A stretch of 34,748 bases of DNA from positions 1 through 34,748 of IMG/VR virus record IMGVR_UViG_3300013093_000135, one strand, 5' to 3'. A program made the translations under genes and the position numbers. The DNA comes from a virus. Each line of letters opens with the position of its first letter. Position 1 is the first letter of the stretch. The notes beneath the pieces are model-generated. The model was not told the origin of the DNA. It did not search any database and worked only from the letters and a program-made list of their open reading frames with translations. Below, one piece after another: positions 1 through 34,748 of the stretch.

Positions 1-381
1 ACAACAAACTTAAGTAAAGGAATGGCTCTTGGTTCAGATACTAGCAAGATTGTTTTTGCTGTACCTGGCACCTACAACCTTAACTTTTTAGGTCAGTTTA
101 ATTTTACTGGCGGTACAAGTGACTACCACGTCACAACCTGGTTTTCTAAAAACGGTGTTCAAGTCCCATCCTCTGCTTTTACTTTTACCACAGCTAATGC
201 TCAGAATTCACAAGTATTAGCAAACATTGAGTCTCCAATCAGTGTTCTCCCAAATGACTATATCCAATTTCACTGGTGGTCAGGTGCTTCTGGAATGTCA
301 CTTCTTGCTACAGCGGCTGGCACTAACCCAACTCGTCCAGCGTCTCCATCAGCTAACTTAACCATCTATAACGTCGGATAA
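1..381 (+). CDS. Jelly-roll-like virion protein, 5'-truncated
   Basis: The reading frame is open from base 1, and an in-frame ATG at 22 has no convincing ribosome binding site, so this is probably the C-terminal part of a longer gene that begins before the window. The visible 119+ residues are rich in Thr, Ser, Asn and aromatics and alternate like beta strands (segments such as IVFAVPGTYNLNFLGQF and DYIQFHWWSGASG). This resembles the C1q/TNF-like jelly-roll domains found in phage head decorations and fibres. It is followed immediately (stop and start overlap by one base) by small head-region genes. The fold is inferred from pattern only, and the exact role (decoration, fibre or minor capsid protein) is not determinable. 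Confidence 0.6.
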   Translation, partial: TTNLSKGMALGSDTSKIVFAVPGTYNLNFLGQFNFTGGTSDYHVTTWFSKNGVQVPSSAFTFTTANAQNSQVLANIESPISVLPNDYIQFHWWSGASGMSLLATAAGTNPTRPASPSANLTIYNVG

Positions 382-524
382 TGCCATTTAAGTCACAACG
401 TCAGCGTGCTTTTATGTACGCTGTACACCCAGAGATGGCAAAAGAGTGGGAAGAAAAAACCCCTAAAGGTAAAAAGCTTCCTAACAAAGTAAGCAGCAAA
501 ACCACTACGAAAGGAAATAAATAA
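381..524 (+). CDS. Small basic phage protein (47 aa)
   Basis: The ATG at 381 overlaps the preceding stop codon (TAATG), a strong sign of translational coupling. The product begins MPFKSQRQRAFMYAVHPEMA and continues with a Lys/Thr-rich tail ending KTTTKGNK. Short proteins of the type 'PFKSxxQRxxMxAxxPEMAxxW' are common in head regions of tailed phages, but I know of no established function. It may be a minor virion or assembly protein. The gene is too short for ordinary ORF cut-offs. It is supported by the coupling, the recognisable N-terminal pattern and its position in a run of equally small genes. Confidence 0.65.
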   Translation: MPFKSQRQRAFMYAVHPEMAKEWEEKTPKGKKLPNKVSSKTTTKGNK

Positions 525-525
525 T

Positions 526-666
526 ATGTGCGCTACATGCGGATGCGGAATGAAGGATAAGAAGGCTCCTGGATACGGCAAGGGTAAGAAAGCCACCGCT
601 GCTCCTAAGGGAATGAAGAAGGCTGCTCCAGCTGCTGGAATGAAGAAAATGGGTAAGAAGAAGTAA
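526..666 (+). CDS. Tiny Cys/Lys-rich basic protein (46 aa)
   Basis: The ATG at 526 follows the previous stop by one base, and the upstream AAAGGAAA (513-518 region) supplies a ribosome binding site. The product starts MCATCGCGMKDKK, which gives three cysteines in the pattern CxxCxC. It then becomes a Lys/Ala/Pro/Gly chain with repeated GMKK units (GMKDKK, GMKKAAP, GMKKMGKKK). The strong positive charge suggests nucleic-acid binding, possibly packaged with DNA in the head, and the cysteine cluster could bind metal. Both ideas are inference. It lies between two other tiny basic proteins upstream of a terminator, so the three probably form the end of one operon. Confidence 0.6.
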   Translation: MCATCGCGMKDKKAPGYGKGKKATAAPKGMKKAAPAAGMKKMGKKK

Positions 667-822
667 ATGGCTCACGACGACAAAAAGTTTGAAAAGGGCA
701 TGACTGCAGCTCAAAAAAAGAAGTTTGAAAAAACTGATGAAAAGAACGACAAAGCTTTAGCCAAGGATATAAAGAAAGCCCCAGCCAAGGCAAAGAAAGC
801 CCCAGCTAAGAAAAAGAAGTAA
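667..822 (+). CDS. Tiny histone H1-tail-like basic protein (51 aa)
   Basis: The ATG at 667 directly abuts the previous TAA. The product begins MAHDDKKFEKGMTAAQKKKF and ends in an Ala/Pro/Lys tail with two KKAPAK units, very similar in composition to histone H1 tails and to bacterial AlgP- or Hc1-like tails. The two tail units are encoded by an exact 15-base direct repeat (771-785 and 792-806, period 21 bases). An intrinsic terminator begins five bases after the stop. The likely role is DNA or RNA binding or charge neutralisation in the virion. That is inferred from composition, since no catalytic motif exists. Confidence 0.6.
   Translation: MAHDDKKFEKGMTAAQKKKFEKTDEKNDKALAKDIKKAPAKAKKAPAKKKK
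771..806 (+). repeat. In-frame 15-bp direct repeat in basic tail
   Basis: The sequence AAAGAAAGCCCCAGC occurs exactly at 771-785 and 792-806. The 21-base period keeps the reading frame, so the basic tail could lengthen or shorten by seven residues through slippage. Confidence 0.75.
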
Positions 823-826
823 GAGT

Positions 827-855
827 AAGCCCCTCGGAAACGGGGGGCTTTCTTT
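827..855 (+). terminator. Intrinsic terminator after head-region operon
   Basis: AAGCCCC (827-833) pairs with GGGGCTT (844-850). The stem extends inward by T-G and C-G pairs and closes on a loop around GGAAAC. A U-rich tract (TTTCTTT) follows. It lies five bases after the stop codon of the last basic-protein gene and before the tail operon. Confidence 0.88.
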
Positions 856-932
856 ATACTTTAAGAGTACTCACCGTGCGGTGTTTATAGCTTTACCCTT
901 GCGAACGACCTCTCTCACTAGGAGTTATTACC

Positions 933-1088
933 GTGGCTGACTCAAAGATTTCTCGTGCCGATAAAGACGACTTTGAGAACACCATTTTTCAAAACCTTCC
1001 CGACGCAAGGGAAAACCGTAATAACTGGTTAGCGGTGACTGCAGGCGTTCTCTTGGGAAGGGCGATGGCCAAGCGTGGGAAGCGTTAA
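933..1088 (+). CDS. Small protein at head of tail operon (51 aa)
   Basis: The GTG start at 933 is preceded by GGAG at 921-924 with an 8-base spacer. The product has an acidic/polar N-terminal part (ADSKISRADKDDFENTIF) and a short hydrophobic stretch (WLAVTAGVLLGRAMA), and it ends in a basic AKRGKR. One membrane-associated or buried helix is possible. It is the first gene after the terminator at 827-855 and overlaps the next gene by 14 bases, so the two are probably translated together. I do not recognise the family. Confidence 0.6.
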   Translation: MADSKISRADKDDFENTIFQNLPDARENRNNWLAVTAGVLLGRAMAKRGKR

Positions 1089-1407
1089 TTTTAAAAAGCA
1101 TGAAGCTGATGCTGTAGACCTTCTCTGTACACAGCTGACTAAAGACTTTCAAACACATGCCCTCAAGTACGGGTGGAACAAGACTCTTGTTTCTCAGATG
1201 TCTGTCATTCTTGATGATGAAGATACTGTTGTCATCCAATACCCTGACTCTTTACGCGACCAAGTAGAAGACCTTGAATATGGAGAACTGGGTATGCCCC
1301 CAGCTCCCGCTATTCGAACATTTAAAAATATTATTAAAGAGTTTGTCCATAATAGTCTGGAAGATGCTGTCGTAAATTCCCTCTTTGATTCGGACGTGTT
1401 TGAATGA
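1075..1407 (+). CDS. Putative neck/connector protein
   Basis: The predicted 110-aa acidic protein uses a GTG start at 1075 and overlaps both neighbours (14 bases upstream, ATGA downstream). It begins GSVNFKKHEADAVDLLCTQL and carries helical, Glu/Asp-rich segments. No catalytic motif is visible. Between the head-region genes and the tail terminator, tail sheath and tube genes, phages normally encode head-completion or connector proteins, so that role is inferred from position alone. An alternative is a small tail-assembly factor. The start is uncertain because no later in-frame start has better support. Confidence 0.6.
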   Translation: MGSVNFKKHEADAVDLLCTQLTKDFQTHALKYGWNKTLVSQMSVILDDEDTVVIQYPDSLRDQVEDLEYGELGMPPAPAIRTFKNIIKEFVHNSLEDAVVNSLFDSDVFE

Positions 1408-2060
1408 GCGACATCGAGACAACTTTCCTCGTACGAGAAGACGAGGCACTCAAGAACTGGCTTAACGGAATAACTGTAGCTGACGGCAAGTCATCTGCTC
1501 GACCTGTTAAAATCTGGTTTACCATGCCTGATATCGAATTACAGAGCATGACATTTCCGTTTATCACAATTGACTTGATTGACATGGTTCAGTCTAAAGA
1601 ACGTCAAGTAGGTGGGGGAACGGTTTATGACGACACCCTAGGTGGTCAAGTTACTCCTGTCAGTGGGGTCGTTTACAGCTATGACACTCCTATTGCGTGG
1701 GACCTTTACTATCAGATTACTACTTACTCACGTCATCCTCGCCATGACCGTGAAATCATCAAACAAATGCTAGAAACCTATACCCCAGGTAAATGGGGCT
1801 TTCTACCTTTGCCTAACGTCGACGGAAGCATATACGAATGGCGTCATATGTTTATGGAGAGTTATGCAAAAAGAGACGCAATTGTTGACAGTCGTCGACT
1901 CTACCGTAACGTCATAACTGTGCGAGTGCTTACTGAGATGACCCAAGATGTTTCAGATGCAGCAGCTCTAGGCATAGTTTCGAGCGTCGACATCACACTA
2001 TCTGGTGCAACTAATAACGATAACTTTAACCCGATTACTCAGACGGTCACTTCCGACTAA
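1404..2060 (+). CDS. Tail terminator / neck protein-like
   Basis: The 218-aa product starts with ATG in an ATGA overlap with the preceding gene. It has a mixed alpha/beta pattern with a central segment PIAWDLYYQITTYSRHPRHD followed by REIIKQMLETYTPGKWGF. This 'bulk secondary-structure plus daily-range' pattern resembles tail completion or terminator proteins, which cap the tail tube and sheath and join the tail to the head. It lies directly before the sheath gene, the usual place for this protein in contractile-tailed phages. Assignment rests on gene order and general resemblance. Sequence identity to any named family was not established. Confidence 0.55.
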   Translation: MSDIETTFLVREDEALKNWLNGITVADGKSSARPVKIWFTMPDIELQSMTFPFITIDLIDMVQSKERQVGGGTVYDDTLGGQVTPVSGVVYSYDTPIAWDLYYQITTYSRHPRHDREIIKQMLETYTPGKWGFLPLPNVDGSIYEWRHMFMESYAKRDAIVDSRRLYRNVITVRVLTEMTQDVSDAAALGIVSSVDITLSGATNNDNFNPITQTVTSD

Positions 2061-2078
2061 TCTATAAAGGAGATACCA

Positions 2079-3617
2079 ATGGCAGTTTACCAACGCCCTG
2101 GGGTTTACTTGAATGAGACCCTAACACCAACACCACCATCAGTAAGTGCTGCAACAAACATTTACGCAGCATTTCTTGGTGCCATTAACCAAGGTCCACT
2201 TGCTCCTACTCTTGTCACATCATGGACTCAATTTACACAGCTTTATGGAAACTGGCAGTATGACTCTACTGACGTATTTCGTCTTGCCGTCAACTCTTTC
2301 CTTGTAGGTAACGGGGGTGGACAGTGCTACATCCAGCGTGTACCTGCCACAGGCTACGCAACAGCTTCTCGTCAGCTCTATGACTCAAGCGGTACTGGCG
2401 GTACTCAAGGAGCTACCTACACCATGCAGATTAATGCTCTTAGCCCAGGTGCTTGGGGTAACAATCTTTATGTAGATATCGTTAAGCAGACAACAACATC
2501 CCCTACATTTTCTATTGTCATTTATTACGGAAGCTCAGCTCAAAACAGCATTGTAGAGCGCTTCAATGACCTATCAATGGATAGCACAAACTCTCGTTAT
2601 GCTCCACAAGTTATCAACGGAGTTTCACAATGGATTACGGTTACTGATGATAACGATGCAAGCTCAGAGCCAGGAAAAGCTCCAGTAGGGGCTCTTGGTC
2701 TTCAGCTAGCAGGAGGTGCCAACGGTTCTGGTGGACAGACAAGTTCAGCTATTGCTGGAACCGTCTCTGCGTTTGATGCAGTTCAATCAAGCCTTATTAT
2801 CAATGCCCCTGGAATCACAGCATCTACAGACGTCAACACTATTCTTGCTTACGCTGTAAACCGTGCTGACTGCTTTGTAGTAATCGACCCAGGCTATCAA
2901 GATGTAGCTGATGAGCTCACCCTAGCCGCTAGCTACACTCAGACATCTTATGGTGCTGCGTACTATCCAAACATCACCATTGCTGACCCAACAACAAACG
3001 CACCTGGAGCTACAAGGTCAATTGCTCCTGGAGCTGCGGTTGTTGCTCAGTACCTTGCTACAGACAAGGCTCGTGGTAACCCTGGTGTTTTCAAAGCACC
3101 TGCAGGTCTTCAAACCCGTATCGGTGGGGCTGTATCAGTAGCAACAACCACAAACACAGACCTTGATAACTTGACCTCTGGCGGAGCAGCTGGCGTACCA
3201 GTTAATGCTATTCGTTACATCAATGGTTCAGGGATTGTTATCTGGGGAGCTCGTACCCTGCAACAAGGATATGTAACTCGCTACGTTCCAATTCGCCGTA
3301 CCCTTATTTACTTGGAGAAGGCTCTTAACGACCTTACCAAGTTTGCTATCTTTGAGCCAAACGACCAGAAGCTATGGCGTAGTCTCAACGCAACCGTAAC
3401 CAACTTCTTGAACCAGTTCTGGCGTCAAGGCGGTTTGCGTGGAGATACTCCATCTCAAGCTTATTATGTTGTTTGCGATTCATCAGTAAACACGCTACAA
3501 AGCATTGATGCTGGCATCGTTAACATCAATATCGGAGTAGCTCTACAACGTCCAGCCGAGTATGTCGTCATCAATATTGCTCAATATGATGGTGGCACAG
3601 TAATCACAACAGCGTAA
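2079..3617 (+). CDS. Contractile tail sheath protein
   Basis: The 512-aa product has an AAAGGAG ribosome binding site before the ATG. It begins MAVYQRPGVYLNE, a typical sheath N-terminus ('RPGVYxxE'), and contains the usual AFLGAINQGP and GQCYIQRV segments of the first domain. The C-terminal region (WGARTL, then YVPIRRTLIYLEKAL and a region ending in EYVVINIAQ) matches the conserved sheath core that forms the inter-subunit mesh. The sheath shortens to drive the tube through the host envelope. The tube gene follows 12 bases later, which fixes the virion as contractile-tailed. Length is within the normal range for phage sheaths. Confidence 0.95.
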   Translation: MAVYQRPGVYLNETLTPTPPSVSAATNIYAAFLGAINQGPLAPTLVTSWTQFTQLYGNWQYDSTDVFRLAVNSFLVGNGGGQCYIQRVPATGYATASRQLYDSSGTGGTQGATYTMQINALSPGAWGNNLYVDIVKQTTTSPTFSIVIYYGSSAQNSIVERFNDLSMDSTNSRYAPQVINGVSQWITVTDDNDASSEPGKAPVGALGLQLAGGANGSGGQTSSAIAGTVSAFDAVQSSLIINAPGITASTDVNTILAYAVNRADCFVVIDPGYQDVADELTLAASYTQTSYGAAYYPNITIADPTTNAPGATRSIAPGAAVVAQYLATDKARGNPGVFKAPAGLQTRIGGAVSVATTTNTDLDNLTSGGAAGVPVNAIRYINGSGIVIWGARTLQQGYVTRYVPIRRTLIYLEKALNDLTKFAIFEPNDQKLWRSLNATVTNFLNQFWRQGGLRGDTPSQAYYVVCDSSVNTLQSIDAGIVNINIGVALQRPAEYVVINIAQYDGGTVITTA

Positions 3618-3629
3618 GGAGAGAAATAA

Positions 3630-4268
3630 ATGGCATCGTCAGCAGACATCACACGTTGGAGTGCTCGACAAAGTGACCCACTACGTAACTTTAAGTACTT
3701 CGTAGAATTCATGCCACCAGTCAATGGTGCAGCCTTCTTTGACCCTAAGGTAACTAACAACGGAGCAAACCAGTTCTCTGGAGGTTTTACTCAGGTTCAA
3801 GGTCTTACCATCAACACGCAGGCAATTGCCTACCGTGAAGGTGGATTTAATACAACCGTTCACCAGATTCCTGGAACAACGTCTTTCCAGCCAATCGTCC
3901 TTAACCGAGGAATGATTTATGGTCAGGACCAGGCAATCACATGGATGCGCTCATTGTTTGCAGCAGCTTCTGGAAATGGAATTACAACAGCTGGTGCAGA
4001 TTTCCGTCTAGACGTAAAGATTTACGTTCTTGACCATCCATCGACAGCAACAAACGCTAACGGTATTGGTGGAGTTACCTCACGTGCAGTATTTACTGCT
4101 CACAACGCGTGGATTAGTTCTCTTACCTATACAGACCTTAATGGTACAGATAACAACGTTCTTTTCGAACAAATGACTCTTGTACACGAAGGTTTGGACG
4201 TATTCTTTACCGATACAAACAATAACGCAATCACTACCCAAGACGGACCATATACGTTTTCTAACTAA
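3630..4268 (+). CDS. Tail tube protein (gp19-like)
   Basis: The 212-aa product follows the sheath gene by 12 bases, with GGAGAG upstream of the ATG. It shows the tube-protein pattern of the T4 gp19/contractile-system family: an N-terminal NFKYFVEF strand, GGFTQVQGL, then IAYREGGFNTTVHQIPGTT and PIVLNRGM, then a helix around ITWMRSLF. It forms hexameric rings that stack as the inner tube through which DNA passes. A somewhat longer loop rich in Ala/Asn (around residues 110-150) is the only departure from the short family form. Confidence 0.93.
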   Translation: MASSADITRWSARQSDPLRNFKYFVEFMPPVNGAAFFDPKVTNNGANQFSGGFTQVQGLTINTQAIAYREGGFNTTVHQIPGTTSFQPIVLNRGMIYGQDQAITWMRSLFAAASGNGITTAGADFRLDVKIYVLDHPSTATNANGIGGVTSRAVFTAHNAWISSLTYTDLNGTDNNVLFEQMTLVHEGLDVFFTDTNNNAITTQDGPYTFSN

Positions 4269-4289
4269 GTAACTAAAGGAGCATAACTC

Positions 4290-5081
4290 GTGCCACAAAC
4301 GTCGGACCCACGAATAGTCAATAAGCTTGCAGAAGAGCTGACAGCTGGTCCTCAGGAACAACAAAAAATTGCTACTGAGTCACCAGCTGACACTCTTGTA
4401 CATTTGCCAGGCGGATTTTTAACAAAGGACGGAAGCGCGGTAAAAACCGCTGAAGTCAGGGAGCTAAACGGTCTTGATGAGGAAGTTATTGCAAAAGCAG
4501 GTAGCACTTCAAAAGCTCTCCTTACTATCCTTCAACGAGGACTAGTAAGCATTGGAGACCGAGCCCCAGTAAAAGAAGACTTTGATGTCATGCTCTCAGG
4601 AGACCGAGACGCTATTTTGCTAGGAATTAGAAAAGTTACTTTTGGCAAGATTGCAGATTTTACAGCTTATTGTAACGTCTGTGAAAAGCCCCAAGACTTT
4701 TCTATTGATTTAGATACTGATATTGAAGTAAACGAGTTAGAGAATCAAGCAGACCGTTCGTGGGTTGTACCTATCAAAGCGGGAAGAGCTCGTGTGTCTT
4801 TACCAAATGGCATTACCCAAAGAAAAGTTATGGATAGTACCGACAAAACTTTGGCAGAATTGAATACAATTATTCTTGCGGGATGCGTTGTTAGTCTCAA
4901 CGACTCCCCTACAACACCGAACACCGTCTTAGAACTCGGCATAAAAGACCGCGAAACTCTTATTAAAGAGATTGTCGACCGTAACCCAGGTCCACGCCTA
5001 GGGGAGGTGAGCAAGGCTTGTGAGGCATGTGGTACAGAGATTGAACTACCACTAAGTCTCGCTTCCTTGTTTCGACTATAA
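4290..5081 (+). CDS. Tail assembly chaperone, zero-frame product (gp26-like)
   Basis: The 263-aa product starts at GTG 4290, preceded by AAAGGAG. It has a polar N-terminal region, then a helix-rich part, and two CxxC pairs (YCNVCEKP near residue 130, and CEACGTEIELP near residue 248) that look like a split zinc-binding knuckle. This arrangement after the tube gene and before the tape measure resembles the T4 gp26-like baseplate/tail assembly chaperone family (T4_baseplate type) of contractile phages. It ends ASLFRL at 5081. The downstream overlapping frame continues with what looks like the C-terminal part of the same family, so the stop may be partly bypassed by +1 frameshifting. Confidence 0.8.
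   Translation: MPQTSDPRIVNKLAEELTAGPQEQQKIATESPADTLVHLPGGFLTKDGSAVKTAEVRELNGLDEEVIAKAGSTSKALLTILQRGLVSIGDRAPVKEDFDVMLSGDRDAILLGIRKVTFGKIADFTAYCNVCEKPQDFSIDLDTDIEVNELENQADRSWVVPIKAGRARVSLPNGITQRKVMDSTDKTLAELNTIILAGCVVSLNDSPTTPNTVLELGIKDRETLIKEIVDRNPGPRLGEVSKACEACGTEIELPLSLASLFRL
5070..5081 (+). promoter_or_regulatory. Candidate +1 ribosomal frameshift site
   Basis: The end of the zero frame reads TTT CGA CTA TAA (5070-5081). A Phe tRNA on UUU can slip forward one base to UUC when CGA, commonly a slowly decoded codon, is in the A site. Translation would then continue GAC TAT AAG in the +1 frame from 5074. This is similar to the UUU_CGU shift site of influenza PA-X. The expected fusion joins 4290-5072 to 5074-5217 (308 aa). 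Confidence 0.55.
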
Positions 5082-5217
5082 GGAAACCGATTACGAGTCT
5101 TTAATGGACCAGTATGAAGTGCTCACTCGAGCATTTAAATGGTCTTTATCAGACATACGCAATCTTTCCTTTAGGGAAAGAAAAAATTGGCTGGAACGTT
5201 CTAAGAGAGGCTTATAG
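5074..5217 (+). CDS. Tail assembly chaperone, +1 frame extension
   Basis: In the +1 frame the sequence after the shift site reads DYKETDYESLMDQYEVLTRA and then FKWSLSDIRNLSFRERKNWL, ending at the stop codon at 5215-5217. The motif 'hydrophobic-x-W-S-x-x-D-I-x-N-(L/M)-x-x-R-x-R' is what I expect at the C-terminus of gp26-like tail assembly proteins. That suggests it is normally joined to the preceding product. An internal ATG at 5104 could give a separate 37-aa peptide, but it has no good ribosome binding site. The frame is open back to 5056, so the overlap with the zero frame is only 26 bases. Confidence 0.6.
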   Translation, partial: DYKETDYESLMDQYEVLTRAFKWSLSDIRNLSFRERKNWLERSKRGL

Positions 5218-5219
5218 AC

Positions 5220-7223
5220 ATGGCAAAGCGTCAAGACCTTGTTGACTTGGTCGCGCTCTCTGAGAAACTTGCTCAAAATCTTGAAAAAGCAGGCGCTGCC
5301 TCTCAAACTATACACACAGGACTTGCAGGAGCCAGCGCTGCCGCTGGAAATACTGTGGGTACTGGCAGCATGTCCAACCCAGGAGGAGGCGCTAACGGAA
5401 CAGTAGCTACTCCTAGAACGACATCTACCGCAGGTGCTGCAGGTCAAGTACTAGGTACTGTTCTTAAAGGTCTTGGCTCTGTTGCAGGTGTAGGAATTTC
5501 AGCTGCTGCAAATATGCTGCCTAGCCCTGCAGAAGCAGCGTCATACCAGCTTTCAACATCTCGCCAAGGCTTCTTCGGTGGAATGAGCTTTGGTCAAACG
5601 GGTAATTTACAGAAAGCCATTTCTGCTGGGGGAACTGCTCTTAATTCCCAAGACGCTGTTCAAGCAATAGCTGCTCTTCAAAGCGCAGGTATCTATAACG
5701 TTAACCAAGTAGGTGGCGGAGTTGCCTCTCTTTCTAATTATGCTCCAAACCTTGGATTAGCAGGAACAGCTCAGGCGTCCGCGTCTTTGTACCAAGGTCG
5801 TTCAACAAACTTGTTAAACCAAATTGGTGTTAAGACCATGACTGCAGCTGGTCTAGCAAGAAGTCCTGACCAAATAGCAAACGACTTTGTTGATAAAATT
5901 TTTGCAACAACACCCCCTTTACAAAAGGGCTCTGTAGAAGCCTACGCTTATTTACAAGGAGCTCTTACTCCATCTGGTCAGCTTACATTTATTCTTAATA
6001 CGTATATTCCTGACCAAAATCTTCAACAGATTATTATCACTAAGCTTTTTGCTAAAGCTAAGGGGTTGCCTGATGATGCGACAAAAGCGCAGCTTACTGC
6101 AGCAGGAATCACAACAGCAACTGTTGGTGCTCAAAGTGCTTACAACACTGCACAACTGGGTGTTACTCAAGCAACGCAAGCCAGTATAAACGTAGGAACT
6201 GTTGCAGCTCTTAAAACACTAACAGTTGCTGCAAATGATTTTGCTAAAGTTGCTAAAGATTTAGGACCAGAGCTAAAAGCCTATGGTTTTGGTAGTACTT
6301 TGATGGGTGGAATAGGTACTACAGCAAGTGCTGGTCTTGGTGGACTTCTAGGTCATTTCTTAAGCGGTACAGGTGGTGCGATATTTAAGGCTCTTAAAGG
6401 GTTTTTTACAAACCCAGTCGTTGAAGACGCAGAAACAACTGTAGAAGGCTTAGCAACAGGTGGTCCTGCTAAAGGTAATGTTCCTTATATCGTTGGTGAA
6501 AAAGGACCTGAACTCTTCGTTCCAGATAGCAGCGGAACTATCATTCCTAACCATCTTATCGCTAGAGCTAACGGAGGTCCTGTAGACCAAGGAGGCTTTG
6601 CTTCCATGCTTCTCGGAGCTCTCGGCGCTCCAGCAACTCAACAAAATGTTGCTGACTTAACCATGTGGGAAAACATGGAAGGCGGAAACTGGAACAACAC
6701 CGCTACTTACAACCCCCTCAATACAAGCTATCAGCTTAACGGTTCGGTTAATTACAATACTAGAAAAGCAGGTAGCGGTGTTCAGGCGTACAGCTCTTGG
6801 CAACAAGGTCTGGCTGCAACCGTTGCAACATTAACAGGTGCCAACGCGGGTTCTCGCGGGTATACAAATATCGTCTCTGCGCTTCGTGCAGGAGCCAGCT
6901 CACAAGGCGACTTCCTTAAGCTTCTTCAAGCTTCGAGTTGGGACGCAGGTCACTACTCAGGAGGAGCATCTACATCTGTAGCTGACAGCAGTGCTGGAGG
7001 AATGTACAGTACAAGTAGTGTTGGTCTTTACGGAACAATAGGTAACACAGCACCTTTAGGAACTTTGCTGAGCACAACTCCAGCATCGACAGGCGCACCT
7101 CAAATTAATATTAACGTTACAGTTCCATCTGGAACGGACCCACACGCTGCAGCAAAAACGGCCGCTACTATTCAAGCTGCAGTTAAAAAAGCACTAGCTC
7201 AAGCAGGAGTAACTAGCAAATGA
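5220..7223 (+). CDS. Tail tape measure protein with lysozyme-like domain
   Basis: The 667-aa product starts at ATG 5220, two bases after the chaperone extension. The first ~340 residues are Ala/Gly/Gln/Ser-rich and largely helical. A hydrophobic, Gly-rich stretch (residues ~355-400) follows, then the common tape-measure segment VPYIVGEKGPELFVPD (around 420-435). Residues ~475-580 look like a muralytic domain: WENMEGGNWNN, NPLNT, GVQAYSSWQQGLAATV and IVSALRAG match the lysozyme-like module seen in many actinophage virion proteins, with Glu487 of MEGG a plausible catalytic acid. The tape measure sets tail length. At about 1.5 angstrom per residue the whole chain would span roughly 100 nm, less if the C-terminal domain is folded. 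The embedded hydrolase would open the cell wall at entry. Confidence 0.85.
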   Translation: MAKRQDLVDLVALSEKLAQNLEKAGAASQTIHTGLAGASAAAGNTVGTGSMSNPGGGANGTVATPRTTSTAGAAGQVLGTVLKGLGSVAGVGISAAANMLPSPAEAASYQLSTSRQGFFGGMSFGQTGNLQKAISAGGTALNSQDAVQAIAALQSAGIYNVNQVGGGVASLSNYAPNLGLAGTAQASASLYQGRSTNLLNQIGVKTMTAAGLARSPDQIANDFVDKIFATTPPLQKGSVEAYAYLQGALTPSGQLTFILNTYIPDQNLQQIIITKLFAKAKGLPDDATKAQLTAAGITTATVGAQSAYNTAQLGVTQATQASINVGTVAALKTLTVAANDFAKVAKDLGPELKAYGFGSTLMGGIGTTASAGLGGLLGHFLSGTGGAIFKALKGFFTNPVVEDAETTVEGLATGGPAKGNVPYIVGEKGPELFVPDSSGTIIPNHLIARANGGPVDQGGFASMLLGALGAPATQQNVADLTMWENMEGGNWNNTATYNPLNTSYQLNGSVNYNTRKAGSGVQAYSSWQQGLAATVATLTGANAGSRGYTNIVSALRAGASSQGDFLKLLQASSWDAGHYSGGASTSVADSSAGGMYSTSSVGLYGTIGNTAPLGTLLSTTPASTGAPQININVTVPSGTDPHAAAKTAATIQAAVKKALAQAGVTSK

Positions 7224-8926
7224 CAGCTACATCAGCCAGCACAACTAACTCTGCTATTGCTAAATGGTTGGCAACAAATCCACCTGCAGCAAAACAGAGT
7301 AAACTTAAAGATATTCAACAAACTTTTCAATCACAAAAAACTTCTGCTATTGCTCAAATTGTGGGTGCCATCAATCAAGCAAACGCCGTGTTTTACACGG
7401 GAAGTGGCAGCAGTGCGGTATTAATCAACTCACCTAAAGGGCTTACATATCCAAATCAAGCTCATTTTTACGATGGACCTTCTGACGGTTCCGTTAGTAC
7501 CATAACTTTTTATGGGGGTCTATACCAGAATCCAACAAAACCAGGTGATTGGTGGACAGGGTATCTTCCTTTTGATTCCAGTACAAAAGACGGTCTTTAT
7601 GATTATTACTTTGCCGTTCACTACAACGACTATCTTTTAGCTGGAAACGGAAACAATCCTTGGGCTGATACGACGCCTACTAACTTAGTATATGGGGACA
7701 CGTTCACCATTACAGTACCTTTGTTGTGGGCATATAACTTTTATACAAGCAGTAAAGTACTAAATTATTTACAAAACATGCTTGTTGCTGTAAATGCTTC
7801 TAACGCCTCAACTACTGTAAAAAACCAAGTAGAAGCCCAATACACTGATTATGTAGGTACTCCTGCTAAAGCAGTTATTAATCAGTACGGACGTATGCAA
7901 GCAAATATTAACTTAGGTAAAACTGTGCTAGCTCAGGCTGAGACAACGTACACAGATGCGGTTAACGCGTTAATTGGAGGATACTCGGGAGCACAATCTG
8001 CAACTGCAGCTGCTGCAGCCGCTGCTGCAAGAGCCGCAGCAGCTAACTCTAGTGCTTTAAACAATGGAGCAGCGTTAAGCGGTAATGATTACGCATCCCC
8101 TCCAAGCCTTCCTAATGACTGTAGTTTTAACCTACCTCCTCACAGAGCAAGTTTGCCACTAACAATGAGCTCAGACGGTCAGTATGGCCAAGACAGCTTA
8201 AGTGACATAGACCGTAGGGGTCGTTTTTGGTTTCACGCTGACCAGAAAGGGCTAGCTTTTACACAAAGCGCTACGTCTAGTCAAGACACCAATGCTAAAC
8301 CTACGACGTCATCCAAGTTATATGGGTTTCAATTTTTATGGAATCCTGAGTCGTATAGTGTTAATGTACAAATTAATGATGGGGTTACCCCTACATCGGC
8401 GCAATATTGGTCAACAGCTCTTCCAGTTTTTCCAGGAGGAGAGAGTTTGTCTGTTTCTATTGTTCTTGATAGAACAAACGATTTTGCAAGTTTTGGTGCT
8501 ACTCAAGACTACAATCAACTAACAAACTACTACGATGTGAGCAGCAGTGGTGTTGCAAAGACCCCTGATTCATCAGAGACCGATGAAAGTCTAGAAACAA
8601 AGATTAAAGATTTAATCGCTCGAGGTACTCTTGCAGATATTGAATACCTTTATAAAACAATCAACGGCGATGGGTGGGTAGGTCCAAGTGGACCATCTTC
8701 AGACATCGGTTTCTTAATGATGACGCTTGTTTGGATTGAACTTGGCCCTAAAATCTACTTAGGATACTTAGACAGCTTAAACATTACTCATACAAAATTT
8801 ACACAAGATATGAAACCTATTACTTCTCAGCTTGATATGTCATTTATTTTGATGGCAACAGCTCAAGCAGTACAGCAATCTAGCGGAAATAGCAATAACA
8901 CTCCTCCAAAAGGCGCAAAAAAGTGA
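7220..8926 (+). CDS. Tail/baseplate adaptor, CIS-tube-like domain
   Basis: The 568-aa product overlaps the tape measure stop in ATGA. The N-terminal half contains Trp/Tyr-rich segments (GDWWTGYLPFD, YYFAVHYNDY). A poly-Ala linker near residues 255-280 follows. The C-terminal half begins with a Cys-containing SLPNDCSFNLPPHRASLPL. Near residue 368 it has GFQFLWNPESYSVNVQ, like the 'FxxNPESxS' motif of the N-terminal domain of contractile-injection LysM adaptor proteins that join tube and hub. The next gene encodes a short LysM-like protein, which supports this: here the adaptor and LysM parts appear to be separate genes. The function of the N-terminal half is unknown. Confidence 0.65.
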   Translation: MTATSASTTNSAIAKWLATNPPAAKQSKLKDIQQTFQSQKTSAIAQIVGAINQANAVFYTGSGSSAVLINSPKGLTYPNQAHFYDGPSDGSVSTITFYGGLYQNPTKPGDWWTGYLPFDSSTKDGLYDYYFAVHYNDYLLAGNGNNPWADTTPTNLVYGDTFTITVPLLWAYNFYTSSKVLNYLQNMLVAVNASNASTTVKNQVEAQYTDYVGTPAKAVINQYGRMQANINLGKTVLAQAETTYTDAVNALIGGYSGAQSATAAAAAAAARAAAANSSALNNGAALSGNDYASPPSLPNDCSFNLPPHRASLPLTMSSDGQYGQDSLSDIDRRGRFWFHADQKGLAFTQSATSSQDTNAKPTTSSKLYGFQFLWNPESYSVNVQINDGVTPTSAQYWSTALPVFPGGESLSVSIVLDRTNDFASFGATQDYNQLTNYYDVSSSGVAKTPDSSETDESLETKIKDLIARGTLADIEYLYKTINGDGWVGPSGPSSDIGFLMMTLVWIELGPKIYLGYLDSLNITHTKFTQDMKPITSQLDMSFILMATAQAVQQSSGNSNNTPPKGAKK

Positions 8927-9204
8927 CTATTAAAAATAATTCTCGTTATATAAACTCAATTATTGAGTACATTCAATTAGAAGAAAATGGCCCGCAACTA
9001 CCTATTGTTTTTTATACGTTTTCTGATTTAGGACGGCTATCCTACAAAACTCATGTGTACGTTGAGGGTGAGCGTTTAGACCAAATAGCCTTTAAGTACT
9101 ACAACAGACCAAATCTTTGGTGGGTTATAGCTGAATTTAATCCACAAATATTTGACCCAATGTCTATTGCACCTGGAACAGAGTTGTTGATTCCAAATGT
9201 ATAA
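8923..9204 (+). CDS. LysM/gp53-like baseplate protein
   Basis: The 93-aa product uses a GTG start overlapping the previous TGA (GTGA). Its second half, GERLDQIAFKYYNRPNLWWV followed by IAEFNPQIFDP and IAPGTELLIP, is a clear LysM-type fold as used by T4 gp53-like and XkdP/gpX-like baseplate proteins. In virions this domain does not act on peptidoglycan freely but fits the hub to the tube or wedge. Its position between adaptor and hub genes agrees. It overlaps the hub gene by eight bases. Confidence 0.82.
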   Translation: MTIKNNSRYINSIIEYIQLEENGPQLPIVFYTFSDLGRLSYKTHVYVEGERLDQIAFKYYNRPNLWWVIAEFNPQIFDPMSIAPGTELLIPNV

Positions 9205-10513
9205 TTTTATAGACATAAAACTACCTCAATCGCAAACAAGCACCGTACTTTCCTACCGCACTGTATTAACTATGGGTAGATATAAGCACCAGCATTTAAG
9301 CTTGTATGTAAAAAATTGGGGCATGACGTATTCTGACATTAAAACAGGTTCTCCTATACAAGTAACTATTTCTTCTCCATACGGTTCTCAAGAGTTTGCT
9401 GGGTATATTCACTCTATAACACCTGACCTACAAACAAATAAAAACTTTGTAGAGATAACCGCTTTAGGTGCAACATACGTTATGAAACAAGCATCACAAA
9501 ATGTTTGGACAAACGTCACCGCAGACCAAGTAGCTGCTCAGATTTGTAAAAAACATAACCTAGCCTATTACTGTGCCCCTCACGGCAGAGTTTTTGACAA
9601 CTTGTGTCAAATGGGTGAAACAGATTGGGAATTTTTATGCAAACTGGCTATTCAAACTGGCTACACCCTTAGGTCAGAAGGTACTTCAGTTTATTTTGAT
9701 ACAATGACAGCTGATTTTACAAAGTATCAGGAAAATGCTCCTTACTTTATTCTTCGTGAAGCAAACGACCCCCAAGGCCTCAGTTTATTTAACTTTAATC
9801 CAGAAGTAAGTGATGCAAACGAATATGACGAGCAGATGAAGTCTGCGGTAGCGGTTGGTGGGGTAAGTCTTACATCTGGAAATAAAATTGTTAATACCAA
9901 TCAAAACAGACCAACTGCTACAAAAACACAATCACAAACAGAATTTTTTGATAGTTTTCATACTTCAGCGGTTATTCCTAATTCACAAGTAGCTGGTTAC
10001 GAAGCAGTAGCAGCAGATGAAAGAAATCGATACCCATATCGAGGAACAGCTGAAGTTTTAGGTGACGCTCGAATTCGCCCTGACATGCCTGTTTTTCTTG
10101 ATGGTCTTGGAAAAGACTACTCAGGTTACTGGACAGTTCTTGAGTGTACCCACATATTTAAAGAAAAAATGTACACAACTGAAATGGTTGTTGGAACAGA
10201 CTCTCTTGGACAAGTTGCTTCTGGAGCTAAAGCACCTAACCCGACTCCTCAAAGAATTATTAGTCCAACTAGCCCTGCTACCTCGACACCAGCAGCATCA
10301 AAACTAATTTCTAATACGCCTATTGTAAATAACAGCGCAAAAAACACTGGATTCAGTTTGGCACAAAATAGAAAGCAACCCGATGCAACACGTAGTCCCA
10401 ACACTTCAGCCCCTAAATGGGGTAACTCATCGGGTAACCTTCGTAATCAACCATCAAAAACGGCTGCTAGCGCGGCTACTATCAACAAATTAAGGAGCTC
10501 AGGTGTCAGATAA
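9197..10513 (+). CDS. Baseplate hub protein (gpD/gp27-like)
   Basis: The 438-aa product starts at ATG 9197 inside the end of the LysM gene. Its pattern is that of the phage late control D/gp27/VgrG-N hub fold: an early strand region, IQVTISSPYGSQEFAGYIHS, then TADQVAAQICKKHNL, then ETDWEFLCKLAIQTGYTLRS, the latter being the hallmark 'xSDxxFLxxLAxxxGx' helix. It forms the trimeric hub to which the tube and central spike attach. The last ~100 residues are Pro/Ser/Thr/Asn-rich and look disordered, an unusual tail possibly binding a partner. It overlaps the next gene by 11 bases. Confidence 0.87.
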   Translation: MYNFIDIKLPQSQTSTVLSYRTVLTMGRYKHQHLSLYVKNWGMTYSDIKTGSPIQVTISSPYGSQEFAGYIHSITPDLQTNKNFVEITALGATYVMKQASQNVWTNVTADQVAAQICKKHNLAYYCAPHGRVFDNLCQMGETDWEFLCKLAIQTGYTLRSEGTSVYFDTMTADFTKYQENAPYFILREANDPQGLSLFNFNPEVSDANEYDEQMKSAVAVGGVSLTSGNKIVNTNQNRPTATKTQSQTEFFDSFHTSAVIPNSQVAGYEAVAADERNRYPYRGTAEVLGDARIRPDMPVFLDGLGKDYSGYWTVLECTHIFKEKMYTTEMVVGTDSLGQVASGAKAPNPTPQRIISPTSPATSTPAASKLISNTPIVNNSAKNTGFSLAQNRKQPDATRSPNTSAPKWGNSSGNLRNQPSKTAASAATINKLRSSGVR

Positions 10514-10871
10514 ACGCTACTACGGGCTCTATAGAGGCATCTGCTACAACAACGTAGACCCTACAGGTCACAATCAAATTCAAGTGTCTATCCCAGATTT
10601 ACTGGGAGACCCTAAGTTAAACCCTAAAGGGGTCACTGGTTGGATTCCTGGCTGTATGCCTGTTGTTGACAACGGAACTCACGCTAACCACACAGACACC
10701 TATACAACGACTGCAGCTACGGTAGGACAATATGGAAGTCACACGCATAACGTGACTTTGAACTCAGCACATAGTTCCCACATTAGTGTTCCTAACATTA
10801 ATCAAGTTGTCTGGATAATGTTTGAAAAAGGCGACCCTAACTTTCCAGTATGGATGGGAGTGTATATCTAA
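10503..10871 (+). CDS. Baseplate spike OB-fold protein (gp5/gpV-like)
   Basis: The 122-aa product starts at GTG 10503 with AAGGAG upstream. It has the OB-fold pattern of gp5/gpV/VgrG spikes: YYGLYRGICYNNVDPTGHNQ followed by IQVSIPDLLGD, GWIPGCMPV and, at the end, VPNINQVVWIMFEKGDPNFP followed by VWMGVYI. Between strands lies an inserted polar segment (residues ~57-95) with six histidines (60, 63, 80, 82, 90, 93). No lysozyme domain or beta-helical spike follows, and no separate PAAR gene was seen. The hub-spike therefore seems minimal, with the histidine insert a possible metal-binding or stabilising loop. Confidence 0.8.
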   Translation: MSDKRYYGLYRGICYNNVDPTGHNQIQVSIPDLLGDPKLNPKGVTGWIPGCMPVVDNGTHANHTDTYTTTAATVGQYGSHTHNVTLNSAHSSHISVPNINQVVWIMFEKGDPNFPVWMGVYI

Positions 10872-11281
10872 TGGCTAATATCGAGGGCAGCGCTATTGCA
10901 TTTCCTTTCTCAATTAATCAATCAGGTGAAGTAAGCTTTTACGAAGACAATGATGCAGCTATCTGGCAGGACAGAGTTCGCTACGTCATTTTTACACAAA
11001 TGGGTGAGCGTGTAATGCGACCAGATTTTGGTTCACGAGTTCAAGATTTAGTATTTGAGAATAATTACTCAACTACCGCGTTAGCAACAAAAATTGTTGC
11101 TGCTGCTTTTGCTAAATGGTTGCCTTCTTTAACACTAAATAATGTTGTAGCTACACCAGATGACGTAAACTACGGATTAAACTTAGAAATTGACTATACT
11201 ATTCCTAACGGTCAACGTCAGCAGCTGTCAACTCAGACCAAGGTATTCAATCGCTATGGCGAGATAGTTCAGGGAGAATAA
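10871..11281 (+). CDS. Baseplate wedge protein (gp25-like)
   Basis: The start is taken at ATG 10871, which overlaps the previous TAA (TAATG); this gives 136 aa. An earlier in-frame ATG at 10850 lies inside the spike gene and is less likely. The sequence shows the gp25/gpW pattern: IAFPFSINQSGEV, then IWQDRVRYVIFTQMGERVMR and PDFGSRVQDLVFE, with the conserved 'GERxMRPxFGSxxxxLxFE' core. Gp25-like proteins nucleate sheath polymerisation at the baseplate. The J-like gene follows after one base. Confidence 0.92.
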   Translation: MANIEGSAIAFPFSINQSGEVSFYEDNDAAIWQDRVRYVIFTQMGERVMRPDFGSRVQDLVFENNYSTTALATKIVAAAFAKWLPSLTLNNVVATPDDVNYGLNLEIDYTIPNGQRQQLSTQTKVFNRYGEIVQGE

Positions 11282-11282
11282 A

Positions 11283-12755
11283 GTGACAACGTCATATCCG
11301 ATTTATAGTAACTTTGTCCCTCAGCAGGACTACACAAGCCGTGATTTCTCATCCATTAGCGAGGATTTACAGAACCTCATTCAGTACTTTTTACCAGAAT
11401 GGACATCAAGAGATACCTCTGATTTTGGTATAACAATGATTGAGTTGTTTGCTGCAGCAGCTGATAACTTGAGCTTTTTTATTGATAGAGCAGCAAATGA
11501 GGCGTTCTTAACAACAGCAAGCCAAAGAAGCAGTATCTTAGATATCGCCAACTTGTTGAACTACGTTCCAGCAAACGCCAGAGCAGCTACGACGTCAGTT
11601 ACATTCTCTAACTCAACAAGCTCTTCAATAACGATTCCTGCTGGAACACAGGTATCTACTACAACAGTAGTAAACAGTAACAACGAACAAATTAACTTTC
11701 AGACACTCTATACAACGGTTGTACCTGCAGCAGCATCCTCGTCTAGCCCAGGAACTGTCAGCACTCAAGTAGTTGAAGGCACCACTTATACAGACCCTGT
11801 TCAAATATCAGATGGACTTGCTAACCAAAGCTATCAGTTGCTCAATGCCCCTGTAGTTGATGGAACAATTTCTGTAACAGTTGACAGTATTCCTTACACA
11901 TATATTAAAAATATTGTTGATGCTGGAGCAAATGACCCATTCTTCTCAACAACATACGATGACCTAGGAAACTCATACATTATCTTTGGCGATAACATCA
12001 GTGGTCGCATTCCTCCTATTAATACACAACTTACCTTTACCTACACTGTAGGAAGTGGTTCGTCTGGAAACGTAGCAGCTGGTTCAATTACCAATATTAC
12101 TAACTTAGCACAACCAGGTTTAACTGTATCGCAACCATCTGCTGCTTACGGGGGTGCCGACCAAGAAGCGACTGATTCCATTAGAGTCAACGCTACAAAG
12201 AAAATATCAACACTTAATCGTGTTGTTACCCTTCAAGACTACGCTGATTATGTAAACAGTAATTTAGGAGCAGACAAAGCAAATGCAGTAGCTAACTCCT
12301 TTACAAGCGTCATTGTTTACGCAGCACAGTCAGGCGACCCAGGGGTATCAAGCGGTTCTTTTACAAGTAACTTTACAATCCTGCAAACAAACATTTTAAA
12401 CGGACTTGCTTCAGTTATTCCACCGAATACAACCGTCACTGTGCTTCCACCTAGTTACGTTAACGTAGATGTTTCGGTGACAGTAACTGTACTTGCTAAC
12501 AGAAAAGCCACTACAGTGCAGACTGCAGTTGTGGCTGCTATATCTAACCTACTGTCGTTTACTTACACATCTTTTGGTGAGACTATTTATCAAACAGATA
12601 TCGCCTCTGCTGTAGCAGCTGTGGACGGAGTAGCTTCCTACACAATTACCCTTCTTTGCAGAGATGGAAGTAGTGGAGTTCAGGACATTACTACTCAGTA
12701 CTTTGAAATCCCTCAGGCAAACAACATCAGCATAACCACTGTTGGTGGAATCTAA
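11283..12755 (+). CDS. Baseplate wedge protein (gp6/gpJ-like)
   Basis: The 490-aa product starts with GTG one base after gp25. It carries the baseplate J pattern: an N-terminal DYTSRDFSSISEDLQNLIQY and DFGITMIELFAAAADNLSFF with 'LLNYVP', a beta-rich Thr/Ser-rich middle, and then TKKISTLNRVVTLQDYADYV, the conserved motif of gpJ/gp6 that precedes the C-terminal domain. It dimerises to form the inner baseplate ring and transmits the contraction signal. The inserted beta-rich middle fits the longer wedge proteins of non-enteric myophages. Confidence 0.9.
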   Translation: MTTSYPIYSNFVPQQDYTSRDFSSISEDLQNLIQYFLPEWTSRDTSDFGITMIELFAAAADNLSFFIDRAANEAFLTTASQRSSILDIANLLNYVPANARAATTSVTFSNSTSSSITIPAGTQVSTTTVVNSNNEQINFQTLYTTVVPAAASSSSPGTVSTQVVEGTTYTDPVQISDGLANQSYQLLNAPVVDGTISVTVDSIPYTYIKNIVDAGANDPFFSTTYDDLGNSYIIFGDNISGRIPPINTQLTFTYTVGSGSSGNVAAGSITNITNLAQPGLTVSQPSAAYGGADQEATDSIRVNATKKISTLNRVVTLQDYADYVNSNLGADKANAVANSFTSVIVYAAQSGDPGVSSGSFTSNFTILQTNILNGLASVIPPNTTVTVLPPSYVNVDVSVTVTVLANRKATTVQTAVVAAISNLLSFTYTSFGETIYQTDIASAVAAVDGVASYTITLLCRDGSSGVQDITTQYFEIPQANNISITTVGGI

Positions 12756-12766
12756 AAGGAGAGAAA

Positions 12767-13168
12767 ATGCCATACGGAGTCACGTCAGCTTACCCGCTAT
12801 CGATTATTTCTAGCTTTACTACCCATGTAAACCAAACGGAAATTGTTGATGCTAGCCATCCTAACCTCATTCAAGCAGAGGTTTACGCTATTGAGTCTAC
12901 CCTAGGTCTTTCTCCTCAAAACTCAGGAAACTTTAAGACTAACCTCACGCTTAATAGTGCTGGAAGTACAACACCTAGCATTAGTACATACTTTTACACA
13001 GGTTACACCACCTTTGGTTCTTTTGGTGACCGTGTTACTAACGTAGAGAACCTAGCTGCTACGGCCTACTCCTTGGCGTCAACGACATCAGGATTAGCAG
13101 CCACCGTAACAACAAACCAAACAAATACTTCAAATATCTTTGCTATTGCTGCAATGGGCGGGTTCTAA
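12767..13168 (+). CDS. Short fibre/adaptor-like structural protein
   Basis: The 133-aa product follows GGAGAG and ATG 12767. It includes VDASHPNLIQAEVYAIESTL followed by GLSPQN, a pattern often seen near the N-terminus of phage fibre and head-fibre proteins, where a helix trimerises ('N-x-L-Q-x-E-V-x-A-I-E-x-x-L-G'). The remainder is a Thr/Ser/Asn-rich chain with heptad-like spacing (GDRVTNVENLAATAYSLAST). It is probably a short trimeric tail fibre or a connector between the baseplate wedge and the large protein that follows. Function is inferred from pattern and position. Confidence 0.6.
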   Translation: MPYGVTSAYPLSIISSFTTHVNQTEIVDASHPNLIQAEVYAIESTLGLSPQNSGNFKTNLTLNSAGSTTPSISTYFYTGYTTFGSFGDRVTNVENLAATAYSLASTTSGLAATVTTNQTNTSNIFAIAAMGGF

Positions 13169-13177
13169 GGACTATAA

Positions 13178-15985
13178 ATGGCACGCTATGGAATTGATTA
13201 CTATGGTCGGAGTTATTACGGAAACATTACTCTAGCCAACTACGATGCTACCCCTTTTACTGTCAATTCTGTTGATTACGCCAAACTTTTGTGTGAGTGG
13301 ACGACTCCTTCAGGCTATTGGACAGGTATTCGCTTAATTAGAAATATTCACGGTTTTCCTGAAACAGCGGATGACGGAATTATTCTTGTAGACCAAACTC
13401 GTGGCTCTACTAGTACGTCGACAATCTCTTCTTACTATGACCCTGCTCCACCAGAGACCCCTATTATTCCCCATACAAATACACAAACAGACCCTAACGC
13501 TGTTAGAGAAATTACTTATTGGTTTGTTGAACCAGGTCAAATTCAGGTCACTGTTAACGACGCAACATACATTACTTTAGGGTGCACCATAAGTATCTAC
13601 GGAGGCACTGAAATTGATGGAACATGGCTTGTCAGCTCTGTAAATGGAAATACTCTTACCATAGCAACTGTAGGAACAGAACTAGCTGGAGGCTACGGTA
13701 CTTCTGGCTATGTATACGTAAATGAGCTACAACAAGGCCGCTTTTACTACTACTCTGTTTTTTGTAAAATTTTAACAAACACTTTATCCGTAACAGGCGC
13801 CTCGGCTGTAAAATTCACTGATGTCGCATATGAAGTGACCTACACAACAGCTACACCACACACCTATGCAGTAGGTAACTATGTAGGCGTCATGAACATG
13901 CCTGATTCTGATTACAATATTTTAAATAGTCAAGTTTTGTCAGTAACCTCAACAACGTTTACTGTTTATGCAATTGTTAGCGAGACTACCTGTTTAGGAG
14001 GAGGAACCGCTGGAATAAATACGCAGTGGGTTCGCGCTGGAAACGCTACAGGCCTTTCTGTTAAAGACTATGGAAGTCAATATAAATTTTATGATATGTT
14101 GCCAAATATCTATAAAGTACCCAACATTGCTGAGGGTATTGATAGCCCAGAAAACCCTACACTAAGAAGTTTCTTAGCTATTTTTGGTTTTTATTATGAC
14201 ATTTTAAAAACTTACGCAGAGCTTGCAGGAAAGCGTTATAAAATAGAATCGCTTTATGGAAACCTTATCCCACCTGCTCTACAACAGTTTAACTTTCAAT
14301 ATCAACCAGAACTTGGATTTAGACGCTCACGCTCACTAATTGCTAATGCTTTAGATATTTATCAATCTAAAGGAAGCACAGCAGGAACAGAGCTATATAT
14401 AAAGTCCTTAACAGGAGAGACTACAAAGCTTGTTCAAGGAAAGAACCTTTTCTTAGATTCTAATGATGCTTCGTTTGAGCACAGTTCTACGGACAACCCT
14501 TCAGGTCGTTGGGTAACAACTGGTGGAACTTTAGTAGGAGCTGTTGCAGTACCTATAACATCTTGGTCATCTTCAGGAACAACCCTCACTATCAAGACAG
14601 TTTATAACTCAAAAACATCAGCCACATTTAGTTCAGGTGTGTATGTATATGGAACAAGCTCGGTTGACGGGGCATATAAAACAGGAGTTGTTACATCTAC
14701 AACTACAAACACAAACCAACAAGTAGCAACAACAACACTCACCATCACCACATCTACATCATTGCCAACAGCCTCAGGTACTACAGGATACGTTTATCCT
14801 ACACCAGTACTTCCGTACTTTGAAACGGGTGCGCCATCAACTGCTCCTGCCAATAGTTCTCAAGGATTAGGGGTACTTACAGCCACAGCAAGTGGCACAG
14901 TAACCTCAGGATGTGGGCTTACTGACACAGTTCAACAGAGTATCCCCGTGACCTCTGGGATGTCGTATACCTTTGGTTATCGCGTCTACTCGGTCTCAGC
15001 AGCCAAGTCTTTTAAAGCAACTATTAACTGGTATGACTATCGAGGGAACCTACTGTCGACCTCTACATCAGCCTCAGCAACAACGTCTTCTACTACATCC
15101 TGGACACTGGTTTCTGTAACAGCGTCAGCACCCTCTACAGCATATTTTGCGGTACCAGGAATTAGCACAACATCAGCTGCTGTTGGAAACATCCATTACA
15201 TAGATGGATGTCAGTTAGAAAAATCTGGAGCAGCAACATATTTTCAAGATGCTCGTCAGATTCAAGTTTACGTAGAACCAGACCGCATCAACCTATGTGC
15301 AACGCCTAACTTCCAGATTAGTATAGGAAGTTGGACTGCGGTAAATGGAACAGCAGCGGTCGCCATTGGAGAAGGACTTTCTCTTTCGGCAAGTAACATT
15401 CCATACGCAGCAAACCAAATGGAAGTTTATTCAACAGGAACTTCTGACGTCAACATCATCTACACAACAAATACCTCTCAGTACATGCCTGTAAATGCTG
15501 GTCAGCAATACACGTTTAGTGTCAACCTTGTGACATCTGACGATAACAGCCCAACGGTGGGTTACAACGCTTACTTAGCTATTGATTGGTACAACTCAAG
15601 CAATACTCTTATCAGCACTACTGAATCTCCTATATATCAAACACCACTAGACCCAGCAAACCCAACAACGTATTCATTAACAGACATCTCACCATCTACA
15701 GCAACATCAGCAAACATTAGAGTTGTATGGCTTGCACCGCTAGGAGCGGGATATGGCTTACGCCTGTCAAACGTTATTTTTGAAAATCAACCTTATTACA
15801 TTGATTTCTTTGATGGGGACTACGGCTACGCTGATGTGGACGATACCTTTTGGTCAGGAACTGTAGGTGCCAGTACCAGCTATTACTACAAAAATAAGGA
15901 TGCTACCAAGGGAGTTTTAACTGCCACACTAGGCAGCTTTTTGCCACACGGCTCTAATTTTGCCATCTACTATCAATCGATGTAG
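13178..15985 (+). CDS. Large baseplate gpI-like protein with lectin-like domains
   Basis: The 935-aa product is the last tail gene. Residues ~25-110 and ~185-200 look like a fibronectin-III-like fold with an insert. Residues ~297-420 match tail protein I/wedge pattern: YKFYDMLPNIYKVP, LRSFLAIFGFYYDILKTYAE, and SKGSTAGTELYIKSLTGE. The C-terminal half holds two jelly-roll units resembling CBM4/9-type carbohydrate-binding domains, each with a 'W-x-Y/D-x-x-G/N-x-L-x-S-T' strand (INWYDYRGNLLSTS, then IDWYNSSNTLISTT). This protein probably bridges the baseplate and the cell surface and binds host glycans. No separate long tail fibre gene is visible here, so this may be the main receptor-binding protein. 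Confidence 0.78.
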   Translation: MARYGIDYYGRSYYGNITLANYDATPFTVNSVDYAKLLCEWTTPSGYWTGIRLIRNIHGFPETADDGIILVDQTRGSTSTSTISSYYDPAPPETPIIPHTNTQTDPNAVREITYWFVEPGQIQVTVNDATYITLGCTISIYGGTEIDGTWLVSSVNGNTLTIATVGTELAGGYGTSGYVYVNELQQGRFYYYSVFCKILTNTLSVTGASAVKFTDVAYEVTYTTATPHTYAVGNYVGVMNMPDSDYNILNSQVLSVTSTTFTVYAIVSETTCLGGGTAGINTQWVRAGNATGLSVKDYGSQYKFYDMLPNIYKVPNIAEGIDSPENPTLRSFLAIFGFYYDILKTYAELAGKRYKIESLYGNLIPPALQQFNFQYQPELGFRRSRSLIANALDIYQSKGSTAGTELYIKSLTGETTKLVQGKNLFLDSNDASFEHSSTDNPSGRWVTTGGTLVGAVAVPITSWSSSGTTLTIKTVYNSKTSATFSSGVYVYGTSSVDGAYKTGVVTSTTTNTNQQVATTTLTITTSTSLPTASGTTGYVYPTPVLPYFETGAPSTAPANSSQGLGVLTATASGTVTSGCGLTDTVQQSIPVTSGMSYTFGYRVYSVSAAKSFKATINWYDYRGNLLSTSTSASATTSSTTSWTLVSVTASAPSTAYFAVPGISTTSAAVGNIHYIDGCQLEKSGAATYFQDARQIQVYVEPDRINLCATPNFQISIGSWTAVNGTAAVAIGEGLSLSASNIPYAANQMEVYSTGTSDVNIIYTTNTSQYMPVNAGQQYTFSVNLVTSDDNSPTVGYNAYLAIDWYNSSNTLISTTESPIYQTPLDPANPTTYSLTDISPSTATSANIRVVWLAPLGAGYGLRLSNVIFENQPYYIDFFDGDYGYADVDDTFWSGTVGASTSYYYKNKDATKGVLTATLGSFLPHGSNFAIYYQSM

Positions 15986-16000
15986 TACAGTTGTCACATT

Positions 16001-16264
16001 ATGACAACACTGGTACTTGTTTCGTGTTTTTCTGCATTCTTTTTAGCGTTCTTTGAACGATTTACCCATCTAGGTATTTTGAAAGTAGTCGTCTCATTAG
16101 TCTTTTCTGTAACAGGTTGTCTACTTTTAGGTAATTTGTCCCTTAAACAAGATGTTGTCTACGTAGGGGCGTCATGCTTTCTAGCTCCATTTTTAGCGCT
16201 GGCATCAGAGAAGCTTGCTACCTTAACCAAGACGGTGGTAGTGCCCCCTAGGAGAAATCTCTAA
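16001..16264 (+). CDS. Small membrane protein, possible holin
   Basis: The 87-aa product has two to three hydrophobic segments (TLVLVSCFSAFFLAFF, LKVVVSLVFSVTGCLLLG, VYVGASCFLAPFLALA) and ends with a basic VVPPRRNL. Size and topology suit a holin, which would make lesions in the membrane for lysis, and it sits just after the tail module, a frequent place for lysis genes. However, no endolysin lies next to it, so the role is unproven. It could instead be a small superinfection or membrane-anchoring protein. The ribosome binding site upstream of ATG 16001 is weak. Confidence 0.55.
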   Translation: MTTLVLVSCFSAFFLAFFERFTHLGILKVVVSLVFSVTGCLLLGNLSLKQDVVYVGASCFLAPFLALASEKLATLTKTVVVPPRRNL

Positions 16265-16307
16265 AAAGGTGTAGAGTGGCTCTTCCCTTCAATGAGAGGA
16301 GCAGTCA

Positions 16308-16982
16308 ATGGCTGATTCAGCATATTTGCTCATAGCGGGCAATGGAGCAACAAGCAAAACAAATATCGAAGCGCTTTTAAGCGATTACCTTGTCATGCTT
16401 AAACAACAGAAGCAGACACCTGTTATGGCACTGGTCTATGACGACTATCCGTCAACAGGTCTACAAGAAGCAGCAAAGCTAGCAAAAGAAAAAAATATCC
16501 AAATCCTCGCCTACTTGCGCGATGAGGATAAGGCGGTAGGACTGCCTGCGGGTACATCGTTCCAGGTTGAACGAGAGCCTTACAAGGAGGCTGCAAAGCT
16601 TGCCAAAGGGAGCTCAGACAAAGCCTATGGATTTCTATTATGGGACGATGAAGACCCACATTGCGTCGATGCTCTAGCCACTTTTAGCGCCAAGGGCATC
16701 CCCTGTTTTGACCTAACCAAGGGTCTGACCGATATCAACCCTGTCAAGGGCTTAAAAGCCCCTAAAGAGCCTAAAATGCCCGATATCGAGGTTGAGGTAG
16801 AAGAAGTACTTGACGAACGGTCACAAGAGCTCCTAGAGGCTTCTGAAGACGATTCTGAGGTATCTGAGGAGTACACCGACGAAGAGGAAGTCTTGATGGA
16901 GTATCTCTATGACTCCATGCTAGGATTCGCCAAGGTCATGGCACAACTTATCGCCATTGAGCTAAAAAAGGATTCCGAGTGA
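16308..16982 (+). CDS. Unknown protein with acidic tail
   Basis: The 224-aa product has AGAGGAG before ATG 16308. Residues 1-150 alternate strands and helices in a Rossmann-like way (AYLLIAGNGA, TPVMALVYDDYP, NIQILAYLRDED, AYGFLLWDDEDP), but no true P-loop or nucleotide-binding signature is complete. Residues ~160-205 are strongly acidic (EVEVEEVLDE, EASEDDSEVSEEYTDEEEVL), followed by a helix. It is the first gene of the replication module and overlaps the initiator-like gene by four bases. The acidic tail could contact a basic replication partner or mimic DNA. The family is not recognised. Confidence 0.65.
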   Translation: MADSAYLLIAGNGATSKTNIEALLSDYLVMLKQQKQTPVMALVYDDYPSTGLQEAAKLAKEKNIQILAYLRDEDKAVGLPAGTSFQVEREPYKEAAKLAKGSSDKAYGFLLWDDEDPHCVDALATFSAKGIPCFDLTKGLTDINPVKGLKAPKEPKMPDIEVEVEEVLDERSQELLEASEDDSEVSEEYTDEEEVLMEYLYDSMLGFAKVMAQLIAIELKKDSE

Positions 16983-17887
16983 TTTCACTCGAGGCAATGG
17001 CTTTATGGCTTTTTGCAAAAAGCGTTGGCTGGGAGACGATTACGGCTGAGAAGGTTGTAAACGAGTTTCCTGACCACGGCAAAAAGTATTACTACCGAGT
17101 CTTAAAAGAGATTCGAGTCGCAGGTGGCATCACCATGACCCGCGAATTTTATAACGGACATTGCACAACGGTTCAACGGCTTACAGAGTTCCCTGACGGG
17201 AGTCCCGAAAAGGCGTTTCTGTATCAACTAGTAAAGCCATATAGCTATTTAGCTGATTATGCTATAAAGCTACAAAGCTCTAAAGCTATTACTTCTAAAA
17301 GCTTACCTATACCGAAAATTTCGGAAAAGGGCGCGAAAAAATTTGAAAGTCAACTTTTGTCTTACGGAGTAAACGTGGATTTCGAATATACGGCAGACGA
17401 CAAAGAGTACGCAGAAGAGCAACAGGCTCTTCGCGCCAAAGGTCGGGCTGAAAAGCAAAAAGCGTACGCTGAAATCAAAGAAACGGAATATCGCAGGAAA
17501 GTCGAACTCCGTGACCGAGACCGCGTTCCTGCAAAAGACTGGTCTTCGTCAGACATCGCGTACTACTTCAGCGATAATCTCATGTTCCGCCGTTGGGACA
17601 TTCCACCTTGGCAGGTTAAGCACACTCGCTTTGTGCAGGCTTTAGCTGAGAAGCGAAGTCATGAGCAGACTAACGGTGCTATTGAAAAGAAGATGGTTGA
17701 CATTTATCTTGCAGAGCCGTGGGTAAAGACTGTTTCTGATTCAGAGCGTCTTTGGAAAACTTTTGTTAAACGTTTTGGAAGTTTGAAAGAGCAAGCCTTG
17801 CTTCAGTATCACAACCCTGATAGCTTTGCTGCTTCGAAAGAACTCGATGAGGCTCGTACTCGTCAAGCTTTAGGGTTGGAGGGATAA
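16979..17887 (+). CDS. Winged-helix replication initiator-like protein
   Basis: The 302-aa product uses a GTG start overlapping the previous TGA (GTGA). The N-terminus (ISLEAMALWLFAKSVGWETI, then KYYYRVLKEIRVAGGITMTR) reads as a winged-helix DNA-binding domain. The middle (residues ~85-115) is a Ser/Lys/Pro-rich linker whose DNA contains the 8-bp repeat array described separately. A Lys/Glu-rich coil follows. The C-terminal part (AKDWSSSDIAYYFSDNLMFR and a helical domain to residue ~270) resembles the loader-binding parts of replication proteins. The next gene is a DnaC-like loader overlapping by one base. This order mimics lambda O then P. Assignment as origin-binding initiator is inference from domains, array and context. 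Confidence 0.65.
   Translation: MISLEAMALWLFAKSVGWETITAEKVVNEFPDHGKKYYYRVLKEIRVAGGITMTREFYNGHCTTVQRLTEFPDGSPEKAFLYQLVKPYSYLADYAIKLQSSKAITSKSLPIPKISEKGAKKFESQLLSYGVNVDFEYTADDKEYAEEQQALRAKGRAEKQKAYAEIKETEYRRKVELRDRDRVPAKDWSSSDIAYYFSDNLMFRRWDIPPWQVKHTRFVQALAEKRSHEQTNGAIEKKMVDIYLAEPWVKTVSDSERLWKTFVKRFGSLKEQALLQYHNPDSFAASKELDEARTRQALGLEG
17233..17324 (+). repeat. 8-bp-spaced repeat array plus palindrome, candidate ori
   Basis: AAAGCT occurs at 17266, 17274, 17282 and 17298, all on an 8-base lattice. Related units with the GC at the same phase lie at 17233 (AAAGCC), 17242 and 17250 (TAGCT), and about one base off phase at 17259 (ATGCT). The array is AT-rich and is followed by a dyad CCGAAA (17312-17317), one base, TTTCGG (17319-17324). 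Iterons within the linker of an initiator gene, beside an AT-rich segment, are the layout of lambda ori inside gene O. Eight bases is not a multiple of three, so the period is not simply a peptide repeat. Confidence 0.5.
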
Positions 17888-18567
17888 TGTACGCACTTGA
17901 GTCATTGAAGATACGTAGACGTTCGTGGTTTAAAGTGGCAAACATCCCTGCCAAATCTGTGGGCTGGACTTTGTCTGACTGCCTGCCGTTAGGGAACGCC
18001 ACCGATTACGTTAAACACTGGTTAGAGCATGTTAAGTCTGACCGTGTTATTCGTGCGTATGGTTCATCGTTCTGCGGTAAAGGTGTGATGCTCTACGGTG
18101 ATGCAGGTCACGGTAAATCCACGCTAGCGTCTGCTGTATTACAAGAGATGATTACAACGTTTTCTTTAGCAACGTTTAAGAGCGAAGCTGTTTTAGTTCG
18201 CCCGTGCTACTTTACGTCGTATACAAAGCTCATCGCTTTAAAAGGTCGAACCATGGAACCTGATACGAGCGATTGGGATTACAAGCTGTATTACGGCATC
18301 TTAGGTGAGTGTGCTGACGACGCTTACAATGTACGTGTACTTGTTATAGATGACGTTGGGCACGAGCATATGGGTCAGAACGGTTGGAGTAAAAATCTTT
18401 TACACGAAGTTCTGCGCACTCGATTTGAGAACGGATTGCCTACCATAATGACAACTAACCTCTCTACAGAGGATTGGGTAAACGGTTATGGTGATGCGAC
18501 ACGAAATTTCCTTTTCGAGGCTTTCCTTTCTATAGCCGTCGAAAATACATCAGGTCATCTAAGATAG
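17887..18567 (+). CDS. DnaC-like AAA+ helicase loader
   Basis: The 226-aa product overlaps the previous stop by one base (TAATG). Walker A is GDAGHGKS at residues 71-78, and Walker B is VLVIDDVG at 151-158. A sensor-like TIMTTNLS near residue 194 and an arginine-rich DNA-facing helix (LHEVLRTRFENGLPT) follow. This is the DnaC/IstB type of AAA+ ATPase, which loads the replicative helicase onto single-stranded DNA at the origin. The DnaB-like helicase lies three genes downstream, and the initiator-like gene lies immediately upstream. The ATPase core is complete. Confidence 0.85.
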   Translation: MYALESLKIRRRSWFKVANIPAKSVGWTLSDCLPLGNATDYVKHWLEHVKSDRVIRAYGSSFCGKGVMLYGDAGHGKSTLASAVLQEMITTFSLATFKSEAVLVRPCYFTSYTKLIALKGRTMEPDTSDWDYKLYYGILGECADDAYNVRVLVIDDVGHEHMGQNGWSKNLLHEVLRTRFENGLPTIMTTNLSTEDWVNGYGDATRNFLFEAFLSIAVENTSGHLR

Positions 18568-18572
18568 AAGTT

Positions 18573-18869
18573 GTGAAAGGTTATAAGCTTCTTCAAGTAT
18601 TTCTCAGTACGAAGACAACTTCGCATCCTGGGATTTTCGAAGTCTCTACCAACTCTAACGACGACTTACACTGCACATGTCCAGGATTTACTTCACGTGG
18701 GTTGTGTAAACACATTGATTTCGTAAAAGCTAAGATGAATGAAAACAAAGGAGTGTACCCGTTAGCGGTGTCTAGCAAGGCTACGTCATATGACGCAGAG
18801 GCAGCTAAGACATCTGAGAAAGCTATGCGGGACTTTGTTATACGATTTGGAAAAATAGAGGTGTTTTAA
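18573..18869 (+). CDS. SWIM zinc-finger small protein
   Basis: The 98-aa product starts at GTG 18573, with only weak GAAG upstream. It contains a complete SWIM pattern, CTCPGFTSRGLCKHIDFVK, with zinc ligands C34, C36, C45 and H47. SWIM domains bind DNA or proteins and occur in helicases, transposases and recombination-linked factors. Here it stands alone between the loader and the helicase genes, so it may bind single-stranded DNA or a replication partner. The role is inferred. The C-terminal half is Ala/Lys-rich and helical. It overlaps the next gene by one base. Confidence 0.75.
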   Translation: MKGYKLLQVFLSTKTTSHPGIFEVSTNSNDDLHCTCPGFTSRGLCKHIDFVKAKMNENKGVYPLAVSSKATSYDAEAAKTSEKAMRDFVIRFGKIEVF

Positions 18870-19291
18870 TGCAATATGGTGATATCAGCAATGAGCTTCC
18901 CAAGCGTTTGCTGGTTCACCTAGACGTGGTAACAACGTCAACCCCTGAAGTTACAAAGAAATTTAAAGTAATCCCTAAAGTCTCTTATAAAGTGGAGTAC
19001 AACATGGGGGCGCTTAGTCGTTTCTATTTATACACCAGCCGCGTTGGTACTACTCTGGAGTTAATCAGTACAGATAGGGACGATGAAGCGACGAAAGAAA
19101 TTATTGATTATCTGGATAGAGTAGGGACAAACCCTTTTCGATACTACAGGGCATACGATTCCGTAGAACAACTTGTTGCAGAACTTCCATATCGACCTGA
19201 AGTAACAGGTGTTGTGGATTTGCCAAATAGGTTGCTAAGGTATGGTCATTGGGGTCTTACATTCAGCGACGTATTTGGTGGTGGAATTTGA
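18869..19291 (+). CDS. Conserved-looking hypothetical replication-module protein
   Basis: The 140-aa product has GAGGTG before ATG 18869 and overlaps its neighbours (TAATG upstream, TTGA downstream). It begins with PKRLLVHLDVVTTSTPEVTK, where HLDVV sits in the position of HAD motif I but lacks the second Asp. A middle segment LISTDRDDEATKEIIDYLDR and an end segment ELPYRPEVTGVVDLP, RYGHWG are also HAD-like in outline. This suggests a HAD-related fold that has lost activity, or simply a coincidental pattern. I give no function. The tight coupling to dnaB suggests that it is expressed with the replisome. Confidence 0.6.
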   Translation: MQYGDISNELPKRLLVHLDVVTTSTPEVTKKFKVIPKVSYKVEYNMGALSRFYLYTSRVGTTLELISTDRDDEATKEIIDYLDRVGTNPFRYYRAYDSVEQLVAELPYRPEVTGVVDLPNRLLRYGHWGLTFSDVFGGGI

Positions 19292-20523
19292 ATAACGAAA
19301 CAAGGATTCTTCATAAGCTCATTGCTAATAGAGACCTGTCTCCGCTACTTACCCGTGGGGTAAGCGACTCTTGGTTTTCTGATGATAGCAACATCCGCCT
19401 ATTTCAATTTATCCGTGAACACTTTATTAACTACTCAGAGTGTCCAAGTATTGAAGCGGTAAATAAAAACTTTCCAAACTTTGTTTTAGAAGAACCTCTT
19501 GATTCTATTGATTACTTGCTTGACACATTTGTGTCCGATAGACGAAAGAGCTTTACCCATGCTTTGTTAAAAGACGCTATTGAAGTCTATGACAAGTTTG
19601 GTCACGAAGAATCCTTGATTGCTTTGCAAGGAGGTTTACTTCGCATTGATGAAGAGACTTTTAGTTCAAGCGATGATGTCGACTTAACAAAAACTACTGA
19701 AGAACGTTTTGCGGAGTACTTACGTAGAAAGGACACTCCTGATGGCATCCTTGGTTATCGCACTGGTTTTCCCACTATTGATAAGAGCATTAGCGGTATA
19801 CAGCCAGGACAACTCATTGTCGTAGCTGCTTTGCCAAAGACTGGTAAGTCAACCCTGTGTTTGCAGATGGCTATCAACATGCAGCTTGAAGGTCAAAAGG
19901 TTATGTTTCAATCTTACGAAATGACTAACGTGGAACAAGAAGCGCGTTACGATGCTATTCGAGGAAAGCTGTCACATTTTCGTTTGATGACAGGTTCTAT
20001 GACTGAAGAGGAAGAAGCCCGTTACCGTTCAAGCTTAACTTTTACAAGTAAGTTAGAGAGCGGATTTCTCTTGCCTAGCCAAAAGGTGGGTAAAACAATT
20101 ACTGGAATTGCTAACAAGATTCAGTTGTTGCAACCTGACGTGGTGTTTATTGATGGTGTCTACTTGATGCTTGATGAACAGACCAAGGAGATGAACACTC
20201 CTCGTGCGCTGACTAACATCACACGTAACCTCAAGAACTTAGCTATGCGAGTTCAAAAGCCAATCATTATTAACACTCAGTACTTGGCGCATAAGACTAA
20301 TAAGGGTAAAGCAACCATTGACTCTATTGGTTACGCGTCCTCGTTCGCACAGGATGCTGACGTTGTGATGGGCTTGGAGCGCGAGTCCGAAGAGGTTGAC
20401 GACATGCGTATTCTAAAGATTATGGCTAGCCGTAACTCAGGTCCTGCAGAGATTTCTTTGACATGGGAATGGGATAAGGGCGTCTTTAAAGAGCAAGAGG
20501 AGAGTGACCTCAATGACTACTGA
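19288..20523 (+). CDS. dnaB: Replicative DNA helicase (DnaB-like)
   Basis: The start chosen is TTG 19288, which overlaps the previous TGA (TTGA) and has GGTGGTGG upstream. An earlier in-frame TTG at 19249 would add 13 unlikely residues. The product is 411 aa. A helical N-terminal domain (to ~residue 125) precedes a RecA-like domain with Walker A ALPKTGKS (181-188, the DnaB form AxPxxGKT/S), Walker B VVFIDGVYLM, and motifs around NTQYLAHKTNKG and DVVMGLERESEEVDDMRILK. It unwinds DNA ahead of the polymerase and works with the DnaC-like loader and the primase encoded on either side. It overlaps the primase gene by 11 bases. Confidence 0.9.
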   Translation: MNNETRILHKLIANRDLSPLLTRGVSDSWFSDDSNIRLFQFIREHFINYSECPSIEAVNKNFPNFVLEEPLDSIDYLLDTFVSDRRKSFTHALLKDAIEVYDKFGHEESLIALQGGLLRIDEETFSSSDDVDLTKTTEERFAEYLRRKDTPDGILGYRTGFPTIDKSISGIQPGQLIVVAALPKTGKSTLCLQMAINMQLEGQKVMFQSYEMTNVEQEARYDAIRGKLSHFRLMTGSMTEEEEARYRSSLTFTSKLESGFLLPSQKVGKTITGIANKIQLLQPDVVFIDGVYLMLDEQTKEMNTPRALTNITRNLKNLAMRVQKPIIINTQYLAHKTNKGKATIDSIGYASSFAQDADVVMGLERESEEVDDMRILKIMASRNSGPAEISLTWEWDKGVFKEQEESDLNDY

Positions 20524-21451
20524 TGAGATGGTCAGCCTTCTTGAAAAACTCGGTGTTGAGGCTGGAGAAGTTCAAGGACGTGAGGTAAAGGCTCGTTGTC
20601 CTGCTCACCTAGCTCGTACAGGTAGGGAAGACTCTCACCCTTCGTTCTCTATCAACGCTTCTACAGGTGCCTTTCGTTGCTGGTCCTGCCACTTTAAAGG
20701 AAACCTTCAGTACCTTGTTTCTTACATCGGTGGGGTTGACTACGAAGATGTTGATAAATTCATCAAAGACAAAGAAGAGTTAAGTGATTTGCTTGCACGT
20801 GTAGACGCTGAACCTGAGGAAGACCTGATTCCTACTGTTCTATACGAGTCTGAGCTAGCTCTTTTTACACCACCCCCTACGGACATTTTACGAGGTCGCG
20901 GAATACTTCCTAGTGCTGCTGCACGCTTAGGGATTTTGTACGACCCTAAGAAACGTTCATGGATTATTCCTATTCGTGACCCTCTCACAAACGCTTTATG
21001 GGGTTGGCAAGAAAAAGGAATTACGGGTCGTTACTTTATGAATTACCCGACAGGTGTTAAAAAAGGTCGAACACTCTTTGGCTACTATCAACAGATGAAG
21101 GTTTCTACAGATGAAGCAAGCCTGCTTCTCGTAGAGTCTCCGTTAGATGTGGCTCGACTAGCTTCTGTAGGGATTGACTTTGGTGTTGCTGCTTACGGCG
21201 CTAGTTTGACCAAAGACCAGTATGAGCTTCTTAATACCGACCGCAAACTATATGTTGCACTGGATAACGACGAAGCTGGGCGCAACTCCACCAGTGAGGT
21301 TGGAGTGTGGGCTGATAAGGTCAATCGTCCTGTATGGTTCTTTAATTACAACCATACTGACCAAAAGGATGTTGGCGGTATGAGCAAAGATGAGATTTAC
21401 ACAGGAATAGCAAACGCACGCATATCATTAAGAAAAGGGGCTTTTCAGTGA
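20513..21451 (+). CDS. DNA primase (CHC2 zinc finger plus Toprim)
   Basis: ATG 20513 is preferred over GTG 20504 because AGGAG at 20498-20502 is 10 bases upstream of it but only one from the GTG. The product is 312 aa. A CHC2 zinc finger uses C29, H32, C56 and C59 (CPAHLARTG..., CWSCHFKGN). Toprim motifs follow: LLLVESPLDVARLASVGIDF and then KLYVALDNDEAGRNS, giving the conserved E and DxD-type acidic residues. It makes RNA primers for lagging-strand synthesis. It overlaps the helicase end and the kinase start. Confidence 0.92.
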   Translation: MTTDEMVSLLEKLGVEAGEVQGREVKARCPAHLARTGREDSHPSFSINASTGAFRCWSCHFKGNLQYLVSYIGGVDYEDVDKFIKDKEELSDLLARVDAEPEEDLIPTVLYESELALFTPPPTDILRGRGILPSAAARLGILYDPKKRSWIIPIRDPLTNALWGWQEKGITGRYFMNYPTGVKKGRTLFGYYQQMKVSTDEASLLLVESPLDVARLASVGIDFGVAAYGASLTKDQYELLNTDRKLYVALDNDEAGRNSTSEVGVWADKVNRPVWFFNYNHTDQKDVGGMSKDEIYTGIANARISLRKGAFQ

Positions 21452-21975
21452 TTATTGGACTATCGGGTTACGCTCGTTCGGGCAAAGATACTGTTGCTGA
21501 GTATCTTGTTGAGCACTATGGTTACACTCGCGTTGCATTTGCTGATGCTGTGCGTAACTATGCTTATGAAATTAATCCCCTTATAGATAATGCTATTCGC
21601 CTTGCTGAGGTTGTAGATGACTACGGCTGGGACGTTGCAAAGCAGAACTTAGAGGTACGTCGAACCCTCCAGCAGGTTGGCGTCGCTGCTCGTAATCAAT
21701 TTGGCGACTTGTTCTGGGTAAATATGGCTTTGGATAAGGTTAGTTATACGGGTGACTACGTTATTACAGATGTACGGTTTAAAAATGAAGCGTCGCACAT
21801 TAAGCGCCGTGACTACGCACAGATATGGCGCATTGAACGCCCAGGCGTAGGTCCCATTAACAATCACATTTCTGAGGTCGACATGGATGATTGGGAGTAT
21901 GACTTTACATTCGTTAATTCAGGTACTTTAGAAGATTTAGCTCTATCTGTCAGAACGCGTCTGCAGCATGTTTAA
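21448..21975 (+). CDS. Deoxynucleoside monophosphate kinase
   Basis: The 175-aa product uses a GTG start overlapping the primase stop (GTGA). The N-terminus MIIGLSGYARSGKDTVAEYL has the P-loop GYARSGKD, the form typical of phage dNMP kinases such as T4 gp1 and actinophage homologues. Later blocks YVITDVRFKNEASHIKRR and WRIERPGV are the lid and substrate-binding regions. It phosphorylates dNMPs to dNDPs and feeds nucleotide supply for replication. It sits in the replication operon between primase and the SNF2 helicase. Confidence 0.9.
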   Translation: MIIGLSGYARSGKDTVAEYLVEHYGYTRVAFADAVRNYAYEINPLIDNAIRLAEVVDDYGWDVAKQNLEVRRTLQQVGVAARNQFGDLFWVNMALDKVSYTGDYVITDVRFKNEASHIKRRDYAQIWRIERPGVGPINNHISEVDMDDWEYDFTFVNSGTLEDLALSVRTRLQHV

Positions 21976-23554
21976 AGGTACCCTTTTACCTTATCAACCT
22001 GAAGCCGTTGACAAAATGTGTGAGCGGGGAAGGGTTCTTGTTGCCTACGATTTAGGTTTAGGTAAGACTGTGCTAACCATTGCTGCCCTAGAACAGCTTA
22101 AGGAAAGCCAGCAAGTAACCTCTTCAGGAATTGTAATCTGTTTATCTTCCCTGAAATATCAGTGGGCTAACCAGATTAGAAAGTTTACAGATGGCACTTC
22201 ACGCGCTTTGGTCATTGATGGAACACCAAAGAAAAGAGCAGCCCAGTATCAATCTGTCATCAACAAAGGTACTGAAGCAGCTGACTACGTCATTCTTAAT
22301 TATGAACAAGTAGTCAACGATTGGAAGTTTGTCCAACAGCTTCCAAGAGGTTTTGTTGTCCTTGATGAGGCAACTGCCATAAAGTCTTTTCGGTCAAAGC
22401 GGTCTAAACATGTTAAAAAGCTTAGTGACGCGACTTACAAGTTTGCTCTGACAGGTACCCCTATTGAGAACGGTAAGCCTGAAGAGCTTTATAGCATCAT
22501 GCAATTTGTCGACAATCAGCTTCTAGGTGGGTTTGAAAAGTTTGACAACACCTTTATTGTTCGTAACCGTTGGGGTGGAGTAGAGCGCTACCGTAATCTA
22601 CCTATCTTGCACGAACGCTTGAAACAAGCCTGCGTCCGTAAGTCTCAAAAAGACCCTGACGTTGCACCATTCCTTCCAGATGTAATCCATAAAGACCCTC
22701 TACTGGTCACCTTAGATAGGAAAACAGCTAAGTTGTACAACAAGATAGCTGATGACCTTTTGACCGACTTAGCGGATGCTGAAGCCCTTTTTGGCTCCTC
22801 TTTTAACCTGCTTGCTCACTACGGCATGGAAAAGCAGTGGGGAGGTCCTGCGGATGAGCTTAGAGGCAAACTTATGGCAAAGATTGGTGCGCTTAAAATG
22901 CTGTGTTCGCACCCTGACTTGCTCCGTACAAGTGCTGCCAAATTTCATGAACAGCGGGGAGAAGGTTCCGCTTATATTGCAGAACTAGCAGATGACGGCT
23001 GGCTCGACACCATTACTCGTTCTGACAAACTTACAACACTAGTGTCGTATGTTAAGGATTTTCTTGATATTGCTGAAGATAACAAAGTAGTTATTTTTGC
23101 AACACACGTAGACATGCTCGACGTCATTCAGCAAGAACTGGGAGCTAGTATTTGTCGGCTGTACTCAGGTCGTCTTAACGCTAAGCAGAAAGAGGATAAC
23201 AAAATTGCATTTAACACAGATTCTAATGTTCGTGTTCTTATTAGCTCTGACGCTGGCGGTTACGGCGTTGACCTGCCGTCTGGGAACTTACTTATCAACT
23301 ATGACCTCCCGTGGTCCTCTGGAACGGCCACTCAAAGAAACGGACGAATTGTTAGAGCTTCATCTAAATTTAAGTCCGCCGTCATACTCGATATCCTCGT
23401 CGACAACTCAATCGAGTACAGGCAGTATCTATCGCTCCAGCAAAAAAGTGCCGTGGCGAGCGCGGTCATTGACGGTCAGGGCATCGATGAGAAGGGCGGA
23501 GTGGAACTCACTTTGGCGTCCCTCAGCACCTTTCTTAAAACCACCTCAATCTAA
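21968..23554 (+). CDS. SNF2-family DNA helicase/translocase
   Basis: The 528-aa product overlaps the previous gene by eight bases. Motif I is DLGLGKT (residues 28-34), motif II is DEAT (133-136), motif III is FALTGTPIENGKPEELYSIM, and motif VI region reads SDAGGYGVDLPSGNLLINYD followed by LPWSSGTATQRNGRIVR. These are SNF2/RapA-type superfamily 2 motifs and both RecA-like domains are complete. Phage SNF2 proteins are thought to remodel protein-DNA complexes or help repair and recombination. The exact role is not known. It begins with a short, bare N-terminus that contains no accessory domain. Confidence 0.9.
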   Translation: MFKGTLLPYQPEAVDKMCERGRVLVAYDLGLGKTVLTIAALEQLKESQQVTSSGIVICLSSLKYQWANQIRKFTDGTSRALVIDGTPKKRAAQYQSVINKGTEAADYVILNYEQVVNDWKFVQQLPRGFVVLDEATAIKSFRSKRSKHVKKLSDATYKFALTGTPIENGKPEELYSIMQFVDNQLLGGFEKFDNTFIVRNRWGGVERYRNLPILHERLKQACVRKSQKDPDVAPFLPDVIHKDPLLVTLDRKTAKLYNKIADDLLTDLADAEALFGSSFNLLAHYGMEKQWGGPADELRGKLMAKIGALKMLCSHPDLLRTSAAKFHEQRGEGSAYIAELADDGWLDTITRSDKLTTLVSYVKDFLDIAEDNKVVIFATHVDMLDVIQQELGASICRLYSGRLNAKQKEDNKIAFNTDSNVRVLISSDAGGYGVDLPSGNLLINYDLPWSSGTATQRNGRIVRASSKFKSAVILDILVDNSIEYRQYLSLQQKSAVASAVIDGQGIDEKGGVELTLASLSTFLKTTSI

Positions 23555-23563
23555 GGAGAACTA

Positions 23564-24127
23564 ATGCACCACGAAGTATTTCTGACACGGCTTCAGTACA
23601 AGCATGCTTTGGATGTGGGCTACGCACGGTCTACCGCTCACAGAGATGAGTATGGTGTTCGTGGAGGTTCACAATTCCGCACAGGCCGTAAACTTCCAGA
23701 TATTGCAGGTGACCAGTTAGGAGCTGTTGCTGAGTGCGCTGTGGGCGTTTTCTACCAAACACATTGGAATGATGACGCTTGGGACTTATCTACCCATGCC
23801 ACGCGGAAAAAAGCTCCCGATGTAGAGCCTAACTTTGAAGTTCGTCGCATCAATTTTATTGATGGTCAGCTATCTCTTCGCGCAGATGATGAGCCTAGTA
23901 AGACTGCTATTTTGGCATACGTTGACTGGGAAAATTCACAGCGTGTAGTCCTTGTTGGTGGCATCAGCATTGATTATGTGTTTAAGAACGCTAAGCCAGC
24001 ATCCTATGCCATGCCTGAGGACAACTATTTGTATTTTGAGAAAGACAGTACCTATATGGTTATGCAAGCAGGATTACAAGACGTATTGGAGTTTAGCCCC
24101 GTTAACGCGTTTGAAAAGGTAAACTAA
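23564..24127 (+). CDS. Possible PD-(D/E)XK-like nuclease
   Basis: The 187-aa product has AAGGAGA before ATG 23564. It has a helix DIAGDQLGAVAECAVGVFYQ, a strand region KAPDVEPNFEVRRINFIDG and a beta-rich end. A Glu in the first helix followed by D..E.R in the strand resembles the core layout of PD-(D/E)XK nucleases, but the catalytic Lys position is not certain. The gene ends the long replication operon. The first half is basic (RSTAHRDEYGVRGGSQFRTG). An unrelated structural role is possible. I place only moderate weight on the nuclease idea. Confidence 0.65.
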   Translation: MHHEVFLTRLQYKHALDVGYARSTAHRDEYGVRGGSQFRTGRKLPDIAGDQLGAVAECAVGVFYQTHWNDDAWDLSTHATRKKAPDVEPNFEVRRINFIDGQLSLRADDEPSKTAILAYVDWENSQRVVLVGGISIDYVFKNAKPASYAMPEDNYLYFEKDSTYMVMQAGLQDVLEFSPVNAFEKVN

Positions 24128-24131
24128 TAAG

Positions 24132-24272
24132 ATGCCTAATGCACCTAAGACCCCGACACGTACAATCCGTGTAGCCGATGACCTTTGGAAAGCAGTACAG
24201 ACAAAAGCTGCTGAGGAGAAGGTCACCGTTACCAGCGTCATTATCGAAGCTCTTGAGGCTTATATCAAATAG
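24132..24272 (+). CDS. Ribbon-helix-helix regulator (46 aa)
   Basis: A short gene starting at ATG 24132, five bases after the previous stop. The product MPNAPKTPTRTIRVADDLWK continues AVQTKAAEEKVTVTSVIIEA and LEAYIK. It is a compact CopG/Arc-type ribbon-helix-helix protein: the strand TIRVADDLW contacts DNA and the two helices dimerise. A strong promoter-like sequence and a hairpin lie just downstream (24276-24331), so it may bind there, possibly regulating its own operon's end and the next gene. Target is inferred. Confidence 0.8.
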   Translation: MPNAPKTPTRTIRVADDLWKAVQTKAAEEKVTVTSVIIEALEAYIK

Positions 24273-24275
24273 GAC

Positions 24276-24304
24276 TTGACAACTCTAGCAACCCCCGATA
24301 GGTT
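24276..24304 (+). promoter_or_regulatory. Strong sigma70-type promoter
   Basis: A perfect -35 TTGACA (24276-24281) and TAGGTT (24299-24304, fitting TANNNT) are separated by exactly 17 bases. Expected transcription start is near 24311. It lies between the RHH gene and the gene at 24332. Confidence 0.55.
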
Positions 24305-24331
24305 CTTCCTGAATCTAAAGGGGGTTCTTTT
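24290..24331 (+). promoter_or_regulatory. Hairpin hiding the ribosome binding site
   Basis: AACCCCC (24290-24296) pairs with GGGGGTT (24320-24326); an inner stem TAGGTTC/GAATCTA (24299-24305 / 24311-24317, one G-U) closes on TTCCT. The 3' arm GGGGG is the likely ribosome binding site of the gene at 24332, seven bases before its ATG, and is followed by CTTTT. In read-through RNA the site would be locked or transcription would end here. A transcript starting near 24311 would lack the 5' arm. Confidence 0.6.
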
Positions 24332-24733
24332 ATGGACACGGAAGCTATCCGTTCGCAAGTTCGTCAATACGTAGGATTACAAGAACAAGAAAAACTATTG
24401 GCAGAACGCAAGAAAGCAATTCATACAGTATTAATGCAAGCCATCGATTCGTATGGTGAAGAAGACGCTAAAGGTAACATCACACTAGAAATTGGTGATG
24501 ATGAAGTCGGCGTTTCATCTATTACAAAGCGCAAGCGCACATCTACTTCTATTGACGTAGAAGCTGCTGTACCTTATCTTGAAGCCAAGGGGTTAGATAA
24601 GTGTGTTAAGCAGGTTAAGATGGTAGAAGAAGACGCTCTTATGGCTGCGTACTATGAAGGTGAAATTACAGAAGAAGACATGAACGTCATTGTGTCTAAA
24701 TCAACTAGTTACGCATTTTTTGTTAATAGGTAA
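24332..24733 (+). CDS. Unknown helical protein (133 aa)
   Basis: The start ATG 24332 lies seven bases after GGGGG. The first ~50 residues (IRSQVRQYVGLQEQEKLLAE and on) are helical and coil-like, followed by a strand region (NITLEIGDDEVGVSSITKRK) and an acidic helical end. I recognise no family. It is the first gene after the promoter/hairpin unit and so is probably made on a different schedule from the replication genes upstream. Confidence 0.65.
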   Translation: MDTEAIRSQVRQYVGLQEQEKLLAERKKAIHTVLMQAIDSYGEEDAKGNITLEIGDDEVGVSSITKRKRTSTSIDVEAAVPYLEAKGLDKCVKQVKMVEEDALMAAYYEGEITEEDMNVIVSKSTSYAFFVNR

Positions 24734-24738
24734 AATAA

Positions 24739-25188
24739 ATGTCAGAAGATTTTATGGAGCAGTTTGCTGAACTGGATAAGTTTTATCCAGGCAGTAAAAA
24801 GACGCGCCGAGAAGCACTGCCACCAGAAGTGCAGCCTGACTTAGAATGGGATGCCAAGCCCTACATCAAGACCCTTCCTAGCGGAAAGGACATTGAGATG
24901 TTTACAATTGGAGCGTTGGCGGGAGCGATAGGGAGACCTATCATTACCGTACGTAAATGGATGCGAGAGGGTCACGTGCCCCCATCTCCATACCGTTTAC
25001 CAACAAAGAAAAACAAACACGGCGAAGAACACAAAGGTCGTAGACTCTACACAAGAGCTATGGTCGAGGTTGCTGTAGACATCTTTACGAAGAATGGACT
25101 TATGGACAAGACTCGTATAGATTGGTCGCAACACCGTTCAGTTGCTCAACAGCTAAACGAGGCGTGGCAACAGCTACGCGAGGAATAA
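24739..25188 (+). CDS. MerR-like helix-turn-helix DNA-binding protein
   Basis: The 149-aa product has a MerR/Xis-like helix-turn-helix in residues ~54-85: EMFTIGALAGAIGRPIITVR, then KWMREGHVPPSPYR, the 'xxVRxWxxxGxxPxP' form. It is followed by a short basic stretch (TKKNKHGEEHKGRRLYTRAM) and a C-terminal helix. Lone MerR-like domains of this kind are frequent in actinophages, where they act as transcription regulators or recombination directionality factors. No integrase is present in the window, so regulation is more likely. The gene is followed by the possible single-stranded DNA-binding protein. Confidence 0.75.
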   Translation: MSEDFMEQFAELDKFYPGSKKTRREALPPEVQPDLEWDAKPYIKTLPSGKDIEMFTIGALAGAIGRPIITVRKWMREGHVPPSPYRLPTKKNKHGEEHKGRRLYTRAMVEVAVDIFTKNGLMDKTRIDWSQHRSVAQQLNEAWQQLREE

Positions 25189-25211
25189 ACACGACACGAC
25201 AAGAAGAGAGA

Positions 25212-25901
25212 ATGAACATGACAACAAATCAATCACAAACATCAGCACAAGAGTTCGTTTCAGAAGAAGAAGAATTTTCTGTAAACGACCGTCCAGTACC
25301 TACAGCATCCTCACTAGTCACATCTGGCTGGGACGCTGCAGAGGTTCTTACACCTAAGCGTGAGGGAGGATTCCCTAACGATTACAAGCACAAGGAAACA
25401 CCACAGATTATTAAGTTCATCGACCAAGGTGGTCCTTTTGCTGCATTTAAGCAGCACTTCCTTACTAAGCAAGGAAAGCGTTCATACGTCTGCTTAAACA
25501 CTCTTAATGACAACACCGATTGCCCATTGTGCACCATCTTGCATAACAAGGCTGAAGAAAAGCGTTGCTTTACTGTCATTAACTTTTCTGCTGAGGGTGG
25601 TCCAGAGAAGCAAGTTCTCATGGCAAGTCCTCGCCTTTATAAGTCACTTAGTACTGCGCACTACTCACCGCAAGGTCCATTGACTAAGTCTTATTGGGCT
25701 TTGAGTCGTACAGGTGAGAAGCAAGGTACTGTTTATCACATGCTCGCCATTAAGCCTCGTGACCTCTTTGAGGATTGGAATATCAACGAGGCAGATGCCG
25801 AAGCACTCGTTAGTGAAGCTGAATCATTTTCTCCGTCAATCTACACAACTCAGTCATACGCAGAGTTGTTGCAGATTGCTCAAGAAATGATGGACAACTA
25901 A
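25212..25901 (+). CDS. Possible single-stranded DNA-binding protein
   Basis: Start chosen at ATG 25212, 11 bases after AAGAAGAGAG; the longer open frame from 25122 overlaps the previous gene and adds an unlikely basic stretch. The 229-aa product has an acidic N-terminus (FVSEEEEFSVND), a central region GGPFAAFKQHFLTKQGKRSY ending VCLNTLNDNTDCPLC, whose C-x-n-CPLC could bind zinc, and a beta-rich section (VLMASPRLYKSLS, YWALSRTGEKQG). Zinc plus OB-like strands recalls T4 gp32-like proteins. It stands immediately before the DNA polymerase. This is an inference; the acidic end is N-terminal, not C-terminal as in gp32. Confidence 0.6.
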   Translation: MNMTTNQSQTSAQEFVSEEEEFSVNDRPVPTASSLVTSGWDAAEVLTPKREGGFPNDYKHKETPQIIKFIDQGGPFAAFKQHFLTKQGKRSYVCLNTLNDNTDCPLCTILHNKAEEKRCFTVINFSAEGGPEKQVLMASPRLYKSLSTAHYSPQGPLTKSYWALSRTGEKQGTVYHMLAIKPRDLFEDWNINEADAEALVSEAESFSPSIYTTQSYAELLQIAQEMMDN

Positions 25902-25915
25902 CACACTAGGTCGTT

Positions 25916-25972
25916 TACAGAGAAGGGATGTTCACGCTGAGTTCACAGCACCCCTTTCATCCCTTCTCTGTA
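25916..25972 (+). repeat. 15-bp perfect inverted repeat before polymerase gene
   Basis: TACAGAGAAGGGATG (25916-25930) is followed, after a 27-base loop, by its exact reverse complement CATCCCTTCTCTGTA (25958-25972). The loop contains a small inner stem GCTG/CAGC (25936-25939, 25946-25949). No T tract follows, so it is not an ordinary terminator. It lies 20 bases before the polymerase start at 25993. It could be an operator, an attenuator, an RNA-processing site or an origin element. Confidence 0.8.
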
Positions 25973-25992
25973 GACATTACAAAGGGGATATT

Positions 25993-27942
25993 GTGAGCGT
26001 AATTCTAAACAAAGAACAGCTCACTGAGATGGTTCAGTTTTATATGCAGCAAGATGCGTTTGCATTTGACGTTGAAACTATCGGTGAACAAAGACTATTA
26101 ACACCCATTAATCAGGTTGCATGGATAACGTTTGCTACTTATGGGCGCGTTGATTCCATACCTATGGGTCACCCTAATGGTGACTTTGTTGAGTATGTAC
26201 GCCCACTTACAGGCATGGGTCAAAAACGCCTAGACAGTGGATTACCTGTACGTCCCAGCGATTACTCTAGAGATGTTAAAAAGGCTACTAAAGTATTCAC
26301 TCCGCCTCCTCAACAATTGTTTCCAGAAGAGGTATTTACAGCCCTTCAACCACTGTTATTTAGCGATAAATTGAAGATAGGTCACAACCTTATCTTTGAC
26401 CTCACATCCATTACTAAGTACTGTAGCAACGAGGTACCACCAGGACCTTACTTTGACACTATGATTGCGTCGTTTCTTTACAATAACCGCAATAAAGGAC
26501 GCTGTGCGCTAGATGACTGTCTAGCACGCGAGCTTGATTTTAAGATGGCTAAAGGCGTTGGTAAAGACATATCGGTACACACCTTTGATGATGTTTTGCT
26601 ATATGCCGAACTCGATGCCAAATACACGTGGTTGTTGTGGGATAAGCTGAAGGTAAAGGTTGCTGAGTCCAATGTAGAGAAGACTATGAAACTGGAGATG
26701 AAAGTGCTCCGCGTCCTCTGCGATATGAAGTTGTCTGGTGCCCCCATCGATACTGAAGCGTTAGTTCAGTTAAAGATTGACCTTGAACGGGACATTGATG
26801 AACTACGGGCAAAGATTTACCAAGAAGCAGGAGTTCGGTTTAATATCAACTCTGTTGCAGATAAGCAACGCATCTTGTATTCATCTAAAAAAGACGGTGG
26901 TCGTGGATTAAAGACCACAATACTTACCCCTAAAGGTGCTCAAAAGAAATCAGATAACAAGCCACTTGAGTACTCAGACTACTCAACTTCTGAAGAGGCG
27001 ATGAAAGAGATTGTCCAGGACCCTCTAGGAAAGCTGCTATCGGAATACTCAGATTTAAACAAGCTATTGACTACCTATATCGTCCCGTACCTTGGAGATG
27101 AAGAGAAAACTAGTCTGCTTATTAATGGGCGTATTCACTGCGACTTTGTGCAGATTGGCGCTGAGACAGGACGCTTTTCGAGTAAAAGTCCTAATCTTCA
27201 GAATATCCCTAACCCTGAGAAAAGCATTATAGGTAAAAAGATTCGTAATTTGTTTATATCACCTGAAGGGTACAAGCTGGTAGTAGCAGACTATGCTCAG
27301 ATTGAACCTCGACTTATTGCGTCTTTTTCACAAGACAAGACCATGATGGATGCGTTCCTTACTGGACAGGATATCTATACAGCTATTGCGTCTAAAGTGG
27401 GTCGTGACCGTTCTGCAGGTAAGGTGTTAAACCTGTCTATGTCCTACGGTGTAGGTCCTGATAAGGTTGCTAAGACCCTAGGCATTAAACTAGAAGAGGC
27501 TAAACAGCTTCTGGATGACTTCGCCATAGAGTTTAAAGAGATTAACAACTATCGACGAAGGGTCATAGCCAGTGCTCGTAAAAACGGGTATGTGACCACT
27601 ATCTGTGACAGGCGCCGTTATCTTCCCGATATCAACTCTGACATTAGAGAGTATAAGAGCTCCGCTGAACGCCAAGCTTTTAACACCAAAATCCAAGGTT
27701 CGGCTGCAGATATCATGAAACTCGCCATGGTCAAGGCACATGAAAAGCTTCCTGAAGGGGCTAGACTTCTACTCACAGTTCACGATGAACTTGTAACCTT
27801 GACACCTGACCACTTGGCAGAGCAGACCGCAGACGCCATTAAAGATGCCATGGAAAACGTACTAGAGGGCACAACCCTTCTGCGAGTTCCGCTTATCGCA
27901 GATGTAAAGGTTGTTAACAAATGGGGTGATGGCAAGAAGTGA
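25993..27942 (+). CDS. polA: Family A DNA polymerase with 3'-5' exonuclease
   Basis: The 649-aa product uses GTG 25993 with AAAGGGG upstream. Exonuclease motif I is FDVETI (D26, E28), motif II is IGHNLIFDLTSI and motif III is YAELDAKYTWLL, so proofreading should be active. Polymerase motif A is DYAQIEPRLIASF, motif B is RSAGKVLNLSMSYG (R473, K477), and motif C is LLTVHDELV. The residue at the position of E. coli Phe762 is Leu481, a variant reported as common in environmental phages and linked to slower, more accurate synthesis. There is no 5'-3' nuclease domain. This is the replicative polymerase. It overlaps the next gene by four bases. Confidence 0.95.
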   Translation: MSVILNKEQLTEMVQFYMQQDAFAFDVETIGEQRLLTPINQVAWITFATYGRVDSIPMGHPNGDFVEYVRPLTGMGQKRLDSGLPVRPSDYSRDVKKATKVFTPPPQQLFPEEVFTALQPLLFSDKLKIGHNLIFDLTSITKYCSNEVPPGPYFDTMIASFLYNNRNKGRCALDDCLARELDFKMAKGVGKDISVHTFDDVLLYAELDAKYTWLLWDKLKVKVAESNVEKTMKLEMKVLRVLCDMKLSGAPIDTEALVQLKIDLERDIDELRAKIYQEAGVRFNINSVADKQRILYSSKKDGGRGLKTTILTPKGAQKKSDNKPLEYSDYSTSEEAMKEIVQDPLGKLLSEYSDLNKLLTTYIVPYLGDEEKTSLLINGRIHCDFVQIGAETGRFSSKSPNLQNIPNPEKSIIGKKIRNLFISPEGYKLVVADYAQIEPRLIASFSQDKTMMDAFLTGQDIYTAIASKVGRDRSAGKVLNLSMSYGVGPDKVAKTLGIKLEEAKQLLDDFAIEFKEINNYRRRVIASARKNGYVTTICDRRRYLPDINSDIREYKSSAERQAFNTKIQGSAADIMKLAMVKAHEKLPEGARLLLTVHDELVTLTPDHLAEQTADAIKDAMENVLEGTTLLRVPLIADVKVVNKWGDGKK

Positions 27943-28433
27943 GTTTTTTCGACAAGTTTACTCGGGATGAAAACTCCGCTGACGATGTGGGATATATCCC
28001 TATGTCCACATTGATGCGGTGGTACCTCTATGACATGGATGTTGTAGATAGAGAGGAACTTGCTCAGAAGTTTGAATTGCCTCCCATCAGCCAAGAGGGT
28101 ATTGAGATGGAAATCCTAGACAGCAAGGCTCGTATGGCTGTGGTGGAAAAATACACTGACTTTGTAAAAGGTTTGGCTGAAATAAACGGATATATTATTA
28201 ATGAGATTCACTCAGCAACTTTGAGAGAAAAGCTCGAGTTACTTAGAGATGAATTTGGCGACGACGTCGATGACATGTATGAAGAGCTTACCGAGGAAAC
28301 GACAATATTTTTTGACCAGATAAGTTTTGCTGCAATTATGTTCGGTTTATCTGTAGGATTTGCTGTCGGACTATTATCTGAAGGACCAGCAGAAGTTAAC
28401 TACGCAGGAGAAAACCCATATGAGCAACAATAG
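27939..28433 (+). CDS. Unknown protein with a hydrophobic C-terminal segment
   Basis: The 164-aa product starts with GTG overlapping the polymerase stop (GTGA). The first 120 residues are helical and acidic (SRDENSADDVG..., DREELAQKFELPPISQ, DDVDDMYEELTEET). A hydrophobic stretch FAAIMFGLSVGFAVGLLSEG (residues ~128-150) could be one membrane helix, which suggests membrane association. The gene overlaps the next by 14 bases. I do not recognise the family. It may anchor replication components to the membrane, but that is only a suggestion. Confidence 0.6.
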   Translation: MSFFDKFTRDENSADDVGYIPMSTLMRWYLYDMDVVDREELAQKFELPPISQEGIEMEILDSKARMAVVEKYTDFVKGLAEINGYIINEIHSATLREKLELLRDEFGDDVDDMYEELTEETTIFFDQISFAAIMFGLSVGFAVGLLSEGPAEVNYAGENPYEQQ

Positions 28434-29007
28434 CGACTGGTACGCCCGCCAATTAGGTGGTCGCGCTCCACAGCAACCTCAGCAGCTTCCCCCACAATTT
28501 CAACAGGTTCCTCCGCAGTACCAGCAGCCTTACCCACCCCAGTATCAACAGCAGCCTCCAGTCTATCCACCACCACAGTTTCAACAACAACCTGTCTACC
28601 CACCCCAGTACCAGCAATACCCACCACAGCCACCTCAGTATTACCCTCCACAACCACAGTACTATCCACAGCAACCTCAAAACTATCCTCCACAACAGTA
28701 CGGTCCTATGCCTGGGCAGAAGTTATCGGAGTACCAAGGTTATGAGCACACTCCTCCAAAGAGCGCAAACTCCGCCGACCTTTGTCCAGATTGCAACAGT
28801 AGAAATTACTCAAAGGTAGGAAAGACTCCACCATCACAAGCAGGTCCAGGTCAGGATATTTGGCGCTGTTATGACTGTGGCTACCCTGTTAAGCAAACAA
28901 CAAGCGGTATGGGTGGATTTAGCCAACAAAGTACTGGACCAACTATGCCTGCAAAACAAGTTCCGACAGGCGGGTTCAACCCACAGGGGATTATCGGTCA
29001 CATCTAG
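28420..29007 (+). CDS. Pro/Gln/Tyr-rich protein with zinc ribbon
   Basis: Start chosen at ATG 28420, with GCAGGAG nine bases upstream; an earlier open start at 28360 lies inside the previous gene. The 195-aa product has an N-terminal SNNSDWYARQLGGRAPQQ, a low-complexity Pro/Gln/Tyr stretch (residues ~20-100, repeats like YPPQ, PPQYQQ) and then a zinc ribbon, CPDC (residue ~125) to CYDC (residue ~153), near RCYDCGYPV. The C-terminus is Gly/Thr-rich. Low-complexity tails like this are typical of single-stranded DNA-binding proteins and condensate-forming proteins, and RecA is next. The Pro/Gln region gives long open frames on the other strand, which are shadows. Confidence 0.7.
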   Translation: MSNNSDWYARQLGGRAPQQPQQLPPQFQQVPPQYQQPYPPQYQQQPPVYPPPQFQQQPVYPPQYQQYPPQPPQYYPPQPQYYPQQPQNYPPQQYGPMPGQKLSEYQGYEHTPPKSANSADLCPDCNSRNYSKVGKTPPSQAGPGQDIWRCYDCGYPVKQTTSGMGGFSQQSTGPTMPAKQVPTGGFNPQGIIGHI

Positions 29008-29019
29008 TAGTATGAGCGC

Positions 29020-30081
29020 ATGAAATCAACAGGCGCACTAGAAAAGACAATTAAGCTTCTTAACAAGAAGCTTGGTGATGAAACAATTATTCCTGCACAA
29101 TCTGTAGTCGACTACGGGCGCATCCCATCAGGTTCCTTATCATTAGATATTGCTCTGGGCGGCGGATGGTCACTTAATAAGTGGCACGAGATTATTGGTG
29201 AGCAAAGTAACGGTAAGACTGCACTAGTTTTAAAGACTATTGCTACCAATCAACAGCGAGACCCAGACTTCACAACGGTCTGGGTAGCTGCTGAAGACTG
29301 GGTACCCTCACACGCAGAGATGTGTGGTGTTGATGTTAGCCGTGTGTACGTTATTACTACAAATATTTTGGAGGATGCTCTAGATGCCGTTCTCGAAATC
29401 GCAGAAACAAAAGATGTTGATTGTATTGTTATTGATTCTTTGCCTGCCCTTCTTACTAAGTTGGAAGAAGAAAAGGAGATGAACGACGCGATAGTTGGTA
29501 AGACCGCCCTCCAGCTTAATAAGTTTTGGCGCAAGGTTACCTTCTCATCGCATCGTAGTTTGCTGGGTGGAGAGCGTCCTTTCCTAGGTTTGGTTATTAA
29601 TCAGTTTCGTTCCAAGATTGGCGTGGTATATGGCGACCCACGAACAACTCCAGGGGGAGAAGGCAAGAACTACCATTTCTCTACCCGTTTACAGTTGAGT
29701 CGTGATGAATGGATTCACGAAGGTAAGGGCGAAGCAAGGCACAAGGTAGGTCAGACCATCAAGGTCAGGGTCATTAAGAACAAGACAGCTGTCCCTGCGC
29801 AGGAAGCCGTGTTTGATTTCTACTTTGATGACAGCCAAGAGCATCCATTTAAGGCTGGAGATATTGACTACATCAAAGAGATGATGGCGCTTTCTAAGCT
29901 GTTTAAGGTAGTGAAACGAGCAGGTTCCTACTATCGGTACGCCGAACGTCAGTGGCAAGGCGAGGATGCTATGATTAAGTCACTGAGAGAAGAACTTGAC
30001 CTTCAAGAGATGTTAGATAAAGACGTCCGAGAAGCTATCAAGATTAGTTCTAAATTTGCACCCGAGTCCGATGAGGAGTAA
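29020..30081 (+). CDS. recA: RecA-like recombinase
   Basis: The 353-aa product starts at ATG 29020. Walker A is GEQSNGKT (residues 60-67), the RecA form 'GPESSGKT'. A Walker B-type VDCIVIDSLPALLTK, and FLGLVINQFRSKIGVVYGDP followed by RTTPGGEGKNYHFSTRLQLS, correspond to RecA loop 2 and the core. It polymerises on single-stranded DNA for strand exchange, so this phage carries its own recombination system with the Hjc-like, Cas4-like and RuvC-like nucleases encoded next. Length is normal for phage RecA. The C-terminal ~80 residues are acidic. The start lacks a strong ribosome binding site. Confidence 0.93.
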   Translation: MKSTGALEKTIKLLNKKLGDETIIPAQSVVDYGRIPSGSLSLDIALGGGWSLNKWHEIIGEQSNGKTALVLKTIATNQQRDPDFTTVWVAAEDWVPSHAEMCGVDVSRVYVITTNILEDALDAVLEIAETKDVDCIVIDSLPALLTKLEEEKEMNDAIVGKTALQLNKFWRKVTFSSHRSLLGGERPFLGLVINQFRSKIGVVYGDPRTTPGGEGKNYHFSTRLQLSRDEWIHEGKGEARHKVGQTIKVRVIKNKTAVPAQEAVFDFYFDDSQEHPFKAGDIDYIKEMMALSKLFKVVKRAGSYYRYAERQWQGEDAMIKSLREELDLQEMLDKDVREAIKISSKFAPESDEE

Positions 30082-30409
30082 GGGTCAGATAGAGTCTAGA
30101 AAACACGAGGACCGATTAGCCAAAACCTTTGGCGGGAAACGTAACGCGGGGAGCGGAAGTTTCTGGCAGCGGAAAGGTGATGTTCGTACTCCTGAGCTTT
30201 TAATCGAGCACAAGTGGACGGGCAAAACCCAAATCACTGTCAAAGCAGCGGTGCTTGAGAAGATTGTTAAGGAAGCAATCCTTGACAGTCGAACACCTGT
30301 TCTAGGCTTTCATCTTAATGGTGAAAATTACGTATGCCTAACAGAAGACGACTTTCTTGAGCTCTGCTATGAGCTTAAGGATTGTTCGTGTACAAAGGCG
30401 ACGAGCTAG
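30071..30409 (+). CDS. Hjc-like PD-(D/E)XK Holliday junction resolvase
   Basis: Start ATG 30071 lies inside the end of recA. The 112-aa product is short and basic, with a nuclease core: a helix with E13 (RKHEDRLAKTFGGKRNAGSG), then KGDVRTPELLIEHKW with D37, E46 and K48, the complete D-x-n-ExK of PD-(D/E)XK enzymes, followed by a strand (PVLGFHLNGENYVCLT). The GGKRNAGSGSFW run is typical of Hjc-type and VRR-NUC-type resolvases. It probably cuts recombination intermediates made by RecA. The last residues overlap the WhiB gene. Confidence 0.8.
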   Translation: MRSKGQIESRKHEDRLAKTFGGKRNAGSGSFWQRKGDVRTPELLIEHKWTGKTQITVKAAVLEKIVKEAILDSRTPVLGFHLNGENYVCLTEDDFLELCYELKDCSCTKATS

Positions 30410-30699
30410 ATTATTGGGATAACCATGGCAAATGTAAAGGCATGGATACTGAACAGTGGTTCCCCCCTCGCGACAAAGATAAATACAAAGACATTGCTGA
30501 TAAGGCAAAGGCTATCTGTTTTGGTAAGGATGGTAAGCCTGAGTGCCCCGTTCGCAGAGAGTGCCTGCTAGCAGCTATTAAAATTGACGAGCAGCACGGT
30601 ATCTGGGGTGGTATGAGTCATCGAGAGCGCAACGCTTTACAACGTAAGGCAACTCGTAATAAGATGACCGTAGCCGAATGGCTAGACCAAAAGGGGTAG
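30388..30699 (+). CDS. whiB: WhiB-family [4Fe-4S] transcription regulator
   Basis: The start taken is GTG 30388 with AAGGA six bases upstream (an earlier TTG at 30382 is also possible). The 103-aa product has four cysteines C16, C44, C53 and C59, and the GIWGG turn at residues 71-75, followed by a basic RNALQRKATRNK helix. The usual WhiB layout is C-x(n)-C-x2-C-x5-C; here the second spacing is Cx8C because of an inserted FGKDGKPE. WhiB proteins bind an iron-sulfur cluster and act with the primary sigma factor. They are the clearest sign of an actinobacterial host. A role in switching host transcription is likely but untested. Confidence 0.88.
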   Translation: MYKGDELDYWDNHGKCKGMDTEQWFPPRDKDKYKDIADKAKAICFGKDGKPECPVRRECLLAAIKIDEQHGIWGGMSHRERNALQRKATRNKMTVAEWLDQKG

Positions 30700-30701
30700 A
30701 A

Positions 30702-31577
30702 ATGAAACAACCGATGTCAGCTGCTTTTAAAAAGTTTGCAGAAACAGGAAAGACTGACACTCGTGTGTTAGGTCCTTTAGAACGTTACGTACTATCACGT
30801 CCTCACGATGATTCCCGACCTACAAATGTGTTTCATCCATCTGAGATGTCTAAAGATAACTGGTGTTATCGTGCATCATACTTTCACCTTAAAGGCTATA
30901 AGCCATTAAAAGCTGATACACCCAACGGATTACAACGAGAGAATGTGTTTGCTAATGGTCACGGCGCACATGAACGTTGGCAGAACTGGTTTGCACAAGC
31001 AGGAACGTTATATGGAACTTGGGGTTGTTGGCATCAGCAATGCGAAAAAGACAAAGTTCGTGTATGGGGTATGCCTTATCCAGAATGTCCTAATGGTCAT
31101 GGACCAATGAAGAAGTACAAAGAGGTCCCACTAGTACATAAGAAACTTCGCTTTGGTGGCCATGCAGACGGTTGGTTAATTGGTTATGGCGCACCTTTGC
31201 TTCTTGAAGTGAAGACTGTTGGTGAAGGCACTTTTCGATGGGAAGCGCCAGAAATGCTTAGAGAAGATACTTTTGAACAAGCGTGGAAAAAGCTAGATAC
31301 ACCTTTTCATTCACATATTATGCAAGCACAGATTTATTTAAAGCTTATTGAATTAATTGGCAATGAACAAGAATGCCCTCAAGAGATTATGTTTTTGTAC
31401 GAGAAGAAAGCTGACCAAGAGGCAAAAGAGTTTATTGTTCCAAAGAGTGACTTTGGCGTATCTGAAAAGTTTGCAGCAGTCGATATGATTTTAAATGCCA
31501 TTGAGAATAACAAGGCACCTTCATGTAATGTTGCCAGCTACGGTAAATGCAAGAGTTGCGGAGGATATGATGATTAA
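30702..31577 (+). CDS. Cas4/RecB-like PD-(D/E)XK exonuclease
   Basis: Start taken at ATG 30702 after AAAGGGG, not the in-frame TTG upstream. The 291-aa product has FHPSEMSKDNWCYRASYF (C55), a helix with GHGAHERWQNWF, FGGHADGWLIG (D156), LLLEVKTV (E169, K171), and HIMQAQIYLKL (the QxxxY motif). The end has C275, C283 and C286. One Cys near the N-terminus with three at the C-terminus is the Cas4-type iron-sulfur arrangement. Extra cysteines C109, C114 and C129 may bind zinc. It probably resects DNA ends for the RecA pathway. Confidence 0.88.
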   Translation: MKQPMSAAFKKFAETGKTDTRVLGPLERYVLSRPHDDSRPTNVFHPSEMSKDNWCYRASYFHLKGYKPLKADTPNGLQRENVFANGHGAHERWQNWFAQAGTLYGTWGCWHQQCEKDKVRVWGMPYPECPNGHGPMKKYKEVPLVHKKLRFGGHADGWLIGYGAPLLLEVKTVGEGTFRWEAPEMLREDTFEQAWKKLDTPFHSHIMQAQIYLKLIELIGNEQECPQEIMFLYEKKADQEAKEFIVPKSDFGVSEKFAAVDMILNAIENNKAPSCNVASYGKCKSCGGYDD

Positions 31578-32058
31578 GTTAGTCAGTCGCGAAGGTAGTA
31601 AAGATGTTACAGCTGCTTTGGCTTCAGGTGGGCTTGGAGTACCTGATAGTTTTGACTACCCTCAACCAAAGATTCCAGAGGATTTAACAAGCCTTACCGA
31701 TAGTGATTTGATGGGGCTTTATCTGTTATTTAATGAGTACAACAACTTTCTGTTAATGCAGGTTTCCATTGCTAAAGTAGATGCAGATTACTATTCCAAG
31801 CTTCGTTCAATTGAAGAGGCAAGGTTTATCCTAGAAGCGCCTAAAGGAGAGACGGTAGCTAAGACTAAGGCTCGTTGTCTTTTAGACCCTGATTACATTA
31901 AAGCCCTTAACATGGCTGACTCCACAGAGAGTTATGCCACTATTGTTGAGGCTATTCAAAAGACTTCATCCGAGAGTATGTGGGTAATCAAAGGAGAGAT
32001 TACTCGTCGTCGCAGTAATGCCAGCTTCTCACAGGCAGCTCGCGGATACTCGGCATGA
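31570..32058 (+). CDS. Unknown helical protein in recombination module
   Basis: The ATG at 31570 is five bases after GGAGG and is preferred over the ATG at 31567. The 162-aa product is helical, with LTDSDLMGLYLLFNEYNNFL and a long helix through LRSIEEARFILEAP. It ends in a basic TRRRSNASFSQAARG tail. No catalytic motif is seen. It overlaps the nuclease gene and the RuvC-like gene by ATGA. Its position suggests a partner of the Cas4-like or RuvC-like nuclease, but that is not shown by the sequence. Confidence 0.65.
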   Translation: MIKLVSREGSKDVTAALASGGLGVPDSFDYPQPKIPEDLTSLTDSDLMGLYLLFNEYNNFLLMQVSIAKVDADYYSKLRSIEEARFILEAPKGETVAKTKARCLLDPDYIKALNMADSTESYATIVEAIQKTSSESMWVIKGEITRRRSNASFSQAARGYSA

Positions 32059-32594
32059 AAGTATTTCAAGATGGTATGGTCGTGGGAAGCCCCGTGTGGC
32101 TTGGCATTGACCAGTCCTTTAGTGGATTTGCTATTACTGCCCTTGGGGATGCTGGCTTTTATACAGAGGTTTATAAATCAGACAAGCGCGGTACAGACCG
32201 TTTAAAAGATATTCAATCCCATGTAATGGATTGGTTAGTAGAGTTTGACCAGATTCACGACGTTGCTATGGAAGGCTACGCGTACGCAGGGGCTGGAATG
32301 GTTTACAACTTAGGAGAGCTAGGTGGCATGGTTAAGCTGACTTTATTGGAGTTCGGTATTTACCCACTAATTGTTCCCCCTACAAACTTAAAGAAGTACG
32401 CAGCAGGAAAAGGTAATGGCGTCAGTAAGAGCCAGATGCTTCTTAACGTTTATAAAACATGGGGCGTGGAGTTTACTGATGACAACGCTGCTGACTCCTA
32501 CGTCCTTGCCCATATGGTTAAAGGGACTACTAAGTACTCCTATCAAGAAGACGTTATTAAGAAATTGCAAGACCCTAAGTTCAGGGAACGTTAA
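32055..32594 (+). CDS. RuvC-like Holliday junction resolvase
   Basis: The 179-aa product starts at ATG 32055 (ATGA overlap). The RNase H-like fold is marked by WLGIDQSFSGFAI (D19), VAMEGYAYAG (E73) and TDDNAADSYVLAH (D143, D147), the D-E-D-D pattern of RuvC. It would cut Holliday junctions symmetrically. Together with the Hjc-like gene at 30071 the phage carries two resolvase families, perhaps used in recombination and in trimming replicative DNA for packaging. Confidence 0.9.
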   Translation: MKVFQDGMVVGSPVWLGIDQSFSGFAITALGDAGFYTEVYKSDKRGTDRLKDIQSHVMDWLVEFDQIHDVAMEGYAYAGAGMVYNLGELGGMVKLTLLEFGIYPLIVPPTNLKKYAAGKGNGVSKSQMLLNVYKTWGVEFTDDNAADSYVLAHMVKGTTKYSYQEDVIKKLQDPKFRER

Positions 32595-32941
32595 TGGAAC
32601 TACCTAAGCCTGAGTCTGTTAACTTCTATGAGATGTCCCATGCAGAACAAAATAGGTACTACGCTAAAAATGTTAGAAAATTAATTGAGTGGCTGCTGCT
32701 TCAAGACGATTTTCCTGATAAATTTCGTCGTGCGGTGGAAGCCATCGATGATTACACATTCTATATCGGAGAAGAGATAGGAGTTCGACAATTGGTTGAG
32801 GACGAGTACTTTTGCAATGACCCTGAGTGCGGTTGTGATAATTGCGACGGAGATTGCGATTGCGTAGAAGAGTCTGTAGATGATTTTGAAGATGACGACC
32901 TACTAGATGAAAGTCTATTTGAGGAGAATGATGAAGACTAA
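32594..32941 (+). CDS. Acidic Cys-rich small protein (115 aa)
   Basis: The ATG overlaps the previous stop (TAATG). The first 70 residues are helical. Residues 74-90 then hold six cysteines (C74, C79, C81, C84, C88, C90) in CNDPECGCDNCDGDCDC. The C-terminus is almost wholly Asp/Glu (SVDDFEDDDLLDESLFEEND). The dense Cys cluster recalls metallothionein or a zinc knuckle, and the acidic end recalls a DNA mimic. Neither is established. It is followed by two other small genes, and may belong to an early accessory group. Confidence 0.7.
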   Translation: MELPKPESVNFYEMSHAEQNRYYAKNVRKLIEWLLLQDDFPDKFRRAVEAIDDYTFYIGEEIGVRQLVEDEYFCNDPECGCDNCDGDCDCVEESVDDFEDDDLLDESLFEENDED

Positions 32942-33167
32942 CGACGACTACAAAAACCTTCGTAACATGGGGTACATGACCTCAGAAGAATATGTCAGTT
33001 GCATGTCCCCAGCACTTATCAGTTACCTAGATGAGTCATGGGGTTTTGAGGGTCACAAGCTACGCCACCCTGAAGACTTAGCAACCAATGCGTCTATCTT
33101 TTTTGACATTGCATATCGAGTAACCGCAGAGCTGACACTGTTTTGGCAAAGTCAATCAGAGAACTAA
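32931..33167 (+). CDS. Unknown small protein (78 aa)
   Basis: Start chosen at ATG 32931, four bases after GAGGAG; ATG 32928 is one base too near. The product has MKTNDDYKNLRNMGYMTSEE, then SCMSPALISYLDESWGFEGH, and a helical end. No known family is recognised. It overlaps both neighbours and is probably translated with them. Confidence 0.6.
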   Translation: MKTNDDYKNLRNMGYMTSEEYVSCMSPALISYLDESWGFEGHKLRHPEDLATNASIFFDIAYRVTAELTLFWQSQSEN

Positions 33168-33364
33168 AACCTGATTATTCAGGGAGCATGGACTACGCAG
33201 ATGAGGTGCACCACGAATGCCCTCACTGCGAGTCTAACTTGTGGAACGTTAAAGTTTCTTTTGACGATTATGAAATAGCCCAATACCTCCTTGAGATGGA
33301 ATGCGCTATTTGTGGGACCTACGCCTTAGCCCCCACCCCACTCGATAAACCTCACACACTGTGA
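33143..33364 (+). CDS. Small zinc-ribbon protein (73 aa)
   Basis: The start is TTG 33143 with no clear ribosome binding site, so it depends on coupling with the gene before it (25-base overlap). The product is MAKSIRELKPDYSGS, then HECPHCESNLWNVKVSFDDY, and MECAICGTYAL. Two CxxC pairs (CPHC, CAIC) 28 residues apart form a plausible zinc ribbon. It may bind nucleic acid. The stop codon lies in the palindrome at 33346-33370. Confidence 0.65.
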   Translation: MAKSIRELKPDYSGSMDYADEVHHECPHCESNLWNVKVSFDDYEIAQYLLEMECAICGTYALAPTPLDKPHTL

Positions 33365-33370
33365 AGTTTA
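33346..33370 (+). promoter_or_regulatory. Operator-like 25-bp palindrome
   Basis: The arms TAAACCTCACA (33346-33356) and TGTGAAGTTTA (33360-33370) are inverted around a 3-base centre, matching at 10 of 11 positions. A further half-site AAACCTCACAC occurs at 33390-33400, next to the putative promoter. This looks like an operator for regulation of spoVS. As RNA it could also form a hairpin but has no T tract. Confidence 0.6.
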
Positions 33371-33381
33371 GCCTGTAAAAT

Positions 33382-33408
33382 CTGACACAAAACCTCACAC
33401 TTTATACC
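33382..33408 (+). promoter_or_regulatory. Putative promoter of spoVS
   Basis: CTGACA (33382-33387) and TATACC (33403-33408) lie 15 bases apart, close to the sigma70 pattern with a short spacer. The half-site AAACCTCACAC lies between them. The spacing is not ideal, so this is a weak call. It agrees with the 81-base gap, unusual in this compact genome. Confidence 0.35.
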
Positions 33409-33445
33409 GCAGAACAACAACAATTCGGTAAATGAGGTATAAAAC

Positions 33446-33718
33446 ATGTCAGATAAAAAGGAACCGTTACGCGCTGGTGCGGGCACGAGCCCTCAGTCAC
33501 TAGCTTCAGCTATCGCCCACGCCATCTATGAGGACCGAAGTTGCACTATTCGTGCCGTCGGCGCGGGAGCTACCAATCAAGCAGTTAAGGCTATCGCCAT
33601 TGCCAGAGGTTTTGTCGCGCCTCGTGGAATGGACCTTGTATGTGTCCCAGGATTTACATCCATTAGCAGCCGTGATGGGGAAATTAGCGCTGTCCTTTTC
33701 ACAGTAGATGTCCGTTAA
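33446..33718 (+). CDS. spoVS: SpoVS-family protein
   Basis: The 90-aa product has GAGGT seven bases before ATG 33446. After an N-terminal tail it contains GAGATNQAVKAIAIARGF (39-56) and VAPRGMDLVCVPGF (57-70), a near-exact match to the SpoVS signature. In Bacillus, SpoVS (Alba-like) affects septation and sporulation timing. In a phage it may bind nucleic acid or interfere with host division, but its role is unknown. It is separated from its neighbours by gaps of 81 and 60 bases, so it is transcribed on its own or has its own control by the palindrome upstream. Confidence 0.93.
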   Translation: MSDKKEPLRAGAGTSPQSLASAIAHAIYEDRSCTIRAVGAGATNQAVKAIAIARGFVAPRGMDLVCVPGFTSISSRDGEISAVLFTVDVR

Positions 33719-33778
33719 GCCTGTAAAAAGGCCCTAATCCTCGTATCCTGTAATTAATCCTAGCGCTATGGAGACATT

Positions 33779-34090
33779 ATGAAGAACACAGCTAACAACA
33801 AGTTTACAAAGGCTGGTACAACATCAGCCAAAGTAGAGGCTCCTGAAAAGGGCAAGCTTGTCAAGAAGAAGAACGTTGCAGCTGGTGGAGCTACAGGCCC
33901 AGCTACAGTTCGCACCGTTTCAAGCTCAGCAACAACCTCTGGTGCACGTTACGGTGTAAAGGTCAAGCTATCAGGTGGAACATCACCAGAAGCTGGAGCT
34001 ACACAGTCTAACGGTCGCATCATTGCGCCTGCGGTCAACCGCACACGCCCTAATTTTACAGATGGTGCTCACGAATCAATTAGTCGCTAA
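33779..34090 (+). CDS. Low-complexity basic/Ala-rich protein (103 aa)
   Basis: GGAG at 33770-33773 precedes ATG 33779. The product is rich in Thr, Ala, Gly, Lys (AEKGKLVKKKNVAAGGATGP-like stretch) and looks disordered. No motif is seen. It lies before an equally low-complexity gene and probably begins the next structural operon. A DNA-binding or minor virion role is possible but not supported by more than composition. Confidence 0.65.
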   Translation: MKNTANNKFTKAGTTSAKVEAPEKGKLVKKKNVAAGGATGPATVRTVSSSATTSGARYGVKVKLSGGTSPEAGATQSNGRIIAPAVNRTRPNFTDGAHESISR

Positions 34091-34100
34091 GGACTAGAAA

Positions 34101-34628
34101 ATGCCAGGCACGCATCAAAACCTGCAAAATCTTGGTGCAGGTGGCATGTATGGCACCAACACTAACTATGGTGGCGGTGGCGTTCCTGTCGCTCGTTCCG
34201 AGCTCGATTTTCTACGCCTTGGTGTTGGTCGCACACCACAAGCCGAATATCCAGATGGTTATCTAGGAACTATTCGCACACGTCGCGATGACCGCGGACG
34301 TCCAGGCTCCACATCAGAACGCGTACTTGATTCAACCAAGCAACGCGTTACTCAGCGTTCCTATCAACGTGGTGTTCACCGCGGTGAGCGCATTGACCAA
34401 TCAGATTACTTCTGGAATTCGTCAATGAGAGCTGACCAAGGAATCAAACGTCAGATGGCTGCTGCTCGCAAAGGCGAAGACCCTAAGCGTTTTGGCATCA
34501 ATCCATTACTTGCGCCTGCTCCACACTTACCTAACGATGGTAAGACAAATATGCAGAGCACATCACCAATGGAAATCAACCAACGTCGCGTTGACCAATG
34601 GTCACGTATGCGTCCAAGCTGGGGGTAA
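34101..34628 (+). CDS. Hypothetical Gly/Arg-rich protein (175 aa)
   Basis: AAGGA precedes ATG 34101. The product starts MPGTHQNLQNLGAGGMYGTN, then has Arg-rich segments (RTRRDDRGRPGSTSERVL, YQRGVHRGERIDQSDY), and ends in WSRMRPSWG. It is basic and largely disordered. No family is recognised. It probably belongs to the head/DNA-packaging module that continues past the window's end. Confidence 0.6.
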   Translation: MPGTHQNLQNLGAGGMYGTNTNYGGGGVPVARSELDFLRLGVGRTPQAEYPDGYLGTIRTRRDDRGRPGSTSERVLDSTKQRVTQRSYQRGVHRGERIDQSDYFWNSSMRADQGIKRQMAAARKGEDPKRFGINPLLAPAPHLPNDGKTNMQSTSPMEINQRRVDQWSRMRPSWG

Positions 34629-34629
34629 A

Positions 34630-34748
34630 ATGGCACGACGACGTACAGGAAGAGCTGAAAAGCAATCACGCGAAGCTTCTATTGCTAAAAGCACTAGACC
34701 ACCTAAACTTTCTAGTGTTTATGCTGCTTTTAATACTAAAAAAATTAA
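34630..34748 (+). CDS. Partial gene, start of next operon member
   Basis: GGGGGT precedes ATG 34630, whose frame is open to the end of the window (39 codons). It begins MARRRTGRAEKQSREASIAK and is basic. It continues outside the window, so length and function are unknown. Confidence 0.6.
   Translation, partial: MARRRTGRAEKQSREASIAKSTRPPKLSSVYAAFNTKKI

Follow-up and report, generated by a model that had tools for sequence, protein, structure and literature searches.

The window, that is, the whole stretch of DNA analysed here, is a 34.7-kb fragment of an uncultivated tailed phage, and a 10.9-kb test stretch of it is identical to IMG/VR contig 3300013094_000090 (47.6 kb). A contractile tail is indicated by sheath, tube and baseplate genes in the window. 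Since the best matches of the sheath and DnaB proteins come from the Streptomyces myophages BRock and GiJojo, the actinobacterial myophage of the original prediction appears reasonable from sequence comparison. The features of the replication locus are collected in Table 1. An O-like initiator gene is followed in order by genes encoding a DnaC-like loader, a SWIM-domain protein, an unknown protein, a DnaB helicase and a primase, and farther downstream of the primase by polymerase, UvsX-like recombinase and exonuclease genes. PHROG and Pfam matches agree with the earlier reading of the gene next to the initiator as a DnaC-like loader. A host genome search with the loader alignment gave no match, and the whole-protein alignment A4 proved too divergent for scanning genomes. 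The gene directly 5' of the initiator (window 16308-16982) starts with MADSAYLLIAGNG.., has an acidic C-terminus and is conserved in the relatives read; neither Pfam nor PHROG gave a match to it.

Table 1. Coordinates of replication genes, predicted protein regions and DNA elements in the window.
Feature	Position	Strand	Details
O-like initiator gene	16979..17887	+	302 aa; GTG start overlaps preceding stop
Predicted N-terminal winged-helix domain of initiator, residues 1-70	16979..17188	+	AlphaFold2 H-H-H-E-E, pLDDT about 85-93
Third least stable 100-bp duplex stretch of window	17222..17321	.	nearest-neighbour energies
Iteron array	17231..17303	+	units GTAAAGCC ATATAGCT ATTTAGCT G ATTATGCT ATAAAGCT ACAAAGCT CTAAAGCT ATTACTTC (degenerate) TAAAAGCT
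Predicted disordered linker of initiator, residues 89-136	17243..17386	+	pLDDT below 50
Dyad CCGAAA-A-TTTCGG	17312..17324	.	exact; adjoins array
Predicted long helix (139-178) and helical C-terminal domain (190-297) of initiator	17393..17887	+	
DnaC-like AAA+ helicase loader gene	17887..18567	+	phrog_50 E 1e-26, PF01695 IstB
Small SWIM zinc-finger protein	18573-18869		between loader and helicase genes
DnaB-like replicative helicase gene	19249..20523	+	phrog_19 E 2e-53
DnaG-like primase gene	20504..21451	+	phrog_47 E 6e-37

The window initiator had no Pfam match, and a tblastn search of cultured phages with this protein (50,697 phage records) found none either; tblastn with two of its relatives (L007 and L078) was likewise negative. 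Its structure was predicted by AlphaFold2 on an alignment of 23 sequences, as single chains. Besides the regions listed in Table 1, a helix is predicted at residues 76-92, and the relative placing of the domains is unreliable (pTM 0.39). For the N-terminal domain, Foldseek matched winged-helix regulators, none of them below E 0.001 in the PDB. Among viral folds, an uncharacterised group was matched at E 1e-13, and there were weak matches to a lambda O N-terminal protein and to a replisome organiser. Weak matches to PF13730 HTH_36 were found in relatives, below the cut-off. In L030, L015 and L007, the N-terminal part matches PHROG families of the replication-initiation or DnaD-like kind, the best match being that of L030 to phrog_428 (E 2e-7), and the O-like family phrog_391 was matched by one relative, at E 0.0096 only. 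On the basis of the model, the C-terminal part of the initiator is proposed to contact the loader. This role is fitted by GiJojo gp100 (L039 4562-5038), a stand-alone protein encoded directly before the DnaC-like loader gene, which resembles the C-terminal domain only (hhalign E 3e-5, probability 73%). BRock gp115 (L038 4115-4576) is also a stand-alone protein before a DnaC-like gene.

The array inside the initiator gene consists of eight AGCY-type units with 8/9-bp spacing, read as eight-base words ending in AGCY, and the family consensus is ATATAGCY. AAAGCT starts at 17266, 17274, 17282 and 17298. The GCY of the first units lies in one phase at 17236, 17244 and 17252, shifts by one at 17261 and continues on the shifted phase at 17269, 17277, 17285 and 17301, with a degenerate unit (TCT) near 17294. 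These coordinates, and those of the dyad, had been given correctly base for base in the original prediction. Array and dyad together occupy codons 85-115, which encode the helix end and the first half of the disordered stretch, so the AlphaFold2 model supports the earlier placing of the array in the linker DNA of a winged-helix protein. The motif chain with 8/9-bp spacing scores 68.1, compared with 24.8 +/- 8.5 for codon shuffles that preserve the protein and its codon usage, and none of 2000 shuffles (0/2000) reached this score. Note that the motif was derived from the array itself, and these numbers thus show only that codon usage does not create the array. The runner-up chain on both strands of the 34.7 kb scores 19.6, the array's own antisense reading excepted, and a blind scan of the whole window for lag-8 self-similarity peaks at 17220. 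AAAGCT is present in all three reading frames (..ATA AAG CTA CAA AGC TCT AAA GCT..). The 8-base period does not keep to the codon frame and therefore leaves no repeat in the protein; a protein-level repeat was rejected because the period crosses all three frames and codon shuffles do not reproduce the array.

A total of 22 further initiator genes were found by loader and initiator searches of IMG/VR, encoding proteins 22-50% identical to the window's (alignment A5). The loader gene lies directly 3' of the initiator gene wherever the gene order was read in these relatives. Because the motif was taken from the window, it is the relatives that provide an independent test. Most of them possess AGCY-type repeats, 8-9 bp apart, in the corresponding part of the gene, and these repeats often precede a dyad that varies in sequence and keeps its pairing. 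The best chain of the window motif was located at codons 80-113 in L005, L006, L007-L009, L010, L020, L015, L021 and L030. Codon shuffling gave p values from 1/2001 to 3/2001 (1/501 where 500 shuffles were run) for all of these except L006, which is marginal with this motif (66/2001); the values were 3/2001 for L005, 1/2001 for each of L007, L010, L015 and L021, and 1/501 for L020 and L030. A pooled motif was built from 46 units, the first four bases being A/T-rich and followed by A (40/46), G (37/46), C (42/46) and T/C (45/46). With the pooled motif, the distant relatives L069, L070, L072, L074 and L078 gave p values of 0.001-0.004. The donors L060 and L015-L030 were left out as independent tests, with the exception of L060, which carries ATATAGCCCTATAGCTAATATAACCAATATAGCTAATAAACCTAATATAGCT and gave 1/1001, an optimistic value because L060 lent units to the motif. 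The ATATAGCY motif does not score in L022-L024, L077 and L081. A 16-bp palindrome, AGACTAGC(C/A)ATAGTCT, is present in the linker of L022, L023 and L024 near codon 99 and is possibly these relatives' version of the site. No such array was seen by eye in the stretch 5' of the loader gene of BRock and GiJojo, and these phages may use a different origin-binding protein. Across the family the repeat spacing is 8 or 9 bp; the repeats predicted originally are real in the window, but their exact 8-base lattice does not extend to the family.

Synonymous changes were counted in eight pairs of relatives, in the codons aligned to window residues 85-116 and in the rest of the gene. The array codons contain 20 changes where 64.3 were expected (CMH z -7.4), and 59.5 were expected when amino acid and pair were fixed, with a count as low in 0 of 20,000 permutations. 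The depletion is threefold overall. Counts for individual pairs are 1/33 in the array vs 89/228 in the rest for L010/L020, 2/28 vs 97/226 for L070/L072 and 0/31 vs 61/243 for L081/L082. In a blind scan, the quietest 25-codon window falls on or beside the linker in most pairs, and away from it in L007/L008, L021/L015 and L074/L078. The pairs L081/L082 and L022/L023 are constrained there despite an unrecognised ATATAGCY motif, and in these lineages the sites have presumably changed along with the protein. An overlapping gene was rejected as the cause of the constraint because no other ORF of at least 60 aa overlaps 17233-17324. Conserved repeats with synonymous constraint in related contigs had been named in advance as a check on the origin reading; both were found, and the constraint is strong.

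The dyad adjoining the array is not significant in the window alone (P=0.134, codon shuffling), and on sequence comparison it becomes convincing only through the relatives. CCGAAA..TTTCGG with a 4-5 nt spacer is kept in L005 (TTCCGAAA-AAAA-TTTCGGAA, P 0.011) and in L010 and L020 (CCGAAA-N5-TTTCGG). The right arm of L010 is read in a different frame from that of the window (AAT TTC GGA vs ATT TCG GAA), which means that the DNA is kept and not the protein. Other dyads occupy the same place in L007, L015, L021, L030 and L060. That of L007 is also found in L009 (TTCATCAGAA-AAAAA-TTCTGATGAA, P about 0.01), that of L060, read from the sequence, is CAGAAAAT-ATAA-ATTTTCTG, and those of L015, L021 and L030 have seven-base arms flanking GGA. 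Three of the seven pairs vary among the latter three sequences, and all of them (3/3, from three sequences only) are compensated; when the partner was slid by 1-3 bases as a control, no compensated pairs were obtained. DNA mini-hairpins of the C(GNA)G form are unusually stable, and the dyad loop C-GGA-G of L015 (4326-4342) and L030 (3437-3453) fits this form. A clear dyad was not found at this place in L006 and L022-L024. The spacer ranges from 1 to 5 nt across the family, which favours a hairpin in the single strand over a fixed dimer site. A terminator was rejected, as the dyad has no T-run and the terminator scan had no match there.

The weakly paired stretch that coincides with the array (Table 1) is a candidate unwinding region; duplex DNA of the lowest stability in the window is located in tail genes (8749-9016). 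On the 47.6-kb contig, cumulative GC skew reaches its minimum at 28,599, some 1.3 kb 5' of the initiator gene. The minimum lies within 3.3 kb of the initiator gene in G009 and away from it in G003, G008 and G011. A skew minimum at the origin, as originally expected, thus fits the window's genome and, approximately, one relative; three other relatives do not show it. The skew provides weak support since the contigs are linear and possibly incomplete and the gene module switches at the same place. As proof it was rejected, because the genomes disagree and the change from structural to replication genes acts as a confounder. DnaA boxes do not exceed chance (9 near-matches vs 8.8 expected), and none lies in the array.

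Origins within initiator genes are known from several systems. In lambda, the ori iterons lie inside gene O (PMC6022878, PMC5043065). As in lambda, the iterons here are located in DNA for the linker between the DNA-binding and putative loader-binding domains, AT-rich DNA is present, and the loader gene follows directly 3' of the initiator. Unlike lambda, which has four 18/19-bp inverted repeats bound by dimers and a separate 39-40 bp AT-rich block, the window has 8-9 direct contiguous units of 8-9 bp within the AT-rich DNA itself. Its initiator also has no Pfam match to lambda O, its loader is DnaC/IstB-like (phrog_50), and the phage possesses its own DnaB and primase. Because both the iteron type and the initiator family differ, the element is not a member of the lambda family. 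The Bacillus phage SPP1 has direct repeats (oriL) in gene 38, with gp39 as loader and gp40 as DnaB (PMC6316719). Like SPP1, the window phage combines direct repeats with AT-rich DNA inside the initiator gene, and in both phages the operon also includes genes for a loader and a DnaB-type helicase; SPP1 also has oriR, whereas no second array was seen on either strand of the window. Staphylococcus phage 80alpha likewise pairs its initiator gene with a DnaC-like loader gene, as the G38P-like and DnaC-like ORF20-21, and the same plan is probable there (PMC5499656). In the staphylococcal plasmid pSK41, the RepA_N Rep boxes lie mid-rep, in DNA for a dispensable linker (PMC5703833). The likeness to pSK41 is one of plan only, with a winged-helix N-terminus, boxes in the linker DNA and, in pSK41, a functional C-terminal domain. 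pSK41 differs in having four Rep boxes in place of 8-9 short units and a primase, not a loader, as C-terminal partner, and the window initiator has no RepA_N Pfam match.

The initiators of Oenococcus phage Krappator149 and Lactobacillus phage LR1 have an N-terminal winged helix related to that of L030 (47% over 54 aa and 42% over 49 aa), with matches that do not reach the C-terminal part. Both phages have direct repeats within the initiator gene, with periods of 11 and 15 bp, respectively. Three perfect 11-bp repeats (GGACGAATCGT) were located within the annotated replication initiation gene of Krappator149 (L084 2172-2206), and 15-bp repeats in the initiator gene of LR1 (L085). The Krappator149 repeats are likely an origin of the same plan. 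The element in the window most likely works like the lambda, SPP1, 80alpha and pSK41 systems, and it is best called an initiator-gene origin with shorter and more tightly packed iterons than those of lambda.

From the sequence, its conservation, the synonymous constraint, the compensated pairing of the dyad and the gene context, we infer protein binding, melting, loading and origin activity, and the stretch is very probably a replication origin that the phage carries inside its initiator gene. The originally predicted O-ori-P-like unit is strengthened by relatives that keep the repeats and, in most cases, the dyad in place. The origin would be of theta type. The N-terminal winged helix of the initiator would bind the short ATATAGCY iterons, with adjacent subunits probably covering 8-9 bp each, and crowding and bending by the protein may melt the weakly paired DNA of the array. 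The opened strand would then pass from the C-terminal domain to the product of the neighbouring DnaC-like loader gene. This loader would load the phage DnaB helicase, after which phage primase and polymerase would act. The dyad would be part of the origin, either as a hairpin in the melted strand or as a second protein site, and the disordered linker of the initiator may exist mainly because its DNA is the origin. A bolder version holds that single initiator subunits, not separate dimers, coat the duplex in an unbroken row, and that the covarying dyad is a hairpin exposed in the melted strand to guide helicase or primase loading, an opening mode distinct from lambda O and plasmid iterons. It is suggested by iterons that are only 8-9 bp long, spacer-free and interchangeable between 8 and 9 bp, and we regard it as speculative and rather unlikely. 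Several points speak against the origin reading in general, namely the skew discord in G003, G008 and G011, the marginal L006, the motif-less L022-L024, L077 and L081, DnaA boxes at no more than chance frequency, and the dyad spacer, which is variable, unlike that of a fixed protein site.

The array could instead be an autoregulatory operator, bound by the winged-helix protein to tune transcription of the replication operon, and not an origin. Repressors are common among winged-helix proteins, regulators are the nearest folds in the PDB, and one weak promoter-like site on the minus strand (17284-17256) overlaps the array. We nevertheless consider an operator improbable, as the array lies 250 bp inside the gene, 3' of its start and not at a promoter, contains no plus-strand promoter-like site, and is followed by loader, helicase and primase genes, a layout whose known precedents are origins. 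Operator and origin roles could also coexist. Slightly less credible still is another cis-acting DNA site, for partition, packaging or as a recombination hot spot, or an mRNA element, such as a hairpin tuning loader translation. Hairpin formation by the dyad is possible, compensatory changes preserve the pairing of its arms, and parS repeats adjoin repA in some mycobacteriophages (PMC7157519). However, the constraint extends over iterons and dyad alike, known origins occupy such a position within an initiator gene, and the site lies about 560 bases 5' of the loader start and has no Rfam match. It is hardly conceivable that the repeats are a by-product, free of DNA function, of the AT-rich linker and its codon bias (K, S, A, I, N). 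In favour of this are the low complexity of the linker and the already raised null from codon shuffling of the window (24.8), but the array beats codon shuffles in the window and most relatives, its 8-bp period is out of frame, and the synonymous depletion at fixed amino acid refutes this explanation unless the alignments are wrong.

With an origin inside the initiator gene as the preferred reading, the family comprises 23 initiator genes for which a putative origin sequence is defined and testable. In the literature searched, no replication origin has been described for BRock-like myophages or their uncultivated relatives. The finding also prompts one to ask how winged-helix subunits can bind at a spacing of only 8-9 bp. 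Selection at the DNA level can be read directly at the synonymous sites of the initiator linker, and this synonymous-site test offers a way to find origins in other uncultivated phages.
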